From: Acidobacteriota bacterium
Lineage (GTDB): Bacteria > Acidobacteriota > Vicinamibacteria > Fen-336
Length of the DNA stretch: 64,000 bases
Assembly (NCBI GenBank): GCA_022340585.1
Contig: JAJDNS010000032.1
Coordinates: 1-64,000, forward strand
Direction of reading: 5' to 3'
Shown here: piece after piece, positions 1 to 64,000 of the stretch
Numbering within the stretch: the first letter of the stretch is position 1
How the letters are laid out: every line of letters starts with the position of its first letter
Notes under the pieces: model-generated
Seen by the model: only the letters and a program-made list of their open reading frames with translations
Database searches by the model: none
Told to the model about the DNA's origin: nothing
Position numbers and translations under genes: made by a program

Positions 1-1385
1 AGCTTCTTGACCAGCTCGTACAGATAGTCACGCCCATCGTAGAGCGACTCGACCCGCAGTCGCTCGTTCAACCCGTGGATGTTGCCGAGGTCGGGATCGA
101 AGAAGAGCGCGCCGATTCCATAGGTCGGGATGCCGACCGCGCCGAGGAACTGGCCGTCCGTCGCGCCGGCCTGGAAGATCGGCACCACGGGGATGCCGGG
201 GAAGACCTCCGCCGCGACCTCCTCGATCGGGCCCATGATCGCCGGCGTGAGCGGCGGGGCCTTGGCCTGGGGCCCACGGGTCTCGAGCTTCGTGACCGTG
301 ATCTCGGGATCGGCCACGACCCGCTCGAGCGTCCGGCGGACGTCCTCGAACGTCTCCGTCGGGTAGATGCGGCAGTTGACGTTTGCCGTGGCCCGCTGTG
401 GCAGGGCGTTCGTCGCGTGGCCGGCCTCGAGCATCGTGGCCACGCAGGTCGTGCGGAGCATGGCGTTGTAGGTCGGGTCGGCGGTGACCTTTGCCGTCGC
501 GGCGGCGTCGGCCGGGTTCGCCGCCATTGCCCGCATCGCGGCTCCGAGCTCCCCTCCCTTCATCTGCCCAACGCGCGTGAAGTAGGCGCGCGTGGTGTCG
601 TTGAGCTGGATCGGGAACTCGTACTCCGCCACGCGGGTGAGCGCCGCGGCCAGGTGGTAGATCGCGTTGTCCTTGACCGGCCGCGAGCTGTGCCCGCCGG
701 GATTGCGCACCTCGAGGCGGTAGTCCTGCGCCGCCTTCTCACCAGCCTGGACCGACAGGAAGATGCGGTGGCCCTCGTCGTCGAGCACGCCCCACGCCCC
801 CTCGTTGAGTGCGAACGCGGCGTCGATCAGCTGTCGCTGCTCCTTCGACAGGTACTCGGCGCCGTTGAACGCGCCGTTCGTCTCCTCTCCGCAGGTGAGG
901 GCGAGCTTGATCGTGCGCGACGGCCGGAAGCCGCCTTCGAGGAATCGCACGAGCGTGTCGACCCAGATCGCGGCCATCGCCTTGTCGTCGGAGACGCCCC
1001 GAGCGTAGAAGTAGCCGCCCTCCTCGAACAGTGTGAACGGATCGCGCGTCCAGTCCTCGCGCTTGGCCTCGACCACGTCGACGTGCGCCAGGAGCAGCAT
1101 TGCTCCGAGCGCGGCGTCCTGGCCTTCGAGCACGGCAACCAGGCTGCCCTCACGGGGGTGGTCGGGAACGGTGAACAAGTGGATGTTCTTCTCGGGCAAC
1201 CCGGACGCCTGCAGCCGGGAGGCGATCTTCTCCTCCGCCTCGGTGCAGCTTCCGGCCGAGAGGGTCGTGTTCGTCTCGACGAGCTCGCGGAACAGCTCGC
1301 GGAACGCAACCCGGTCCGGGCGTGACGGGGTGGCGGCGGAAACGGGGACCAGGGTAACGAGCAGGAGCACACCGAGAGTCTTCAC
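1..1385 (-). CDS. M20-family metallopeptidase, secreted (3' end cut by window edge)
   Basis: Zinc-dependent M20 exopeptidase or deacylase, read from the minus strand; about 461 codons are visible and the C-terminus lies outside the window. The metal-binding pattern is clear: HVDVVEA (His101, Asp103), GVSDDK (Asp134) and CGEETNG (Glu167/Glu168). A dimerisation-type middle region follows, with a conserved GGHSSRP segment. The start is taken as GTG because GGGAGG lies 7 bases upstream and the first 18 residues form a signal peptide (VKTLGVLLLVTLVPVSAA). An in-frame ATG at 1406 is possible but has no ribosome site. The product is probably exported and cleaves small peptides or N-acyl amino acids; the substrate cannot be read from sequence. 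Confidence 0.9.
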   Translation of the reverse strand, partial: MKTLGVLLLVTLVPVSAATPSRPDRVAFRELFRELVETNTTLSAGSCTEAEEKIASRLQASGLPEKNIHLFTVPDHPREGSLVAVLEGQDAALGAMLLLAHVDVVEAKREDWTRDPFTLFEEGGYFYARGVSDDKAMAAIWVDTLVRFLEGGFRPSRTIKLALTCGEETNGAFNGAEYLSKEQRQLIDAAFALNEGAWGVLDDEGHRIFLSVQAGEKAAQDYRLEVRNPGGHSSRPVKDNAIYHLAAALTRVAEYEFPIQLNDTTRAYFTRVGQMKGGELGAAMRAMAANPADAAATAKVTADPTYNAMLRTTCVATMLEAGHATNALPQRATANVNCRIYPTETFEDVRRTLERVVADPEITVTKLETRGPQAKAPPLTPAIMGPIEEVAAEVFPGIPVVPIFQAGATDGQFLGAVGIPTYGIGALFFDPDLGNIHGLNERLRVESLYDGRDYLYELVKK

Positions 1386-1555
1386 GCTTTCGCCTCCCGA
1401 CCGCATGCTATCAGCCAATCATGTCCAGATCTTGCCCCCTCCGACTTGGCTGGCGTCCGCTCCAGAGTCTCAAGGCGGCGCGCGGCCCCTGGGGAGCTGG
1501 GTGGTAGCAGATCGTCCCGACGCCGACTACGCGGCTCGGAAGTTGTTGAGGGGCT

Positions 1556-1631
1556 TGGTGGACCACACGGGGCTCGAACCCGTGACCTCAGCGTTGCGAA
1601 CGCTGCGCTCTCCCAGCTGAGCTAGTGGCCC
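1556..1631 (-). tRNA. tRNA-Ala (anticodon CGC)
   Basis: A full cloverleaf of 76 nt including an encoded CCA. The acceptor stem GGGCCAC/GTGGTCC contains the G3:U70 wobble that is the alanine identity element. The anticodon stem CAGCG/CGCTG encloses the loop TTCGCAA, giving anticodon CGC. The T-arm carries GGTTCGAGC and the discriminator is A. Confidence 0.96.
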
Positions 1632-1647
1632 ACGGCGGAACCGAAAA

Positions 1648-1676
1648 AGCTTAGCAAACGGCGGTGCGGCCGGCAA
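1648..1676 (-). promoter_or_regulatory. Promoter of tRNA-Ala
   Basis: On the minus strand TTGCCG (-35) is separated by exactly 17 nt from TAAGCT (-10), which lies 16 nt upstream of the mature tRNA 5' end. Seen directly; sigma-70-type assignment is by consensus. Confidence 0.6.
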
Positions 1677-1822
1677 ACGGTCGTGCCGACGGAGAGACTC
1701 TTCGTCGGACGGTCGAACCATGGGGCTCCTGCCGGGGACACGATCGCCATGTCGGTCAGGCTGACAGGCCGGAAACGACAGGCGGTCGCCTGAAGCGCTT
1801 AGAATCAGGTTGGGAGGACTGG

Positions 1823-2977
1823 ATGTTCATCGTGGATCGGCGCAGCCAGGAAGAGCGGGAGGAGCGGCAGCTCGCGCCCTACGGGATGAAGAGCGCCGCG
1901 AGCCGGGGGCGGCGGCATCCGGAGGAGGAGCACCAGTACCGGACGTGCTTCCAGCGGGACCGGGACCGGGTGATCCACTCCTCGTCGTTCCGGCGGCTGG
2001 AGTACAAGACGCAGGTCTTCGTGAACCACGAGGGGGACAACTACCGGACGCGGCTGACCCACAGCCTGGAGGGGGCGCAGATCGGGCGGACGGTGGCCCG
2101 GACGCTTGGGCTCAACGAAGAGCTGACGGAGTGCCTGCTCCTGGGGCACGACCTCGGGCACACGCCCTTCGGACACTCCGGCGAGCGGGTGATGGATGAG
2201 GTGATGCGCGACCACGGGGGCTTCGAGCACAACCGCCAGACGCTGCGGATCCTCGAGGTCCTGGAGGAGCGGTACCCGGAGTTCCCCGGTCTGAACCTGA
2301 CCTGGGAGGTGCGGGAGGGGATCATCAAGCACCGGCCGGACACCGACGCCAGCGCCCCCGAGGAGTACGCGCCCGGGGAGCCCCCGACGCTGGAGGCCCA
2401 GCTCGTCGACTTCGTCGACGAGATCGCCTACAACAACCACGATATCGACGACGGGCTGACCTCGGGGATGTTCTCCGTCGACCAGATCCGCAGGGTCACG
2501 CTGTTCCGCGAGGCCCACGACGAGGCGCTGGGGGCGGGGCTCAAGGACAAGCGGATGCTCCGGCACCGGGTGGTGCGGCGGATCATCGACCGGTGCACGA
2601 GCGACCTGATCCAGACGACGCTTGCGGCGGTCGACGAGGCCAGAGTGACCTCGGCCGCGGACGTCCGGGCCGTCGGGAGGCGGCTCGTGAACTACTCGCC
2701 GCCCATGGCCGAGCGCGTGCGCGAGCTCAAGGAGTTCCTCTTCCGCGAGATGTACCGGCATTTCCGTGTCGTGCGGATGGGCGACAAGGCCGGCCGCATC
2801 CTTCACGACCTCTTCGACTCTCTCGTCCGTGAGCCGCGGCAGCTGCCGCCGCGCTTCCATCGGCAGATCGAGCGCGACGGTGTCGAGCGGGTGGTCTGCG
2901 ACTACATCGCGGGGATGACCGACCGCTTCGCGCTCCAGGAGCACCGGAAGCTCTTCGATCCCACGGTGCGGGTGTGA
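1823..2977 (+). CDS. dgt: Deoxyguanosinetriphosphate triphosphohydrolase-like HD protein
   Basis: dNTP triphosphohydrolase of the Dgt/SAMHD1-like HD superfamily, 384 aa, which splits a dNTP to deoxynucleoside and tripolyphosphate. The N-terminal signature NHEGDNYRTRLTH leads to the HD metal site: His80, His109-Asp110 (LLLGHDLGHTPFGH) and Asp199 in FVDEIAYNNHD. The conserved FQRDRDRVIHSSSFRRLEYKTQ block that precedes it matches bacterial family members. The ATG at 1823 is chosen because GGGAGG lies 5 bases upstream and homologues begin with this LAPYGMKSA-type head; a longer reading from 1664 has no ribosome site. A TAGAAT hexamer at 1800-1805 may be the -10. The gene stands between tRNA-Ala (opposite strand) and a symporter 19 bp downstream. 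Confidence 0.93.
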   Translation: MFIVDRRSQEEREERQLAPYGMKSAASRGRRHPEEEHQYRTCFQRDRDRVIHSSSFRRLEYKTQVFVNHEGDNYRTRLTHSLEGAQIGRTVARTLGLNEELTECLLLGHDLGHTPFGHSGERVMDEVMRDHGGFEHNRQTLRILEVLEERYPEFPGLNLTWEVREGIIKHRPDTDASAPEEYAPGEPPTLEAQLVDFVDEIAYNNHDIDDGLTSGMFSVDQIRRVTLFREAHDEALGAGLKDKRMLRHRVVRRIIDRCTSDLIQTTLAAVDEARVTSAADVRAVGRRLVNYSPPMAERVRELKEFLFREMYRHFRVVRMGDKAGRILHDLFDSLVREPRQLPPRFHRQIERDGVERVVCDYIAGMTDRFALQEHRKLFDPTVRV

Positions 2978-2996
2978 GCGCAGAAGGTCCCCGGGG

Positions 2997-4391
2997 ATGA
3001 CCGCAACCCACGTCCTGCTCCTGGGCTACGCCGCCCTGCTCGTCGGGGCCGGGGTCTGGGTCACCCGCCGGGTGCGGGCCCCGGGAGACTTCTTCGTCGC
3101 CGGGCGGGCCTTGCCCGCGGGGATGGTGTTCGCCACCCTCCTCGCCGCGAACATCGGGGCGGGCTCCACCGTGGGGGCGACGGGGCTCGGCTACCGCAGC
3201 GGGCTGTCCGCCTGGTGGTGGTCGGGGTCGGCGGCGATCGGGTGCCTGGTCCTCGGGCTCGTGGTGGCCCCCCGGATGCACCGGCTGGCGGTGGAGCACC
3301 GCTTCCTCACCGTGGGAGACTTCCTGGAGTGGCGGTTCGACCGCTCGGTCCGGGTGGCGATCGCGGCCATCCTCTGGATCGGGACGGCGGCGCTGCTCGC
3401 GGGACAGCTGATCGCCATGGCCTGGGCCTTCGAGGTGATCGCCGGGCTGCCCCGGCTCTGGGGCTCGCTGCTCTCCGCCCTGATCCTCACCGCCTATTTC
3501 AGCGGGGGCGGCCTCATGGCCTCGGCGTGGGTGAACCTCCTGCAGCTCGTCGTCCTGGTCGTTGGGTTCGCCCTGGCCGTCCCGTTCGCGTGGTCGGCGG
3601 GGGGAGGCTGGGCCGGACTCGAGGGCGCGGCCGGGGCCGAGGCCGCGTCGGCCTACGGGAGCCTCAGCGGGATGGGGCTGGCCGGGATCCTGGGGCTGGT
3701 GGTGGTGTTCGTGCCGTCCTTCATCGTGTCCCCGGGGCTGATCCAGAAGGCGTTCGGGGCCCGGAGCGCGAGCGGCGCCTCCCGGGCCGCCCTCGGCAAC
3801 GCCGCGGCCCTGGCGCTGTTCGCCTTCGTGCCGGCCCTCCTGGGGATGGCGATGCGGTCGGTGGAGCCAGGGCTGGCCAACTCGGAGATGGCGCTCCCGC
3901 GTCTCACGATGGACGTCCTCCCTCCGTGGCTCGGGGGGCTGGGGCTCGCTGCGCTGTTCGCCGCCGAGCTGTCCTCGGCCGACGCCATCCTCTTCATGTT
4001 GTCGACGTCCCTGAGTCGCGACCTCTACCAGGCCGTCCTGCGACCCGAGGCCACCGACGCGCAGCTGCTACGGGTGGGGAGAGGGGCGGCGGTGGCGGGC
4101 GGGGCCGTCGGACTGGTCCTCGCCCTGCTGCTGCCCTCGGTCGTGGCCGCGCTGAAGCTCTTCTATGGGATCATGACCGCGGCGTTGTTCGTTCCGCTCC
4201 TCGTGGGACTCTTCTCCTCGCGGCCCGGGGCACGTCACGCGCGGGCGGCGATCGCCCTGTCTGTCGTGGGAACCGGGGTGGGTCTGATCGTTCTGGCCGG
4301 GACCCCGAGGGGCGGCTGGCTTCCGTCGGTGATCGGGATGGGGCTGGCCCTGGGCGTATTCGCCGCCGCGTGGCTCGGCCCGGGAGACTGA
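2997..4391 (+). CDS. Sodium:solute symporter family protein
   Basis: Integral membrane transporter of the SSS (solute:sodium symporter, LeuT-fold) family, 464 aa with about 12-13 hydrophobic segments. Family features include an N-terminal DFFVAGRALPAG segment after TM1, the GAGSTVGATGLGYRSGLSAWW motif region of TM2, FLTVGDFLEWRFD, and the conserved ELSSADAILFMLSTSLSRDLYQ near TM8. It probably couples sodium entry to uptake of an organic solute; the solute cannot be told from sequence. It starts 19 bp after dgt and probably shares its transcript. The P1 peptidase follows after 34 bp, so imported or periplasmic peptides or amino acids are a reasonable but unproven guess. Confidence 0.9.
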   Translation: MTATHVLLLGYAALLVGAGVWVTRRVRAPGDFFVAGRALPAGMVFATLLAANIGAGSTVGATGLGYRSGLSAWWWSGSAAIGCLVLGLVVAPRMHRLAVEHRFLTVGDFLEWRFDRSVRVAIAAILWIGTAALLAGQLIAMAWAFEVIAGLPRLWGSLLSALILTAYFSGGGLMASAWVNLLQLVVLVVGFALAVPFAWSAGGGWAGLEGAAGAEAASAYGSLSGMGLAGILGLVVVFVPSFIVSPGLIQKAFGARSASGASRAALGNAAALALFAFVPALLGMAMRSVEPGLANSEMALPRLTMDVLPPWLGGLGLAALFAAELSSADAILFMLSTSLSRDLYQAVLRPEATDAQLLRVGRGAAVAGGAVGLVLALLLPSVVAALKLFYGIMTAALFVPLLVGLFSSRPGARHARAAIALSVVGTGVGLIVLAGTPRGGWLPSVIGMGLALGVFAAAWLGPGD

Positions 4392-4425
4392 AGCCGCGAC
4401 ACGTCGGGGTGCTACGATCGCGCCC

Positions 4426-5514
4426 ATGAGCACGATGGGACGGCGTGAGTTCTCGGTGTCGCTGGCGGCCGGGCTGGTCGCCGGGTGGGTCTCCGACGCC
4501 GCCGCCGGGGAAGGAGCCGGCATGGACGCGACGCAGACGAGGGACGGTGGTCTGACCCAGGTGGGCGGCATCAAGGTCGGGCACTTCACCGAGAGCCGCC
4601 GACCCACCGGTTGCACGGTGATCCTCACCGAGGACGGGGCGGTGTGCGGTGTCGACGTGCGCGGAGGCGCCCCGGGCACGCGGGAGACGGACCTTCTGGA
4701 CCCGGTCAATACGGTGCAGAAGGTGCACGCGGTGGTTCTGTCGGGAGGAAGCGCGTTCGGATTGGAGGCGGCCGGTGGCGTGGTGCGCTACCTGGAGGAG
4801 CGCGGGATCGGCTTTCCCGTGGGCCCGGCGAAGGTGCCCATCGTTCCCGCGGCCATCCTCTTTGACCTGGGGGTGGGGGACTGGACGATTCGCCCGGGGG
4901 CAGATGCCGGCTATCGGGCCGCACGGGCCGCGACCGACGGGCCGGTGCCCGAGGGCTCGGTCGGGGCCGGGGCCGGGGCCACGGTGGGGAAGGTGTTGGG
5001 GCTGTCCCGCGCCATGAAGGGTGGCCTCGGCACCGCCGTCGTGCGCCTGCCGCGGGGGGGCACGGTGTCCGCCCTGGTGGCGGTGAACGCCATGGGCGAC
5101 GTGCTCGACCCGGACACCGGCCGAACGGTGGCCGGAGTGCGGGGCGAGGACGGAAAGTCGCTCCCGGGGGCGATGAACGTCCTCCTGGCGGGCACGGGAG
5201 CCCACGCTTCGCAGAACGGCGAGAACACGAGCATCGGGGTGGTGGCCACCGACGTTGCGCTCACGAAGGCCGAGGCGACGAAGGTGGCGCAGATGGCCCA
5301 CGACGGTCTCGCGCGGGCCATCCACCCGGTCCACACGCCGTGGGACGGGGACACGCTCTTCGCGTTGTCGACCGGCAAGGTCGAGATTCCCCAGCCGGCG
5401 TTCCTGGTGGGGGCGGTGGCGGCGGAGGTGGTGGCCCGCGCGGTCGTCCGCGCGGTACGGGCTGCGACGGGGCTGCCGGGGCTGCCTTCAGCCACCGAGC
5501 TCGGGAGCGCGTGA
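4426..5514 (+). CDS. P1 family peptidase (DmpA/BapA-like, family S58)
   Basis: Self-processing N-terminal nucleophile aminopeptidase of the DmpA/BapA group, 362 aa. The probable autocleavage site is Asn267-Thr268 in GENTSIGVVATD, making Thr268 the catalytic nucleophile of the smaller chain. The conserved VGHFTESRRPTGCTVIL, VLSGGSAFGLEAAGG and VGAGAGATVGK blocks are present. The N-terminus (MGRREFSVSLAAGLVAGW) resembles a Tat signal with a twin arginine, so export is likely. A TACGAT hexamer ends 7 nt before the ATG and there is no Shine-Dalgarno sequence, so the mRNA may be leaderless. An ATG at 4435 is an alternative start. Members hydrolyse N-terminal D-, L- or beta-amino acids; the exact specificity is unknown here. 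Confidence 0.92.
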   Translation: MSTMGRREFSVSLAAGLVAGWVSDAAAGEGAGMDATQTRDGGLTQVGGIKVGHFTESRRPTGCTVILTEDGAVCGVDVRGGAPGTRETDLLDPVNTVQKVHAVVLSGGSAFGLEAAGGVVRYLEERGIGFPVGPAKVPIVPAAILFDLGVGDWTIRPGADAGYRAARAATDGPVPEGSVGAGAGATVGKVLGLSRAMKGGLGTAVVRLPRGGTVSALVAVNAMGDVLDPDTGRTVAGVRGEDGKSLPGAMNVLLAGTGAHASQNGENTSIGVVATDVALTKAEATKVAQMAHDGLARAIHPVHTPWDGDTLFALSTGKVEIPQPAFLVGAVAAEVVARAVVRAVRAATGLPGLPSATELGSA

Positions 5515-5540
5515 CGGGCCGACGGACAGCGCGATCCCGC

Positions 5541-5899
5541 TGTGGACAAGCTGTGGATGTCGCGTGGAGATGCGGGCGAAGGGCTGTGGATCGCCTGTGC
5601 GGCACCGCGGCGCACCGTGTGGAAAGGCTGAGCACGGCTTGTGGACGAGAGGCCGATCGGGTGTGGGAAAGCTCGGTCGCTCTGTGGAAAGATGGCCGGT
5701 CGATTGTGGAAGATCGGCGACCTTTCTGTGGAGAAATGGCTCCCCGGGTGTGGAGGGGATGTGAGCGAACGGTGCACAACCGCCGCCCGGCCGTGGAAAA
5801 GGCGGGCCGGACCTGTGGAAGAAGGGACCCCTCCCTGTGGGTGCGTCGTGCATGGCGTGTGGAAGACTGCCTCGCCGGTGTGGGAAACCTGTGCGCGGG
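5541..5899 (+). repeat. Phased array of TGTGGA (DnaA-box-like) motifs, 22-bp period
   Basis: The 385-bp gap between the P1 peptidase and the next gene is non-coding and holds one motif over and over in one orientation. TGTGG or CGTGG followed mostly by A occurs at 5541, 5552, 5563, 5585, 5618, 5640, 5662, 5683, 5705, 5727, 5749, 5792, 5814, 5836, 5858 and 5879. Weaker copies lie at 5596, 5760 and 5771. Steps are 11, 21, 22 or 33 bp, so all copies lie on one face of the helix. The first copy, TGTGGACAA, equals the DnaA box of high-GC actinobacteria; the commonest full form is TGTGGAAGA. Sequence between the motifs is not conserved. Function unknown; a DnaA-binding origin or titration site is the leading guess. 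Confidence 0.85.
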
Positions 5900-7615
5900 G
5901 TGACTAGGCTCGCCGGGGCGCTCGTCTTTGCGTCGACCGCGGTGTGGGTCGGAGCCTGTCTGGCGGTCCTCAACGGTGCAGTGTCCTCCTGGGTGGCCTG
6001 GGCGGCGCTGCTGTCGGGAGCCGCCGCGGGGGCCGTTGCCGCTTGGCGGACGGCCGCGGCGGCCGCTGGGGACGTGCCAGCGGAGACCGCGGCGTCGCTG
6101 GTGGCGTGGCTCCAGGGCCTCCCGAAGCTCGAAGCCCTCGCGTTGACCGCGTTCGCGGTGGTGTCCCTGCGCCAGTTCGGCTGGCTTCTCTTCGCGCGGG
6201 GGGACCTGCTCCTGACGCTCCTCCCCAACAACTACGGAGACCTGCCCCTCCACTGGACGTACGTCCAGCACTTCGCCGGGGGAGCGCCGTTCTGGCCGGA
6301 GAGCCCGATCGCGGTGGGGGAGCGACTGCGGTATCCCCTGGGCGTCGACCTTCTCACCGCCCTCCTCGTGGTGGTGGGCGTGGGCGCCCGGGTCGTCTGG
6401 CCCCTGCTCGGCCTGGCCGGGGCGGCGGCCGCCGCCCTCGCCCTGCGCCGTTGGGGAGGGGCACTCGCCGTTGCCGGCTTTCTCTTCTCCGGGGGCCTGG
6501 CCGGGTTCCCGCTGCTGTGGACCGGCCGCCTCCTGGACTACCAGGACGCCGTGGCCTGGAAGAACCTCTACCTGGCGCTCTTCGTTCCTCAGCGGGGCTT
6601 CCTGCTGGCGTTGCCCGTGGGACTGCTGCTGCTCTGGAGCTGGCGCCGTCGTCTTCTCCGGGGCGAGGCCGCCCTGCCGGCGTGGGTGGAAGGAGTCCTC
6701 TGGGGATCGTTGCCCCTCGTGCACCTTCACACCTTCCTCCTCGTCTCCGTGGTCTACGCGGTGTGGGCCCTGGGCGGTCGGCGGCTGGAGGCCGCCGGGC
6801 CGACTCTCGCCTGGGCCGTGGTCCCGGCCACCTGGGGTGTCTGGCAGGTCAGCGACGGATTCCGAGCCGTCTCCCTCGTGGGGTGGCAGCCCGGGTGGGT
6901 GATCGGTGACGAGAACCCCCTCGTCTTCCTCGCGGTCAACTTCGGGGTCTTCCTTCCCCTCGCCCTCGCCGCCCTCGCTCTCGCCTGGCGGGAGCGCCGA
7001 CGAGAGGAGCTGCTGGTGCTCGGGCCCGCCCTCGCCGTGTTCGCGGCGCTGTTCTTCGTGCGGCTGGCTCCCTGGGCCTGGGACAACACGAAGGTGATGC
7101 TGTGGTGCTACCTGCTCGCGCTCCCGCCCATCGGGTCTCTCGTCCTGGCCCGTCTCCGCCGGCCCTGGGCGGCGCTGATGGTCGTGGGGCTTCTCTTCTC
7201 GGGGGCGGTCAGCGTGACCGCCGCGTCTCTCGGCCGGGGGCCGCGTCTCGAGGTCCTGAGCCTCTCGGAGTACGACGCCGTCTGCGCGGCGCTGGCGTCA
7301 CGCCCCCTCACCGAGCGCGTGGCGGCCGCCCCCACCTTCAACCACCCGGTGGCGCTGTGCGGCCACCCGCTGGTGCTGGGCTACGGCGGCCACCTGTGGA
7401 GCCACGGTATCGACGCCACCGAGGTGGAGCGTGGCCTGAAGGCGGTGCTCGGCGGAGCGCCCGGGTGGCGCGAGGAGGCGCGGGCCATCGGGGCGGAGCT
7501 GCTGTTCTGGGGCCCCCGGGAAGACGTGGCCTATCCCGACTCGCTGCGGCCATGGGAGGGTGAGATCGAGCCGCTCGCCTCCGGATGGTGGGGGCGCGTC
7601 TACCCCTTGGACTGA
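5900..7615 (+). CDS. Polytopic membrane protein, GT-C-like
   Basis: Large integral membrane protein of 571 aa with roughly 12 hydrophobic segments and a short soluble C-terminal part. The luminal-type loop after the first segments (LLPNNYGDLPLHWTYVQHF and ERLRYPLGVDLL) resembles membrane glycosyltransferase-fold (GT-C) proteins, but I recognise no defining catalytic motif, so the enzyme assignment is tentative. The GTG at 5900 is chosen because it follows the last TGTGG repeat; an upstream GTG at 5891 and an ATG at 5837 would place coding sequence inside the repeat array. No strong ribosome site is seen. The gene ends one base before the convergent EamA gene. It could act in lipid-linked sugar transfer, or it may be an unrelated membrane protein. 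Confidence 0.75.
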   Translation: MTRLAGALVFASTAVWVGACLAVLNGAVSSWVAWAALLSGAAAGAVAAWRTAAAAAGDVPAETAASLVAWLQGLPKLEALALTAFAVVSLRQFGWLLFARGDLLLTLLPNNYGDLPLHWTYVQHFAGGAPFWPESPIAVGERLRYPLGVDLLTALLVVVGVGARVVWPLLGLAGAAAAALALRRWGGALAVAGFLFSGGLAGFPLLWTGRLLDYQDAVAWKNLYLALFVPQRGFLLALPVGLLLLWSWRRRLLRGEAALPAWVEGVLWGSLPLVHLHTFLLVSVVYAVWALGGRRLEAAGPTLAWAVVPATWGVWQVSDGFRAVSLVGWQPGWVIGDENPLVFLAVNFGVFLPLALAALALAWRERRREELLVLGPALAVFAALFFVRLAPWAWDNTKVMLWCYLLALPPIGSLVLARLRRPWAALMVVGLLFSGAVSVTAASLGRGPRLEVLSLSEYDAVCAALASRPLTERVAAAPTFNHPVALCGHPLVLGYGGHLWSHGIDATEVERGLKAVLGGAPGWREEARAIGAELLFWGPREDVAYPDSLRPWEGEIEPLASGWWGRVYPLD

Positions 7616-7616
7616 C

Positions 7617-8477
7617 TCAGCTCCTCTTCGTGAGGACCAGGGCGAGGGCGGCGAGGACGATCATCCCCCCGACGAGGGTCCAGGGGCCCGGGACCTCGCC
7701 GAAGAGAAGCCAGCCCATGAGCGACGCCCCCACGGGCTCGCCCAGGAGGAAGAGCCCCACCGTCGGCGCGGGGAGAGCCCGGAGCGACCAGTTGGCGAGG
7801 CCGTGCCCGCCGATGGTCGGCACCAGGGCCAGGGCCACGAAGGCGAGCCACGCCCCGGCGGGGTAGCCGGTGAGGGAGACACCGAAGACCGCGGCGAGGA
7901 GGCCCAGGGCGAGGGCGGCGGTGCCCCACACTCCGAGGATGTAGGCACTCAGGGGGAGGGCCGCGCGCAGCCCGCGGCCGATGACCTGGTATGCGGCGAC
8001 GGTGACGGCACCGGCGAGGGCGAGGAGGTTTCCGAAGAGCGAGCCCGGCGACGCGGCGTGGTCCCCCAGGGCGATGAGGGCGGCCCCGACCATGGCCACG
8101 GGGATGGCGACCACGACCACGCCGCTCGGGCGCTCGTGGAGGAACAGGGAGGACAGCACCACGGCGAAGACGGGCGCGGTGTTCACCAGCAGGACCGACG
8201 AGGCGATCGAGGTGTAGGAGAGGCTCGCGATCCAGGTGGCGAAGTGGAGAGCCAGGGCCATGCCGGCGCCGCCGAGGATGGCCGCCTGCCGACGGGAGAG
8301 CGCGGGCCACGAGCGGCGCGCCGACGTCCCGGCGAAGGGGAGGAGGAAGAGGGACGCCAGGGCCACGCGGTAGAACGAGACCGCCAGGGCGGGGGCGTCG
8401 GCGAGGCGGACGAAGATGGCCCCGAAGGAGACGAAGACGACGGCGAGGCAGAGGACGAGGTAGGGAGGGGCTCTCAC
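7617..8477 (-). CDS. EamA/DMT-family transporter
   Basis: Drug/metabolite transporter superfamily protein, 286 aa, with ten hydrophobic segments arranged as two EamA repeats. The first repeat carries FGAIFVRLADAPALAVSFYRVALASL and the second ends with LFLLGEPVGASLMGWLLFGE, both typical of EamA domains. The GTG start overlaps the stop of the upstream AlaX-type gene by 4 bases (GTGA), so the two are translationally coupled. Members export amino acids, nucleosides or other metabolites; since threonine synthase lies in the same run, an amino-acid efflux role is possible but only inferred. It converges tail to tail with the preceding membrane-protein gene, 1 bp apart. Confidence 0.88.
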   Translation of the reverse strand: MRAPPYLVLCLAVVFVSFGAIFVRLADAPALAVSFYRVALASLFLLPFAGTSARRSWPALSRRQAAILGGAGMALALHFATWIASLSYTSIASSVLLVNTAPVFAVVLSSLFLHERPSGVVVVAIPVAMVGAALIALGDHAASPGSLFGNLLALAGAVTVAAYQVIGRGLRAALPLSAYILGVWGTAALALGLLAAVFGVSLTGYPAGAWLAFVALALVPTIGGHGLANWSLRALPAPTVGLFLLGEPVGASLMGWLLFGEVPGPWTLVGGMIVLAALALVLTKRS

Positions 8478-9676
8478 GCGCGGGAGCGAGCCGCTTCGGC
8501 GGCGCGGTGAAGCGCGTCGTCGAGCTTCTCGGGCCGGTCGCCGCCGCCCTGGGCCACGTTGCCCTTGCCGCCCCCGCGCCCGCCCAGGGCTGTGACCGCG
8601 GTGCGGAGCAGTCCCGGGATGTCGTGGGGGAGGCCCTCGGTCTGGGCGAACACGAGGTGGGCCTTGTCCCCGCGGCTGCCGAGGAGAGCCACGCAGGGGG
8701 CGAGATCCACGAGCTTGAGGGCGAGGACTCGGAGGTCGCCCGCAGGCCAGCCGTCGTAGGACGCCACCACCACCGCGGGGCCGGAGCCCGAGAGCGCTTC
8801 GCCGCGCGCCTCGCTCAGGAGTCGCCGGGCCTCGCCGTCGAGGGCGCGCTCGAGGAGTCCCCGGCCCCTGCGCTCGCTCTCGATCAGGTCGTCCTTCGTC
8901 TTCTCCGCGACCGCGGGAAGGTCCTCGAGGGGCGCCGACAGGACCGAGACGAGCCGATCGAGGATCGCTCGGCGCATCGCGATCGCGCCCAGGGCCCGGT
9001 GGCCGCACACGAAGGTGACGCGCGTGCCCCCCTTGTACTTCTCGGTCGCGGTGATCACGATGACCCCCACCTCGGCGGTGCTCCGGGGGTGGGTGCCGCC
9101 GCAGGGCTGCCGGTCGAAGCCCTCCGCCTCCACGAGGCGGACGGCAGCCTCCACGCCGTCGGGAGGCGTCGCGCCCAGGTCCCGCGCCTCGGCGGGGGAG
9201 ACGGTCCTGACGGTCACCGGTCGCGCTTCCCAGACGACCTCGTTCGCGCGGGTCTCGGCGGCCTGGATCTGCCCGGCGCTCACCGGGCGGTCGAGGTCGA
9301 TCGTCGTCACCTCGGCGCCGAGGTGGAAGCCCACCGTCCGGGCGGCGGCGACCTCGGCGAAGGCCTGGGAGAGGAGATGCTGACCGTGGTGCTGCTGGCG
9401 GTGGTCGCGGCGGCGGTCGGCGTCGACCCGGCCCTGGACCGGACCCTCGGGGAGAGGGCGGTCGAGGACGTGGAGGACCTCACCAGTCTCATCGACGACG
9501 GCGACCACCCGGGCGTCCCCGAGAGAGCCGGTGTCCCAGGGCTGGCCCCCGCTCGCGGCGTAGAAGGCGGACCGGTCGAGCACGACCGCGGGGCGTCCCT
9601 CGTGCTCGCGGCGCGCCACGACCCGGGCCTCGAACTCGAGAAGGTAGGGGTCCTGGAGGTGCAGGATGTCGGTCAT
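8474..9676 (-). CDS. Alanyl-tRNA editing protein, long AlaX type with DHHA1 domain
   Basis: Free-standing trans-editing factor related to the editing half of AlaRS, about 400 aa. It hydrolyses mischarged Ser-tRNA(Ala) or Gly-tRNA(Ala) in the known family. The zinc site is visible as HxxxH in HHGQH and CxxxH in CGGTH, and the GGQPWDTG loop lies upstream. The C-terminal part ends with the DHHA1-type glycine-rich segment GGRGGGKGNVAQGGG. The ATG at 9676 is chosen; an in-frame GTG two codons earlier (9682) is equally possible. It starts 12 bp after threonine synthase and overlaps EamA by 4 bp, forming a three-gene operon. The DHHA1 tail distinguishes it from the short AlaX forms. Confidence 0.9.
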   Translation of the reverse strand: MTDILHLQDPYLLEFEARVVARREHEGRPAVVLDRSAFYAASGGQPWDTGSLGDARVVAVVDETGEVLHVLDRPLPEGPVQGRVDADRRRDHRQQHHGQHLLSQAFAEVAAARTVGFHLGAEVTTIDLDRPVSAGQIQAAETRANEVVWEARPVTVRTVSPAEARDLGATPPDGVEAAVRLVEAEGFDRQPCGGTHPRSTAEVGVIVITATEKYKGGTRVTFVCGHRALGAIAMRRAILDRLVSVLSAPLEDLPAVAEKTKDDLIESERRGRGLLERALDGEARRLLSEARGEALSGSGPAVVVASYDGWPAGDLRVLALKLVDLAPCVALLGSRGDKAHLVFAQTEGLPHDIPGLLRTAVTALGGRGGGKGNVAQGGGDRPEKLDDALHRAAEAARSRA

Positions 9677-9688
9677 CGCCACGCCTGC

Positions 9689-10873
9689 TCAGCCGGCGGC
9701 GGGATTCCAGCCGGCCTGGACGAGGTTCTCGACGTACTTGTAGCCGGTCCCGGTGTTGAAGACGACCACGCGGTCCTCGGGGGCCAGATCCCCTCCGGCC
9801 TTCAGCTTGCGCGCGGCGGCCACACAGGCCGCGCCCTCGGGGGCCATGAAGAGCCCCGCGGTGGCGCAGGCGTCTCCCAGGCCCTGGAGGATCTCCTCCT
9901 CGGAGACGGCGACGCCGGCTCCGTGGCTGGCCCTCAGGGCCCGGAGGATCAGGAAGTCCGCGAGGGCCTTGGGAACCCGGATGCCGTGGGCGTGGGTCTC
10001 GGCGCCCTCCCACAGGGGGGCCTCGTCGAGGCCCTCGGCAAAGGCCTTCACGATGGGCGCACAGCCCTCGGCCTGCACCGCGTACATCCGGGGCCGGTCG
10101 GGCCCGATGAATCCCATCTGCTCGAGCTCCTCGAAGGCCTTCCACATCCCCACGAGGCCGGTGCCTCCGCCGGTGGGATACAGGATGGCGTCGGGGAGGG
10201 ACCAGCTCAGCTGCTCGGCCAGCTCGTAGCCCAGCGTCTTCTTCCCCTCGACCCGGTAGGGCTCCTTGAGCGTGGCGCACTCGAACCAGCCGTGCTCCCG
10301 CGCCTGCTCCGCGCACACCCGCCCGGCGTCGGTGATGAGGCCGTCCACGGTCTCCACGTGGGCGCCGTAGGCCCTGGTCTCCGCCACGAACAGGCTCGCG
10401 ATGTCCCGGGGCAGGAAGACGTGGGCCTTCAGCCCGGCCGCGGCCGCGTAGGCGGCCAGCGCGCTTCCGGCGTTGCCAGCGGAGGGCAGGCAGACGTCGG
10501 TGGCGCCCAGGACCCGCGCCATCGACACCGCCATGGAGAGGCCCCGGGCCTTGAACGAGCCCGTGGGGTTGTTGCCCTCGTCCTTGACGAGGAGGCGGGG
10601 AAGGCCGAGGAGGGCCCCGAGGCGAGAGGCGGCGACGAGGGGCGTGAAGCCCTCGCCCAGGGAGATGCGGTCCTCGGGATCGGCGACCGGCAGGACCTCC
10701 TCGTAGCGCCACATGGTGGGCTCGCGCAGGGCGAGGTGGCCCGGGCGCATCTCGCGGGCGGCCCGCTCGAGGTCGTACCGCGGGTACAGGGGCGCCCCGC
10801 ACTCGCAGAGGTTGAGCCGCTGCCCGGGGTCGTACCGCCTGTCGCACTTCGTGCAGTCGAGGTGGGTGAGCAT
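9689..10873 (-). CDS. thrC: Threonine synthase
   Basis: PLP-dependent enzyme converting O-phospho-L-homoserine to L-threonine, 394 aa, cytoplasmic. The N-terminus has a zinc-ribbon-like knuckle (CTKC ... CECG). The PLP lysine lies in NNPTGSFKARG, the glycine-rich phosphate loop is PTGGGTGLVG, and a SAGNAGSALAAYAA segment matches the family. Length and fold belong to the shorter thrC class found in archaea and many bacteria. The minus-strand TATAAT at 10888-10893 lies 14 nt before the ATG, with no clear -35 and no ribosome site. The gene leads the run thrC, AlaX-type editing protein, EamA transporter. No other threonine-pathway gene is in the window. Confidence 0.95.
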   Translation of the reverse strand: MLTHLDCTKCDRRYDPGQRLNLCECGAPLYPRYDLERAAREMRPGHLALREPTMWRYEEVLPVADPEDRISLGEGFTPLVAASRLGALLGLPRLLVKDEGNNPTGSFKARGLSMAVSMARVLGATDVCLPSAGNAGSALAAYAAAAGLKAHVFLPRDIASLFVAETRAYGAHVETVDGLITDAGRVCAEQAREHGWFECATLKEPYRVEGKKTLGYELAEQLSWSLPDAILYPTGGGTGLVGMWKAFEELEQMGFIGPDRPRMYAVQAEGCAPIVKAFAEGLDEAPLWEGAETHAHGIRVPKALADFLILRALRASHGAGVAVSEEEILQGLGDACATAGLFMAPEGAACVAAARKLKAGGDLAPEDRVVVFNTGTGYKYVENLVQAGWNPAAG

Positions 10874-10896
10874 GGGGGACCGGACGGATTATAGCT

Positions 10897-11880
10897 TCAC
10901 GGCGCGGCGGCAAGGGCCATCATCTCGAAGCCCCGGCCGTAGAGCTCTGCGCCGTCGAACTCCCACACCGCGGTGTCGCCCGCGGCGCAGGTGTTGGACC
11001 GGTGGATGGGGAAGGGCATCACCAGGGTGGCGCGAAACTGGAGCTGCCCGGTGCGTCTCCCCAGCCCCAGGGCCGCGACCGCAGCCTCGGACTGCTCGAG
11101 AACGTCCTCGCCGAGGGCGTCGAGGGAGCTCTCCATGGCCTCGTCGAGGGCGTCGGGGGGGACGCCGGGGGCGAGAGCGTGGATGGCGGCGCCGAGGTCC
11201 GTCTGGAGCAGCTCGAGGCCGTCGAGCACCTCCTCGAGGGCCCGGCGCTCGCGGGGGCCGTACAGGGGCCGGGTCGTGAGGCTTCTGATGTCCCGGGCGA
11301 ACGGGTCGGCGAACAGGTCGCGGAAGGACCGACGGAGGTCGTCGGGGGCCGGGGTGCCCGGGTCGCCACCGAGGGCCTCGCGGAAGTGGCGGGCGAAGTC
11401 CTCGTCGCGCCGGGCGAGCTGGCGGGCGAGGGCCCGGGCGCCGGCGAGGGGGGAGACCGGGTCCCGGAAGACCTCGTTGTACTCGAAGACACCGTCCTCC
11501 GGGCTCGCGTAGGCCGAGATGAAGTTGCGGGCCGGAGGGCTCTTCGGGGAGCGAGCGCGGAAGAAGTCCCCGTCGAAGTCGTTGGGGGAGGGGAGGGTGG
11601 CCTCGATGACGATGCGGTGGAGGCCTTCTCGGGTCTCCTCGTCGACGCGCCAGGCGTCCCCGGAAGGGAAGCGGTGCATCATCCGGAGCGGATCCGCGTC
11701 GGGGGGGATCTCGACCCGGCGCCCGCCCTGGTCGGTGTCGACGCGCTCGAGGACGTACTCGATCCGCCGGGTGCAGCTTCCGTCGGCGTAGACCTGGGTG
11801 TGGATCTCGACCGAGAGGCGGTCCTCGAGGCAGGCGGCGAGAGGAAGGGCGAGAAGAAGAAGGGGGGCCGAGGGCTTCAT
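10897..11880 (-). CDS. Hypothetical lipoprotein
   Basis: 327-aa protein of unrecognised family. MKPSAPLLLLALPLAAC is a signal sequence with a lipobox (LAAC), so the mature protein should be anchored by a diacylglyceryl cysteine. The body is rich in Asp, Glu and Arg and mostly alpha-helical by composition, with two further cysteines absent except for one near the C-terminus (NTCAAGD). The ATG at 11880 is chosen because it begins the signal peptide; in-frame sequence further upstream runs into the heptad repeats. The gene ends 23 bp before the thrC start and is followed upstream by a repetitive spacer. No function can be proposed. Confidence 0.8.
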   Translation of the reverse strand: MKPSAPLLLLALPLAACLEDRLSVEIHTQVYADGSCTRRIEYVLERVDTDQGGRRVEIPPDADPLRMMHRFPSGDAWRVDEETREGLHRIVIEATLPSPNDFDGDFFRARSPKSPPARNFISAYASPEDGVFEYNEVFRDPVSPLAGARALARQLARRDEDFARHFREALGGDPGTPAPDDLRRSFRDLFADPFARDIRSLTTRPLYGPRERRALEEVLDGLELLQTDLGAAIHALAPGVPPDALDEAMESSLDALGEDVLEQSEAAVAALGLGRRTGQLQFRATLVMPFPIHRSNTCAAGDTAVWEFDGAELYGRGFEMMALAAAP

Positions 11881-11940
11881 GAGAGGGAGTGTATGGGGAA
11901 GTGGAAGAACGGAGAAGTATTGGTGAACGAATGACGTGCC

Positions 11941-12036
11941 AGGGAACGGAGGGCGGAGGACGGAGCAGGGAGCAAGGGGCAAGGAGCAGAGAACGGAGAA
12001 CGGACAAGGGAGAACGGAAAACGGAGAACGGAAGAG
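11941..12036 (+). repeat. Heptanucleotide tandem repeat, consensus GGAGAAC
   Basis: Thirteen consecutive 7-bp units (with one 5-bp slip at 11990-11994) fill the spacer between the lipoprotein gene and frr. Forms seen include AGGGAAC, GGAGGAC, GGAGCAG, GGAGCAA, GGGGCAA, GGACAAG, GGAAAAC and four GGAGAAC-like units. The plus strand is almost purely purine. It resembles the short tandemly repeated sequences known from cyanobacteria; no coding role is likely. Confidence 0.85.
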
Positions 12037-12072
12037 TCCGAGTGCGATGGTCAGACGCAGCGCACTCGGACT
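12035..12072 (-). terminator. Hairpin terminator after frr
   Basis: A perfect 12-bp inverted repeat, AGTCCGAGTGCG ... CGCACTCGGACT with a 14-nt loop, begins 3 bp past the frr stop codon. There is no clear U-run on the minus-strand transcript, so it may rely on Rho or only stabilise the 3' end. Confidence 0.7.
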
Positions 12073-12074
12073 GA

Positions 12075-12635
12075 CTAGACCTCCATGATCTCCTCTTCCT
12101 TCTGCTTGAGGCTGGTGTTGATCTCCTCGATGTGGTCGTCGGTCAGCTTCTGGACCTCGGCGAGGGCGTGCCGCTCGTCGTCTTCGCCGAGCTCGTGCTC
12201 CTTGAGCAGCTTCTTGAGCTGCTCGTTGGCGTCCCGCCGCACGTTCCGGACCGCGACGCGACCCTCCTCGGCGTGCTTGTGGGCGAGCTTGACCAGCAGC
12301 TTGCGGCGCTCCTCGGTGAGGGGCGGGACCGGGATGCGGATGATCTTGCCGTCGTTCTGGGGGTTGAGGTCGAGGCCGGATGTCCGGATGGCCTTCTCGA
12401 TGACGGAAAGAGTCGAGGGATCCCAGGGCTGAAGGGTGATGAGGGTCGGGTCGGGGACGGCCAGGTTCCCCACCTGGTTGAGGGGCGTGGGGGTGTCGTA
12501 GTAGTCCACCCGGATCCCGTCGAGCATGGCCAGCGAGGCCCGCCCGGTGCGCATCGTCGCCAGGTCCCGCAGGACGGTGTCCACGGTGTGGCGCATGCGG
12601 TCCTTCGTTTCCGCGATCAACTCATTGGTCGGCAT
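12075..12635 (-). CDS. frr: Ribosome recycling factor
   Basis: Ribosome recycling factor, 186 aa, the usual length. With EF-G it splits the post-termination ribosome. The conserved LATMRTGRASLAMLDGIRVDYY head, the TPLNQVGNLAVPDPTLITLQPWD block and the VRNVRRDANEQLKKL helix are present. It is the last gene of the rplM-rpsI-rpsB-tsf-pyrH-frr run and starts 2 bp after... in transcript order, immediately downstream of pyrH with only 2 bp between them, implying coupled translation. A strong hairpin follows the stop. Confidence 0.98.
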   Translation of the reverse strand: MPTNELIAETKDRMRHTVDTVLRDLATMRTGRASLAMLDGIRVDYYDTPTPLNQVGNLAVPDPTLITLQPWDPSTLSVIEKAIRTSGLDLNPQNDGKIIRIPVPPLTEERRKLLVKLAHKHAEEGRVAVRNVRRDANEQLKKLLKEHELGEDDERHALAEVQKLTDDHIEEINTSLKQKEEEIMEV

Positions 12636-12637
12636 GG

Positions 12638-13366
12638 CTACTCCTTGACCAGGGTGCCGATCTTCTCGCCCTGGACGATCCGGCGCAGGTTCCCCTTGCG
12701 CTTGAGGTCGTAGACGATGATCGGAAGGTGGTTGTCCATACAGAGGGAGATGGCCGTCGAGTCCATCACCCGCAGACCCTGCTGGAGCACCTCCAGGTAG
12801 GTGATGGAGCTGATCTTCTTGGCCATGGGATTCTTCGTGGGGTCGTCGTCGTAGATGCCGTCGACCTTCGTGGCCTTGAGGATGATCTCCGCCTTGACCT
12901 CCATCGCGCGCAGGGCAGCGGCGGTGTCGGTGGAGAAGTAGGGGTTGCCGGTGCCCGCGGCGAAGATGGCGACCCGGCCCTTCTCCATGTGGCGGATGGC
13001 GCGGCGCCGGATGAAGGGCTCGGCGACCTCTCTCATCTCGATCGCGGAGAGCACGCGGGTGAACACCCCCGCTCGCTCGAGGGCGTCCTGGAGGGCGAGG
13101 GCGTTGATGACCGTGGCCAGCATCCCCATGTGGTCGGCGGAGACGCGGTCCATGCCCGAGGCGTTGTCGGAGACCCCGCGGAAGATGTTCCCGCCGCCGA
13201 CCACGATGCCGATCTCGAGTCCGAGGCGGTGGACCCCCCCGATCTCGGTGGCCAGGTAGTCGGTGAAGTCCCGGTCGATCCCGAAGCTCTTCTCTCCGAG
13301 GAGGGCCTCTCCGGAGAGCTTGAGGAGGACGCGCTTGTAGGTGAGGGCCTTCTTGGCGCCGGGCAT
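12638..13366 (-). CDS. pyrH: UMP kinase
   Basis: Hexameric bacterial UMP kinase of the amino-acid-kinase fold, 242 aa, making UDP from UMP. The phosphate-binding KLSGEAL and [12 protein letters not shown] motifs, the [15 protein letters not shown] helix, and the [16 protein letters not shown] and [13 protein letters not shown] segments are all intact. The ATG at 13366 has AAGGA about 6 bases upstream; reading further upstream runs back through the tsf spacer. It follows tsf by 56 bp and precedes frr by 2 bp, the standard bacterial order linking pyrimidine supply to the translation operon. Confidence 0.98.
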
Positions 13367-13422
13367 CAGGTCCTTCCTCGGTGCGCCGCCCCCGGGAGCG
13401 GGGGCGGGCGTCCCTGATACTA

Positions 13423-14055
13423 CTACTCCGCGCGGGCCGGGGCCTCGCTGCCGCGCTCGCCGACCCGGAAGCGGGCGAAGCGACGGACCACGATGTTCTC
13501 CTTGATCACGGCGATCCTCTCCTGGATCAGCTCGCCGACGGTGAGCTTGGGGTCCTTGACGAAGGGCTGCTCGAGCAGGCAGAAGGTCTGGTAGTACTCC
13601 TTGAGCTTGCCCTCGGCGATGCGCTCGACGACATTCTCGGGCTTGCCCTGGTCCAGGGCCTGGGCCCGGTAGATCTCCTTCTCCTTCTCCAGGGCCTCGG
13701 CCGGGACCTCGTCCCTGGTCACGTAGACCGGGGCGGCCGGGGAGGCGGCGGCCACGTGCATCGCCAGGTCCTTGACCAGGGCCTGGAAGTCCGGGGTCTT
13801 GGCCACGAAGTCGGTCTCGCAGTTCACCTCGATCAGCACGCCGATCCTGGCGCCGGGGTGGATGTACGAGCCCACGACCCCTTCGCTGGCGGTGCGGCTG
13901 GCCTTCTTGGCCGCCGCGGCCAGGCCCTTCTTGCGGAGGATCTCGCGGGCGGCCTCGGCGTCGCCCTTGGCCTCGACCAGCGCATTCTTGCAGTCCATCA
14001 TGCCCGCGCCGGTCTCCTCTCGGAGCGCGCGAACCATTTCCGCGGAAATACTCAT
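13423..14055 (-). CDS. tsf: Translation elongation factor Ts
   Basis: Guanine-nucleotide exchange factor for EF-Tu, 210 aa. The signature [16 protein letters not shown] at the N-terminus includes the TDF-like GAGMMD core, and the second conserved block, [17 protein letters not shown], is present. The protein is short (E. coli EF-Ts is about 280 aa): only one subdomain of the core is clearly present, as in Thermus-type EF-Ts. The ATG at 14055 follows the GGGACAGGACT leader with AGGAC as a plausible ribosome site. A strong hairpin lies between rpsB and tsf and may lower tsf expression relative to rpsB. Confidence 0.97.
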
Positions 14056-14095
14056 GAGTCCTGTCCCTCGAGCTCGATGCTCTCTTGCATGGAAA

Positions 14096-14124
14096 GCCCC
14101 GGGGCACGTGCGGCTCCCCGGGGC
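14096..14124 (-). terminator. Hairpin between rpsB and tsf (attenuator or weak terminator)
   Basis: GCCCCGGGG (14096-14104) pairs perfectly with CCCCGGGGC (14116-14124) around an 11-nt loop. On the minus-strand transcript it is followed by CUUUCC, a weak U tract. It lies inside the operon, so partial termination or mRNA protection is more likely than full termination. Confidence 0.6.
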
Positions 14125-14158
14125 GAACACGGCCGGGCCACGTCGGGCCCGGGGATGA

Positions 14159-15289
14159 TCAGCCGTTCGCGGGAGCGCCCGCGTGGGCCGCGTTCGGCCG
14201 GGGCGGGGGTGCCGCGCTCACCCCGGCGGTCTCGGCCAGGTGCGCCTCGCGCACGCCGCGGCCGGCCAGGATGGCGTCGGCTATCCGGCCCGCGAAGAGG
14301 CGGATGGCGCGCAGCGCGTCGTCGTTGCCCGGGATCGGAACGTCGACCTCGTCGGGGTCGGAGTTCGTGTCGAGGATCCCGATGACCGGGATCCGGAGCT
14401 TGCGAGCCTCGGCCACCGCAATGGCCTCGCGCCGCGTGTCGATGACGAACACGGCGTCCGGCACCGCCTTCATGCTCTTGATCCCGGTGAGGTTCTTTTC
14501 CAGCTTCTGGCGCTCCTTGTCGAGACGGCCCAGCTCCTTCTTGGTGAGGCGCTCGCGCTGTGTCCCGAGGGCCCCGTTGAGGGTCGTCTCGAGCTCCCGC
14601 ATTCGCTCCAGGCTCTTTCTGACGGTGGCGAAGTTGGTGAGCAGCCCGCCCAGCCAGCGCTCGGTCACGTACGGCATGCCGGCGCGCTGGGCCTCCTCGG
14701 CCACCGCCTCCTGGGCCTGTCGCTTCGTGCCGATGAAGAGGACGGTCTTGCCCTCGGCGCCCAGGTCCTCGGCGAACTGCAAGGCGTCCTGGAGGAGTCG
14801 GTGGGTCTTCTGCAGGTCGATGATGTAGATGCCGTTCCGCTCGCCGAAGATGTAATGCTTCATCTTCGGGTTCCAGCGCCGGGTCTGGTGGCCGAAGTGC
14901 ACGCCGGCCTCGAGCAGGTCCTTGATGGTGACGGGGCCGGGGGGCGGCGCCGGAGCCGCCGGGGCTTCGGGCGCGGCCGGGGGCGTGGCGGGCGCTGCCG
15001 AGGGGGCAGGGGCCGCGGCCGCCGGAGCCGCGGCGGCCGGCTCCGCAGCTGGCGCGTCGGCCTCGGCGGCTTCCTCAGCGACTGGCGCCGTGGACTCGGA
15101 GGCGGTTTCCGGCGTCGCCTCGGCGGCCGGCTCGGCGGCCGGCTTCTCCTCGGGGGCCGCCTTCTCTTCGGTGGCCGCGGCTTCGGTGGCGGCGGTCTCC
15201 GTGGCCTCGGTGGCAGAAGCCTCTTCGGTCTCGGTGGCGGGGCTCTCCTCGGCTTCGGGTTTCGTGTCGTCGGGCTTCCTGTCGGACAA
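14159..15289 (-). CDS. rpsB: 30S ribosomal protein S2 with long acidic N-terminal extension
   Basis: Ribosomal protein uS2, 376 aa. The ribosomal domain begins near residue 120 with [22 protein letters not shown] and runs through [20 protein letters not shown] and [14 protein letters not shown] to a short Ala/Pro tail. Preceding it is an extension of about 120 residues made almost only of Glu, Ala, Thr and Pro, absent from usual S2 proteins of about 240-260 aa. The start is taken as TTG at 15289: AGGGAGG lies 5 bases upstream, the frame is open only into the hairpin-rich leader above it, and no ATG or GTG gives a better site. A weak start codon in this position could be a control point. It is followed by tsf. 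Confidence 0.93.
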
Positions 15290-15319
15290 AACGGCCTCCC
15301 TGGTACGTATCAGCTCATC

Positions 15320-15395
15320 CCGACGTGAGCGTCGGTCGAGCTTTCCGGCCCCTCTCGGGGCTCGAGATGGCCTTCCGACCCCGGCTCGCCGGGGT
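15320..15395 (-). promoter_or_regulatory. Three-hairpin leader upstream of rpsB
   Basis: The 136-nt rpsI-rpsB spacer folds into three successive hairpins with 4-nt loops. In transcript order: ACCCCGG/CCGGGGT (15378-15395), GCCCC/GGGGC with a GAGA (GNRA) loop (15348-15361), and CCGACG/CGTCGG (15320-15335). S2 autoregulation through an rpsB leader is established in E. coli; whether this is the analogous element is inference. Confidence 0.55.
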
Positions 15396-15425
15396 GGGAA
15401 GGCAGGAACGGACGGGTGTTCGGGA

Positions 15426-15827
15426 TCAACGCTTGGAGAACTGGAAGCGGGCGCGGGCGCCCTTCTGCCCGTACTTCTTGCGTTCCTTGACGCGCGCGTC
15501 ACGCCTCAGGAAGCCCGCCTTCTTCAGCCGCAGGCGCAGCTCGCTGTTGAACTCGCACAGCGCCCGGGCGATGCCGTGACGCATGGCTCCGGCCTGAGCC
15601 GACACGCCGCCACCGCGGATGGTGGCGACCACGTCGAACTTGTCCATGGTCTCGGTGATGGCGAACGGCTGCTTGACGATCTGCTTCAGGGCCTCGGTGC
15701 CGCCGAAGTACTCGTCGAGGGGCCGGTCGTTCAGTCGATACTCTCCGGTCCCGGGGCGAAGGTGCACGCGCGCGATCGACGTCTTGCGCTTCCCGGTGCC
15801 GTAATACTCGAGGGGCGTGGTGCTCAA
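15426..15827 (-). CDS. rpsI: 30S ribosomal protein S9
   Basis: Ribosomal protein uS9, 133 aa. The family signature [17 protein letters not shown] opens the protein, [21 protein letters not shown] is intact, and the C-terminus ends with the conserved FSKR whose last arginine contacts P-site tRNA. It follows rplM by 16 bp, the near-universal rplM-rpsI pair, and is followed by the structured rpsB leader. Confidence 0.98.
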
Positions 15828-15843
15828 GGCTTCTGGTCTCCTG

Positions 15844-16272
15844 CTACAGGCTCAGCGCCTGGGGCTTCTGGGCCTGGTGGGGGTGCTTCGGGCCGGCGTA
15901 CACCTTCAGCTTGTGGAACATCGCCCGCCCCAGCTTCGTCTTCGGCAGCATCCCGCGCACCGCCTCCTCGACGAGCCGCTCCGGATGCTTCTGGCGCACC
16001 TGGCTGGCCGTCCGGGTCTTCAGGCCGCCGAGATAGCCGCTGTGGCGGTGGTAGTTCTTGCCCCGCTCCTTGGCGCCGGTGAGAACGATCTGGTCGGCGT
16101 TCACGACGACCACGTGGTCTCCGGTGTCCAGGAACGGCGTGTAGGTCGGCTTCTTCTTGCCGCTGAGGATGTCAGCGACGGCGACGGCCACCTTGCCGAG
16201 CACCTGGCCGCTCGCGTCGACGACGAACCAGCGGCGGTCAAGGCTGTCGGCCTTGGGAATGTAGGTCGGCAT
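15844..16272 (-). CDS. rplM: 50S ribosomal protein L13
   Basis: Ribosomal protein uL13, 142 aa, normal length. [47 protein letters not shown] and [17 protein letters not shown] are the expected blocks. It is the first gene of the minus-strand translation operon and has a strong sigma-70-like promoter 57 bp upstream. No ribosome site of strong consensus precedes the ATG (GGTACCGACTGG). Confidence 0.98.
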
Positions 16273-16328
16273 CCAGTCGGTACCTGTCTCTTAAGCGCGG
16301 GAACTCCGCGCGACTCGCAAACCTCACA

Positions 16329-16357
16329 TTTTTAGGGCATTTCGCCGCGAGTGTCAA
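16329..16357 (-). promoter_or_regulatory. Promoter of the rplM-rpsI-rpsB-tsf-pyrH-frr operon
   Basis: A consensus TTGACA (-35, 16352-16357) on the minus strand is followed after exactly 17 nt by TAAAAA (-10, 16329-16334). It is the best -35 in the window and sits upstream of the most highly expressed genes, about 57 nt before the rplM start. Confidence 0.75.
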
Positions 16358-16374
16358 GACTGGCCACCGGCCGG

Positions 16375-17184
16375 CTACAGGAGGCGCGTGTGGGAGAGAG
16401 CGGGCAGCTGCTGCCGGAGGCGCTCCTGGCGGGCGAAGTCGAGCTCGGCCATCGCGATTCCCTCGCCGTCCTCCACCTCGGCGGCGACCTGGCCCCAGGG
16501 GTCGACGATCATCGCGTGCCCCCAGGAGGTCCGTCCGCCGCCGTGGTGGCCGGCCTGGGCCGGGGCCAGCACCCAGGCGAGGTTCTCCACCGCGCGGGCC
16601 CGCAGGAGCAGCTCCCAGTGGTCGCGGCCGGTCCGCTCGGTGAAGGCCGCGGGAACGCACAGGGTGAGGGCTCCCCGCCGGGCGAGCTCTCGGTAGAGCT
16701 CCGGGAAGCGGAGGTCGTAGCAGACCGACAGCCCCACGACCCCGAGGGTGGTCTCGGCGACCACGATCTCCTCGCCGGGGCGCACGGCCTTCGATTCCTT
16801 GAGGTGCTCCATCCCGGGCAGGTCGATGTCGAACAGGTGGATCTTGCGGTAGGCGGCCAGGGTCGACCCGTCGGGCCCGAGGAGGACCGAGGTGTTGCGG
16901 ATGAGGGCGTCCCCCTCGACGTGCTCCGGGATGCTGCCGAGGAGGAGGGTCAGGCGGAGGCGTCGGGCCAGGGCGGCCATCCGCTCCACCCAGGGCCCGT
17001 CCAGCGGTTGGGGGTCGGGGACCGGCTGACCCTCCGAGCGCAGGAAGCCGAAGTTCTCGGGCAGGCCGACGAAGGTGGCGCCGCTCGCCGCGGCACGCTC
17101 CACGAGGGCCTCGGCGGTGCCCAGGTTGTCCTCGACGTCCGCGGTGGAGGTCATCTGGACGACCGCGGCGAGGGGATGGCTCAT
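16375..17184 (-). CDS. Carbon-nitrogen hydrolase (nitrilase superfamily, Nit1/omega-amidase-like)
   Basis: Cytoplasmic amidase of the nitrilase fold, 269 aa. The Glu-Lys-Cys triad is complete: Glu43 in LPENFGF, Lys114 in YRKIHLFD and Cys155 in VCYDLRFPELYR. Closest in motif layout to the Nit1/Nit2 group, which hydrolyse deaminated glutathione or alpha-keto acid omega-amides; the exact substrate is uncertain. The ATG at 17184 overlaps the stop of nth by 4 bases (ATGA), so the two genes are coupled. It ends 18 bp from the promoter of the rplM operon. Confidence 0.92.
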   Translation of the reverse strand: MSHPLAAVVQMTSTADVEDNLGTAEALVERAAASGATFVGLPENFGFLRSEGQPVPDPQPLDGPWVERMAALARRLRLTLLLGSIPEHVEGDALIRNTSVLLGPDGSTLAAYRKIHLFDIDLPGMEHLKESKAVRPGEEIVVAETTLGVVGLSVCYDLRFPELYRELARRGALTLCVPAAFTERTGRDHWELLLRARAVENLAWVLAPAQAGHHGGGRTSWGHAMIVDPWGQVAAEVEDGEGIAMAELDFARQERLRQQLPALSHTRLL

Positions 17185-17999
17185 CTCCCGCCCCTGGAGC
17201 GGCCGCGGGGTCGACGGGCGGCGGTGGTCTTCCGCCGGCCCCGGGCCGGGCTCCTCTTGGCTCGCGCGGCCGGCCGGCGGGGGGAGGCCTCCCGGGTCGT
17301 CCGGCCGCGCCGGTTGGGCGCCGGGGGCTCGCTGGCGGCCCAGGCCTGCCGACTCTCCCAGCCGCACAGGGTGAAGACGGGGCAGGTGCCGCAGGCGGGG
17401 CGGCGAGCGTCGCAGACCTTTCGCCCGTGGAAGATGATGAGATCGGTGGTGCGCGTCCACCGCTCGCGGGGGATGAGCTCCATCAGGTGAGCCTCGACCT
17501 TGACCGGATCCTCGACGTCGACGAGGCCGATCCGGTTGGCGACGCGCAGGACGTGGGTGTCGACGGCGATCCCCTCGTTCACGTCGAAGGCGTGACCGAG
17601 GACGACGTTGGCGGTCTTGCGCCCGATGCCGGGAAGCTTGACGAGAGTGGCCATCTCCCGGGGGATCTCCCCCCGGTGGCGCGCCACGAGCCCCCGGGCC
17701 AGGCCGAGCAGGCTGCGGGTCTTGGCCCGGAAGAAGCCGGTGGAGCGGATGATCTCCTCCACGTCCTCGGTCCTGGCTTCAGCGAGGGCTCCGGCGTCGG
17801 GAAAGCGGGCAAACAGGCCGGGCGTCACCATGTTCACCCGCTCGTCCGTGCACTGGGCGGAGAGCACGGTGGCGACCGCGAGCTGGAACGGGCTGCGGTA
17901 GTCGAGGGCGCAGCGGGCCTCGGGATGGGCGCGCTCGAGGGCATCGAGCACGCGGCGGGCGTGGGCGCGGCGGGCGCGGAGAGAGGAGCGCTGCGGCAC
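17181..17999 (-). CDS. nth: Endonuclease III
   Basis: DNA glycosylase and AP lyase for oxidised pyrimidines, 272 aa. The helix-hairpin-helix LPGIGRKTANVVL holds the catalytic Lys128, and Asp147 lies in AVDTHVLRVANRIGL. The 4Fe-4S cluster ligands are spaced C-6-C-2-C-5-C at Cys196, 203, 206 and 212. After the cluster the protein carries an unusual tail of about 58 residues, rich in Arg and Ala, that E. coli Nth (211 aa) lacks. The GTG at 17999 is chosen because it is the only plausible start before the family domain; the ribosome site is weak. It lies 41 bp after dinB and is coupled to the amidase. Confidence 0.95.
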   Translation of the reverse strand: MPQRSSLRARRAHARRVLDALERAHPEARCALDYRSPFQLAVATVLSAQCTDERVNMVTPGLFARFPDAGALAEARTEDVEEIIRSTGFFRAKTRSLLGLARGLVARHRGEIPREMATLVKLPGIGRKTANVVLGHAFDVNEGIAVDTHVLRVANRIGLVDVEDPVKVEAHLMELIPRERWTRTTDLIIFHGRKVCDARRPACGTCPVFTLCGWESRQAWAASEPPAPNRRGRTTREASPRRPAARAKRSPARGRRKTTAARRPRGRSRGGR

Positions 18000-18040
18000 G
18001 AGCGGATTGTAGCCCGATCCCTCGGGGCTCCCACCCGGCG

Positions 18041-19126
18041 TCAGCGCGCCGGGCGCAGGACCGGGAAGAGCGGGGACTGGGCGGTCGGCGACTGGAGTCG
18101 ACTCAGGCGGACCAGGAGCGAGCGCACGCCCTCGGCGGGCTCCAGGAGCTCGGTGACGAGGGAGCGGGCCTGGGCGGCGATCGAATCCTCCCCGGAGAGG
18201 CCGTGGTCGAAGGTCTCGTGGCGCTGCCCGGCACCCGAGGCCCGGCGGACCTCGACGGTGAGGACGCGGGCCACGAGGTGGAACGGCTTCAGCCGGCGGG
18301 CGGCGCGTCTTGCCAGGGCGTCGACCATCTCCTCGAGGCCGTCCGCATCCGTGTGCCGGTCCCGGACCACGGCGTCCTCCTGAACCGAGGCCGGGGGAGC
18401 GGCCAGGACCACCGGCTCCTCTCCTTCCCCGCGCACCGCCGCCCGCAGCCTCGGGGCGGCCAGGGGGCCGACGGCCCGGGTGAGGGCGTCGTCGTCGGCC
18501 TCGGCCACCTGGCCCAGGGTGGCGAGCCCGGCGCGCTCGAGGGCGCTCTCGAGGTGGGGCGGGAGGTCGCCGAGGGCGGACACCGGCTGACGGGCGAGGA
18601 AGGAGAGCTCGTATCCCGGGAGAACCACCAGGAGCCCGCGCGGCTTGGCGAAGCCGGAGGCGATGCGGGCGGCCAGGCGCGAGGACGCCAGCCCGAGGGA
18701 GGCGTCGAGCCCCAGGCGGCGCTGCAGCTCGTCGCGGATGATCTCGGTGTCGCGGACCGGACGCGGCCCGCCCGAGCGGTCCGGAGTGAGATCGACGTAG
18801 GCCTCGTCCGCCGAGGGACGCTCCACCCGGCGGCTGGCGGAGAGCAGGACCGCGGTGACCTCCTCGCCCACGCGGCCGTAGGTGTCGAGGCTCCCGGGTC
18901 GGAAGACGGCCCCAGGACACAGGTGCCGGGCCTGGGCCAGCGGCTGGCCCACCCGCACACCGTCTCGCCGGGCCTCCTCGCTGGCGGCCGCCACGAAGCC
19001 CGAGCCGGCCTGGCCCCCACCGACCACCAGCGGAAGTCCCTGGAGAGAGGGATCCAGACTCCGCTCGACAGACACGATGAACGGATCGAGGTCGACGTGC
19101 AGGATGCTGCGGGACCGCTCTCTCAC
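18041..19126 (-). CDS. dinB: Y-family DNA polymerase, DinB/Pol IV-like with atypical steric gate
   Basis: Translesion polymerase of the DinB group, 361 aa from a GTG start. Catalytic acids are present: Asp12 in HVDLD and Asp107-Glu108 in SADEAYVDL, so it should be active, unlike ImuB. The motif that is normally DxDxFFA(S)VE reads DLDPFIVSVE, placing Ile17 where Phe or Tyr acts as the ribonucleotide-excluding steric gate. The usual Tyr of the NYxAR motif is Glu50. The C-terminal little-finger region is present but diverged. It lies upstream of nth and downstream of the lexA/DUF3467 genes, so SOS control is plausible, although no operator is visible directly before it. Confidence 0.88.
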   Translation of the reverse strand: MRERSRSILHVDLDPFIVSVERSLDPSLQGLPLVVGGGQAGSGFVAAASEEARRDGVRVGQPLAQARHLCPGAVFRPGSLDTYGRVGEEVTAVLLSASRRVERPSADEAYVDLTPDRSGGPRPVRDTEIIRDELQRRLGLDASLGLASSRLAARIASGFAKPRGLLVVLPGYELSFLARQPVSALGDLPPHLESALERAGLATLGQVAEADDDALTRAVGPLAAPRLRAAVRGEGEEPVVLAAPPASVQEDAVVRDRHTDADGLEEMVDALARRAARRLKPFHLVARVLTVEVRRASGAGQRHETFDHGLSGEDSIAAQARSLVTELLEPAEGVRSLLVRLSRLQSPTAQSPLFPVLRPAR

Positions 19127-19179
19127 GGTCCCAGTCTAGGCCCTGGGGGGGCCAGGGGAGGTCCGGAAGAGAACCGCTG

Positions 19180-19491
19180 CTAGTGCAGAGACCCCTTCTG
19201 GGCGGCGACGGATTCCTGGTAGCCCCGGTAGTTGTCCTGCAGCGCGGCAATCAGACCCGGGATCATCTGGACCGGGACCACCAGGCGCGCCCGCACCGGG
19301 GCCTTCACCACGTGGCTCGTCTGGGCCTCGCGGAGCTGCTTCTCGCTGGGCGGCAGCATCTCGCAGAAGGTGAGGGTGAAGTCGAGCGGCGAGTTCTGGA
19401 TCGCGCAGAAGTTGGCGTAGGTCCGAGGGGCGTTGGAAGTCTCCTCGGGGACGACGGTGAAGTTGATGGGACCCTTCCTCTCCTCGGCCAT
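19180..19491 (-). CDS. DUF3467 domain protein
   Basis: Small protein of 103 aa matching the DUF3467 pattern: an YANFCAIQNSPLDFTLTFCEM block followed by VRARLVVPVQMIPGLIAALQDNYRGYQ. The family is widespread and uncharacterised. It lies 49 bp downstream of lexA on the same strand and 53 bp before dinB, so it may be co-transcribed with them. The ATG at 19491 is preceded by GGAGGCAACCG, a good ribosome site. No catalytic residues are apparent. Confidence 0.88.
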   Translation of the reverse strand: MAEERKGPINFTVVPEETSNAPRTYANFCAIQNSPLDFTLTFCEMLPPSEKQLREAQTSHVVKAPVRARLVVPVQMIPGLIAALQDNYRGYQESVAAQKGSLH

Positions 19492-19540
19492 CGGTTGCCT
19501 CCGGGGCCGAGTGTACCGCAGCCACGTCTCCAGCTCCTGG

Positions 19541-20146
19541 TCAGTACTTGCGGAGAACGCCGATCACGACGCCCTGGATCCGGAGTCGATCCTGGTCGAC
19601 GATGATCGGCTCGTGGCGGGCGTTGGCGGGCTGGAGCCGCACCTGGCCCCCTCCCTCGCGGTAGAGCTTCTTCAGGGTGACGTTCTCCCCGTCGAGGAGG
19701 GCGATGACCATCTCGCCGTCGTCGGCGGTCGTGCGGTTCTCCACGATGACGTAGTCGCCGTCCCGGATCTGCTCGTCGATCATCGAGTCGCCCTTGACCT
19801 GGAGGACGTAGGTCTGGTGGCGGCCGATCATGTTCTCGGGGACGAAGATGGTCTCGCTCGCGTCGATGGCCTCGATGGGGGAGCCCGCGGCGACCCGGCC
19901 GAGGAGGGGGAGCTCGATCGCCTGCACCGTCATCTCGCTGGGGACCAGCTCGAGGGCGCGGCTGCGGTTCCACGCGCGCCGGATCAGGCCCTTCTCCTGC
20001 AGGTTGGTGAGGTGCTTGTGAACGGTGGCGAGGGAGCGGAGCGAGAAGTGCGCCGCGATCTCCTCGATCGTCGGGGCGTAGCCCTCCCGATCGATGTACT
20101 CGTTCAGGTACTCCAGGATCTCCTTCTGTCGGCGGGTGACGTACAT
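19541..20146 (-). CDS. lexA: LexA repressor
   Basis: SOS repressor and self-cleaving protease, 201 aa. The N-terminal winged helix (YAPTIEEIAAHFSLRSLATVHKHL) binds DNA. The cleavage bond is Ala87-Gly88 in RVAAGSP, with Ser121 (KGDSMID) and Lys159 (ENVTLKK) as the catalytic dyad. All are at the family spacing. The ATG has GAGGAG 5-6 bases upstream. A near-consensus promoter lies just upstream with a direct repeat in its spacer that could be the autoregulatory operator. An ECF sigma factor gene is divergently oriented. Confidence 0.97.
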   Translation of the reverse strand: MYVTRRQKEILEYLNEYIDREGYAPTIEEIAAHFSLRSLATVHKHLTNLQEKGLIRRAWNRSRALELVPSEMTVQAIELPLLGRVAAGSPIEAIDASETIFVPENMIGRHQTYVLQVKGDSMIDEQIRDGDYVIVENRTTADDGEMVIALLDGENVTLKKLYREGGGQVRLQPANARHEPIIVDQDRLRIQGVVIGVLRKY

Positions 20147-20164
20147 GGGAAACTCCTCACCGAG

Positions 20165-20193
20165 AACTTAGGCGAAAATCAGGCGAAAGTCAA
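20165..20193 (-). promoter_or_regulatory. lexA promoter with internal direct repeat (candidate LexA operator)
   Basis: On the minus strand TTGACT (20188-20193) and TAAGTT (20165-20170) are 17 nt apart. The spacer holds TTTCGCC twice, 11 bp apart, so both copies face the same side of the helix. Direct-repeat LexA operators are known in other phyla; assigning this one to LexA is inference. Confidence 0.6.
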
Positions 20194-20206
20194 TACGCCT
20201 CGAGCC

Positions 20207-20232
20207 AACCTTTCCGGTGTCTTCCGGTCTAA
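20207..20232 (+). promoter_or_regulatory. Candidate ECF-type promoter of the sigma factor operon
   Basis: AACC (20207-20210) is followed after 16 nt by GTCTAA (20227-20232), the general layout of ECF promoters (AACC-like -35, GTC-containing -10). It lies between lexA and the sigma gene and would allow autoregulation. The -35 lacks the usual leading GG. Confidence 0.4.
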
Positions 20233-20316
20233 AGTCATCAGGTGGCCGTTCCGAGGCCGAGGAGTCGTGAGCCCGGAGACATGGAGAGGCACCCGGAGGA
20301 AGTGAGAGAGGACGGG

Positions 20317-20937
20317 ATGGTTGCATCCGCCGAGACGCCCACGCTGGCTCCGGTCCTGACCGCCGACGGGGTGCCCACGGAAGCCGCCGCGGCCCGGGAA
20401 GCGGAGCGGCAGGTCGTCGCGGCCTGCCAGGGGGGCGACCGGGAGGCCTTCGATCAGCTGGTCGTCCGATACCAGCGGGACATCTACCGGCTCTGCTATC
20501 GCTACGTGAACAACCACGAGGACGCCAACGACATCACCCAGGAGGTGTTTCTGCGAGCCTGGCGGGCGATCGGGCGGTTCAAGGGGCGGAGCGCCTTCTC
20601 GACCTGGCTCTACCGGATCGGTGTCAACGCCTGTCTGAACTTCCGGGCGGCGCGCAAGCCCCCGGCCCAGGAGCTCCCGGAGACGCTGGCCGACCCGAGG
20701 ATGGGGGCGGCGCAACGGGTGGAGAAGGCCCAGAAGGCCCAGCTGGTGCGGGAGGCCGTCGCCCGGCTGCCGGAGAAGCAGCGGGCCACGCTGATCCTGA
20801 AGATGTACCACGAGCTCACGCACCAGGAGGTGGCGCAGATCCTGGGCTCCACGGTGGGTACGGTGAAGGCGAATCTCTTCCACGCCCTCGGGAACCTGCG
20901 CAAGCTGGTGGCGGCGGAGGAAGGAGTGAGGCCATGA
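20317..20937 (+). CDS. RNA polymerase sigma factor, ECF (RpoE-like)
   Basis: Extracytoplasmic-function sigma-70 factor, 206 aa. Region 2 (YQRDIYRLCYRYVNNHEDANDITQEVFLRAWRAIGRFKGRSAFSTWLYRI) and region 4 (LPEKQRATLILKMYHELTHQEVAQILGSTVGTVKANLFHAL) are complete and region 3 is missing, as in ECF factors. The ATG at 20317 is chosen for its AGAGGA site 5 bases upstream; an ATG at 20281 and a GTG at 20242 are in-frame alternatives. Its stop overlaps the next gene, an anti-sigma factor, by 4 bases. The pair plus the following Spy-like gene look like an envelope-stress operon. Confidence 0.93.
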   Translation: MVASAETPTLAPVLTADGVPTEAAAAREAERQVVAACQGGDREAFDQLVVRYQRDIYRLCYRYVNNHEDANDITQEVFLRAWRAIGRFKGRSAFSTWLYRIGVNACLNFRAARKPPAQELPETLADPRMGAAQRVEKAQKAQLVREAVARLPEKQRATLILKMYHELTHQEVAQILGSTVGTVKANLFHALGNLRKLVAAEEGVRP

Positions 20938-21461
20938 GCGCTCATCTCTCCGACCAGACGATGGTGGACGTGCTCGAAGGGGGCGGGTCCCCGGCTCAGT
21001 GGGCCCACGTTGCCTCCTGCGCCGCGTGCCGCTCTCGACTCGACGAGGCACGGGCGGGGGGGGAGCTGGTCTCCAGGGCGGAGATCCCGGAGCCTCCCGG
21101 GCTCTACTGGGAGGCCCTGCGGCGCAGCGTGAGCCGGAGGGTCGCCGAGGAGCCGGTGCGACGGTCCCGGTGGGGCTGGGTGCTTCCGCTGGCCGCCGCC
21201 TCGGCCGCGGTCGTGATCATCGTGCTCTCCTTCGGCGGTGGTCCGGGGACGCCGGAGCCCAACGTGCTCCTACCGGCCTGGTCCGCGCTGCCCCCGGTGG
21301 CGGAGGACGACGACCTGGCGGTGGTGCGGGGGCTCGACGAGGCCGAGCTGGCGGCCTGGGATGAGGGGCGGGGACTGGACGTCTTTGTCGCCGGCCTCTC
21401 GGACGCGGAATCGGAGGCGCTGGTCGCGGCACTGCGTGTCGAGCCGGAGGGGGGACAGTGA
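20934..21461 (+). CDS. Anti-sigma factor with zinc-finger-like N-terminus and one membrane span
   Basis: 175-aa single-pass protein. The N-terminal cytoplasmic part has HVASCAAC (HxxxCxxC), the signature of ZAS/zf-HC2 anti-sigma domains. A single hydrophobic segment, WVLPLAAASAAVVIIVLSFG, lies near residues 83-101, followed by a periplasmic part of about 70 residues. It overlaps the ECF sigma gene by ATGA, strong evidence that it binds and inhibits that sigma. The next gene, a Spy-like periplasmic protein, overlaps its stop by GTGA. Confidence 0.88.
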   Translation: MSAHLSDQTMVDVLEGGGSPAQWAHVASCAACRSRLDEARAGGELVSRAEIPEPPGLYWEALRRSVSRRVAEEPVRRSRWGWVLPLAAASAAVVIIVLSFGGGPGTPEPNVLLPAWSALPPVAEDDDLAVVRGLDEAELAAWDEGRGLDVFVAGLSDAESEALVAALRVEPEGGQ

Positions 21462-21961
21462 TCTGGCGGTGGGTGCTGGGGCTCGCTCTCGTGGCGAGCG
21501 TCGGGGTGCCGGGGGTGGCGCAGGGCGAGGTCGCCGGGAGCCAGCAGGCGCAGGAGCAACGGGACGAGGCGTTCCGCATGGTCGACGCCTACGTGATCGC
21601 CAACCTCCAGGAGAGCCTCGGTCTCGACGACGCCACCTACGAAAAGGCCATCCCCCTGGTGAACAAGCTTCAGAAGGTGCGCCGGGAGTTCTTCCACGAG
21701 AGGTCGCGGATGCAGCGGAAGATGCGTCACCTCCTGCGCTCGGGCACCGCCACCGAGGCACAGGTGGTGGAGATGCTGGACGACTTCAAGGCCCTTGATG
21801 TCCAGGGTCCCGAGCGCATCCGGAAGCAGGTGGAAGAGCTGGACGGCCTCCTGACGCCGCTCCAGCAGGCCAAGTACCGCGTGTTCGAGCTCGAGGTCGA
21901 GCGCCGCATGCGGGATCTGATGCGGCGGGGCCGGCGAGGACTTTCGCCGCAGCCGGAGTAG
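21458..21961 (+). CDS. Periplasmic Spy/CpxP-like protein
   Basis: 167 aa with a signal peptide (MIWRWVLGLALVASVGVPGVAQG) and a helical body rich in Gln, Glu and Arg. Its layout (LGLDDATYEKAIPLVNKL, then RRKMRHLLR and LTPLQQAKYRVFELEVERRMR) resembles the Spy/CpxP/ZraP group with its LTPxQ-type motif. These proteins are periplasmic chaperones or metal sensors. Start is a GTG overlapping the anti-sigma stop by 4 bases, so all three genes form one operon. The role as stress sensor or chaperone is inferred from the context; sequence identity to Spy is low. Confidence 0.75.
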   Translation: MIWRWVLGLALVASVGVPGVAQGEVAGSQQAQEQRDEAFRMVDAYVIANLQESLGLDDATYEKAIPLVNKLQKVRREFFHERSRMQRKMRHLLRSGTATEAQVVEMLDDFKALDVQGPERIRKQVEELDGLLTPLQQAKYRVFELEVERRMRDLMRRGRRGLSPQPE

Positions 21962-21975
21962 GCGCGAGGAGCGAA

Positions 21976-22043
21976 CCGGCCTACGGCCTGGATGCCTTGG
22001 CCAAGGACACGATCCCGCCATGGCGATCGCGTCCCTGGCAGGA
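21976..22043 (+). repeat. Palindromic intergenic repeat, copy A
   Basis: Two hairpins 15 bp past a stop codon. The first is CCGGCC-TAC-GGCCTGG. The second is GGACACGATC (22005-22014) against GATCGCGTCC (22025-22034), 9 of 10 paired, around a CGCCATGGCG palindrome. The same unit recurs at 36452 and 37655, each time after a plus-strand gene. Confidence 0.8.
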
Positions 22044-22101
22044 GCGGGGCCGGCTCTGGTCGGGGCCGGGGCCCCGCGCCGGGGGGGCGCCGGCGGCGGG
22101 C

Positions 22102-22131
22102 TTGCCGCGGCGGAAGGGCCTCTCCTATACT
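22102..22131 (+). promoter_or_regulatory. Promoter of the DUF4912 gene
   Basis: TTGCCG (22102-22107), 18-nt spacer, TATACT (22126-22131). Only 8 nt separate the -10 from the ATG and there is no Shine-Dalgarno sequence, so the transcript is probably leaderless. Confidence 0.6.
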
Positions 22132-22139
22132 CATCGACT

Positions 22140-23315
22140 ATGGCCAGCAAGAAAAAGGGTGGAGCGGTTGCGCCCTCTGCCCGCGGTCGGGCGTCGAAGA
22201 CCGCGGTCAAGAAGGCCGTCAAGGCAGTGAAGAAGGCGGCCCCGAAGGCCCGCCGGAGCGCTGCGGCCAGGAAGAAGGCCGCCCCGAAAGCCAAAGTGAA
22301 GAAGGCGGCGGCGAAGGCGACGAAGAAGCCTGCGGCCAAGAAGCCCACGAAGAAGGCAGCGGCGAAGAAGGTCGCGCCGAAGAAGGCGACCCCCAAGAAG
22401 GCGACCCTTAAGAAGGCCGCCCCGAAGAAGGCCGCCCCGAAGAAGGCCGCCCCGAAGAAGGCCGCCCCGAAGAAGGCCGCCCCGAAGAAGGCTGGCACCA
22501 GGAAGGCCGCCCCGAAGAGGACTGCCGCGAAGAAGGCGGCGGCCATAAAGAGGTCGACGGCCAGGACCACCGGCCTCGGGACGTCGCGCCGGCGGCGGCG
22601 GGAGGCGCCCGTGGTTCCCCCGGGAGCCATCCCCGGCCTCAGCGAGGAAGACCAGATCCGCTCCGCCAAGTACCTGCCGCGGGAGCTGCCCGACCGGCTC
22701 TTCGAGGAGGAGCGGTTCCTGTTCCCGGAGAGCTACGGCGTCAACCGCGTCCGTCTGCTCGTCCGCGATCCCGAGTGGGTCTTCGCCTACTGGGACGTCA
22801 GCGCGGAGACGATGAAGGGCCTCGCGCGAAGCCTCGGTGAGCGAGCCTTCAAGCTCTCGCGCCTGACCCTTCGGGTGCTCGACCCCGTGAGCGGCGGCTC
22901 GAGCGACATCCTGCTGCCGTCGGGATCGCGCTGGTGGTACATCCGGACCGACGCCGCTCGCCGCACGTATCGCGCGGAGATCGGGGTCACGCTGCCCTCG
23001 GGTGAGTTCCGGAGGCTCGCCGAGAGCAACGCGGTGGTCACCCCGCGGGTGGGACCCTCGCGCGAGCGGGCCCGTCGTCGGCTCAGCTACGCGGGCGCCG
23101 GCGACCTGCCCCTGGAAGAGACGTCGGCGGCCGGGAAGGCGGACCGCGAGGCGGGCCTCGCCTCGGAGCCCTGGACGGGAGCCGGCGACGCGTCCGCCTC
23201 GGGTGGGCACGGCGGGGCCAGCGACTCCTTCCGACCGACCCGGCCCGGCGGAGAAGCCCGGCCCGGGGCGAGCGACACCTTCCGGCCCGGGGCCAGCGAC
23301 ACTCACCGCCGCTAG
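22140..23315 (+). CDS. Histone-H1-like Lys/Ala-rich region fused to a DUF4912 domain
   Basis: 391-aa two-part protein. Residues 1-140 are almost all Lys, Ala and Pro with repeated KKAAP units, coded by tandem 15-bp repeats near 22411-22490, like the tails of bacterial histone H1 homologues. From about residue 165 a DUF4912 domain follows (LPDRLFEEERFLFPESYGVNRVRLLVRDPEWVFAYWDVS). The C-terminal 70 residues are Gly/Ser/Pro-rich with repeated RPGASDTF-type units. The start is the ATG at 22140, 8 nt from a -10 element. The GH57 branching enzyme lies 11 bp downstream; DUF4912 next to GH57 genes recurs in many bacteria, so a role in polysaccharide storage is plausible. The basic tail might bind DNA or polyanions. 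Confidence 0.88.
   Translation: MASKKKGGAVAPSARGRASKTAVKKAVKAVKKAAPKARRSAAARKKAAPKAKVKKAAAKATKKPAAKKPTKKAAAKKVAPKKATPKKATLKKAAPKKAAPKKAAPKKAAPKKAAPKKAGTRKAAPKRTAAKKAAAIKRSTARTTGLGTSRRRRREAPVVPPGAIPGLSEEDQIRSAKYLPRELPDRLFEEERFLFPESYGVNRVRLLVRDPEWVFAYWDVSAETMKGLARSLGERAFKLSRLTLRVLDPVSGGSSDILLPSGSRWWYIRTDAARRTYRAEIGVTLPSGEFRRLAESNAVVTPRVGPSRERARRRLSYAGAGDLPLEETSAAGKADREAGLASEPWTGAGDASASGGHGGASDSFRPTRPGGEARPGASDTFRPGASDTHRR
22411..22490 (+). repeat. 15-bp tandem repeats in the DUF4912 gene
   Basis: Five near-identical copies of AAGAAGGCCGCCCCG encode consecutive KKAAP units. The identity at third codon positions suggests recent slippage expansion. Confidence 0.85.
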
Positions 23316-23326
23316 GGAGGAGGAGT

Positions 23327-24919
23327 ATGCCGGTCGGGTACTGGTGCCCCGTCCTTCACGCGCACCTGCCCTACGTCCGGCACCCCGAGTACCCCGAGTT
23401 CCTCGAGGAGGACTGGTTCTTCGAGGCCCTGACCGAGACCTACGTCCCCGTTCTCAAGGTCCTCGACGGCCTGGTGCAGGACGGCGTCGAGTACCGCCTC
23501 ACCATGACGCTGTCGCCACCGCTGGTCTCGATGATGACGGACGAGCTGCTCGTCGGCCGCTACCGGCGCTACCTCGACCGCCTGGTGGATCTGGCCCTGC
23601 GAGAGACCGAGCGGACCAAGCGCGAGCAACCCCACCTGGAGGAGATGGCGTGGTGGTATGTCCGGGAGTTCGAGGACGTCCGCCGGCTCTTCTGCGACGA
23701 GTGGGGCTCGAACGTGGTGGGCGCTTTCCGACGGCACCTGGACACCGGCCGCCTGGAGGTCCTCACCTGCGCCGCGACCCATGGCTTCCTGCCCCTGATG
23801 GACGCGGTGCCCGAGGCGGTGCGGGCCCAGATCCACGTGGGTGCCCAGCACTACCGGAAGCACTTCGATCGTGACCCCGCCGGGATCTGGCTCCCGGAGT
23901 GCGCCTACATGCCGGGCCACGAGGTCTTCCTGAGGGAGGCGGGGCTCCGCTTCAGCTTCCTCGAGGCCCACGGCCTCACCGAGGCCCACCCCCAGCCGAG
24001 CTTCGGGGTGCACGCGCCCCTCGTCTCCCCGGGGGGGATCGTCTTCTTCGGCCGGGACATGGAGTCGTCGCGGCAGGTGTGGAGCTCCGAGTCCGGCTAT
24101 CCCGGCGACTTCGACTACCGCGAGTTCTACAAGGACATCGGCTGGGAGCTCCCGGTGGAGTACCTGGCCGACTTCCTCCCCGACGGGCAGCGCAAGAACC
24201 TCGGGATCAAGTACCACCGGGTCAGCGGCCGGGGCGTCGACCTCGCCCACAAGCAGCCGTACGTCCGGGACTGGGCGGTGGAGAAGGCCGCGCTCCACGC
24301 CGGGAACTTTCTCTTCAACCGCGAGAAGCAGATCCAGCACCTCGCCGCCCACATGGACCGGCCGGCCCTCGTGGTGAGCCCGTACGACGCGGAGCTGTTC
24401 GGGCACTGGTGGTTCGAGGGACCGCAGTTCCTCGACTTCCTGTTCCGCAAGATGCACCACGACCAGGACGTGGTGAAGCCGATCACCCCGTCGGAGTACC
24501 TCGGACGCTTCGACGACCTCGAGGTCTGCCAGCCCCCCATGAGCACCTGGGGCGAGCACGGGTACGCCGAGGTGTGGCTCAACGAGTCGAACGGCTGGAT
24601 CTACCCCCACCTCGACATGGCCGCCGAGCGCATGGTGGAGCTGGCCCGCCGCTACGAGGACGCCGACGGCCTGGAGATCCGGGCCCTGAACCAGGCGGCG
24701 CGGGAGCTCCTCCTGGCCCAGTCGTCGGACTGGGCCTTCATCATGAAGACCGACACCACGGTGGAGTACGCCAAGAAGCGCACCCGAGACCACGTGGCCC
24801 GCTTCGACTACCTCTACCGCGCCCTCACCGGCCAGTGCCCCCTTGAGGAGCCGATCCTGAGGGAGTTCGAGGAGAGGGACAACATCTTCCTCGAGCTGGA
24901 CTACCGGGTCTATCGGTAG
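23327..24919 (+). CDS. Glycoside hydrolase family 57, probable 1,4-alpha-glucan branching enzyme
   Basis: GH57 enzyme of 530 aa that forms alpha-1,6 branches in glycogen or starch-like glucans in characterised relatives. The N-terminal HAHLPYVRHP motif, the nucleophile Glu191 in WLPECAYMPG and the acid/base Asp354 in VSPYDAELFGHWW match the GH57 branching-enzyme pattern. The helical C-terminal part with MSTWGEHGYAEVWLNESNGWIYPHL is also typical. A good ribosome site (GGAGGAGG) precedes the ATG. It is coupled to the DUF4912 gene upstream. No glycogen synthase or phosphorylase is in the window, so the pathway is only partly visible. Confidence 0.93.
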   Translation: MPVGYWCPVLHAHLPYVRHPEYPEFLEEDWFFEALTETYVPVLKVLDGLVQDGVEYRLTMTLSPPLVSMMTDELLVGRYRRYLDRLVDLALRETERTKREQPHLEEMAWWYVREFEDVRRLFCDEWGSNVVGAFRRHLDTGRLEVLTCAATHGFLPLMDAVPEAVRAQIHVGAQHYRKHFDRDPAGIWLPECAYMPGHEVFLREAGLRFSFLEAHGLTEAHPQPSFGVHAPLVSPGGIVFFGRDMESSRQVWSSESGYPGDFDYREFYKDIGWELPVEYLADFLPDGQRKNLGIKYHRVSGRGVDLAHKQPYVRDWAVEKAALHAGNFLFNREKQIQHLAAHMDRPALVVSPYDAELFGHWWFEGPQFLDFLFRKMHHDQDVVKPITPSEYLGRFDDLEVCQPPMSTWGEHGYAEVWLNESNGWIYPHLDMAAERMVELARRYEDADGLEIRALNQAARELLLAQSSDWAFIMKTDTTVEYAKKRTRDHVARFDYLYRALTGQCPLEEPILREFEERDNIFLELDYRVYR

Positions 24920-24920
24920 A

Positions 24921-24946
24921 CGGGCCGTTCCGGCCTGTCCGGCCCG
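24921..24946 (+). terminator. Hairpin after the branching-enzyme gene
   Basis: CGGGCCG (24921-24927) pairs with CGGCCCG (24940-24946), beginning 2 bp after the stop. No U-run follows. The rest of the 220-bp spacer to 25169 shows nothing further. Confidence 0.5.
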
Positions 24947-25169
24947 CGGCCACGACGTGTCGCGATTGCGGCCAGACTCGGGACGCCGGGCTCGGTGGGC
25001 CCCGAAAGCGGCGGATGTGGAGCTGGCACGAGGGTTGCTCACCCAGGGGGCAGGCTCACTCTTCGCGGGCCCACGAGCGCGGCACGGCGCAGGTCGGGGA
25101 GTTTGGAGGGAGCTTCCTCACCTGAGTTGGGCCGCGCTCGTCTTTTCGTTCTGAGCGGGCCCCGGGAGG

Positions 25170-25769
25170 TCACTCCCGCAGCCAGCCCGGAAGCGCACCG
25201 GCGCGGCGCGCTTCCTCGTGAAGATCCGCCAGGGCCTTCTCCGCGGCCCGCAGCTCGGCCTCGGCCTTGTCGGCCCAGGCCTTCATCGTCTGGGCGGAGT
25301 AGATGACGCGTCGCCCGTTCTCGTCGAACCTGGCGGGCTGACCGATGCTGATCTGCCTCACGAGGGCCTCGTAGTGCTTCTTCGCGTACGCGAGATCGTT
25401 GCGGGCGTGACGAGCCCGGTCTCGCCAGAACTCCTCCTTGCTCATCGAGACGGGAAAGACGTTGACGCCCGGCATCTCTGCCTCGAAGAGTCGCCGGGTC
25501 CGCCGGGTCCGAGGCGCCGGTTCCGGGGCACTCGTCCCCGGGTCGTTGGCGAGCTGTCCCTCGTTCGAGGCGAGCTCGTCCTCCGTCACCACCTTCACCT
25601 CGGTCGTGGTCTTCTTCCGCTGCTCCCGTTCCTTGCGCGCGGCTTCGCCCAACGACTGGCCAAAGCCGACGGCCGGGAGCGCGAGGAAGCAGAGCGTCAG
25701 GCCCAGCCGTCGCGCTGGGGCTCCGTCTGGGCAGCCTCCGGCGTTGGCCAGGGCCTCACTCCATGCCAT
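25170..25769 (-). CDS. Putative secreted protein with an SLGEAARKE motif
   Basis: 199-aa exported protein of unrecognised family. A hydrophobic stretch (LGLTLCFLALPAVGFGQ) preceded by Arg forms a signal peptide, cleaved before QSLGEAARKEREQRKK. This SLGEAARKE-type start of the mature protein is, to my knowledge, common in secreted proteins of Acidobacteriota. The C-terminal half is helical and charged (YAKKHYEALVRQ ... KAEAELRAAEKALADLHEEARRAG), probably a coiled coil. The ATG at 25769 is preceded by a GGGGGAG ribosome site. Function unknown. Confidence 0.75.
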   Translation of the reverse strand: MAWSEALANAGGCPDGAPARRLGLTLCFLALPAVGFGQSLGEAARKEREQRKKTTTEVKVVTEDELASNEGQLANDPGTSAPEPAPRTRRTRRLFEAEMPGVNVFPVSMSKEEFWRDRARHARNDLAYAKKHYEALVRQISIGQPARFDENGRRVIYSAQTMKAWADKAEAELRAAEKALADLHEEARRAGALPGWLRE

Positions 25770-25938
25770 GGCTCCCCCTCTCTCGGTCGGTCCGAGCGGT
25801 CTGGTCACAATTCGGCCTGGTTACGAGACGGAGGGATACTGAATCCTGGGAGGAACGGTCAGCGCCGCGCCAGAGACGGGTTGCCTACGTTGCTGGCTCA
25901 AATGATCCAGGCTCGTCCGGAGTGTGCCGCGGACTCCT

Positions 25939-26253
25939 CTAGCCGAGCGTGTCCGGTGGGCCATTCCTGCGAGGAGCGTTCAGGTTCGGGATTCGCGTGC
26001 CGGGCTTTGTCGGCTGGGTCGCGGCCTCCCTCGTCTCGCGAAGGATCTCGGCCAGGGTGACGACGCCGGTGCCAGCCCAGACGGACGCTGCCAGCGCCGA
26101 GACGCCCGCGAACGCAATCGGGGTCAGAGATCGGTGGGTCTCGAACAACGGCGCGATCATGATCCAGAAGCTGGCGACGGCGGCGAACGCCGAGGAGATG
26201 CCTCCCAGCACCACCGCGAACCACAGGAAGGCGCGCCCGACTCTGCGTCTCAA
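25939..26253 (-). CDS. Small hypothetical membrane protein
   Basis: 104-aa protein with two hydrophobic segments (AFLWFAVVLGGISSAFAAVASFW and a second near PIAFAGVSALAASVW). The ends are charged and the C-terminus is proline-rich. The TTG at 26253 is chosen because GGGAGG lies 7 bases upstream; an in-frame start at 26286 lacks one. No family is recognised. The gene lies between a secreted coiled-coil protein and the divergent kinase gene. Confidence 0.55.
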   Translation of the reverse strand: MRRRVGRAFLWFAVVLGGISSAFAAVASFWIMIAPLFETHRSLTPIAFAGVSALAASVWAGTGVVTLAEILRETREAATQPTKPGTRIPNLNAPRRNGPPDTLG

Positions 26254-26411
26254 TCGTGTCCCTCCCTCGGGCGAACGATACGCCAACCGGCGCGATCAGG
26301 AAAGGGACGCGCCGGCACGGGAGTGGCCCCCCGGCCCCGCCGGTGATGGCCGTATAATCCCGGTGCTCCAGGAACAACTCGTGCTGCGTGGCCGTCCGAG
26401 CGGAAGGTGCG

Positions 26412-29054
26412 ATGACGCTGAGCCCAGGGACGCGGATCGGACCGTACGAGATCGTCGGCGCCCTCGGCACGGGCGGGATGGGCGAGGTCTATCGCGCCCG
26501 GGACACGAAGCTCAACCGTGATGCGGCGATCAAGGTGCTTCCGGAGACGTTCGCGCACGACGCCGATTGGGTGGCGCGGCTTCGGCGCGAGGCGCAGGTG
26601 CTCGCCGCCCTCAGTCACCCCCACATCGCCTCGATCTACGGACTCGAAGAGACGGACCAACGCCTGGCGCTGGCCCTCGAGCTGGTCGAGGGAGAGGACC
26701 TCGCCCAGCGCCTCGAGCGTGGCGCGATCCCCGTGGACGAGGCGATCGAGTGTGCGCGGCAGGCAGTGGACGGTCTCGAGGCGGCGCACGAGAAGGGCGT
26801 CGTGCACCGCGACCTGAAGCCGGCGAACATCAGGCGGACCGAGAACGGCACGGTCAAGATTCTCGATTTTGGCCTGGCCAAAGAGCACGCGAGCGGTGCG
26901 GGACCGGCGGGCAGCGATCCGTCCCAATCGCCGACCATGGCGCGTTTCGGGACCGAGGCCGGGGTCATCCTCGGCACCGCCGCCTACATGAGCCCCGAGC
27001 AGGCCCGGGGCAAGCCGGTCGACAAGCGGTCGGACATCTGGGCGTTCGGCGTGGTGCTCTTCGAGATGCTGACGGGCCAGAAGCTCTTCCCGGGAGAGAC
27101 GCTGAGCGACACCCTGGCCGCGGTGCTGACTCGTGAGCCCGACTGGACGCTACTGCCGGCGTCGACCCCTCCGGGCGTGCGCCGGGTCCTCGCGCGGTGC
27201 CTGGAGCGGGACCCGCGGAAGCGCCTGCGCGACATCGGTGATGCCCGCCCGGATCTGGAAGGCACGTCCGAGCCCCCGGGCCCCCAGCCCATCGCCGCAC
27301 GCTCGCTCCGGAGCGTCCTGCCGTGGGGCCTGGCCGCGGCGGCGTTGGCCCTGGCCGGGTGGGCGATGTGGAGCCGGCCTGATCCCGGCGTGGCCGCGCG
27401 CGAGGTGACGCACCTCGATGTCGCCCTGCCGTCCGACGTCGAGCCCATCTGGTCGGTCACGGGAGGGGCCGGGATCTCGTCGAACGGTCGGGGCGTGCTG
27501 ATGTGCGGTGCCACGGGCGGTGTGCGGCACCTGTTCGTGCGCTCGCTCGATCGGGCCGAGGCGAGGGAGATCCCCGGGAGCAGCAACGTCAACGCCAGCG
27601 ACTTCTCGCCCGACGGCGGGAGCGTGGCGTTCATCCGGGGGAACGGATCGGTCACGCGCCTCTCGTTGGCCGACCAGCAACGGGACGTCGTGGCGACCGG
27701 GGCGGACCTCGCCGGCGGGATCGTGTGGAGTCGGGCGGGGATCATCTTCGGTCGCGGCGGGGCGCTGCGGATCGTCTCGCCCGAGGGCGGGACACCCCGG
27801 GCGCTGACCGAGCTCGACGCCGCACGGCGAGAAGTGGCCCACGATTTCCCGATGGTGCCGCCGGGCGAGCGCCACCTGCTCTTCTCGAGCCTGACCACCG
27901 AGGTGGGTGCGGAACGGATCGAGGCGGTCTCGCTCGACGGAGGCGCGCGGTCGGTGGTCGTCGAGCGTGCAACGAGCCCGGTCTGGTCGCCCACCGGCCA
28001 CCTGCTCTTCGCGAGGGACGGCGCGGTGCTGGCGGTGGCCTTCGACCCGGTCACGGCCACGACCCGGGGCGACGCGATCCCGGTGATCTCGCCCGGCGTC
28101 GTGGAGAGGACATCGTATGGCGTCGTGGGATTGAAGCTCTCGTCGACGGGGACACTGCTCTACCCGCCCGCCGGCTTCCAGGACAAGCAGGTGGTATCGG
28201 TCGGCCGCGACGGTGCGGCGCTGGACCTCGGCCTGCCCCCAGGGCAGTACTCCAACCCCCGGATCTCCCCCGCCGGGCTCCGACTTCTCACCGACCTGGG
28301 TGGCAGTGTCGTGGAGACGCTCGACCTGGCCCGGGGCACCCGGGCGCGGCTCACCGCGGCGGCGCTGGGCACGAGCTTCTCCACGTGGGCCGCGGACGGG
28401 AGTCGCGTCGTGTTCCGTCGGTTCAACGCGCCCTTCTGGGTGGCCGCGGACGGGAGCGGCGAGTCCGCCCGGCTGCCCGCGGGGGCGGTCAACGACTTTC
28501 CGTCGTCACCCGGGCCCGATCCGGACTCCGTGATCGTCGTGCGTATCCGGCCCGAGACGTCCGGGGACGTCTTCCTGATGTCGATCAGCGGGGCCTTCGA
28601 GCCCCGGCCCCTGATCGTCACGCCGGCCTACGACGGCGGTCCGCAGCTGGACCCGGACGGCCGTTGGCTGCTCTACCAGTCGAACGCCTCGGGGCAGCAC
28701 GAGATCTACGTCCGGCCCTACCCCGAGCTGGATCGGCAGTGGCAGGTCTCCGAAGGCGGAGGCGTGCAGGCGCGGTGGAGCCGCGGAGGCCGGGAGATCT
28801 ACTACCGCAGCGGACAGCACGTCGTCGCAGTGTCCTTCGATGGCTCGGGTGCGGAGCCGACCCTGGGAACACCCAAGGCTCTGTTTCGCGACGACTACGA
28901 GTTCGGCACGGGCATCAGCATCCCCAACTACGACGTCACGCCCGACGGCCGTTTCGTCATGCTTCGCCGGGACCCCAGCGCCGGCAAGCTCCGCCTCGTC
29001 GTCAACTGGACGGAGGAGCTGAAGCGGATCCTGGCCGAGGGCGGGGTTCGTTGA
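26412..29054 (+). CDS. Serine/threonine protein kinase with PD40-type beta-propeller sensor domain
   Basis: 880-aa single-pass receptor-like kinase. The Hanks-type catalytic domain (residues 11-270) has the glycine loop GTGGMGEVY, Lys41, HRDLKPAN (Asp134) and DFG (152-154), so it should be active. A membrane span near residues 301-319 is followed by an outer domain of repeated WSPTGHLLF and DGSRVVF units, a TolB/WD40-like PD40 propeller. Such kinase-propeller proteins are especially numerous in Acidobacteriota. The ATG at 26412 is preceded by GGAAGG. A TATAAT at 26353-26358 lies about 54 nt upstream. Its ligand and targets are unknown; no substrate gene is adjacent. Confidence 0.93.
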   Translation: MTLSPGTRIGPYEIVGALGTGGMGEVYRARDTKLNRDAAIKVLPETFAHDADWVARLRREAQVLAALSHPHIASIYGLEETDQRLALALELVEGEDLAQRLERGAIPVDEAIECARQAVDGLEAAHEKGVVHRDLKPANIRRTENGTVKILDFGLAKEHASGAGPAGSDPSQSPTMARFGTEAGVILGTAAYMSPEQARGKPVDKRSDIWAFGVVLFEMLTGQKLFPGETLSDTLAAVLTREPDWTLLPASTPPGVRRVLARCLERDPRKRLRDIGDARPDLEGTSEPPGPQPIAARSLRSVLPWGLAAAALALAGWAMWSRPDPGVAAREVTHLDVALPSDVEPIWSVTGGAGISSNGRGVLMCGATGGVRHLFVRSLDRAEAREIPGSSNVNASDFSPDGGSVAFIRGNGSVTRLSLADQQRDVVATGADLAGGIVWSRAGIIFGRGGALRIVSPEGGTPRALTELDAARREVAHDFPMVPPGERHLLFSSLTTEVGAERIEAVSLDGGARSVVVERATSPVWSPTGHLLFARDGAVLAVAFDPVTATTRGDAIPVISPGVVERTSYGVVGLKLSSTGTLLYPPAGFQDKQVVSVGRDGAALDLGLPPGQYSNPRISPAGLRLLTDLGGSVVETLDLARGTRARLTAAALGTSFSTWAADGSRVVFRRFNAPFWVAADGSGESARLPAGAVNDFPSSPGPDPDSVIVVRIRPETSGDVFLMSISGAFEPRPLIVTPAYDGGPQLDPDGRWLLYQSNASGQHEIYVRPYPELDRQWQVSEGGGVQARWSRGGREIYYRSGQHVVAVSFDGSGAEPTLGTPKALFRDDYEFGTGISIPNYDVTPDGRFVMLRRDPSAGKLRLVVNWTEELKRILAEGGVR

Positions 29055-29110
29055 GGCGGGGTTGCCTCAGTCCCAGATGGCCGAGCGGGCGGGCGAGCGC
29101 TGGCGAACCC

Positions 29111-29139
29111 GTGACAGCGCGGACCACCGGGTGTATAGG
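29111..29139 (+). promoter_or_regulatory. Promoter of amrB-amrA
   Basis: GTGACA (29111-29116), 17-nt spacer, TATAGG (29134-29139), about 41 nt before the amrB start. Confidence 0.5.
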
Positions 29140-29180
29140 TAGGGCTCGGGGGCTCGAAGCGTTCCCCTGGGGAGGTCCCC

Positions 29181-30017
29181 ATGACCGCCACCGTGCGCCC
29201 AGCCGCCGTGGCGGGGTCCTGGTACCCCGGCACCGCCGCGGCGATCACCGCCGAGGTGGACCAGTACCTCGACGCGGCGCGTGATGTCTCCGCGCCGGGC
29301 CGGGTGATCGCCCTCGTCAGCCCCCACGCCGGGCTGCGGTACTCGGGGCCGGTGGCGGCCCACGGCTACCGGTTGCTGCGGGGACGGTCGCCCCTGACCG
29401 TCGTCCTGGTCGGGCCCTCCCACCGGGCCGCCTTCGGGGGCGTGGCGCTGCAGGCCCACGGCTCGTGGGAGACACCCCTCGGGCGGGTGCCGATCGACGA
29501 GGAGGTGGCCGGGGGCCTGCTGGGTGCCGGAGCCGGCGTGCTCGAGCACCCGGACGTCCACCGGGACGAGCACTCGCTCGAGATGCAGATGCCGTTTCTG
29601 CAGCGGCTGGTCTCCGACCTCCGGATCGTGCCCGCGATGATGGGCAGCCAGTCGCGCCACGAGGTCGACTCCCTGGCCGAGGCCCTCGCCAGCGCGCTCT
29701 CGGGACGCGAGGACGTGATCATGGTCGCCTCGAGCGATCTTTCCCACTACCAGCCGGCCCCGGTGGCCAACCAGCAGGACGCGGTCGTGGTGGAGCACGT
29801 GGGGCAAATGGACGCCGCCGGGCTCATGGACCGTCTGGAGACCCACGAGAACGTGGCTTGCGGCGGCGGCCCGGTGGTGGCGGTGATGAAGGCGGCGCGG
29901 GCTCTCGGCGCCGACCAGGCGACGGTTCTCAAGTACGCGGACAGCGGCGACGTGGGACCACGCGACAAGTCCCACGTCGTGGGCTACCTGTCCGCGGCGC
30001 TGACGGCCTCGTCGTGA
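29181..30017 (+). CDS. amrB: AmmeMemoRadiSam system protein B (MEMO1 family)
   Basis: MEMO1-like protein of 278 aa, an extradiol-dioxygenase-fold family with conserved histidines: SPHAGLRYSGPVAAHGY, GPSHRAAFGG, DEHSLEMQMPFLQ and SSDLSHYQP. It is paired with AMMECR1 in the AmmeMemoRadiSam arrangement, but the radical-SAM partner (AmrS) is not in the window. The biochemical role of the system is not settled. The ATG has GGGGAGGTCCCC upstream. Its stop overlaps the amrA GTG start by 4 bases. Confidence 0.92.
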   Translation: MTATVRPAAVAGSWYPGTAAAITAEVDQYLDAARDVSAPGRVIALVSPHAGLRYSGPVAAHGYRLLRGRSPLTVVLVGPSHRAAFGGVALQAHGSWETPLGRVPIDEEVAGGLLGAGAGVLEHPDVHRDEHSLEMQMPFLQRLVSDLRIVPAMMGSQSRHEVDSLAEALASALSGREDVIMVASSDLSHYQPAPVANQQDAVVVEHVGQMDAAGLMDRLETHENVACGGGPVVAVMKAARALGADQATVLKYADSGDVGPRDKSHVVGYLSAALTASS

Positions 30018-30598
30018 GCGTGAGAGCGACGGCGGCGGGTGACCTCACCACCGAAGAGCGGACCGAGCTCCTACGCGTGGCGCGTCGGTCGCTGGAAGAG
30101 CACTTCGCGGGGCGAGGCCCCTACCGGCCGGAGCCCGTGACGCCCACGCTGGGAGAGAAGCGCGGGGCCTTCGTCACCCTGCACCGGACCCGGGGCGGGG
30201 ACCTGCGCGGCTGCGTGGGGATGATGCGGTCGGAGGAGTCTCTCGTCCGGACGGTGGCCCGAATGGCGGTGTCGGCGGCCACCGAGGACGGCCGCTTTGA
30301 CCCGGTCACCGCCGCGGAGCTGCCGGAGCTCCAACTCGAGATATCCGCCCTTGGCCCGATGCTCCCGGTAATCCCCGAGGATGTGGAGGTGGGGCGGCAC
30401 GGCCTGCTCATCAGCCACGCGGGTCGGCGCGGCGTGCTGCTGCCCCAGGTCCCGGTCGAGCACGAGTGGGACCGGGAGACCTTCCTCGACCACACCTGCT
30501 TGAAGGCGGGGCTGGCTCCCGGGACCTGGAAGGAAGAGGGCGTCGAGCTCCTCGGCTTCACCGCCGAGGTGTTCGGGGAAGAGGACGCCCCCTCGTAG
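30014..30598 (+). CDS. amrA: AmmeMemoRadiSam system protein A (AMMECR1 domain)
   Basis: AMMECR1-domain protein of 194 aa. The family hallmark LRGCVGMM follows GAFVTLHRTRGGDLRG, and the C-terminal LLPQVPVEHEWDRETFLDHTCLKAGL region is conserved. The GTG start overlaps the amrB stop (GTGA), so the two are co-translated. A third family partner would be a radical-SAM protein, not seen here. Molecular role unknown. Confidence 0.93.
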   Translation: MSVRATAAGDLTTEERTELLRVARRSLEEHFAGRGPYRPEPVTPTLGEKRGAFVTLHRTRGGDLRGCVGMMRSEESLVRTVARMAVSAATEDGRFDPVTAAELPELQLEISALGPMLPVIPEDVEVGRHGLLISHAGRRGVLLPQVPVEHEWDRETFLDHTCLKAGLAPGTWKEEGVELLGFTAEVFGEEDAPS

Positions 30599-30700
30599 GA
30601 AGGGCCACGCGCACGCGAAGGGACGGGCTCGGTCCCCGAGTGAAGCCTCAAGCCACATCGTCCGAGGTCTCCGGATTCCCGGGTACAAGCCGTCGTCGAA

Positions 30701-30742
30701 GGCCAACGAGCTGTCGTTTTCGGCCAACGAGTTGTCGTCCTG
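30701..30742 (+). repeat. 21-bp direct repeat upstream of the PepSY locus
   Basis: Two adjacent 21-bp copies share GGCCAACGAG and TGTCGT (17 of 21 identical). They lie 24 bp before a TATGAT hexamer (30766-30771) upstream of the next gene, a position suited to a regulator binding site. Confidence 0.5.
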
Positions 30743-30801
30743 GGGCATGAACGGTGGAAGGGCTCTATGATGTCCGGCCAGTCCAGCCGCCAGGAGCGTT
30801 C

Positions 30802-31398
30802 ATGACCCGTTGGATGATGCGCATTCACATGTACACCGGGCTGTTCAACTTCACGGCCCTCGTCCTCTTCGGCGTCGTGGGGGTGATCGCGAGCGTGCTC
30901 CCGCCCCACTCCGATCGGCCCCGGCCCGAGCGAGAGGTCGAGGAGGTGGAGCTCGAGGTTCCGGGAGGGCTCGACGACCGGCAGCTCGCCGATCACGTCC
31001 AGGCCACCCTCGCCCTGCCCTTCACGGGCCCCGCACCGGCCTGGACGCTGCGCCGCGACGACGACCACCACCTCCAGTTCCGGCTGCCGACGCCGGCACG
31101 GTCCTAAGAGATCACCGTCCTCGAGGAGGAATGGCGCCTTCGCATCGAGACCCTCCAGGCCGCCTCCTGGCAGTACCTCATCCACCTGCACGAGATGGTG
31201 CCCTCCCGCGTGGCGTCGTCGGACCTGCGGGTCCGGGCCTGGGCCTGGTACCTCGAGCTGTCGATCTGGTCGCTGCTCCTCATGGCTCTCTCGGGTGTGT
31301 ACCTCTGGCTGAGCACCCGCCCCCGGCACCGCTGGGCCCGCGTCTCCCTGGTCGTCGGCACGCTGGTCCTCGTGGGCTTCTACTGGGTGGTGAGGTAG
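30802..31398 (+). pseudogene. PepSY-associated membrane protein gene interrupted by an in-frame TAA
   Basis: One frame runs from the ATG at 30802 (CAGGAG ribosome site) to a TAG at 31396, broken only by TAA at 31105-31107. The first 101 codons give an N-terminal membrane segment (TGLFNFTALVLFGVVGVIASV) and a soluble charged region. After the stop the same frame gives EITVLEEEWRLRIETLQAASW and a second segment (LSIWSLLLMALSGVYLWLS). The parts match one PepSY-TM-like protein of 198 residues when read through. The next gene, 2 bp downstream, is a related membrane protein. The stop may be a mutation, an assembly error or a recoded position; TAC to TAA is the simplest change. The neighbouring gene is intact. 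Confidence 0.75.
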
Positions 31399-31400
31399 CC

Positions 31401-31976
31401 ATGTACCAGCTCTGGCGCGACGTGCACCTGCTGCTGGGTCTGTTCTTCCTCTCCTTCATCCTGATGTTCGGCGTCAGCAGCCTGAACTTCTCCCACCACT
31501 CCTGGTTCGACACCGAGCCGGCCACCGACGAGGCTGTCGTGCCTGTCGATCCCGCCCGGGCCGGGACCCCCCGGGAGCTGGCCCGTCTCCTGATGGAGAC
31601 CGAGGGCTACCGGGGAGAGCTCGGCGAGGTCCGGGACGCCGAAGGCCAGATCGGCTTCAACATCGGCCGCATGGGGACGGTCCACGACGTGGCCTACACC
31701 CGAGGGGAGACGCAGGCCCACGTGAAGACCCGGGTCTGGCCCTTCTCCGCCATGCTGACCTGGATGCACGCGACCTTCTTAGTCCAGCACGAGTATCCGC
31801 TGCACAACGTCTGGGGGTGGCTCATGCTCCTGACCTCGCTGGGGCTGCTCGCCCTCGGCGGAACGGGGCTCTATCTCTGGTTCAAGCTGAAGAAGGAGCG
31901 GCGGATCGGTGTCGTCCTGCTCAGCGCCAACGTCGTGGCGGGTGTGGCGCTGATCGTGCTCCTCTGGATCGGGTGA
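31401..31976 (+). CDS. PepSY-associated transmembrane protein
   Basis: 191-aa membrane protein with an N-terminal segment (VHLLLGLFFLSFILMFGVSSL), a periplasmic region of about 90 residues and two C-terminal segments (GWLMLLTSLGLLALGGTGLYLWFKLKK and GVVLLSANVVAGVALIVLLWI). The layout is that of PepSY-TM proteins, which are often linked to iron uptake or reduction. The GGTGLYLWFKLKKER end resembles the SGVYLWL segment of the preceding broken gene, so the two are probably diverged halves of a PepSY-TM unit. It lies 2 bp after that gene. Confidence 0.75.
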   Translation: MYQLWRDVHLLLGLFFLSFILMFGVSSLNFSHHSWFDTEPATDEAVVPVDPARAGTPRELARLLMETEGYRGELGEVRDAEGQIGFNIGRMGTVHDVAYTRGETQAHVKTRVWPFSAMLTWMHATFLVQHEYPLHNVWGWLMLLTSLGLLALGGTGLYLWFKLKKERRIGVVLLSANVVAGVALIVLLWIG

Positions 31977-32032
31977 GGCGTCTTCGGATCACGGGAGGCC
32001 GCCGAGCCATGGCCGCGGTCCTGGCAAGGGGC

Positions 32033-32581
32033 TCACGACGATCCCACAGGTCCCAAGTAGCGATCCAGCCAGTCCAGAGTCTCCCGGATGACCGGCAGCC
32101 TCGGTGGGGCGTGCCCAGAATCGATGCGGACCAGCTTCTTGTCGGGCACCGCGACTCCGAGCTTGTCGAACATTGGGCGGATACTCGTCTCGAGAGGAAA
32201 GATGAGGTCCTCGCGACCGCTGATGAGCAGGGTCGGGGGCTGCGCGCGTCCCACGAAGTTGAGGGGGGCCAACTCCTGCGGGGCCTTCCAGAGCACCAAC
32301 CCGCCGGCCACAAGGATGCTGGCCTTGAACCTTCGTTCCACGGCCGTCTCGACCGGGCCGCGCAGGGCTCCCCAGCTGAACCCGAAGTAGGCCAGCTTGT
32401 CGTGCGCGACGTCCTCGCGGCTCTCCAGATAGTCCACCGAGCGCGCCACATCCTTCGACTGCTGGATGCTCAGGTCACGCCAGGCCTTCTCCCCTTGGAC
32501 CCTCGTCGCGGAGCGGCGCTCGTACGTCCCCTTGTACATGGGCAGGAGGACGACCCGGCCGCTGCGGACGAGGAAGCCCAC
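32033..32581 (-). pseudogene. Alpha/beta hydrolase fragment lacking its N-terminus
   Basis: About 183 codons of an alpha/beta hydrolase with an intact triad: Ser69 in GFSWGAL, Asp125 in SGREDLIFP and His157 in DSGHAPPR. Its first residues (PYDFGCVGFLVRSGRVVLLPMYKGTYERR, read through the open frame) fall in the middle of a larger hydrolase domain, so the first part is missing. The open frame extends upstream only to 32620, where it meets the TGA of the monooxygenase gene. The best start, GTG at 32581, has no ribosome site. It is most likely a remnant of a larger kinase/SUMF1-type or peptidase-type protein; a short functional protein is less likely. Confidence 0.7.
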
Positions 32582-32620
32582 ACACCCGAAGTCGTACGGT
32601 GTCGAGCGCCCGCCGGGGGC

Positions 32621-32923
32621 TCAGGCGTCCGTGTCCAGGGCCACCTCGTGGATCTCCAGCTCGCCATGCCCCTTGAACATCTCCTTCGGGGGGACGCGGG
32701 AGTGGGCTTCCTTGAAGGCGTCGCTCTCGGTCCAGGCCCGGAACTGCTCCTCGGTCTCCCAGAAGGTCAGCACGATGAAGTGGTCGCCCTTGATGGGGCG
32801 GAGCACGACGTTGCGGATGAAGCCCGGCTGCCCGTCGACCAGGCCGCGCCGGGTGCGGAAGCGGTCGAGGAACTCCTCCTCGTAACCTTCGGCCACGGGA
32901 ATGCGGTTCTGGACCACGATCAT
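32621..32923 (-). CDS. Antibiotic biosynthesis monooxygenase (ABM) domain protein
   Basis: 100-aa single-domain protein of the ABM dimeric alpha/beta-barrel fold. The pattern IVVQNRIPVAEGYEEEFLDRFRTR, then GFIRNVVLRPIKGDHFIVLTFWETEEQFRAWTESDAFKEAH, matches HmoB/IsdG-like and related ABM proteins. Members act as heme-degrading enzymes or small monooxygenases, but no specific heme-ligand set is certain here. It follows the SDR gene by 7 bp and is in the run pilB-SDR-ABM on the minus strand. Confidence 0.88.
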   Translation of the reverse strand: MIVVQNRIPVAEGYEEEFLDRFRTRRGLVDGQPGFIRNVVLRPIKGDHFIVLTFWETEEQFRAWTESDAFKEAHSRVPPKEMFKGHGELEIHEVALDTDA

Positions 32924-32930
32924 CGTCGAC

Positions 32931-33689
32931 CTACTGCCGCGCGCCGCCGGCGACCTCGAGGACCTGCCCGGTGACGAACTCGGCGGCCGGGGTCACGAAG
33001 AAGAGGACGGCCCGGACGACGTCGGCGGAGCGGCCGGCGTGGCCCACGGGCACGCGGTCTCCGAGCATCTGGTCGGCGGCCCTCGCGTCCTTGTTTCCGG
33101 TCTCGTCCTGGAGGAGGCCGGGGGAGACGACGTTCACGGTGATGCCGCGGCGGGCCTCCTCGAGGGCGAGGGCCTTCGAGAAGGCGACGACGCCGGCCTT
33201 GGCCGCCGAGTAGGCGGCCATCTGGGGCTCGCCCAGTGTGGCCTCGGCCCCCACCGCCGCGAAGTTGACGATGCGGCCGAAGCGCTGCTCGCGCATGTGG
33301 GGGAGGACGAGCCGGCACGTGTGGAAGACCGAGTCGAGGTTCGACGCGATCACCCGGTGCCACTCCGCCGCCTCGAGGTCGGAGAAGCTCTTCCAGTTGA
33401 GGCTGCCGACGGTGTTGACGAGGATGTCGATGCCGCCCCAGGTCTTGCCCACGTGGTCGACGAGCCCCTGGGCCTGCTCGATGTCGGTGACGTCGGCTCG
33501 GAAGGCGAGGGCCTCGCCCCCCGCCTTGCGGACCGCGGTGGCCACGGACTCGGCGGCCTTGAGGTCCTGCTGGCAGTTCACGGCTACCCTTGCCTTCTCG
33601 CCCCCCGCCGCCTTCGCCACCGCGGCCCCGAGACCCCGTCCGCTTCCGGTGACGAGAACCACCCTGCCCTTGAGCCCGTCTTCCTTCAT
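32931..33689 (-). CDS. Short-chain dehydrogenase/reductase
   Basis: SDR-fold oxidoreductase of 252 aa. The cofactor loop TGSGRGLG (residues 14-21), the NAG-like NTVG and the catalytic YSAAK (Tyr160, Lys164) are present. The catalytic Ser that normally lies about 13 residues before Tyr is missing: residues 142-159 read NFAAVGAEATLGEPQMAA with no Ser. The enzyme may therefore be altered in mechanism or be a non-catalytic binder. The ATG at 33689 overlaps the pilB stop by 4 bases, an odd coupling between a pilus ATPase and an SDR. It is a FabG-like classical SDR by length; substrate unknown. Confidence 0.88.
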   Translation of the reverse strand: MKEDGLKGRVVLVTGSGRGLGAAVAKAAGGEKARVAVNCQQDLKAAESVATAVRKAGGEALAFRADVTDIEQAQGLVDHVGKTWGGIDILVNTVGSLNWKSFSDLEAAEWHRVIASNLDSVFHTCRLVLPHMREQRFGRIVNFAAVGAEATLGEPQMAAYSAAKAGVVAFSKALALEEARRGITVNVVSPGLLQDETGNKDARAADQMLGDRVPVGHAGRSADVVRAVLFFVTPAAEFVTGQVLEVAGGARQ

Positions 33690-35431
33690 TTGCCCGTTAC
33701 CCTCACCATCTCCGTGGTCGTGGTGAGCCCACGGAACACCTTCTCGATCGCTGCTTCCTTGAGGGTCCTCAGACCCTCCTCGCGGGCCGCCTTGTAGATC
33801 TCCAGCGAGGCCGCCTTGTGGGAGACGAGGCGTCGGATCTTCTCGGTCATGGGGAGGATCTCGTAGACTCCGGTGCGTCCCTTGTAGCCCGTCTCACGGC
33901 AGTGCAGACAGCCCCTGCCCCGGCGGAACTGATAGGGCTTGAGCTTGTCGAAGGGGATCTTCATCGCCAGCGCTTCCTCGTCGGTGGGGGCGTACTCCTC
34001 GGTGCAGTGCGGACAGTTCTCCCGCACGAGCCGCTGGGCGATGATCCCGATGAGGGTCGAGGTGATGAGGAAGTGGGGGACGCCGAGGTCGAGGAGCCGC
34101 GTGATCGACGACGAGGCGTCGTTGGTGTGGAGCGTCGACAGCACCAGGTGGCCGGTGAGCGCGGCCTGGACCGCGTTGTCCGCGGTCTCCGCGTCGCGGA
34201 TCTCCCCCACCATGATGATGTCGGGGTCCTGGCGCAGCACGGTGCGGAGCGCGCTGGGGAAGGTGACGTCGATCTGGGGGCGCACCTGCACCTGGTTGAA
34301 GTCCTCGAAGACCATCTCCACCGGGTCCTCGATGGTCACGATGTTGACCTCGGGTCGGGAGAGGTGCTTGAGCACGGAGTACAGCGTGGTGGTCTTTCCG
34401 CTGCCGGTGGGGCCGGTGACGAGGATGATCCCGGTGGGCCGGCCGATGAAGTCGTAGAACTTCGGCAGGTCGTGAGGCGAGAAGCCGAGCTGGTCGAGGC
34501 CCTTCAGCAGGACCTCGGGGTCGAAGATCCTGAGCACCGCCTTCTCGCCGAACGAGGTCGGCATGGTGGAGACGCGCAGCTCGACCTCGCGGCCACCCTG
34601 GTCGCGCTTGATACGGCCGTCCTGCGGGCGCCGCTTCTCGGCGAGGTTCGCGCCGGAGAGCAGCTTGATGCGCGACACCACGGCGTCGTAGACGATCCGC
34701 GGGATGACGTGCACGTCGTGGAGCACCCCGTCGATGCGCAGTCGGACCAGGGTGAGCTCCCGCTTGGGCTCGAAGTGGATGTCCGACGCGCGCTGCTCGA
34801 AGGCGTTGGCGAGGATCTGGTCGAGGGCCTTGACCACCGGGGCGGCGGCGGGGTCGAGGTCGGCGTCGGCCTTCGAGAGGAACTCCTGGTTAGTGAGGTC
34901 GACGGTGGCGATGCGGCTCTCGGTGAGCTGCTTCTCGGCGTGCTTGAGGCTCGACTTGAGGTCGTAGAAGCCCTTGTTGATGGACTCGACGTCGCTCTGG
35001 GTCGCCACCACGCGCTTGGCGTCGAGGCCGGTGACGCGCTTGATGTCCTCGTAGGGAAAGGGCGCGAAGGGGTTGTAGACGGCGAACGTGAGGGCGGCAT
35101 CGGTCTTGTCGATGGCCACCATGCCGTGCCGGCGAGCGAAGGGGCCCGCCACCGCCTTGGTCACAACGTCGATGTCGAGGTCGAGGGGGTTGATCTTGAC
35201 GAAGGGCAGCCCGCTCTCCGCGGCGAGAGCCTGGGCGATCTGCACCTCGTTCACGACCCCGAGCTGGACGAGGGCCTGCTCGGCCGGATAGCCGTTGACC
35301 TTCTGGGCGCGACGCACGCGCTCCGCCTGCTCCTCGTTCACCACCCCCTGCTTGACGAGGATCGCGAGAACGTCCGGCGCCTCTGGGGCCGGCACCGCCC
35401 GTACGCGCCTGTGAGCCGCGGATCTTGGCAT
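33686..35431 (-). CDS. pilB: Type IV pilus / type II secretion ATPase (PilB/GspE family)
   Basis: Cytoplasmic secretion ATPase of 581 aa. The N-terminal MshEN-like domain (residues 20-150) precedes the linker and the core ATPase. The core has the Walker A GPTGSGKTTT, the Asp box VTIEDPVE, the Walker B-like DIIMVGEIRDAETA, the His box LSTLHTNDA and a tetracysteine zinc site CPHC ... CLHC. All match PilB/GspE. No pilus or secreton partner (pilC, pilT, gspF) is adjacent, so the system's other genes lie elsewhere. The ATG at 35431 is the start; its 3' end overlaps the SDR start by 4 bases. Confidence 0.93.
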   Translation of the reverse strand: MPRSAAHRRVRAVPAPEAPDVLAILVKQGVVNEEQAERVRRAQKVNGYPAEQALVQLGVVNEVQIAQALAAESGLPFVKINPLDLDIDVVTKAVAGPFARRHGMVAIDKTDAALTFAVYNPFAPFPYEDIKRVTGLDAKRVVATQSDVESINKGFYDLKSSLKHAEKQLTESRIATVDLTNQEFLSKADADLDPAAAPVVKALDQILANAFEQRASDIHFEPKRELTLVRLRIDGVLHDVHVIPRIVYDAVVSRIKLLSGANLAEKRRPQDGRIKRDQGGREVELRVSTMPTSFGEKAVLRIFDPEVLLKGLDQLGFSPHDLPKFYDFIGRPTGIILVTGPTGSGKTTTLYSVLKHLSRPEVNIVTIEDPVEMVFEDFNQVQVRPQIDVTFPSALRTVLRQDPDIIMVGEIRDAETADNAVQAALTGHLVLSTLHTNDASSSITRLLDLGVPHFLITSTLIGIIAQRLVRENCPHCTEEYAPTDEEALAMKIPFDKLKPYQFRRGRGCLHCRETGYKGRTGVYEILPMTEKIRRLVSHKAASLEIYKAAREEGLRTLKEAAIEKVFRGLTTTTEMVRVTGK

Positions 35432-35489
35432 GGATCGCCCGAGAGGATTATCGGAGCCCCTCCGGGGGGCGTCAACCGACGTCGGCGCG

Positions 35490-35519
35490 TTGAAGGGCTC
35501 GCCCCGGGCGTGCTAGCGT
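35490..35519 (+). promoter_or_regulatory. Promoter of the arginase gene
   Basis: TTGAAG (35490-35495), 18-nt spacer, TAGCGT (35514-35519). The ATG follows 9 nt later with no Shine-Dalgarno sequence, so the transcript is likely leaderless. Confidence 0.5.
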
Positions 35520-35528
35520 CGAGTCCGC

Positions 35529-36443
35529 ATGACTCCGGGACGCGTGAGGCTGATCGGTGTGCCGCTGGACCTGGGCGCGGGTCGCCGGGGAGTGGACATG
35601 GGACCGTCCGCCTTTCGGGTGGCCGGCGTGGACGACCGGGTCCGGGAGCTCGGGTGCGAGGTCGACGACTGGGGCGACCTGGCGGTCAAGATCCCGGAGA
35701 CACAGGCGGCCGGCGACCCCCGCCTCAAGTACCTGGGGGAGATCCTGGAGGTCGTCACCGACCTCCGCGACCGCGTGGAGCGCGCGCTCGACGAAGGGGG
35801 AGTCCCGGTGGTCCTCGGTGGCGACCACTCCGTGGCGATGGGCTCGGTCTCCGGCCTCGCCCGTCATCACCACCGCCGCAAGGAGAAGGTCGGTCTCGTC
35901 TGGTTCGACGCCCACGCCGACGCCAACACCGCGGAGACGAGCCCCAGCGGCAACATCCACGGGATGCCCCTCGCGGCGGTCCTGGGGTTCGGGACGCCCA
36001 GCCTGGTGAACCTCGGCGGGTTCTCGCCGATGGTGGACGGGGCCCGGGCGGCCCTCATCGGGGTCCGCAACGTCGACGGCGCCGAGCGGGAGAACGTCAG
36101 GGCCTCCGGGATCGGCGCCTTCACCATGCGCGACATCGACGAGCGGGGGATGCGCACGGTCATGGAGCAGGCCATCAGGCGCGCGTCCACGGGAACCGCC
36201 GGCATCCACGTCAGCTTCGACATGGACGGGATGGACCCGGATTTCGCCCCCGGGGTCGGGACCCCGGTCCCCGGGGGGATCTCCTACCGCGAGGCCCACC
36301 TGGCCATGGAGATGCTGGCCGACACCGGCAAGGTCCTCTCCGCCGAGTTCGTGGAGACCAACCCCGTTCTGGACCAGGGCAACAGGACGGCCGCCCTGGG
36401 GGTCGAGCTGCTGACCTCGCTCCTCGGGAAGAAGATCCTCTGA
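35529..36443 (+). CDS. rocF: Arginase
   Basis: Arginase-family enzyme, 304 aa, which hydrolyses arginine to ornithine and urea with a dimanganese centre. The metal-binding motifs are intact: GGDHSVAMG, WFDAHADANT and SFDMDGMDPDFAPG. The GTPVPGGISYREAHL and SAEFVETNPVLDQGNRTA segments also match true arginases (RocF-type) rather than agmatinases. A -10/-35 pair lies upstream. Both flanking features are intergenic repeats or the divergent pilB gene, so it is monocistronic. Confidence 0.93.
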   Translation: MTPGRVRLIGVPLDLGAGRRGVDMGPSAFRVAGVDDRVRELGCEVDDWGDLAVKIPETQAAGDPRLKYLGEILEVVTDLRDRVERALDEGGVPVVLGGDHSVAMGSVSGLARHHHRRKEKVGLVWFDAHADANTAETSPSGNIHGMPLAAVLGFGTPSLVNLGGFSPMVDGARAALIGVRNVDGAERENVRASGIGAFTMRDIDERGMRTVMEQAIRRASTGTAGIHVSFDMDGMDPDFAPGVGTPVPGGISYREAHLAMEMLADTGKVLSAEFVETNPVLDQGNRTAALGVELLTSLLGKKIL

Positions 36444-36451
36444 GGACCGCT

Positions 36452-36552
36452 CCGGCCTTCGGCCGGTCAGCCTCGGCCCAGGACACGATCCTGCCATTGC
36501 GATCGCGTCCTGGGCAGGACCGCACCGGCCTGCGACCGGACGCCCTGGCAGG
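36452..36552 (+). repeat. Palindromic intergenic repeat, copy B (one and a half units)
   Basis: Starts 9 bp after the arginase stop with a perfect CCGGCC-TTC-GGCCGG hairpin. Then come GGACACGATC (36481-36490) and GATCGCGTCC (36501-36510), as in copy A, and a second partial unit beginning CCGGCCTGCGACCGG at 36525. The rest of the gap to 36596 shows no gene. Confidence 0.8.
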
Positions 36553-36596
36553 GGGGTCCCGGGAGGCCGCAAGGCCTTCTGGACACGGACTTTTAC

Positions 36597-36625
36597 TTGC
36601 GATCGCCCCCCCCGGGGCGTATCCT
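36597..36625 (+). promoter_or_regulatory. Promoter of the lipoprotein gene
   Basis: TTGCGA (36597-36602), 17-nt spacer of mostly C and G, TATCCT (36620-36625), about 46 nt before the ATG at 36672. Confidence 0.5.
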
Positions 36626-36671
36626 GCAGACGTTATTTTTGCGGACTCGCATGTCCCTCCGGAGGCTTCGT

Positions 36672-37646
36672 ATGTTTTCGAGACGGTATTCGCACTTGGC
36701 GGCCCTCGCGGTCGCCGTCAGCTCGGCCGCGCTGCTGAGCGTGTCGTGCGGAGACGGTGACTCCTGGAGCGCCCCCTCCTCCCCGGTCGACTCCGCCTCC
36801 CCGGCCCCCACGACCCCGCCGTCGAGCGGGGGCTCCGCTTCGTCGAGCTGCCCGCTGGGCGAAGGCACCAGGAAGACCTACTGTGACCGCACGTTCTCCG
36901 AGCTGCACGACTACGTCGAGAGGGCCATTGACAGGCTCGTGGAAGGGCGTCCCGCCTTGTTCGACCTGACCATCGAGAAGGGGCTGGAGACCCACCAGTA
37001 CATGGTGCTCCAGAAGGAGGAGTATCTCGACGGCCTCGTGGACGAGCTGAGAGGCATGGGGCTCTGCGCCGGACGCTCGAACACGGACTACGAGATCATC
37101 CAGGTCAAGAACACGAACGACTTCTCCGAGGATTACGACGTCTACACGTCCGATGGGTTCATGCGGAGAGGCGGCGGCGCCTACCGCCTGACCTGCACCC
37201 CGGCCTCGTTCCCGGTGACCCGGGACCCGAACGCGCCGCCCCAGGGGAGCGGCTGCGGCGTTCCGTACCCCCCGCCGGTCAGCCGCATCAAGGTTTACAA
37301 GCACCTGAAGGGCCACGACTACGACACCCTCGACGCGACCCCGCTCGTGGGCCACGACGTGGTCTACTGCGCCTCCATCGGCTTCACGGACGGGCGGTCT
37401 CTCTGCCCGGTCCGGCCCGAGGGCCATCCGGAGCGCGAGGCGTGCGAGGCCTGGGCGGTCGGGCGCGCGGAGGACACCAACCGGTACGGACCGACCTGGA
37501 CCAACGGCGCCGGCAACTACTGCACCGGCGGCGACAGCGGCTGTCGCAACGCCGAGAACCAGTACCAGCTCTGGGTCCAGCTGTCCGGCACCTACACCGC
37601 GTGCGCCACCAACAAGGCCTGCGGCTCGCTGGACGTCCGGCGCTGA
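36672..37646 (+). CDS. Hypothetical Cys-rich lipoprotein
   Basis: 324-aa exported lipoprotein of unrecognised family. The signal peptide ends at a lipobox LSVSC with Cys26 as the lipid anchor, followed by a Ser/Pro/Thr linker. The mature part has many cysteines, including TYCDRTF, LCAG, GCGV and C-terminal NYCTGGDSGC and NKACGS, suggesting disulfide bonds. The ATG at 36672 is chosen for its GGAGG site 6 bases upstream; ATG at 36651 is an in-frame alternative. It stands alone between two palindromic-repeat copies. Surface or periplasmic location is likely; function unknown. Confidence 0.8.
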   Translation: MFSRRYSHLAALAVAVSSAALLSVSCGDGDSWSAPSSPVDSASPAPTTPPSSGGSASSSCPLGEGTRKTYCDRTFSELHDYVERAIDRLVEGRPALFDLTIEKGLETHQYMVLQKEEYLDGLVDELRGMGLCAGRSNTDYEIIQVKNTNDFSEDYDVYTSDGFMRRGGGAYRLTCTPASFPVTRDPNAPPQGSGCGVPYPPPVSRIKVYKHLKGHDYDTLDATPLVGHDVVYCASIGFTDGRSLCPVRPEGHPEREACEAWAVGRAEDTNRYGPTWTNGAGNYCTGGDSGCRNAENQYQLWVQLSGTYTACATNKACGSLDVRR

Positions 37647-37654
37647 GGACCAAA

Positions 37655-37711
37655 CGGCCTGCGGCCGGATGCCTTGGCCAAGGACACGATTTCGCCACGG
37701 CGATCGTGTCC
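37655..37711 (+). repeat. Palindromic intergenic repeat, copy C
   Basis: Nine bp past the lipoprotein stop: CGGCC-TGC-GGCCG hairpin, then GGACACGAT (37682-37690) against ATCGTGTCC (37703-37711), fully paired. Compared with copies A and B the change C to T restores an A-T pair, a compensatory substitution. The stretch from 37712 to 37828 holds no gene. Confidence 0.8.
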
Positions 37712-37828
37712 TCGGAGGGCGCTTGGCCCCTCGGGTCCGCCGAGACCGAGGGGCGGCCGGGTCGAGGGTGACAGAGGCCTTGGGCCCGGCCGTCGGGCCC
37801 GGGGTCTTCCCGACGCCCCCCCGCGGCG

Positions 37829-37918
37829 TTGACACCCCTCGCCGGGCCCCCGTGGCCCGGCTGGACGGCCCCGATGACACCTGCTCGCCGGGCCCTGGTG
37901 GCCCGGTTGGACGGCCCG
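37829..37918 (+). repeat. 45-bp tandem repeat with TTGACA-like start and internal hairpin
   Basis: Two units of 45 bp (37829-37873, 37874-37918) each open with TTGACA or ATGACA and contain CCGGGCC ... GGCCCGG and TGGACGGCC. The third TTGACA, 45 bp on at 37919, is the -35 of tRNA-Val. So the tRNA promoter lies at the edge of a tandem duplication. Confidence 0.8.
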
Positions 37919-37948
37919 TTGACATTCTCCGTATGCCTCTGGTAGTTT
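37919..37948 (+). promoter_or_regulatory. Promoter of tRNA-Val
   Basis: Consensus TTGACA (37919-37924), 18-nt spacer, TAGTTT (37943-37948). The tRNA begins 16 nt downstream. It may also feed thrS and the following translation genes. Confidence 0.65.
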
Positions 37949-37963
37949 TGGCTTTCCGGCGTC

Positions 37964-38038
37964 AGGCGCGTGGCTCAGTGGTAGAGCGCTTCCTTGACAC
38001 GGAAGAGGTCGGTGGTTCAATTCCACTCGCGCCTACCA
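37964..38038 (+). tRNA. tRNA-Val (anticodon GAC)
   Basis: 75-nt cloverleaf with encoded CCA. Acceptor AGGCGCG/CGCGCCT, anticodon stem CTTCC/GGAAG with loop TTGACAC (anticodon GAC), T-arm GGTTCAATTCC and discriminator A. It precedes thrS, a common order. Confidence 0.96.
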
Positions 38039-38112
38039 TCCCCGTGTGTGGGGTGGCCGAGACCCGGAACGGAGGAGCCGAGGCGGACTCGAACATGGTG
38101 CTCTCTAACTAG

Positions 38113-39942
38113 ATGTCGTCGCCGAGCGCGATCGAGTCGTTCGACCAGACAGGTCCCTCCGGAGAATCGAAGCCGGCCGATTCCCCCCTCGAGATCTACC
38201 GTCACTCGTCCGCCCACCTGCTGGCGGCGGCGGTGATGGAGCTGTTCCCGGACACCCAGTGCGGGATCGGCCCCCCGACGGGAGACGGGTTCTTCTACGA
38301 CTTCCTCGTGAGCAGGCCGTTCACCCCGGAGGACCTGAAGGCCATCGAGAAGAAGATGGCCCACATCGTCAAGCAGAACCGCCCCATCGAGAAGAAGCTG
38401 ATTCCCAAGGCCGAGGCCCTGGAGCTGTTCGAGCAGCGGGGCCAGACGCTGAAGTGCGAGCTCATCCGGGAGAAGGGGGGGGACCCCGTCCAGTGCTACA
38501 CCATGGGTGACTTCATCGACTTCTGCCTGGGACCCCACCTGGCCTCGACGAAGGAGATCAAGGCCTTCAAGCTCAATCCCTCGCCGGCGGCGGCCTACTG
38601 GAAGGGCAAGGAGGGCAACCCGTCGATGCAGCGCATCTACGGGTACGGCTTCTTCACGAAGGAGGAGCTGCAGCAGCACCTGGACCGGCTCGAGGAGGCC
38701 AGGCGGCGCGACCACCGCAAGCTCGGACGGGAGCTCGACCTGTTCTCGATCAGCGAGGAGACAGGGGCCGGGCTCATCCTCTGGCACCCGAAGGGCGGGT
38801 TCATCCGGAAGCAGATCGAGGACTTCTGGCGCGACGAGCACCTCAAGGGCGGGTACGACATCGTCTACTCCCCGCACATCGCGAAGCTGGACCTGTGGCA
38901 CACCAGCGGGCACACCGAGTACTACCGGGAGAACATGTACTCGCCCATGGACATCGAGACGGTCGAGTACCAGCTCAAGCCCATGAACTGTCCGTTCCAC
39001 CTCACCATCTACCGCTCGAAGCTGAGGAGCTACCGGGAGCTGCCCTTCCGGTGGGCGGAGCTGGGGACGGTGTACCGCTTCGAGCGCTCGGGGGTGCTGC
39101 ACGGGCTCATGCGGGTCCGGGGCTTCACCCAGGACGACGCCCATGTCTTCTGCCGCCCCGACCAGCTGGAGGACGAGATCCTCGGGGTCCTGGACTTCAC
39201 CACCGGGATCCTCCGTGCGTTCGGGTTCGACCGTTACGACATCTACCTCTCGACGAAGCCGGAGAAGGCCATCGGGACCGACGAGGAGTGGGAGGTGTCC
39301 ACCGCCGCGCTCCGCAAGGCGCTGGACCTGCGGAAGCTGCCCTACGAGGTTGATCCCGGCGAGGGGGTCTTCTACGGGCCCAAGATCGACATCAAGATCA
39401 AGGACTCGCTGGAGCGGGCCTGGCAGTGCTCCACCATCCAGGTGGACTTCCACAACCCGGAGCGCTTCGGGCTCGAGTACATCGCCGAGGACGGCAAGGC
39501 CCACCGCCCGGTGATGATTCACCGGGCTCTCCTCGGGAGCCTCGAGCGGTTCTTCGGCGTCCTGATCGAGCACTATGCCGGGGCCTTCCCGCTGTGGCTG
39601 GCGCCGGTGCAGGTGGTGGTGCTGCCCATCGCGGAGCGCCACCAGGAGTACGCGGACAAGGTGGCGGGGGACCTGCGCGCCCTCGGCCTCCGGGTGAACG
39701 TGGACGACCGGAGCGAGAAGACCGGCTACAAGATTCGTGAGGCGCAGCTGCAGAAGGTCCCCTACATGCTGGTCGTGGGGGACAAGGAGGTCGCGGCGGG
39801 CACGGTGGCCGTGCGGCACCGACACGCCGGGGACCTCGGCCCACAGGCGGTGGCTGAGTTCGGGGAGCGGGTGGCCCGGATGGCCACCGAGCGGTCTCTG
39901 CAGGAGGAAGACCAGCCACAGAGCGCAGGAGGTGTCTCATAG
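38113..39942 (+). CDS. thrS: Threonine--tRNA ligase lacking the TGS domain
   Basis: Class II threonyl-tRNA synthetase, 609 aa. It starts directly with the N2 editing domain (YRHSSAHLLAAAVMELFPD, HxxxH type) and has no TGS domain, which takes up the first 60 or so residues of most homologues. Catalytic motif 1 lies near YDIVYSPHIAKLDLWHTSGH, motif 2 in FRWAELGTVYRFERSGVLHGLMRVRGFTQDDAH and motif 3 in VMIHRALLGSLERF; the zinc ligand Cys is in KPMNCPFH. A TAG just before the ATG at 38113 forbids an upstream start, and no ribosome site is visible. A 5-codon upstream reading frame (ATG at 38095) ends at that TAG. Its stop overlaps infC. Confidence 0.96.
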   Translation: MSSPSAIESFDQTGPSGESKPADSPLEIYRHSSAHLLAAAVMELFPDTQCGIGPPTGDGFFYDFLVSRPFTPEDLKAIEKKMAHIVKQNRPIEKKLIPKAEALELFEQRGQTLKCELIREKGGDPVQCYTMGDFIDFCLGPHLASTKEIKAFKLNPSPAAAYWKGKEGNPSMQRIYGYGFFTKEELQQHLDRLEEARRRDHRKLGRELDLFSISEETGAGLILWHPKGGFIRKQIEDFWRDEHLKGGYDIVYSPHIAKLDLWHTSGHTEYYRENMYSPMDIETVEYQLKPMNCPFHLTIYRSKLRSYRELPFRWAELGTVYRFERSGVLHGLMRVRGFTQDDAHVFCRPDQLEDEILGVLDFTTGILRAFGFDRYDIYLSTKPEKAIGTDEEWEVSTAALRKALDLRKLPYEVDPGEGVFYGPKIDIKIKDSLERAWQCSTIQVDFHNPERFGLEYIAEDGKAHRPVMIHRALLGSLERFFGVLIEHYAGAFPLWLAPVQVVVLPIAERHQEYADKVAGDLRALGLRVNVDDRSEKTGYKIREAQLQKVPYMLVVGDKEVAAGTVAVRHRHAGDLGPQAVAEFGERVARMATERSLQEEDQPQSAGGVS

Positions 39943-40736
39943 ACAGCAGGACGGTTCGGATCAACGACCGCATCCGGGCGAAGGAGGTCCGTGTCATCGA
40001 CGAGGACGGCTCCCAGCTCGGAATCATGCCGCCGTCGCAGGCCATGATGCTCGCGGAGGAGAAGGGCATGGACCTCGTGGAGATTGCGGCCACCGCGACG
40101 CCACCGGTCTGCCGGATCATGAACTCCGGCAAGTTCTTCTACCAGCAGTCCAAGCGTGACGCAGAAGCGCGGAAGCACCAGCGGCACATCCAGGTCAAGG
40201 AAGTGAAGTTCCGGCCGAAGATCGACGAGCACGACTTCCAGTTCAAGCTCCGCAACGCCGAGCGTTTCCTCAACGGTGGGAACAAGGTGAAGTCGGTGGT
40301 CATCTACCGGGGCCGCGAGGTCGTCCACATGGAGGTCGGGCGCCGGCACCTCGAGCGTCTGGCGTCCGAGCTGTCGGAGCTGTGCAACGTGGAGTCTCCT
40401 CCCAAGCGGGAAGGCAACACCATGGTGCAGATCCTCGCGCCCAAGAAGGACGGCAGCACGAAGAAGGCGGCGAAGAAGGCCGGCGCGGCGACCAAGGGCG
40501 AGGCCCCGAAGAAGGAGGGCGCCGAGAAGAAGCCGGCGGCGGCGAAGAAGCCCGCGGCGGCGAAGAAGGCCGCGGCCAGCGAGAGCGCTCCGCCGAAGCC
40601 GGCGAGCGAGAAGAAGGTCAAGGCGGCGAAGAAGGCGGGGGGCGACGGGAAGGCCGTGCCGGCCGCGAGCCGCACGAGCGGGAAGAGGGCCGGTGAGCCG
40701 GCCGAGGCGGCGAGCATCGCCGGGAAGAACGAGTAG
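39939..40736 (+). CDS. infC: Translation initiation factor IF-3 with ATA start and basic tail
   Basis: IF-3, 265 aa, binds the 30S subunit and checks start-codon pairing. The frame begins at ATA 39939, 6 bases after a perfect AGGAGG; rare ATA, ATT or ATC starts that permit IF-3 autoregulation are established for infC. It reads TVRINDRIRAKEVRVIDEDGSQLGIM at the N-terminus and KEVKFRPKIDEHDFQFKLRNA in the C-domain. After residue 170 an unusual Lys/Ala-rich tail of about 95 residues follows, absent in E. coli IF-3 (180 aa). The start overlaps the thrS stop (ATAG). rpmI and rplT follow in the classical order. Confidence 0.95.
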   Translation: MDSRTVRINDRIRAKEVRVIDEDGSQLGIMPPSQAMMLAEEKGMDLVEIAATATPPVCRIMNSGKFFYQQSKRDAEARKHQRHIQVKEVKFRPKIDEHDFQFKLRNAERFLNGGNKVKSVVIYRGREVVHMEVGRRHLERLASELSELCNVESPPKREGNTMVQILAPKKDGSTKKAAKKAGAATKGEAPKKEGAEKKPAAAKKPAAAKKAAASESAPPKPASEKKVKAAKKAGGDGKAVPAASRTSGKRAGEPAEAASIAGKNE

Positions 40737-40745
40737 ACTGAGACG

Positions 40746-40958
40746 ATGAGAAAGCCAAGAGTTCGTGCCAAGCTGAAGAGCAAGCGAGGCGCGGTGAAGC
40801 GCTTCAAGCTCACCGCTTCGGGAAAGATCAAGCGCCACAAGGCCCTGAAGCGTCACATCCTGACCAAGAAGTCGCCGGGTCGGAAGCGGTCGCTTCGCAA
40901 GGCGACGGTGGTCTCGGACTCCGAGGTCGCCCTGGTCCGGGCGATGATCCTCGCCTGA
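40746..40958 (+). CDS. rpmI: 50S ribosomal protein L35
   Basis: Ribosomal protein bL35, 70 aa, highly basic, with the conserved [35 protein letters not shown] core. It follows infC by 9 bp in the standard infC-rpmI-rplT order. Start ATG at 40746; the spacing of the preceding GACTGAGACG gives no strong ribosome site, so coupling with infC is likely. Confidence 0.97.
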
Positions 40959-41035
40959 AGAGCGCCACGGGCGGGCCTCGGCGCCCCGCCCGGCGCCCGG
41001 CGACGGGCGTCGAACCCCGAAGCGTTGAGACACAA

Positions 41036-41055
41036 GGGCAGCGGTCGAGCTGCCC
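41036..41055 (+). other. Hairpin in the rpmI-rplT spacer
   Basis: GGGCAGC (41036-41042) pairs with GCTGCCC (41049-41055) across a 6-nt loop in the 169-bp gap before rplT. L20 binding to its own leader is known in other bacteria, so an autoregulatory element is possible here, but no L20-leader pattern is clear. Confidence 0.4.
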
Positions 41056-41127
41056 GGGCCGACGTCGCCGCCTGGAAGCGCGACGGGCCGGGCCGATGGG
41101 GGCCGGCCGGACGAAGGGACAGCCGTC

Positions 41128-41490
41128 ATGCCGAGAGTCAAGCGCGGGAGCAACCGGCGGGATCGCCGCCGGAAGGTCCTGGGTCGTGCCAAGGGCTACT
41201 TCCTCGGGAAGAGCAAGCTCTACAAGTTCGCCCGGGAGGCGGTGGACCGCGCGGGCACCTTTGCCTACGTCGGGCGCAAGCGCAAGAAGCGGGACTTCCG
41301 CCGTCTCTGGATCATCCGGATCAACGCCGCTGCCCGGCAGAACGAGATCAGCTACAGCCAGTTCATGGCCGGGCTCAAGCACGCGGGCATCGACCTCGAC
41401 CGCAAGTCGCTGGCCGATATCGCGGTCAAGGACCCGGCTGCGTTCACCAAGCTGGTCGAGTCCGCCAAGGCCGCCCGCGCGAGCGCGTAG
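41128..41490 (+). CDS. rplT: 50S ribosomal protein L20
   Basis: Ribosomal protein bL20, 120 aa. [56 protein letters not shown] and [12 protein letters not shown] are the expected blocks. It is early-binding on 23S rRNA and can repress its operon. The unusually long rpmI-rplT gap (169 bp) with hairpins precedes it. Confidence 0.98.
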
Positions 41491-41538
41491 TGCCGGTACC
41501 GGCCCCGACCGCCGGCGCTCATCAGTGAGGCGAGGCTG

Positions 41539-42621
41539 ATGGCCGAGACCGTCGAGTCCATACGCCAGCAGGTGCAGGGCCTCCGTGAGGAGGCGACCGC
41601 GGCCCTCGCTGCCGCCGGGGACACCCCCACGCTCCGGGCGGTCCAGGACCGGTTCCTGGGACGCCGCTCGGGGGTGGTGAGCGGGCTGCTCAAGTCCCTG
41701 GGCAAGCTCCCGTCCGAGGTCCGCCGTGACGCGGGGCGGGAGCTCAACGTCCTCAAACGGGAGATCGAGGGCCGCCTCGAGGAGGCCCGGGCCCGGGTCG
41801 AGGCGCAGGCGTTCGCGGCGCGGCTCGCCGGGGAGCGCCTGGACCTGAGCCTGCCCGGGCGGCGTCCCCCCCGGGGGCGCCGTCACCCGGTCACCGTGGT
41901 GCGGGAGGAGCTCGAGGACATCTTCATCGCCATGGGCTACGAGGTGTACGAGGGACGGGAGGTCGAGGACGACTACCACTGCTTCGAGGCCCTCAACATG
42001 CCGCCGGACCACCCAGCCCGGGACATGCAGGACACCTTCTACCTCGAGGGGGCGGAGGGGCAGCGCCTGCTCCGCACCCACACCTCCTCGTCGCAGATTC
42101 GCTACATGCTCGACAACGAGCACCCGCCCCTGGTGCGGATCATCTGCCCCGGGAAGGTCTTCCGGCGCGACGACGACATCACCCACTCCCCGATGTTCCA
42201 GCAGGTGGAGGGGCTGGTGGTGGGACCGGGGATCACCCTCGGGGATCTGAAGGGCTCCATCGAGGCGTTTCTCCACGCCCTCTTCGGGTCCCAGTACCCG
42301 GTCCGGTTCCGGCCCTCGTTCTTCCCCTACACCGAGCCGTCGGTGGAGGCCGACCTGGGCTGCATCGTGTGCGGCGGCAAGGGCTGCCGGGTGTGCAAGG
42401 GCACCGGCTGGGTGGAGATCCTCGGCTCGGGGATGGTGAATCCGGCGGTGTTCGAGGCGGTCAACTCCCGGCTCGGCGGCGCCGTGTACGACCCCGAGAA
42501 GGTCACCGGCTTCGCCTTCGGCATCGGCATCGAGCGGGTGGCCATGATGCGCCACGGCATCGACGACATTCGTCTCTTCTACGGAAGCGACCTGCGCTTC
42601 CTGGAGCAGTTCCGCGGATGA
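41539..42621 (+). CDS. pheS: Phenylalanine--tRNA ligase alpha subunit
   Basis: PheRS alpha chain, 360 aa, catalytic subunit of the (alpha-beta)2 enzyme. The N-terminal coiled coil is followed by the class II motifs: HPVTVVREELEDIFIAMGYEVYEG, LLRTHTSSSQIRYM, PGKVFRRDDDITHSPMFQQVEGL and the C-terminal GFAFGIGIERVAMMRHGIDDIRLFY. Its stop overlaps the pheT start (ATGA). It has a weak Shine-Dalgarno sequence (GAGGCTGATG). Confidence 0.97.
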   Translation: MAETVESIRQQVQGLREEATAALAAAGDTPTLRAVQDRFLGRRSGVVSGLLKSLGKLPSEVRRDAGRELNVLKREIEGRLEEARARVEAQAFAARLAGERLDLSLPGRRPPRGRRHPVTVVREELEDIFIAMGYEVYEGREVEDDYHCFEALNMPPDHPARDMQDTFYLEGAEGQRLLRTHTSSSQIRYMLDNEHPPLVRIICPGKVFRRDDDITHSPMFQQVEGLVVGPGITLGDLKGSIEAFLHALFGSQYPVRFRPSFFPYTEPSVEADLGCIVCGGKGCRVCKGTGWVEILGSGMVNPAVFEAVNSRLGGAVYDPEKVTGFAFGIGIERVAMMRHGIDDIRLFYGSDLRFLEQFRG

Positions 42622-44663
42622 AGCTCCCTGTCTCCTGGCTGCGAGAGTACGTCGACGCACCCGAGGACCCCCGGACGATCGGCGAAGCCCTGACGATGGT
42701 GGGCTTCGAGCTCGGGGGGGTCGAGGGGAGAGGCGACGACGCCGTTCTCGACCTCGACGTCACCACCAACCGCGTGGACGCCATGAACGTCTACGGCCTC
42801 TCCCGGGAGGTGGCGGTGATCTACGGCCGGCCCCTCCGGCCCCTCGAGCTGTCCTTCTCGGAGGCGGGGGCGGAGGCGGGGGAGTCCCTCGCCGTGGAGA
42901 TCGAGGCCCCGGACCTGTGCCCGCGCTTCACCGCCCGAGTTCTCGATGTCCGCCTCGGGCCGTCTCCGGAGTGGATGCAGAAGCGGCTGGAGCAGATGGG
43001 GGTCCGCCCCATCAACAACATCGTCGACCTGAGCAACTACGTCATGCTCGAGATGGGGCACCCCTCTCACGCCTTCGACCTGGAGCGGATCCCCTCGGGC
43101 CGTCTTCACGTCCGGTGGGCCCGGGAGGGCGAGACGCTCCAGACCCTCGACGAGGCGGACCGCACGCTGACGCCCCGCATCGGGGTGGTGGCGGGACCGG
43201 ACGCCCCCCTGGCCCTGGCCGGGATCATGGGCGGGGCCTCGAGCGAGGTCTCGGACGAGACGCGCGCGATTGCCCTCGAGGCGGCGTACTGGGAGCCCCT
43301 GGCCATCCGCCGGGCGGCCAAGGCCCTGGGGATGCACACCGAGGCATCCCACCGCTTCGAGCGGGCCGCCGACCCGAACGGGCCGCCGGTGGCCACGGCC
43401 CGCGTGGCCCACCTCCTCGAGAAGCTGGGGGCGGGAACCACTCGCCCGGGGCAGATCGATCGGGTGCCGGCGCCGATCGGGCGCCGCCAGGTGACCCTGC
43501 GGGCGGCCCGGGTGAGCGCGGTCCTGGGAACGGAGGTCCCCCCGGAGCGCTGCCCGGAGATCCTCGCCGGTCTCGGGTTCGAGACGACAGAGACCTGCGC
43601 CGGAAGCTGGCAGGTTACGGTGCCGACCTGGAGGGGAGACGTCGCGCGAGAGGCGGACCTGATCGAGGAGGTGGGACGCCACCACGGCCTCGACAAGATC
43701 CCGTCGACCATCCCGCCCAGCATCGGGGTGGGCCGGCTGGGTCCCGGCCAGCGGGAAGAGCGCCTCGTCCGCGACGTGCTGGTGGGGGCGGGCCTGACCG
43801 AGACGGTGCAGAACGCGTTCGTGGAAGACCGCGGCGGCGAGGGACCGAGCCCGGTCCGACTCGCCAATCCCCTCGCCGACCACCACTCGGTCCTGCGCTC
43901 GTCGCTGGTGCAGCCGGGGCTCCTGGACGCGCTGGAGACCAACGTCCGGCAGGGCCGTCGCGATGTGGCTCTGTTCGAGGTGGGACGGGTGTTCTTCCCC
44001 GCCGATCCCCTGCCGATGGAGGAGCGGCGCCTCGCCCTCCTGCTGGCCGGCGCCGCCCGGTCCGGCCACTGGTCCGAGGGGGTGCGGTCGGTCGACCCCT
44101 TCGACGCGAAGGGACTCCTGGAGCTGCTCTTCGAGCGGCTGGGGGCCGGCCCCCTGGCCCTCGACCCCGAGGGGCCGCGGCCCGACATGCTGCATCCCGG
44201 TCAGAGCGCGGCGGTCGTGCTCGACGGCGACGCGGTCGGCTGGATGGGGGCCCTGCGCCCCGGCGTGTGGGAGGGACGCGACCCGGTCGTGGTGGCCGAG
44301 GTCGTCCTGGACCCGCTCCTGGCGCGGGCCGGAAGCGTGGCCCGCTTCGAATCCCTGGCGCGGTTCCCCTCGGTGGACCGGGACCTGTCCGTGCTCGCGG
44401 ACGTGGCGGTGGCGGCCGGGGGTATCGTCGAGAAGGTGAAGGGCGCAGCGGGAGAGCTGCTGCGTCTCGTGGAGGTGAAGGACCGTTACGATCGACCGCC
44501 GGTCCCGGAGGGCAAGGTGAGCCTGACGCTCAGCCTGCGGTACCAGCACCCGTCGCGGACTCTCACCAGTGACGAGGTTCAGGCCTCCGTCGAGGCCGTG
44601 ATCCGGGAGCTCCGTGGCGCGGGGCTCGAGATCCGGGACAAGTCCGGCGAGTCCGGAGAGTGA
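42618..44663 (+). CDS. pheT: Phenylalanine--tRNA ligase beta subunit, without the N-terminal tRNA-binding (EMAP/Myf-like) domain
   Basis: PheRS beta chain, 681 aa, which supports the catalytic alpha chain and carries the editing site. It opens MKLPVSWLREYVDAPEDPRTIGEALTMVGFELGGVEGRGDDAVLDLDVTTNRVDAMNVYGLSRE, so the EMAP/Myf-type domain that normally follows the first 40 residues is missing; common PheT proteins are near 800 aa. The B3/4 editing region (IRRAAKALGMHTEASHRFERAADPNG) and the C-terminal FDX-ACB domain (KDRYDRPPVPEGKVSLTLSLRYQHPSRTLTSDEV) are present. The ATG overlaps the pheS stop by 4 bases. Confidence 0.95.
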   Translation: MKLPVSWLREYVDAPEDPRTIGEALTMVGFELGGVEGRGDDAVLDLDVTTNRVDAMNVYGLSREVAVIYGRPLRPLELSFSEAGAEAGESLAVEIEAPDLCPRFTARVLDVRLGPSPEWMQKRLEQMGVRPINNIVDLSNYVMLEMGHPSHAFDLERIPSGRLHVRWAREGETLQTLDEADRTLTPRIGVVAGPDAPLALAGIMGGASSEVSDETRAIALEAAYWEPLAIRRAAKALGMHTEASHRFERAADPNGPPVATARVAHLLEKLGAGTTRPGQIDRVPAPIGRRQVTLRAARVSAVLGTEVPPERCPEILAGLGFETTETCAGSWQVTVPTWRGDVAREADLIEEVGRHHGLDKIPSTIPPSIGVGRLGPGQREERLVRDVLVGAGLTETVQNAFVEDRGGEGPSPVRLANPLADHHSVLRSSLVQPGLLDALETNVRQGRRDVALFEVGRVFFPADPLPMEERRLALLLAGAARSGHWSEGVRSVDPFDAKGLLELLFERLGAGPLALDPEGPRPDMLHPGQSAAVVLDGDAVGWMGALRPGVWEGRDPVVVAEVVLDPLLARAGSVARFESLARFPSVDRDLSVLADVAVAAGGIVEKVKGAAGELLRLVEVKDRYDRPPVPEGKVSLTLSLRYQHPSRTLTSDEVQASVEAVIRELRGAGLEIRDKSGESGE

Positions 44664-44673
44664 GGGGGCAGAT

Positions 44674-44964
44674 ATGGAAGACAGCTTCGAGCTCCTCGAG
44701 GACAGGATCCGCCGGGCGGCTGCCCGCCTGAAGGAGCTCCAGTCCGAGACGGAGTCCCTCCGGGCCGAGCTGGCCACGGCCCAGTCGCGGGCGGAGGACG
44801 CCGAGAAGCGCCTCGAGGAGGTCGCGGACGCCGAGAGCTCTCTCGCGCGGGACTCGAAGAAGGCGGAGGGCCTGGCTCGCGAGGTGAAGTCTCTGGAGAA
44901 GGAGCGCGAGGAGATCCGCTCGCGCCTCGGCCGTCTCGTCGAGCTCCTCGAGACCCTCGACTAG
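44674..44964 (+). CDS. Coiled-coil protein (ZapB-like position)
   Basis: 96-aa protein that is helical throughout, with heptad-like Leu and Ala spacing (LLEDRIRRAAARLKELQSETESLRAELA), so a coiled coil. It lies directly before zapA, where small coiled-coil or ZapB-like genes are often found. The ATG at 44674 is preceded by GAGGGGG. No enzymatic motif. Likely to act in cell division with ZapA, but this is inferred from position. Confidence 0.75.
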   Translation: MEDSFELLEDRIRRAAARLKELQSETESLRAELATAQSRAEDAEKRLEEVADAESSLARDSKKAEGLAREVKSLEKEREEIRSRLGRLVELLETLD

Positions 44965-45025
44965 TCTCGGACCGCCGAGTCGTCGGGGCGGCGTCCGAGG
45001 CCGGGGCGCTATATAATCCCAGCCC

Positions 45026-45340
45026 ATGGCCGACAAGGACAACCTGGTCCACGTGGAGATCTTCGGCCAGGACTACGCCGTTCGCGGTGGCGACGACACT
45101 GGCTATGTCGAGAAGCTGGCCGCCTTTGTCGACGAGCGGATGAAGGAGATCAGCCGGACGAGCGGGGCCGTCGACACCCTGCGCATCGCGGTCCTGGCTG
45201 CCCTCAACGTGGCCGACGAGTGCTTTCGCCTCCGGGAGGAGCTGTCCGACGCGGAGGCGCGGTCCCAGATCGCGGGTCAGGCGGCGGACCAGCGCGTGGC
45301 CCGGCTGGCCGAGAAGCTGGGAACGGCGCTGGGGGAGTGA
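45026..45340 (+). CDS. zapA: Cell division protein ZapA
   Basis: ZapA, 104 aa, cross-links FtsZ filaments at the division ring. The N-terminal VHVEIFGQDYAVRGGDD and YVEKLAAFVDERMKEIS blocks and the long C-terminal helix are typical. A TATAAT (45012-45017) ends 8 nt before the ATG with no Shine-Dalgarno sequence, so a leaderless transcript is likely. 6S RNA follows 36 bp downstream. Confidence 0.92.
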   Translation: MADKDNLVHVEIFGQDYAVRGGDDTGYVEKLAAFVDERMKEISRTSGAVDTLRIAVLAALNVADECFRLREELSDAEARSQIAGQAADQRVARLAEKLGTALGE

Positions 45341-45342
45341 GC

Positions 45343-45371
45343 TTGCCCGGGTCCCGGGGCGCGGCTAAGAT
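45343..45371 (+). promoter_or_regulatory. Promoter of 6S RNA
   Basis: TTGCCC (45343-45348), 17-nt spacer, TAAGAT (45366-45371). The predicted start at about 45377 coincides with the first base of the RNA's closing stem. Confidence 0.7.
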
Positions 45372-45376
45372 GCTCC

Positions 45377-45562
45377 GGAGGCTCTCTGCTATGCACGTGA
45401 TGGGTAAGTAAACCTCGAACCAACGCTGTCTTTTCGGGGGCTCGATCGCCCCGCTATGAGCAGGCCTCCGCGACGAGGAAGCTCGGAGGCGGAGCTCAGG
45501 GCTCCCACCTGGTGACCCGGTTCAGGTCGCCGACCACACGGCAGGTGCGGAGAGCCTCCTTC
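45377..45562 (+). ncRNA. ssrS: 6S RNA
   Basis: About 186 nt between zapA and thiL, the usual genomic position. The ends pair perfectly: GGAGGCTCTC (45377-45386) with GAGAGCCTCC (45550-45559). An apical hairpin forms from GCCTCCG and CGGAGGC. Two long single-stranded segments in the middle (near TAAGTAAACCTCGAACC and the CACCTGGTGACCCGGTTCAGG side) form the open bubble that mimics a promoter for sigma-70 polymerase. A good promoter precedes it. Assigned from position and fold; no covariance search was possible. Confidence 0.78.
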
Positions 45563-45563
45563 C

Positions 45564-46631
45564 TTGACCATCCATCCCACGAGAATCGACGACGTTGGTG
45601 AGCGGGAGCTCCTCCGGCGCCTGCAGCTGCGCATTCCCGAGGCCCCCGGAGTCCCGGTGGGGGTGGGGGATGACACCGCCCTCGTCGAGGTCCCCTCGCC
45701 CGCCCTCGTCACCGTCGACAGCCTGGTGGAGGACGTGCACTTCCGGCGCGAGTCGGCCCCGGCCCGGCTCCTGGGCCGCAAGGCCCTGGCCATCAACCTG
45801 TCGGACGTGGCGGCGATGGGCGGGGTCGGGCGGCACGCCATCGTGAGCCTGTGCCTGCCCCCGGACTTGGAGCTCGCGTGGGTGGACTCTCTCTACGACG
45901 GTCTCCTGGAGCGGGCGGCCGAGGCCGGGGTCGCGATCGTCGGCGGCAACGTGTCGAGGAGCCCGGGTCCGATCGTCATCGACGTGACCCTGATCGGGGA
46001 GAGCCGTGGGCCGCTGCTGCGCTCGGGGGCGACGCCAGGAGATCTGGTGGTCGTGACCGGCGAGCTGGGCGCCGCCGCCGAGGGGTTCCGGCTCCTGGAG
46101 CAGGGGGCCCGTCTGGACGAGGGCGGCGAGCTCGCCGCGGCCCCCGCCTGGACCGAACCCCTCGGGGAGGCGGTGGAGCTGTGCGTGTGGGCCCATCTCG
46201 ACCCTCGGCCCCCCCTGGTCCTGGCGGGCTCCCTCGCCGAGCGCGGCCTGGCCGCCGCCGGGATGGATCTCTCGGACGGGCTTTCGAGCGACCTCGCCGA
46301 CATGTGCCGGCAGAGCGGCGTCGGGGCTCTCGTCGACGCCATGGCGGTGCCGGTGGCGGGCCCCGTCCTCGAGCTGGAGCGGCTGCGGGGCGGCGATGCC
46401 CTCGCCCTCGCCCTCCACGGGGGCGAGGACTACGAGCTCCTGATGGCGGTGGATCCCGGCGACTTCGAGGCGTTGGAGGAGCTGGCCCGGGTCTGGGGCG
46501 TCTCCGTCACCCCGATCGGCGAGTTTCTCGAGGGTCCGCCCGACGTCCGGCTCACGGATGCCGACGGGGGGCGTGAGCTCCGTCCGGGCGGGCACGACCA
46601 CTTTGCCGCCGGCGAAGGCCCGGCCGAATGA
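45564..46631 (+). CDS. thiL: Thiamine-monophosphate kinase
   Basis: ThiL, 355 aa, phosphorylates thiamine monophosphate to thiamine diphosphate. The PurM-like ATPase fold shows GVGDDTALVE, VTVDSLVEDVHFR, KALAINLSDVAAMGG, VGGNVSRSPG and MDLSDGLSSDL. The start is TTG at 45564, one base after the 6S RNA 3' end; no better start is available and the ribosome site would lie in the 6S closing stem. Its stop overlaps the DUF2062 gene by 4 bases. Other thiamine genes are not in the window. Confidence 0.93.
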   Translation: MTIHPTRIDDVGERELLRRLQLRIPEAPGVPVGVGDDTALVEVPSPALVTVDSLVEDVHFRRESAPARLLGRKALAINLSDVAAMGGVGRHAIVSLCLPPDLELAWVDSLYDGLLERAAEAGVAIVGGNVSRSPGPIVIDVTLIGESRGPLLRSGATPGDLVVVTGELGAAAEGFRLLEQGARLDEGGELAAAPAWTEPLGEAVELCVWAHLDPRPPLVLAGSLAERGLAAAGMDLSDGLSSDLADMCRQSGVGALVDAMAVPVAGPVLELERLRGGDALALALHGGEDYELLMAVDPGDFEALEELARVWGVSVTPIGEFLEGPPDVRLTDADGGRELRPGGHDHFAAGEGPAE

Positions 46632-47110
46632 GACAGCTGCGCCGCCTGGCGCGGCTCGTCCTCCGGCTCCAGGGGACGCCCACCCAGGTCGCGCGCGCCT
46701 TCAGCATTGGCGTCTTCCTCGCCTTCTTCCCGGTCTACGGCCTCCACACGCTGCTGGCCTTCGGGCTCGCCCTCGCCTTTCGCCTCAACAAGGTGGCCAT
46801 CCTCGCCGGGACCTTCGTGAACAACCCGTGGACGATCGCACCGATGTACACGGCGGGCACGCTGCTCGGCACCGCGCTCCTCGGGGTGCCGCCCGCCGCG
46901 GTGGCCGACATCGACTGGAGCCTCTCCGGGCAGGAGTTCTACGCCTCGTTCTCGGCCGGGTTCCGGAGGCTGCTCTGGCCCTTCGTGACCGGCAACCTGG
47001 TGCTCGGGGTGGTGGCGGGAACGGTCGCGTTCTTCGCCATGCGGGCCATTCTCGAGTCCCGCCGTCGCGGGGCTCCGGACGAGCCCGGGACCCCGGCCGC
47101 CGGACGCTAG
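46628..47110 (+). CDS. DUF2062 membrane protein
   Basis: 160-aa membrane protein of the DUF2062 family. The pattern GTPTQVARAFSIGVFLAFFPVYGLHTLLAFGLALAFRLNKVAILAGTFVNNPWTIAPMY is characteristic, with about three hydrophobic segments. Function unknown; often found near glycosyltransferase or division genes. It is coupled to thiL by a 4-bp overlap and converges with gatA 10 bp away. Confidence 0.9.
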   Translation: MRQLRRLARLVLRLQGTPTQVARAFSIGVFLAFFPVYGLHTLLAFGLALAFRLNKVAILAGTFVNNPWTIAPMYTAGTLLGTALLGVPPAAVADIDWSLSGQEFYASFSAGFRRLLWPFVTGNLVLGVVAGTVAFFAMRAILESRRRGAPDEPGTPAAGR

Positions 47111-47120
47111 GACCCACCCG

Positions 47121-48584
47121 TCAGGTCAGAGGCGGCGTCCGCTCGTGGTGGTCGGTGAGGCGCTGGTAGGCCGCTCCGCAGCGCAGGAGCGAGGCCTCGT
47201 CGAAGGGACGGCCGAGCAGCTGCAGCCCGACCGGCAGACCGCCGACGAGCCCACACGGGAGCGAGAGCCCCGGGATCCCCGCCAGGTTGGCGGGCACGGT
47301 GAAGATGTCCTCGAGGTACATCTGGAGGGGATCGTCGGTCTTCTCGCCGAGCCGGAAGGCCGGCGTCGGGGTGGTGGGTGTGGCCACCACGTCGCACGCC
47401 TCGAAGGCCTTCTCGAAGTCGCGCCGGATGAGGGTGCGGACCTTCTGGGCCCGGAGGTAGTAGGCGTCGTAGTAGCCGGACGACAGGGCGAAGGTCCCGA
47501 GCACGATGCGGCGCTTCACCTCGGGGCCGAAACCCAGGTCGCGGGTCTGGCCGTACATCTCACGCAGGTCCCCGCTCTCCGGCGTCCGGAGCCCGTAGCG
47601 CACGCCGTCGTAGCGGGCCAGGTTGCTCGAGGCCTCCGCGGTGGCCACGAGGTAGTACGTCGCGATGGCGTGGGGAAGGTGGGGGAGCTCCACGTCGACG
47701 ACGCGGAGGCCCGCCCCCTCGAGAGTTGCCAACGCCTCGCGGAAGCGGGCGAGCGTCTCCGTCTCGACGCCCTCGGCGAGGAAGCTCTCGGGCACTCCGA
47801 TCCGCAGCCCCTCGGGTCCCGCTTTCAGGGCCCCGGAGAAATCCGGCGCCGGCTCGGCCGCGCTCGTGGAGTCCCGGGGGTCGTGCCCGCACAGGGCGTT
47901 CGCCACGAGGGCCACGTCGTCCACGCTGCGGGCCAGCGGGCCCACCTGGTCCAGGGAGGACGCGAACGCCACGAGCCCGTAGCGGCTCACGCGGCCGTAG
48001 GTGGGCTTGAGGCCGACGACGCCACACAGGGCCGCAGGCTGTCGGATGGAGCCGCCGGTGTCGGACCCCAGGGCGACCGGGGCCATGCGAGCGGCCACCG
48101 CCGCGGCCGAGCCGCCGGAGGATCCGCCCGGCACCCGGGCCGGGTCCCAGGGGTTCCGGGTGGGCTTGAAGGCGCTGTTCTCGGTGGACGAGCCCATGGC
48201 GAACTCGTCCATGTTGGCCTTCCCGACCACGATGGCGCCGGCGTTCTCGAGGCGGGCCACCGCGGTGGCGGTGTAGGGCGGCCGGTAGCCTTCGAGGATG
48301 CGGGACCCACAGGTGGTGGGGAGCCCCTCGATGTGCAGCACGTCCTTGACCACGAGGGGCACGCCGGCGAGGGGGGGAGGCGCGGTCCCGCCGGCGAGCT
48401 TGTCGTCCAGAGCCCGGGCCCGCTCGAGGGCTCGCTCCCCCAGGGGCGCGAGAAGGGCGTCCACTCGGGGCTCGGTCGCGGCCACGTGGTCGAGGTGGGC
48501 TCGGGCGACCTCCTCGCAGCTGGCTTCGCCGGACGCCACGAGGCGGCGGATCTCGGTCGCGCTCGCCCCGACGGGGGAGCTCAT
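47121..48584 (-). CDS. gatA: Glutamyl-tRNA(Gln) amidotransferase subunit A
   Basis: GatA, 487 aa, amidase subunit of GatCAB that makes Gln-tRNA(Gln) (and often Asn-tRNA). The Lys-Ser-Ser triad of amidase-signature enzymes is Lys80 (LVVKDVLH), Ser155 (PGGSSGGSA) and Ser179 ([11 protein letters not shown]), at the standard spacing. Length is normal. It overlaps gatC by 4 bases; gatB is not in the window, so the complex is completed elsewhere. Confidence 0.97.
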
Positions 48585-48871
48585 CCTCCGATGACCCTCG
48601 GGACGCGGAAGAGGCCCTCCGCGGAGTCGGGGGCACTGGCCAGGAGCGCCTCCCGGTCGAGGCCCTCGTGGGGCACGTCGGCCCGGAAGCGGCCGCCGGC
48701 GAGGGCGTGGCTCATGGGGGGGACGTCCCCGGTGTCGAGCTCCTGGATCGACTCGGCGTAGGCGAGGATCTGATCGAGCTGGCGGGCGAAGGTCTCCCGC
48801 TCCTCCTCGGTCAGCGAGAGGTGCGCGAGACGGGCCACGTGATCGACGGTCTCCACGGTGACTCGGGCCAT
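48581..48871 (-). CDS. gatC: Glutamyl-tRNA(Gln) amidotransferase subunit C
   Basis: GatC, 96 aa, belt subunit linking GatA and Gat[34 protein letters not shown] and the C-terminal VPRVIGG are family features. It precedes gatA with an ATGA overlap. The divergent YIP1-like gene lies 107 bp away. Confidence 0.95.
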
Positions 48872-48978
48872 GGGCGGCAATATACACCGCCTCGGCGGCG
48901 CTCTCGCGCGTCTCGCGGCGGAGCCTGGTGCATAATCCGGGCGAGAATCGCCGAGACCCCAACGGGAGGAGATCCGAC

Positions 48979-49872
48979 ATGGCCCTGTGCCCGCACTGCC
49001 GGAACGCGCTGCCGGAGACCGAGACGCGCCAATGCCCGAACTGTGGTGGGGACATCGCGGCCGCCCCGCCGGTGCCCCCGGCGGCTCCACCCCCTGTGCC
49101 CCCGGGCGCTCCCACGCCCGCGTCCCTCGCGGCGGGGGGAGCTGGCGGGGCCGTTCCCCCCCCGATGACTCCCCCCGCGGGTGGGGCTGGCGCGGGTGGC
49201 CCCGGCGGGAGCGGGCAGGGCGGAGAAGTGCCCTGGGAGGAGCGCGACCGGATCGGCTTCGGCAACGCCCTGGTCGAGACGACCAAGCGCGTGCTGAGCA
49301 ACCCGGTACCACTCTTCCGGGCGCTCTCTCGCCCGTCCGGGATCGGGTCCCCGCTTCTCTACGCGGTGATCGTCGGCTGGGTCGGCGTGGTGGCCGCGAG
49401 CTTCTACTCGGCGCTCTTCCAGTCCCTGGTGGGCTCCAGCATGGCCGGCTTCGGCGAGAGCCCGGAGCTGGCCGCGGCCCTCGGCTTCGCCCAGAGCTGG
49501 GGGGGCTTCTTGGTCCAGGTGATCTTCGCCCCGGTGGGCCTGGTCATTGGCCTCTTTCTCGCCGCGGGCGTCTTCCACCTGGTGCTGTTGATCCTGGGCG
49601 GAGCGAACCGCAGCTTCGAGACCAGCTTCGCGGTGGTCGGCTACGCCCAGGCCCCCGCCATCCTGATGGTCGTTCCCTTCTGCGGCAGCCTGGTGGCCTG
49701 GGTCTGGAGCCTGGTGCTGTACATCGTCGGCCTGTCAGAGGCCCACGGGATCGGGCGGGGCAAGGCGGCGGCGGCGGTCCTGCTGCCCCTGGTCCTGGTG
49801 TGCTGCTGCTGCGGCCTGCTCGCGGGGCTCTTCGCGAGCAGCATTGCCGCCCTCGTCACGCAGGCGCAATGA
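48979..49872 (+). CDS. YIP1-family membrane protein with N-terminal zinc ribbon
   Basis: 297-aa protein. The first 25 residues form a zinc ribbon ([19 protein letters not shown]), followed by a Pro/Ala/Gly-rich linker of about 65 residues and then a YIP1-type domain of about five hydrophobic segments, ending [19 protein letters not shown]. Yip1 domains are uncharacterised in bacteria. The ATG at 48979 has GGGAGGAG upstream. Its stop overlaps the DUF2752 gene (ATGA). Function unknown. Confidence 0.82.
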
Positions 49873-50321
49873 GCACTGACGGTGCGGGACTGAACGAAGG
49901 CACGGACACCGGCGGCGCCGTGCGCGTCTCGGCCCTCGCCGGGGCCGCGCCGCTCGGCGCCATCTTCGGGGGCATCGGCGTCCTCGTCGCGGCGGTGGTG
50001 GGCCTGCTGGGCCTCGACCGGCTGCCGCTGACCTTCTGCGTGTTCAAGGGCCTGACCGGGCTGCCCTGTCCCACCTGCGGCTCGACCCGGACCGTGGCTC
50101 GCCTGTTCGACCTCGACCTGGCCGGGGCCCTGGCCATGAACCCCTTCACCACCGTGGTCGCGGTGGTCATCGCCGCCTGGGCCGTGGTCGACGTCCTTCT
50201 GATCCCCCGCGGCAAGGCCCTCCGAGTCGGCGTCTCTCCCTCCGTCGGCCGCCTCCTCCGCCTTGCCGCCTTCGCCCTGTTCCTCGCGAACTGGATCTAC
50301 CTCATGCTCGCCGGCCGCTGA
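49869..50321 (+). CDS. DUF2752 membrane protein
   Basis: 150-aa membrane protein with the DUF2752 hallmark FCVFKGLTGLPCPTCGSTRT (two Cys and an Arg) and about three hydrophobic segments. Coupled to the YIP1-like gene by a 4-base overlap. The family has no established function. Confidence 0.88.
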   Translation: MSTDGAGLNEGTDTGGAVRVSALAGAAPLGAIFGGIGVLVAAVVGLLGLDRLPLTFCVFKGLTGLPCPTCGSTRTVARLFDLDLAGALAMNPFTTVVAVVIAAWAVVDVLLIPRGKALRVGVSPSVGRLLRLAAFALFLANWIYLMLAGR

Positions 50322-50351
50322 CCAACCCCCTCGCATATACTTCGAGGCGGC

Positions 50352-51344
50352 ATGAGCGCTCCGACCCGACCTGAGATCTCCGTGGTTGTTCCCCTCTACA
50401 ACGAGGCCGAGAACCTCGACGATCTTCACCGCGAGATGAGCACGGCCCTCGAGTCCACGGGGCGGGAGTTCGAGCTCGTCCTCGTGGACGACGGGAGCAC
50501 GGACGGGACCCGCGCCCGCCTCCTGGCCCTGGAGGAGTCCGACCCCCGCGTCCGCGTCGTGCTGCTCCGGCGCAACTTCGGGCAGACGGCGGCGTTCTCC
50601 GCCGGCTTCGACCGCGCGGAAGGCGACTTCGTGGTGACCTCGGACGGCGACCTTCAGAACGACCCCGCCGACATCCCCGCCCTCCTCGCGAGGCTGGAGT
50701 CCGACGACCTCGACATGGTGTGTGGGTGGCGCCGTGAGCGGAAGGATCCGCTCTCGAAGCGGATCCCGTCCTTCTTTGCCAACCGCCTGATCTCCTGGTC
50801 CACGGGCGTTCAGCTGCACGACTACGGCTGCTCGCTGAAGGCCATGCGGGCCGAGGTGGTGAAGGGCCTGCGGCTCTACGGAGAGATGCACCGGTTCATT
50901 CCCGCGGTCGCCTCGTGGATGGGGGTGGCGCTGGCCGAGGTCCCGGTGAACCACCGGCCCCGGACGCGGGGCAGCAGCAAGTACGGCCTGGGGCGGACGG
51001 TGCGTGTCCTCCTCGATCTGTTCACCGTGAAGTTCCTGCTCGCCTACGGGACCCGGCCCGCCCACCTGTTCGGCCTCATGGGCCTGGCCTTCGGGGGCAC
51101 CGGCTTCGTGATCCTCGTGTACCTCGCCGGGATCAAGCTCTTCGCGGATCAGGCGATCGGCGGACGGCCCCTGCTGCTGCTCGGGGCGTTGCTCTTCCTG
51201 ACCGGGGTCATCCTCGTCAACTTCGGGCTGATGGGGGAGCTTCTGGTGCGGACCTGGCACGAGAGCCAGGACAAGCCGATCTACGTGGTGCAGGAGCGTC
51301 GTCCGCGACCTGGCGGCGACGCCGCCCCCCCCTCCGGCTCTTGA
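50352..51344 (+). CDS. Glycosyltransferase family 2 with two membrane segments (polyisoprenyl-phosphate type)
   Basis: 330-aa enzyme of the DPM1/GtrB-like group that loads a sugar from a nucleotide donor onto a polyisoprenyl phosphate. The GT-A domain has VVVPLYNEAENLDDL, VDDGSTDGT and TSDGDLQNDPADI; two C-terminal hydrophobic segments follow. The ATG follows a TATACT hexamer (50336-50341) at 10 nt and a GAGG. It starts the surface-glycan locus; its stop overlaps the next gene, a GT4, by TTGA. Confidence 0.93.
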   Translation: MSAPTRPEISVVVPLYNEAENLDDLHREMSTALESTGREFELVLVDDGSTDGTRARLLALEESDPRVRVVLLRRNFGQTAAFSAGFDRAEGDFVVTSDGDLQNDPADIPALLARLESDDLDMVCGWRRERKDPLSKRIPSFFANRLISWSTGVQLHDYGCSLKAMRAEVVKGLRLYGEMHRFIPAVASWMGVALAEVPVNHRPRTRGSSKYGLGRTVRVLLDLFTVKFLLAYGTRPAHLFGLMGLAFGGTGFVILVYLAGIKLFADQAIGGRPLLLLGALLFLTGVILVNFGLMGELLVRTWHESQDKPIYVVQERRPRPGGDAAPPSGS

Positions 51345-52537
51345 TCCGGGTCCTCTTTCTCACCGAGTCCTTCCACCCCGTGCTCGGCGGGGGCGAGACC
51401 CACGTCCGCCAGCTCGGCGCCGATCTCGTGGCCCACGGTCACCGCGCGACGGTCGTCACCCGCCGCGGCGAGGCCTCGTGGCCCGCGGAGGACGAGATCG
51501 ACGGCGTTCGGGTGAGGCGCGTCCCGCCCGCGGGGCCAGGACGGATCGGCAAGTACCTCATGGTGCCGGGCGCCCTCCGGGCCCTGGCTCGGGAGGCCCC
51601 GGGGCACGACGTGATCGTGGTCCGGAGCACGCGCGTGCTCGGGGTGCCGGGGCTGGTCGCCGCGCGGGCTCTCGGGCGGCCGGTGATCCTCCAGCCCGAG
51701 GTCAACGGGGAGCTGAGCGGCGAGGCGTTCACCTGGGGGTGGAGCCGAGGCCGGGGCCTCGACCCGGTGGTCCGGCGCCTCGTGGCGGTGCGCAACCGGT
51801 GGCTGCGGGACGCCGACGCCTTCGTGGCGATGTCGAGCAGGATCCGGGAGGAGATGGTGGAGGCCGGGATCGCGGCCGAGCGCGTCGCGCTGATTCACCA
51901 CGGCGTCGACACCGCGCGCTTCCGCCCGGCGGAGCCGGGCGAGCGCAAGGGTCTTCGGAGGTCGCTGGGCCTGCCCGGGGGCGTGCTGGCGGTCTTCACC
52001 GGGAGGCTCCTCCGGGGGAAGGGGCTGGAGACGCTTCTCGCGGCCTTCGAGGCGTTGGCCTCGGCCCGTCCCGACGTCCACCTGGTTCTCGTGGGCAGCG
52101 GGGAAGGCCAGGCCCTGTCCGTCGAGGAGGACCTGCGTGCCGACGTGCGGGCCCGGGGCCTCGACGACCGCGTGGTCTTCGCCGGGCGTCGGGACGCGGT
52201 GGAGAGCTACCTGCGGGCCGGCGACGTGTTCGTCTTCCCGTCCGTCTTCGAAGCGCTGGGGATCTCCCTGGTCGAGGCCGCCGCTTGCGGTCTGCCCGCG
52301 GTGGCCAGCCGGACCGGCGGCATCGTGGACGTGGTCGAAGAAGGCCGGTCGGGGTTCCTGGTGACACCGGGGCAGGCGAGGGAGCTGGCCTCCGCACTGG
52401 CCTCCCTGGTGAGTGACGCCTCACGGCGTGAAGCGATGGGCGATCGCGCTCGGCGGATCGCCCTCGCTCATTTCGACGAGCGCGACGCTGCCGTCCGCTA
52501 CCGGGCGCTCTTCCGCCACGTCAGCGTTCGTCGCTGA
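51341..52537 (+). CDS. Glycosyltransferase family 4
   Basis: 398-aa GT-B fold enzyme starting with TTG overlapping the GT2 stop. The N-terminal GGGETHVRQLGADLVAHGH and the GT4 C-terminal pattern FTGRLLRGKGLETLLAAF and VFPSVFEALGISLVEAAACGLPAVASRTGGIVDVVEEG are complete. Cytoplasmic or membrane-associated retaining glycosyltransferase; sugar unknown. Coupled to the GT2, so the two probably act in sequence. Confidence 0.9.
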   Translation: MIRVLFLTESFHPVLGGGETHVRQLGADLVAHGHRATVVTRRGEASWPAEDEIDGVRVRRVPPAGPGRIGKYLMVPGALRALAREAPGHDVIVVRSTRVLGVPGLVAARALGRPVILQPEVNGELSGEAFTWGWSRGRGLDPVVRRLVAVRNRWLRDADAFVAMSSRIREEMVEAGIAAERVALIHHGVDTARFRPAEPGERKGLRRSLGLPGGVLAVFTGRLLRGKGLETLLAAFEALASARPDVHLVLVGSGEGQALSVEEDLRADVRARGLDDRVVFAGRRDAVESYLRAGDVFVFPSVFEALGISLVEAAACGLPAVASRTGGIVDVVEEGRSGFLVTPGQARELASALASLVSDASRREAMGDRARRIALAHFDERDAAVRYRALFRHVSVRR

Positions 52538-52567
52538 CCGGGGCGCGCCCCGCCACGACCCTCGACG

Positions 52568-53749
52568 CTACTCGTCCCGGTCGGCGTCCGCCCTCGCCTG
52601 GAGGGACGACGGGATGTGCTCCTCGTGCAGGTGGAGGTCGTCGTCCATGACTGGCTGCTCGAGCTTGAACGAGAAGTACAGGGCCAGGAGGATCACCGTG
52701 CCGAAGACCCCGATGAAGTGCAGCCACAGGTAGCGCGTGACGCTCTGGATCGGGTGCAGGGCCTCCTCGAGATCCTGCTCGACGGTGACGAGCCACAGGA
52801 CGCCGGGGATCTGATCGACCGGAGAGAAACCGACCACCCGCGCGGGCTCCACGACGACCTGCCGCCCCTCGACCTCGGTCTTCACCTCCTGGACCGTCCA
52901 GTAGCCCCGGCGGATGCGGGCCTTGCCGAAGATCGCCTCGCCGTCGGCGGCGAGGGGGAAACCTTCGATGGCGCCGGAGAGGGAGTCGAAGCCCGGGAAG
53001 GTCGCGTTCAGGATCCGGTCCCCCTCGTCGGAGGCGAGGATCATCCCGTCGGTGGCCCGGATGAGGGTGGCGTGGCCGGTGCGGCCGACGCGGACCGGGG
53101 CCAGCACGCCGTAGAGATCCCTGGCGTCGAGAAGGCCCCTGATCGCTCCCCGGAAGAGCCCGTCGCCGTCCAGCACCGGATAGGCGAGCTCGAGAGCGGC
53201 CATCGATGCCCCCCGCGAGCGCTCGATGTCACCGATCCAGGCCTGGGCCTCGCCCTCCTGGGCCGACAGCTCCTGGAACCAGGGACTCTCTGCGTGGAAG
53301 AGGCGCCCGCCGCGGCCGGAGGACGCCACCACACGGCCGGTGGCGTCGACTACCCGGATGGACTTCAACCCCGGCCGCACCGCGGTCACGTCGCGAAGCT
53401 GCCGGGCGAGGTCCGACTCGAGGACGGCGGGATCCCCGTCGGAGTTCCAGGCCTGCTCGAGCCGACGGGCCTCCTCGGGCGAGACGGCCTTCGCTGGTCG
53501 GCTCAGGATCTCCGTGACCTCCTGCCGACGGGCGAGGAGGCGCAGCTCCAGGATCTGCTCTCCAATGTGCCGCTCGAGAGCGAGCTTGGTCTGGACCGCC
53601 CGTTGCTCGAGGCCGACACCGACCGAGTCGCGAAGCTGGTTCTTTGCCATGTTGACGACGATGAAGGACCCGAAGGCCAGGAAGGGCATCGCCGCGAAGA
53701 AGAACGCCGTCAGGACCCGCGTGTCGAGGTAGTACTTGTGCTTGGCCAT
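52568..53749 (-). CDS. Membrane protein with an extracytoplasmic dCache-type sensor domain
   Basis: 393-aa protein with one N-terminal membrane segment (LTAFFFAAMPFLAFGSFIVV), a large outer domain and a second segment near the C-terminus (YLWLHFIGVFGTVILLALYF), then a short cytoplasmic tail. The outer part has the double-Cache layout: a long helix, then PWFQELSAQEGEAQAWIGDIERS and a second DGMILASDEGDRILNATFP lobe. There is no kinase, cyclase or methyl-accepting domain, so it is an orphan sensor that would need a partner. The ATG has GGAGG 6 bases upstream. Confidence 0.85.
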   Translation of the reverse strand: MAKHKYYLDTRVLTAFFFAAMPFLAFGSFIVVNMAKNQLRDSVGVGLEQRAVQTKLALERHIGEQILELRLLARRQEVTEILSRPAKAVSPEEARRLEQAWNSDGDPAVLESDLARQLRDVTAVRPGLKSIRVVDATGRVVASSGRGGRLFHAESPWFQELSAQEGEAQAWIGDIERSRGASMAALELAYPVLDGDGLFRGAIRGLLDARDLYGVLAPVRVGRTGHATLIRATDGMILASDEGDRILNATFPGFDSLSGAIEGFPLAADGEAIFGKARIRRGYWTVQEVKTEVEGRQVVVEPARVVGFSPVDQIPGVLWLVTVEQDLEEALHPIQSVTRYLWLHFIGVFGTVILLALYFSFKLEQPVMDDDLHLHEEHIPSSLQARADADRDE

Positions 53750-53875
53750 CGGCTTCCTCCCGGAAGGACCGAGATCCGGCCGCGGCCGAGGGGCAACCTG
53801 CCTCGAAGGGGCCGGCTCCCCGAACGGGACGGTCGAGTCTCGGTAGGTCTCGGCAGCAACGGCGCCAGAGAGCGA

Positions 53876-53905
53876 AGCGTAGGCCGCGCGGTTCGGCGGA
53901 GTCAA
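53876..53905 (-). promoter_or_regulatory. Promoter of the Cache sensor gene
   Basis: On the minus strand TTGACT (53900-53905), 18-nt spacer, TACGCT (53876-53881). The rest of the 273-bp divergent spacer has only a TACACT hexamer (53965-53970) on the plus strand before the epimerase gene. Confidence 0.55.
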
Positions 53906-54022
53906 GCAAAACGCACCAGGTGTGCCATGATCGCGGCGGCTCACGACGGATCGCGGGGTGCCGTTACACTGGACGCGGCCCGCGCCGGCGGGTCGCGGAT
54001 TCCTGGAGGGGCGGAGAGCATC

Positions 54023-55003
54023 ATGCGGGTGGCGCTGACCGGCGCTTCCGGTTACACCGGGGGGCGGCTTCTCGGGACCCTGCGGGGCCGGGGGGAAGAC
54101 GTGACCGCTCTCGTACGAGCCTCCTCGGTCACCGAAGAGCTGCGGGGGGCCGGCGCCACGCTGGTGGAGGGCGACCTGGCCAGCGACGAGGCCGTACGCC
54201 GTCTGGTGGACGGTGCCGACGCGGTGGTGCACGTGGCCGCGGTGTACCGCACCGCCGGGCACCCCGACTCCTACTACCGGGAGGTCAACGTCGGCGGCAC
54301 CGAGCGGCTGCTCGAGGCGGCGGCGGCGGCGGGGGTGCGGCGGTTCGTCCACACGTCCACCGTGGGGGTCCACGGTCACGTGAAGAACCCCCCGGCCGAC
54401 GAGAACGCGCCCGTCGCGCCCGGCGACGTCTACCAGGCGACGAAGGCCGAGGCCGAGGCCCTGGCCCTGGACTTCCACCGCCGGAGGGGAGTCCCGGTCG
54501 CGGTGGTGCGGCCCGGGGCCATCTATGGCCCGGGGGAGACCCGCCTCCTCAAGCTCTTCCGTGCCATCGCCCGCGGGCGCTATGCCCTCGTGGGAGACGG
54601 GCGCAGCTTCTACCACCCCGTGTACATCGACGACCTGGTGCAGGGCTTCCTCCTCGCCCTGGATCGAGACGCCGCGGTGGGGGAGAGCTTCCTGATCTGC
54701 GGTCCCGAGTACGTGTCCCAGGCCGAGCTCGCCGCCCTCATCGCGCGGCACACCGGCGGGCGCGTGCTGCCCTTCCGCCTCCCGGCGGGGCCGATCCAGT
54801 GGGCCGGTGACGTCGTGGAGGCCCTCTGCGTTCCCCTCGGGATCGACCCGCCGCTCCACCGCCGCCGCGTGGACTTCTGGACCAAGAGCCGGGCCTTCAG
54901 CATCGAGAAGGCCCGGAAGATCCTCGGGTACGACCCCCAGGTCCATCTGGAGGACGGAATCGCCCGCACCGCGCGCTGGTACCGGGAGGCGGGGTGGCTG
55001 TAG
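54023..55003 (+). CDS. NAD-dependent epimerase/dehydratase family protein
   Basis: Extended SDR of 326 aa. The Rossmann motif TGASGYTGGRL, the Ser/Thr of VHTSTVGVHG and the catalytic YQATKAEAE triad are present, with HPVYIDDLVQGF near the end. Closest in layout to the 3-beta-HSD/UDP-sugar epimerase type; cofactor probably NAD. The substrate is likely a nucleotide sugar given the surrounding glycan genes, but that is inference. Next gene overlaps its 3' end. Confidence 0.88.
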   Translation: MRVALTGASGYTGGRLLGTLRGRGEDVTALVRASSVTEELRGAGATLVEGDLASDEAVRRLVDGADAVVHVAAVYRTAGHPDSYYREVNVGGTERLLEAAAAAGVRRFVHTSTVGVHGHVKNPPADENAPVAPGDVYQATKAEAEALALDFHRRRGVPVAVVRPGAIYGPGETRLLKLFRAIARGRYALVGDGRSFYHPVYIDDLVQGFLLALDRDAAVGESFLICGPEYVSQAELAALIARHTGGRVLPFRLPAGPIQWAGDVVEALCVPLGIDPPLHRRRVDFWTKSRAFSIEKARKILGYDPQVHLEDGIARTARWYREAGWL

Positions 55004-56931
55004 TGCCCGGCCCGGGGAGCGGGGACCGTCGGGCCCGGGCGATCCTCGTCACGGTGGCGGTGCTCCTGGTCGGGCTCGCGGTCTCGACTGATCTGCCCTC
55101 GGTCTCCGAGCACGAGTTCTGGGGGGACGGGGCGACCTACTACGCGATGGCCTGGAGCCTCGCCCGGGACCACGACGTCCGCTACGAAGGGGCGGACCTC
55201 GAGCGCGTCCGGCGCGAGTATCCGGCGGGCCCCCAGGGCCTCTTCGTCAAGCGGTCCAGCGGCGGGCTCACCCTCGACCCGGACGGGCCCTTTCCGTGGG
55301 TGCGTCGCGTCCGGCCCGACGAAGCCCGGCTCTACTTCGCCAAGGGCCTCGCCTACCCGTTGGTCGCGGCCCCGCTGGTGGCCCTCGTGGGCACCCGGGG
55401 GCTGCTGCTCACGAACGCCCTCGTCCTGGGGCTCGCGCTGTGGCTGGCGTACGCCGTCCTGCGTCGCCGGGGCGTGGACGCGGGCCGGTCGGTGGTCACC
55501 GTCGTCGTCTTGATCCTGGCCACCGTGGCCCCCGTCTACCTCTTCTGGCCGGCCCCGGAGCTGCTCGGCCTGGCCCTCGTGACCGCTGGCCTCGCGGCCT
55601 GGTTCTCGGGGCGACCGCTGCTCTCCGCGGCCTTCTTCGGCCTGGCGGGGTACGTGAAGTGGCCCAACCTCCTGATGGCGGCTCCCCTCGGCTTCGAGCC
55701 CCTCGTGGAGGGGTGGCGCTCGGGGCGGTGGCCGGGGGCCGGGGCCGGGCTCAAGGAGTCCGCGCGTCGCGGAGTCGTCATGGGGCTCACCGTCGCCGGT
55801 CTCCTGGCCATGAACGTGGCGTTCACCGGGGAGCTCAACTACCAGGGGGGTGAGCGCAAGACCTTCTACGACCGCTTCCCCTTCGACGAGCAGGGGACCA
55901 CCTTCGACGCCGCGGGCCAGTGGATGACGACGGAGAGCCTCGGGCCCCTCGTGGCCGAGCGGGACGACGAGGGCACGAGTGAGCGGACCGGCCCGGCCCG
56001 GGCCCGGGTGGAGATCTGGGAATCCCTCGTGTGGAACCTCGGCTACTACTGGATTGGCCGGTTCGGGGGAGCGCTCGCCTACTTTGGAGGGGCGGTGGTG
56101 GCCCTCCTCCTCTTCGCGCTGGTGGGACCGCGCTCCCGTGCCGGCGGGCTCGCCCTGGTCGCGGTCCTGCTCTCCGCCTTCGCCTACATGTGGATCATTC
56201 CCGACAACTGGTACGGCGGAGGGGGCACGGTGGGGAACCGGTACTTCCTGAGCATCCTCCCCGCCTTCCTGTTCCTGGTGCCACGGGGCCGGGAGTGGGG
56301 AGTGGCCCTCGGGGGGGTGGCGCTGTGCGGCGTCTTCCTGTCGCCCGTCCTCCTCTCGCCCGTCGAGCACTCGCGCCGGCCCGGGGACCACGCCACCCGG
56401 GGGCCCTTTCGCCTGCTGCCGGCCGAGCTGACGATGCTCAACGACCTCTCGGTGTTCACCGAGAGCTGGCGCAAGAAAAGGCCCTTCGGCTTCGTCGGAA
56501 ACGCGGGCCGTCACGCCGACCCCGACGCCTACAACCTCTACTTCCTGGACAACGGGACGTTCGGGAAGGAGACGTTCGGCGAGCGCCAGGGATTCTGGCT
56601 CCGCGCCGGGAAGCCGGCGGAGGTGGTGGTGCGCGCCTTCGATCTCGCCCCGGTGCGGCAGATCGTCGTGCGGCTGAGCGGCGGCCCCATGGGCGACGTG
56701 GTCTCGGTGCGGCGCGCGTGGTCCTCGCACCGGGTCTCGGTGAGTCCGGGGCAGACGCGCGAGGTCAAGCTGGCGGTGGGGAGGGGGCTGCGGTACTACG
56801 ACACCTACCTGCACGTCCTCCATCTCGGCTCTCGACGGGGAGCGTCGCTGCCCGACGGGCGGGCGGTGGGCGCGTTCGTCGAGATCCGGCTCGAGCTCGG
56901 CCCGCCCTTCGCCACGGCTTCGGGCCCGTGA
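54994..56931 (+). CDS. GT-C-like polytopic membrane protein, paralogue 1
   Basis: 645-aa protein with a signal-like first segment (ILVTVAVLLVGLAVS), about ten hydrophobic segments and a soluble C-terminal domain of about 130 residues. The first loop has an acidic pair (EHEFWGDGATYYAMAWSLA), as in GT-C glycosyltransferases. It shares TGELNYQGGERKTFYDR, IPDNWYGG, GNRYFL and LPAELTML blocks with the next gene, showing a tandem duplication. The GTG at 54994 (GGAGG upstream) is chosen; a GTG at 55003 is an alternative. Sugar or lipid carrier unknown; family not recognised by me. Confidence 0.8.
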   Translation: MAVVPGPGSGDRRARAILVTVAVLLVGLAVSTDLPSVSEHEFWGDGATYYAMAWSLARDHDVRYEGADLERVRREYPAGPQGLFVKRSSGGLTLDPDGPFPWVRRVRPDEARLYFAKGLAYPLVAAPLVALVGTRGLLLTNALVLGLALWLAYAVLRRRGVDAGRSVVTVVVLILATVAPVYLFWPAPELLGLALVTAGLAAWFSGRPLLSAAFFGLAGYVKWPNLLMAAPLGFEPLVEGWRSGRWPGAGAGLKESARRGVVMGLTVAGLLAMNVAFTGELNYQGGERKTFYDRFPFDEQGTTFDAAGQWMTTESLGPLVAERDDEGTSERTGPARARVEIWESLVWNLGYYWIGRFGGALAYFGGAVVALLLFALVGPRSRAGGLALVAVLLSAFAYMWIIPDNWYGGGGTVGNRYFLSILPAFLFLVPRGREWGVALGGVALCGVFLSPVLLSPVEHSRRPGDHATRGPFRLLPAELTMLNDLSVFTESWRKKRPFGFVGNAGRHADPDAYNLYFLDNGTFGKETFGERQGFWLRAGKPAEVVVRAFDLAPVRQIVVRLSGGPMGDVVSVRRAWSSHRVSVSPGQTREVKLAVGRGLRYYDTYLHVLHLGSRRGASLPDGRAVGAFVEIRLELGPPFATASGP

Positions 56932-58790
56932 CCGACCGGGCGGCACGCCTCGTTCTCGGGGTCGTTTCCGGCCTCGCCCTGGTCCTGGTCCTGGTCAGCC
57001 CGCTGGCCCTCCTGACCGACGGCCGGTTCTGGAGCGACGCCGCGACCTACCGCACCATGGCCGAGAGCCTCGCCCTCGACCTCGACCTGGAATACGGGCC
57101 GGAGGATCTCGCTCGCGCTCGCGCGGAGTACCCGGGTGGCCCCCAGGGCCTCTTTCTCAAGCGCACCGACCGCGGGGACGGGGAAGGACGCCTGGTCTAC
57201 GGGAAGGCCCTCGTCTACCCACTGGCCGGGGCCCCCTTCGTCCGTGTCTTCGGCGCGGACCGGGGCCTCCTCGTCCTCAACGGGCTGGCCTTCGTGTTGG
57301 CCCTGGGGCTGGGCTACGCGGAGCTGCGCCGTGCCGGGACTCCCGGGAACGCCCTGGCGGGGACGCTGGCCGTCTTCGTCCTCGGGGTCGTCCCCGTGTA
57401 CCTCCTCTGGATGACCCCGGAGCTGTTCAACCTCGCCCTCGCGACTGGAGGCCTCGTCGCGTGGCGGCGCGACCGTCCGACCCTCGCCGCCCTCCTGATC
57501 GGTCTGGCCGCCTACTCGAAGCCGCCGAACGCCCTCCTGGCTCTCCCCCTTCTCCTCGACCCGCTGCTGCGAGGGGGGGACTGGCGGCCGAGGCTCCTGG
57601 TCTCGGCGAGGCGCGGGGCGATCGTGGCCGCGGTGGCGGCCGCGGGCTTCGGGGCCACCTGGCTGGCCACGGGCGAGCTCAACTACCAGGGCGGCGAGCG
57701 GAAGACCTTCTACGACCGCTACCCCTTCGATCCCGGTGTGACCTTCGACTCCGCCGGGGTCTGGATGGCCACCGACCACCTGGGACCCCTCGTGGAGGGT
57801 CGCGACGAGGACAAGCGGACGGAGCGGGTGGCGCCGCCCCGGTCCCAGCAGGAGCTGCGGCGCTCGTTCGTGCTGAACCTCGTCTACTTCTGGGTCGGGC
57901 GCTTTGGAGGGGCTCTGCCCTACTTTCCCGGGGTGGTCCTGGCGGGGGTCGCCTTCCTCGTTCTCGGCCCGCGGGGGCGAGCGGGATGGCTGGGGCTCCT
58001 CACGCTGCTGGCCTCGGGGCTCGCCTACATCCTGATCATCCCCGACAACTGGTACGGCGGGGCGGGGACGATCGGCAACCGCTACTTCCTGAACCTCGTC
58101 CCCCTGGGCCTTCTCATCCTCCCCGCGCGTCGGAGCTTCTGGGTGGCGGTCGGGGCGGCGGCGATCACCGGCGTTCTCCTGCTGCCCGTGCTCGTCTCTC
58201 CAGTGCGCCACTCGCTCGCCCCCGGGGCGCACACCACGACCGCCGTCTTCCGGCGGCTTCCGGCCGAGCTGACCATGCTCGGCGATCTCTCGGTCTTCAC
58301 CGACGTCTGGCGCAAGCACCGCCCGTTCAACGCCCCGGGCGGCGATCCCGCCCGGCGGCCGCCCGGCAGCCCGCCGTCCTACTTCCTCTGGTTCCTCGAC
58401 GACGGCACCTATGGCCAGGAGACCTCGTTCGAGGAGGAGGGGTTCTGGCTGAAGGGCGGGGCCGACGCCGAGGTCGTCATCCAGGCTCTCACGCCACCGC
58501 CGGCGATCCATCTTGTCGTGACCGCCGGGCCGGCCGGCGAGATCCTGACCGTGCGCCTCGGTCGCGAGCGGCACCGGCTCGTGCTGCGGCCGCTTCACAC
58601 CCGCGAGGTCGTGCTGGAGCACCCGTCGCCCGTCCTCGGCTACTACGGGACCGCTCTCTTCCGGCTGCGGCTGAGCTCCCGCTACGGCGGCGAGCCCGAC
58701 GGGGACCGAAGGAATCTGGGCTCGTTCGTGCAGATCATCCTGGCCGAGGAGCCGCTTCCTTCCGGAGCAGGGCGTCCAGGCCGCGACTGA
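56928..58790 (+). CDS. GT-C-like polytopic membrane protein, paralogue 2
   Basis: 620-aa paralogue of the preceding gene, with the same topology and blocks: DGRFWSDAATYRTMAESLA, TGELNYQGGERKTFYDR, IPDNWYGGAGTIGNRYFL and LPAELTMLGDLSVFTDVWRKH. The GTG start overlaps the first paralogue's stop (GTGA). Likely membrane glycosyltransferases acting on a lipid-linked sugar, but catalysis is not shown. Its 3' end overlaps the convergent LON-domain gene by 56 bp. Confidence 0.8.
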   Translation: MTDRAARLVLGVVSGLALVLVLVSPLALLTDGRFWSDAATYRTMAESLALDLDLEYGPEDLARARAEYPGGPQGLFLKRTDRGDGEGRLVYGKALVYPLAGAPFVRVFGADRGLLVLNGLAFVLALGLGYAELRRAGTPGNALAGTLAVFVLGVVPVYLLWMTPELFNLALATGGLVAWRRDRPTLAALLIGLAAYSKPPNALLALPLLLDPLLRGGDWRPRLLVSARRGAIVAAVAAAGFGATWLATGELNYQGGERKTFYDRYPFDPGVTFDSAGVWMATDHLGPLVEGRDEDKRTERVAPPRSQQELRRSFVLNLVYFWVGRFGGALPYFPGVVLAGVAFLVLGPRGRAGWLGLLTLLASGLAYILIIPDNWYGGAGTIGNRYFLNLVPLGLLILPARRSFWVAVGAAAITGVLLLPVLVSPVRHSLAPGAHTTTAVFRRLPAELTMLGDLSVFTDVWRKHRPFNAPGGDPARRPPGSPPSYFLWFLDDGTYGQETSFEEEGFWLKGGADAEVVIQALTPPPAIHLVVTAGPAGEILTVRLGRERHRLVLRPLHTREVVLEHPSPVLGYYGTALFRLRLSSRYGGEPDGDRRNLGSFVQIILAEEPLPSGAGRPGRD

Positions 58791-59364
58791 TCTTCCGGCA
58801 CCGCTCCACCGGACTCGCCTCGAGGAGCTTCTGCCGCGCGCTGGCGGTGATCGGGAGGTGCTGGCAGGCGAGGTTGACCCAGGACATGGAGTCCGCCTCC
58901 CGGCGTTGCTGCTCCAGGAAGCCGCGCAGGTCCGGGTGGGCGTGAAGGTAGCGCGCGAGGGCCTCCACCGCCGGGCCAGCCTCGTCGCCCACGTCCTCCT
59001 CGGGCTGAAGAACCGCCTCCGCGATCATCAGCCGGGGGCCCACGAGCTCTCTCGCCAGGGCGCGGGCCACGCCGTCGACCTCGAGCCGGAGCTCGAGGGG
59101 CGAGACGGCGAGAGCTTCGCGGATCGTGCCGAGCGTGCCCAGGGTGTGCAGGCCCCGGGGGCCGACCTCGGGGGCCTCGGGATCGCGCTGGGTGAGGGCG
59201 AGGAGCATGGTGTCGCAACGCTCGGCCAGGCGCACCGCGGAGATGGCCTGGGGACGGCTGAGGACGAGGGCGAGCGAGGCTCCCGGAAAGAGGGACACGT
59301 CCTTCAGGGGCAACACCGGCGCCAGGCGGCTGTCCGAAGTCGCGACTACGTCAAGGTCGTCCAC
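58735..59364 (-). CDS. LON-domain (Lon N-terminal) protein
   Basis: 209-aa single-domain protein resembling the substrate-recognition domain of Lon protease without ATPase or peptidase parts: PVLPLKDVSLFPGASLALVLSRPQ, then a helical C-terminal part. Stand-alone LON domains are widespread and may bind unfolded proteins. The GTG at 59364 has AGGAGG 5 bases upstream. Its last 56 bp overlap the convergent paralogue gene. Confidence 0.85.
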   Translation of the reverse strand: MDDLDVVATSDSRLAPVLPLKDVSLFPGASLALVLSRPQAISAVRLAERCDTMLLALTQRDPEAPEVGPRGLHTLGTLGTIREALAVSPLELRLEVDGVARALARELVGPRLMIAEAVLQPEEDVGDEAGPAVEALARYLHAHPDLRGFLEQQRREADSMSWVNLACQHLPITASARQKLLEASPVERCRKISRGLDALLRKEAAPRPG

Positions 59365-59395
59365 GGCGGCCTCCTGGCGTTCGGCCCGGATGTTA

Positions 59396-60577
59396 CTACG
59401 CGCCGCGACCGAACCGGCGCCCCCACTTGCGTCGGAGGACCTCGCGGAGTGTGCGCCGGTTCCTTCCGGGGAGGAGCTCGACGTAGTCCTCGCCCAGCCG
59501 GGCGATCTGCTGCAGGTCACCGCCGGAGCGGGTGATCGGGACCCCGGGAACCTTGCCGCCGAAGGCGGCCCGGTATCCCACGGCCCGGGCCAGTTCCCGG
59601 GCGGTGGCCCCGGACGCGTGCCACGGATAGCACAGGTGGAAGACGGGCCGACCGGTGCGTTCCTCGATGAGTCGCCTCGACTCCGCCAGCTCGCGCTCGA
59701 TGGCGGCGGCCCGCTCCCCTCGGGTCTCCAGGCGGCCGCGGACCCGCCGGCGGGACAGCCGCCTCCTCAGGGTCGTCTCCCAGTCCGGGCGGCGGAAGAA
59801 GGACTCGCCCTCGGCCTCCACCGTCCCCACGCAGCGTTGCCGGATCGCCGGGTCCTCGAAGAACCGAAGGACCTCGGAGGTGCGGGGCGCGGAGTGGAAC
59901 AGCGGGGTGCCCAGGGGAACCTCTTCGCCCAGGAGATCGCGGTCCCCCTCGCGGACGAGGGGCTGGTCGAAGGCGTCGTAGCCGCGACGGGACCGGGGGG
60001 TCACGAAGCCCTCGAGCCGGGGCCCGGTGTGGACCCGGGCGTGGGTGAGGGTGTGGCTCTGGAAGTCGAAGAGGCCGGATCTCGAGAGGGCCTCCACCTC
60101 CTCCCAGGACAGGAGCGCCCCCGGTCCCTCCTCGCGGCGCATGACCTCGGCGAGATCGGCGCGGCCGGTCTCCACGTCCGAGAGGTTGGGCGCGGGTGGA
60201 CCCGGGCGCGAGCGCATGCGACCCGGCACCAGGAAGACCACCGCCTTCATCCCGAAGCGGTTGAGCAGCGGGTGGGCCACGCTCCAGACCGAGCCTCGCC
60301 CGTCGTCGAAGGTAAGGACCACCGCACGGTCCGGCGCGGGACGGTTCCCGAGCAGGACCCCCACATACTCGTCGGCGGTGAGGGTCTGGTAGTCGTTGTC
60401 GTGGAGGTGCCGCAGCTGCCGTTCCAGCGATCGAGGCTCGGCCCCGTGCAGCACGAAGACCGGGATGTCTCCCCGGGGAAGGGGCCCCCCGGTGACGAAG
60501 GGCGGATAGCGGCGGAGGAGGAGATCCCGGGGGACCTCCCAGGCCTCCTTCACGCTGCGAACGAGCCTTCCCGCCAT
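59396..60577 (-). CDS. Polysaccharide deacetylase family protein
   Basis: 393-aa protein with the carbohydrate esterase 4 (NodB) catalytic motif AVVLTFDDGRGSVWSVAHPLLNRFGMKAVVFLVPG (Asp-Asp pair), DFQSHTLTHARVH with two metal His, and a C-terminal HLCYPWHASG block. It probably removes N- or O-acetyl groups from a surface polysaccharide. It ends 31 bp from the LON-domain gene and starts 4 bp after the GT4. The ATG at 60577 has GGGGAGG upstream. Confidence 0.88.
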   Translation of the reverse strand: MAGRLVRSVKEAWEVPRDLLLRRYPPFVTGGPLPRGDIPVFVLHGAEPRSLERQLRHLHDNDYQTLTADEYVGVLLGNRPAPDRAVVLTFDDGRGSVWSVAHPLLNRFGMKAVVFLVPGRMRSRPGPPAPNLSDVETGRADLAEVMRREEGPGALLSWEEVEALSRSGLFDFQSHTLTHARVHTGPRLEGFVTPRSRRGYDAFDQPLVREGDRDLLGEEVPLGTPLFHSAPRTSEVLRFFEDPAIRQRCVGTVEAEGESFFRRPDWETTLRRRLSRRRVRGRLETRGERAAAIERELAESRRLIEERTGRPVFHLCYPWHASGATARELARAVGYRAAFGGKVPGVPITRSGGDLQQIARLGEDYVELLPGRNRRTLREVLRRKWGRRFGRGA

Positions 60578-60581
60578 CGGG

Positions 60582-61712
60582 TCAGCCTCCCCGCTCGTCC
60601 AGCAGCTCGTCGTAGAGGGCCTCCATCTGCTCGACGCTGGACCCGACGTCGTAGGCCCGGGAGGCCTCGAGGGCTTCCCGCCCGAGGGTCTCGCGGAGGC
60701 CGGCGTCGGCGAGCACCCGGTCGAGAGCCGTCCCGAGGGCGGCGGCGTCGCCGGGGGGGACCAGGAGCCCGGTGACACCGTCCTCGAGCACCTCACGGCA
60801 CCCGTCCACGGCGGTGGAGACGACCGCCCGTCCGGCCGCCATGGCCTCGAAGAGGGCGAGGGGGGTCCCCTCGTAGAGCGAGGAGATGCAGAAGACGTCG
60901 AGCGCGGCGAGGAGGTCAGGCACGTCCGTGCGGTGGCCGGCGAAGAGAACCCGATCCGCGATCCCGAGCCCCGCGGCCTGCTGCTGCAGGTCGTCCATGA
61001 GATCGCCGTCGCCCACGACGAGGACGCGCAGGTCGCTCCGCTGGCGGCACAGTGGTGCCGCGGCCTCGATGAGGAACCGGTGGCCCTTCTGGGCGTTCAG
61101 GCGACCGATGGACCCGACCACCAGCCCGTCCTCGGGAAGGCCCAGCTCCCGGCGGACCCCCCGCCCCCGCTCGGGTCCCGCGGGGGCGAACTCGTCGAGG
61201 GGGGCGCCGTTCCAGATGAGGCGCACCCGGTCGGGCGGGACGAACCGCTCCCGGACCAGGAAGTCGCGGGTGGAGTGGCTAACCGCGATGGCGTGGTCGA
61301 TGAGAGGAGCCAGGGCCCGGTCCGCGAATCCCTGGTACGCGGGCATGGCCGGGTCCGCAAAGTGCTCGTGGAGGACGAGCTTCGTCCCGGCCAGCCGGGC
61401 GGCCAGGCGCCCGAAGTCGGCAGCGGCGTAGCCGTGAACGTGGAGGATGCGGGTCCCGCGCCGACGAGCGAGAGAGGCGAGGTCCGTGAGGATCCGGGGG
61501 TCGAAGCGACCCCGCCCCAGATGGTGGACGGGAAGGCCCTGGTCCGCCAGCCACTGGGTGGCCGGCTCGGGGTGCTTGAGCCCGACGAGGCCCACCTCGA
61601 AGCGGGTGGCGTCGTAGCGGGGGAGCCACCACGAGAAGAGCCGGGAGACCCCGTGGATGCTGGAGCCCCGGACCCCGAACTTGTCGCAGACGTGGAGGAC
61701 ACCGGCCGGCAT
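60582..61712 (-). CDS. Glycosyltransferase family 4
   Basis: 376-aa GT-B enzyme. It opens VLHVCDKFGVRGSSIHGVSRLF, and the GT4 core SIGRLNAQKGHRFLIEAA and CISSLYEGTPLALFEAMAAGRAVVSTAVDGCREVLEDG is intact. It probably transfers a sugar from a nucleotide donor. Located 4 bp after the flippase-like gene and 4 bp before the deacetylase, so the three are one operon. Confidence 0.9.
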   Translation of the reverse strand: MPAGVLHVCDKFGVRGSSIHGVSRLFSWWLPRYDATRFEVGLVGLKHPEPATQWLADQGLPVHHLGRGRFDPRILTDLASLARRRGTRILHVHGYAAADFGRLAARLAGTKLVLHEHFADPAMPAYQGFADRALAPLIDHAIAVSHSTRDFLVRERFVPPDRVRLIWNGAPLDEFAPAGPERGRGVRRELGLPEDGLVVGSIGRLNAQKGHRFLIEAAAPLCRQRSDLRVLVVGDGDLMDDLQQQAAGLGIADRVLFAGHRTDVPDLLAALDVFCISSLYEGTPLALFEAMAAGRAVVSTAVDGCREVLEDGVTGLLVPPGDAAALGTALDRVLADAGLRETLGREALEASRAYDVGSSVEQMEALYDELLDERGG

Positions 61713-61716
61713 GGGC

Positions 61717-62685
61717 TCAGGAGCCGGCCGGCTCCTCGGCCGCGGGGATGGGACCGCGGGCCATCCAGACGACCGCGCCGGAGAGGGACAGAAGGATGAT
61801 GAGGCCGGCACCCGTGAGGGAGAAGGCGAGGGCGCTTTCCCGGGGGAGACCGACCTGGGAGAAGTACAGGGCGAAGAGTCCCTCCCGCAGGCCCCAGCCG
61901 TTGAACGAGATCGGGACGGCCTGGAGCAGCGTGCACAGCGGGACCATGAGGAAGGCGGCGGACGCCGAGAGGGGGATCCGGAGGGCCCGGGCGATGGCGA
62001 AGAAGTACACGACCACCAGTGCCTGGAGGGCCAGGCTGGCGGCAAAGGCCAGCCACACCGTGCGCACCTGGGCCCGGTAGCTGTGCACCGCTGCCTGAAC
62101 CACCTCGAAGCGCTCGCGGGCCCAGCCGATGGCGTTGAGGCGAGACAACGCCATCAGGCGCCGGGCGATCCCGGGCCGGAAGAAGACGGTGCCGAGGACG
62201 GCGAACACCAGGCCCAGGCCCAGGATGACCGCTCGCGCTCCGGCAAGCTCCCTCAGGTCGGGGCTGGCGAAGACGAAGGCGACGGCGGCGAGCAGCCAGA
62301 GGGCGCCCAGACCGAGGATGCGGTCGATGCCCACGACGGCGAGGGACGAGGTGGTCGAGCCGGTGAGCCGCGAGCCGTCGCGGACGCGAACGATGTCGCC
62401 CCCGATGTTGCTGGGAAGGAAGTTGTTGAAGAACGTGGCCACGAGGTAGGAGGCGGTGAGGTGTCGGAGGGGGGCGACCACGCCGAGCGCCTCGAGGAGC
62501 AGCTGCCATCGCCAGGTGGCGAGGGCAAGCATGACGAGGTAGCAGCCGACGGCGGCCACGAGCAGCAGGAGGTCGGCGGTACGCACCCGCACCTCGAGGG
62601 CCTGGAGGTCGCTGGTGGCGAACAGGTAGCCCAGGAGGACCAGGCTCACCGTCACCTTCACCGCGAGGAGGGCGCCGCGCTTCAT
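61717..62685 (-). CDS. Lysylphosphatidylglycerol synthase/AglD-family membrane protein (flippase-like)
   Basis: 322-aa polytopic protein with about eight hydrophobic segments, matching the LPG_synthase_TM/AglD-type family (DUF2156-less part): YLVATFFNNFLPSNIGGDIVRV, GIDRILGLGALWLLA and VPISFNGWGLREGLFALYF. The family includes MprF membrane domains and proteins proposed to flip lipid-linked substrates. The ATG at 62685 is chosen because the -10 of a bidirectional promoter lies just upstream of an alternative ATG at 62700. Role in moving glycolipid across the membrane is inferred. Confidence 0.85.
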   Translation of the reverse strand: MKRGALLAVKVTVSLVLLGYLFATSDLQALEVRVRTADLLLLVAAVGCYLVMLALATWRWQLLLEALGVVAPLRHLTASYLVATFFNNFLPSNIGGDIVRVRDGSRLTGSTTSSLAVVGIDRILGLGALWLLAAVAFVFASPDLRELAGARAVILGLGLVFAVLGTVFFRPGIARRLMALSRLNAIGWARERFEVVQAAVHSYRAQVRTVWLAFAASLALQALVVVYFFAIARALRIPLSASAAFLMVPLCTLLQAVPISFNGWGLREGLFALYFSQVGLPRESALAFSLTGAGLIILLSLSGAVVWMARGPIPAAEEPAGS

Positions 62686-62700
62686 GGGTCGGAACCGCAT

Positions 62701-62711
62701 GCTACAGTAGC
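62701..62711. promoter_or_regulatory. Palindromic -10 element shared by divergent genes
   Basis: GCTACAGTAGC is a perfect 11-bp palindrome around its centre base. It gives TACAGT on the plus strand and TACTGT on the minus strand, so one site could serve both the acyltransferase (start 21 nt away) and the flippase-like gene. Palindromic -10 elements driving divergent transcription are documented in other bacteria. Confidence 0.5.
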
Positions 62712-62731
62712 GCCCCGAGGGCCGCAAAAGA

Positions 62732-63523
62732 ATGGACGGCACTCGTGCGGGGCCGATGGACAGCGAGGGCACGACCGGACGGCAGCAGATCGGCATCCAG
62801 GAGGCGATGGAGGCCTCCGGGCAATCGGCGTTCCGGAAGTACCAGGACCTCGTGGTCGGCAGCCGGAGCCTGGGTCGGCTCGTGCTCTACGAGCTGGTCG
62901 TGCTCGTCTCCTCCTGGGTCCCCGGGGCCCTCGGGCTCCTCCTGCGCAAGGTCATGTACCCGTGGCTCCTGGGGGCGGTGGGCCGGGGCGTGGTCTTCGG
63001 CCAGGGGGTGGTGCTGCGCCACCCGGGGAAGATCCGCATCGGCGACGGGGTCACCATCGACGACCTGGTGGTCCTGGACGCCAAGGGGACGGGCAACCGG
63101 GGGATCGACATCGGCGACGGCGTCTTCCTCGGTCGCTCCACGATCCTCTCGTGCAAGGACGGGGACATCGTCCTCGGGAACCACACGAACCTGGGCTTCC
63201 ACTGCGAGGTATTCTCCGGCTCCACGGTCACGGTGGGCCGGCACGGTCTGTTCGCGGCCTACGTGTACCTGGTGGGAGGCGGTCACGAGTTCGAGCGCGG
63301 CGACGTGGCGGTGATCGACCAGCCCCGCGCGTCGGAGGGAATCGCCCTGGGCGACAACGTGTGGCTGGGCACCGGAGCCAAGGTCCTCGACGGCGTGAGG
63401 CTCGGCTCGAACGTGGTGGTCGGCGCCAACGGCGTCGTGACCTCGGACCTTCCCGACGGCGCCATCGCCGCTGGAGTCCCGGCCCGGGTGCTGCGGACGC
63501 GGGAGAAGCCCCCCGAGCCCTGA
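62732..63523 (+). CDS. Left-handed beta-helix acyltransferase
   Basis: 263-aa protein. An N-terminal amphipathic or membrane-associating part (LVLYELVVLVSSWVPGALGLLLRKVMYPWLLG) precedes a hexapeptide-repeat beta-helix of about 120 residues (GDGVTIDDLVVLDAKG, GDGVFLGRSTILSCKDGDIVLGN, GSNVVVGANGVVTSDLPDGAIAAGVPARV). It resembles the WbbJ/NeuD-type transferases that acetylate sugars. Acyl donor and sugar unknown. It is divergent from the flippase-like gene. Confidence 0.88.
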   Translation: MDGTRAGPMDSEGTTGRQQIGIQEAMEASGQSAFRKYQDLVVGSRSLGRLVLYELVVLVSSWVPGALGLLLRKVMYPWLLGAVGRGVVFGQGVVLRHPGKIRIGDGVTIDDLVVLDAKGTGNRGIDIGDGVFLGRSTILSCKDGDIVLGNHTNLGFHCEVFSGSTVTVGRHGLFAAYVYLVGGGHEFERGDVAVIDQPRASEGIALGDNVWLGTGAKVLDGVRLGSNVVVGANGVVTSDLPDGAIAAGVPARVLRTREKPPEP

Positions 63524-63618
63524 GGGCTTTCTCCGCCCTGCTCTCGAGCCCCGGGGCTCTGGTTCTTGGCTCTCTGGCTCTCCTGTTCTCTCGTGCCCTG
63601 CGCGCTTGGACGTCCTGG
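63524..63618. other. Pyrimidine-rich spacer
   Basis: 95 bp rich in CTCT and GGCTCT runs after the acyltransferase stop; the complementary strand reads as loose 7-8-base units such as GAGAGCC, AAGAACC and AGAGCCC. No gene or terminator with a U-run is seen. It resembles the heptad tract near 11941 in composition. Confidence 0.5.
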
Positions 63619-63694
63619 TACGGGGTCTGGCCCCGTTTGTTGCGCCGCCCCGACGTTCTCGCTCGCGGTGCAATGAAAGGGGCCTGACCCCTTC
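63619..63694. repeat. REPIN-like pair of inverted palindromes
   Basis: Two hairpins face each other: ACGGGG-TCTGG-CCCCGT (63620-63636) and AAGGGG-CCTGA-CCCCTT. Read on the opposite strand, the second unit matches the first over about 19 of 25 bases, including a shared TTGC end. This is the layout of REP doublets mobilised by RAYT transposases. No transposase is in the window. Confidence 0.7.
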
Positions 63695-63839
63695 CGTGTG
63701 CTCTCCCCCCTCGCCCGGCGAAACGCTTCTCGGTGTTCCCTGCCCCATGCCCCCCGCGCCGGGGACCCGGGCTCTGACTCCAACCTCACCCCTGCTAGAA
63801 TCGACTCATCACCATCCCTCTGTCACGGGAGAGCACCGC

Positions 63840-64000
63840 ATGAAGAAGGTCCTCGAGGAGAGCGCACCACCGGCGCCTCCGGACGTGGCCGAGAAGCGGC
63901 ACACGACGATCTCCGGTCGCCGCATTGCGCCCCTCTATAGGCCCGACGACGTGGCCGACGTCGACTACGACCGGGACACCCCGGACCCGGGGCGGTATCC
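63840..64000 (+). CDS. Methylmalonyl-CoA mutase-like acyl-CoA mutase, N-terminal fragment
   Basis: Only the first 53 codons lie in the window; the gene continues past the edge. The head KRHTTISGRRIAPLYRPDDVADVDYDRDTPDPGRYP matches the start of the B12-dependent acyl-CoA mutase large subunit, where a substrate-binding barrel follows. The ATG has GGGAGAG about 6 bases upstream and a TAGAAT hexamer at 63796-63801 lies about 38 nt before it. The subtype (methylmalonyl, isobutyryl or other) cannot be told from this part. Confidence 0.75.
   Translation, partial: MKKVLEESAPPAPPDVAEKRHTTISGRRIAPLYRPDDVADVDYDRDTPDPGRY

Follow-up and report, generated by a model that had tools for sequence, protein, structure and literature searches.

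The window analysed here is a 64-kb stretch of contig C82 (86,470 bp), taken from a 6.26-Mb draft genome in 231 contigs (G000), which we assign to the class Vicinamibacteria of the Acidobacteriota. Towards its left end lie four genes and, between the third and the fourth, a series of short repeated motifs:

1820–2977, + strand: HD-domain phosphohydrolase, presumably a dGTPase; part of the conserved neighbourhood
2997–4391, + strand: sodium:solute symporter (PF00474, Pfam match)
4426–5514, + strand: peptidase of family S58 (PF03576, Pfam match); its stop codon is 26 bp before the first unit
5541–5889, + strand: array of 16 DnaA-box-like units (consensus cTGTGGAnnnn), in one orientation, with steps of 11n or 11n−1
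5541–5549, + strand: first unit of the array, by sequence TGTGGACAA (reverse complement TTGTCCACA)
5903–7615, + strand: hydrophobic protein, probably with multiple membrane spans judging from its translation; no Pfam match

The membrane-protein gene likely starts near 5903, and its open frame extends back to 5837, into the array. None of the four genes scanned by the array codes for a replication protein; three were assigned to other Pfam families, and the one for the membrane protein to none. Elsewhere in the window, at 22343–22537, we observed a long tandem repeat with a 15-bp period (12.9 copies), the unit of which is readable as alanine, proline and lysine codons.

A phased, single-orientation array

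A preliminary description of the locus had counted 16 good copies of TGTGGA in one orientation. We recovered the same number: between 5515 and 5905 there are 16 sites matching at least five of the six bases, 11 of them exact, all on a single strand (starts at 5541, 5552, 5563, 5585, 5618, 5640, 5662 and 5683 in the first half, and at 5705, 5727, 5749, 5792, 5814, 5836, 5858 and 5879 in the second). The opposite strand of this interval holds one site of that quality. In 2000 dinucleotide shuffles of the interval, exact copies averaged 0.54 and never exceeded 4, and sites of at least 5/6 averaged 5.6 with a maximum of 13. The steps between neighbours (11, 11, 22, 33, 22, 22, 21, 22, 22, 22, 43, 22, 22, 22 and 21 bp) are, every one, 11n or 11n−1. 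The best period is 10.9 bp, with a Rayleigh z of 15.4 (maximum possible 16), and periods of 10, 10.5 and 12 bp gave nothing. The array is real: its number, phase and orientation are far beyond chance.

Some details of the phase have to be revised. Every copy had been said to stand a multiple of 11 bp, give or take 1 bp, from the first; this is true of each step but not cumulatively, as the offset adds up to −3 bp by the end of the array. The spacing of 22 bp had been taken as the basic unit, but relatives fill more of the 11-bp positions, so that the basic period is 11. Nor were three additional weak copies confirmed as a class, for the positions midway between two copies with a 22-bp step average 2.2 of 6 matches and are not clearly weak boxes. 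The non-coding call was correct, since the steps are not multiples of 3, and a coding repeat was rejected for that reason. An RNA element was also rejected, with no Rfam match at gathering score in 4000–8000. Plasmid iterons are directly repeated initiator sites at about 22 bp, and we rejected these too: the array has no long conserved repeat and no rep gene among the four scanned neighbours, its units share only 6–9 bases (as had been remarked before) and its chromosomal place is conserved in the family.

Persistence within the family

To sample the family (f1) we used 14 genomes, all of them drafts, and searched for the phased pattern with at most one mismatch. Phased arrays of the unit were found in 10 of the 14, within the same wider gene neighbourhood, against one match each in G000, G001 and G011 for the reversed pattern used as control. 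Comparing orthologous spacers was a check put forward in the preliminary description, and its outcome is therefore positive for ten genomes and negative for others. The phased match is absent from four (G004, G005, G010 and G011), which weighs against the functional reading that we favour below; the peptidase spacers of G004 and G011 contain 1 and 3 hits and no phased array, and G005 and G010 were assessed by pattern search alone.

Copy number is highly variable. Counting units of at least 5/6 in the chosen stretches gave 20 in G001, 16 in G000, 15 in G009, 14 in G003, 10 in both G006 and G008, 7 in G002, 5 in G007 and 3 each in G012 and G013; copy numbers as low as three also count against the favoured reading. 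The phase is far steadier: over the ten genomes, 87 of 92 neighbour steps fall within 11n ± 1 (chance 3/11), one step in G008 having been left out of the 92 because it spans two pieces joined with Ns. Copy number and letters thus turn over between family genomes, while core, phase and orientation persist in the ten.

The place of the array is also largely maintained. Eight of the 10 array genomes (G000, G001, G003, G006, G007, G008, G012 and G013) have units after the S58 peptidase gene, and in all eight the array strand is the peptidase strand, a point in favour of our reading. In G008 the units are split, with four after the peptidase and six beyond the membrane-protein gene, beside an asparaginase gene. 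The peptidase was not found by search in the remaining two, G002 and G009. The G009 array lies upstream of a relative of the window's membrane-protein gene (such relatives adjoin the array in G001, G006 and G008 as well), and the G002 array lies near frr, a gene which, like several neighbours, was named from its translation with no family search. In four genomes (G003, G007, G012 and G013) the peptidase and asparaginase genes converge and the array occupies the gap between their 3′ ends; hence it is not a promoter element there.

The 20 peptidase loci scanned from relatives outside the family (L007, L009, L013, L014 and L017–L032) never have more than two same-strand TGTGG[A/G] per 400 bp, and in nine further loci with three or four in 400 bp the spacing shows no 11-bp array. 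A second, shorter array does exist in G000, just upstream of a 2-oxoglutarate dehydrogenase E1 gene (C126:48846–48917, about 9847–9918 of L185), with seven sites, six of them phased; five sites lie at a like gene in G001 (C30:29136–29196), a genome of the same genus. Pattern searches found no cluster of comparable length elsewhere in G000, where isolated triplets do occur. A lone phased triplet was seen in G006 in a divergent gene gap (C49:2119–2147, L187), at neither of the two conserved sites.

Kinship with the DnaA box and location of the origin

The unit consists of (C)TGTGGA followed by an A-rich triplet, i.e. TTTTCCACA(G) when read on the other strand. The earlier likening of this unit to a DnaA box proved right, since it is the same as the box beside dnaA in this lineage: [A/T]TTTCCACA occurs upstream of dnaA in 12 of the 13 genomes examined, exactly as TTTTCCACA in nine of them, G000 included, and in the thirteenth (G035) the region upstream of dnaA is cut by the start of its record. 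The G000 DnaA itself has near-complete matches to all three DnaA domains. In the array, a short stretch carries more close matches to the DnaA box of its own genome than chance would give, as in a DnaA-box cluster. The spacing has a parallel in Thermotoga, whose DnaA cooperates best on co-oriented 9-mers placed 2 bp apart, i.e. with an 11-bp period, as described in part of a published study (PMC10316083).

The letters around the core could be compared in columns that had played no part in unit selection. A C precedes the core in 84 of 115 family units (a set that includes two shorter arrays at another gene) versus 18 of 31 units beside dnaA elsewhere in the phylum, and A occupies the three positions after the core in 43, 43 and 46 of the 115 versus 13, 17 and 14 of the 31. 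Phased triplets are found in 44 of 396 phylum genomes, against 2 in the reversed control. Of these phylum loci we fetched 25. Four adjoin dnaA (L364, L370, L377 and L379), with three located in the dnaA–dnaN gap, and all four belong to other families of the phylum. The other 21 of the 25 show neither dnaA nor dnaN in the roughly 3 kb that each covers, which counts against the reading that we favour below. One acidobacterial genome, G240, carries three phased triplets (C56:16353, C56:18113 and C136:69066); the first lies just upstream of dnaA, and another of the three is on the opposite strand, 1.7 kb away.

The match in flanking preferences with the boxes beside dnaA, together with the phased unit beside dnaA in four genomes of other families, makes it unlikely that the array serves a different DNA-binding protein whose site resembles a DnaA box, even though the core TGTGGA has only six bases and the dnaA–dnaN gap, with its sparser boxes, does not resemble the array.

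A cluster of DnaA boxes could also be an origin of replication, yet we find an origin at dnaA more likely than one at the array. As had been pointed out, dnaA is not nearby: in G000 it lies on contig C141, and the array on C82. The gap between dnaA and dnaN keeps 5–7 co-oriented sites in all six family genomes examined (7 in G000 and G001, 6 in G013 and G006, 5 in G003 and G009), counts that were each reached by 0–7 of 1000 shuffles. Of 10 family genomes searched, 8 carry a parS-like site at a distance of 4–5 kb from dnaA; G006 has one more hit, located elsewhere, and no hit falls near an array. Outside the family, the search gave no site in G035 and one in G024, on a different contig from dnaA. 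The absence of an AT-rich stretch at the array was confirmed as well, the AT-richest 30-mer within 5300–6200 being only 50% AT, so that there is no obvious unwinding element at the boxes.

GC skew, another check that had been proposed, was computed on contigs and gave a one-way course around the array in G006 and G000, and a less clear one in G013. On the 139-kb contig of G006, the cumulative skew rises along the 33 kb to the left and the 105 kb to the right of the array, with few negative 6-kb windows. On the 86-kb contig of G000 all 15 windows are positive, although just 5.5 kb of this contig is to the left of the array. In both genomes this holds after coding-strand correction, and there is no change of sign at the array. 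A weak exception is G013, where the strand-corrected skew changes sign near the array, over few genes. Around dnaA, skew is weak in G000, G006 and G013 and gives no clear origin signal. In two genomes from outside the family, G035 (a complete genome of 7,480,314 bp, which we take to be Luteitalea) and G189, it goes from plus to minus near dnaA, weakly and contrary to the usual direction. For the position of the origin in the class we consequently used only the coding-strand bias of G035, where coding strands diverge from dnaA in the sampled stretches. In favour of an origin at the array stand the weak or inverted skew at dnaA, the flip in G013 and the fact that the array has more and better boxes (16 sites, 11 exact) than the dnaA–dnaN gap of G000 (7 sites, 2 exact). 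On balance we consider it improbable that the array is the chromosome's actual origin, oriC having moved away from dnaA.

A putative DnaA sink and a candidate counterpart in the class

The sequence, phase and orientation of the array are established, its place is conserved in the family, and its unit is identical to boxes at dnaA. From these features we consider it somewhat probable that the array is a platform for DnaA oligomers outside oriC, which titrates or inactivates DnaA. The preliminary description had left three options, namely an origin, a DnaA locus away from oriC, and an array bound by some unknown protein; the second is thereby favoured, with partial support. DnaA would bind each TGTGGA unit (the box TTTTCCACA on the other strand) and, because the units are co-oriented at multiples of 11 bp (a 9-bp box plus 2 bp), neighbouring ATP-DnaA could stack head to tail on them. 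The locus would then withdraw free or ATP-bound DnaA, more so after its own duplication, either through simple titration or through ATP hydrolysis promoted in the stacked complex, as by E. coli datA. The predicted outcome is a limit on re-initiation at the oriC beside dnaA, with a possible effect on initiation timing. Counting against a continuous filament, most boxes of G000 are 22 bp apart and the positions midway are not evident weak boxes.

The array appears to be of a known kind, a DnaA-box cluster outside oriC, but it is built in an unusual way, its boxes (up to about 19 in phase) keeping strictly to an 11-bp period and to a single orientation. The arrays of E. coli oriC have a 2-bp box spacing. 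These left and right arrays, and boxes 3–5 of Thermotoga maritima, are oligomerisation regions in which co-oriented 9-mers serve head-to-tail ATP-DnaA, according to sections of two papers (PMC10316083, PMC4285127); they are parts of origins with an unwinding element, whereas our array has no AT-rich stretch and lies on a different contig from dnaA. E. coli datA resembles the array in being a non-coding DnaA-box cluster outside oriC, one that promotes DnaA inactivation. In passages of a review it is described as a region of about 1 kb that works with IHF and promotes hydrolysis of DnaA-bound ATP (PMC5295017), and it differs in having five boxes plus IHF, against 16 co-oriented boxes at 11-bp multiples here. 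B. subtilis, a member of another phylum, has six DnaA-box clusters (DBCs) outside oriC whose joint removal leads to early initiation (PMC5295017); elsewhere the same review denies these clusters any significant part in initiation, which counts against our reading. The B. subtilis clusters and datA serve as our working models for the mechanism. The non-origin loci for DnaA control in the relevant passages of that review are those of E. coli and B. subtilis (PMC5295017), and a 2025 paper argues, in the part concerned, for DnaA titration on the E. coli chromosome (PMC12371093). An array of this build was not found in the open-access literature searched. The earlier statement that no element of exactly this form has been described needs a qualification, as smaller phased sites exist across class and phylum and the array is not without parallel.

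The array could conversely be a DARS-like site, which would not be a sink but would reactivate DnaA, DnaA-ADP stacking on it and exchanging its nucleotide. It is non-coding, its place is conserved and its boxes are clustered, but nothing at the array points to exchange rather than sequestration, and the DARS cores of E. coli have few boxes. The DARS1 and DARS2 loci of E. coli are, like the array, regulatory DnaA-box loci outside oriC, but they reactivate DnaA and their cores work with partner proteins, as stated in part of the review (PMC5295017). We judge a DARS-like role of the array rather improbable. Very improbable, in turn, is transcriptional control of the downstream membrane-protein gene or of the peptidase by DnaA or another factor: the array does lie just upstream of the membrane-protein gene or its relative in G000, G001, G006 and G009, but convergent 3′ ends flank it in G003, G007, G012 and G013, as they do six of the ten units of G008, and it stays while neighbours change. 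A decayed tandem repeat without function, which the tandem 11-bp architecture might suggest, is scarcely credible, for neutral decay should erode core and spacer at the same rate, and here only the core and its flanking preferences are shared: the other letters vary between units and genomes while core, phase and orientation persist in ten genomes.

Besides the array that we regard as a putative DnaA sink, smaller sites of similar geometry are found in the class. A stricter pattern with at most two mismatches, run on 193 Vicinamibacteria genomes, matched in 53 of them, versus 2 in the reversed control (G056 and G069). Eight of the 53 belong to f1; from the other 45 we fetched 22 loci (L306–L327) and read one more, in G189, by place. 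A locus of G024 (L246), found by a different pattern, joins the 22 fetched ones to give 23 loci. At all 24 sites the boxes lie between genes for an unnamed protein of ~460 aa and another of ~72 aa, neither with a Pfam match. The 23 loci have three to five boxes each, with steps of 11 or 22 bp; L308 and L321 each have a single exception. In 19 of the loci the 20-mer richest in AT comes directly downstream of the boxes, and 15 of them, like G189, have an asparaginase relative further along. TTCG-N8-TTCGCTTG is present in 23 of 23, 123–126 bp downstream of the first box in 22 and 112 bp downstream in L314. When TTCG and TTCGCTTG were searched with a spacing of 7 instead of 8, 12 genomes gave four hits, and the reversed control gave three. 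This conserved element stands just upstream of the gene for the 72-aa protein. In the complete genome of G189 the site lies at 5,684,813 of 6,468,984, 0.78 Mb from dnaA (at 340), and shows no clear skew change.

Relatives of the ~460-aa protein, at 32–41% identity, are found in other families. With the protein of L313 as query, no match was found in any of the 14 f1 genomes, in a search that had no built-in positive control; the family array and the class-wide site consequently look complementary. We rejected the asparaginase gene beside both kinds of array as shared synteny (the proteins are 34% identical and the arrangement differs), and we do not claim that the window and the G189 site have genes in common, as two window proteins matched there at 34–35% identity in 240 kb.

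Taking the two kinds of site together, we tentatively propose, as a possibility that is still rather doubtful, that Vicinamibacteria keep a dedicated locus for DnaA control away from oriC. In much of the class this would be a compact site of three to five head-to-tail boxes with TTCG-N8-TTCGCTTG fixed downstream, between the two unnamed genes; in the family of the window, where one of these genes was not found, the role may have been taken by the greatly enlarged array, phased at 11 bp and with as many as about 19 boxes, which would be a new kind of DnaA sink forming a single filament track. The class-wide site has a fixed architecture that lends itself to testing in species whose genomes are complete. 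If the function holds, the array would be a natural substrate for separating the titration from the ATP-hydrolysis models, and the persistence of an array with stacking geometry, away from dnaA, throughout a family of another phylum would point to a repeated origin of DnaA sinks in evolution.
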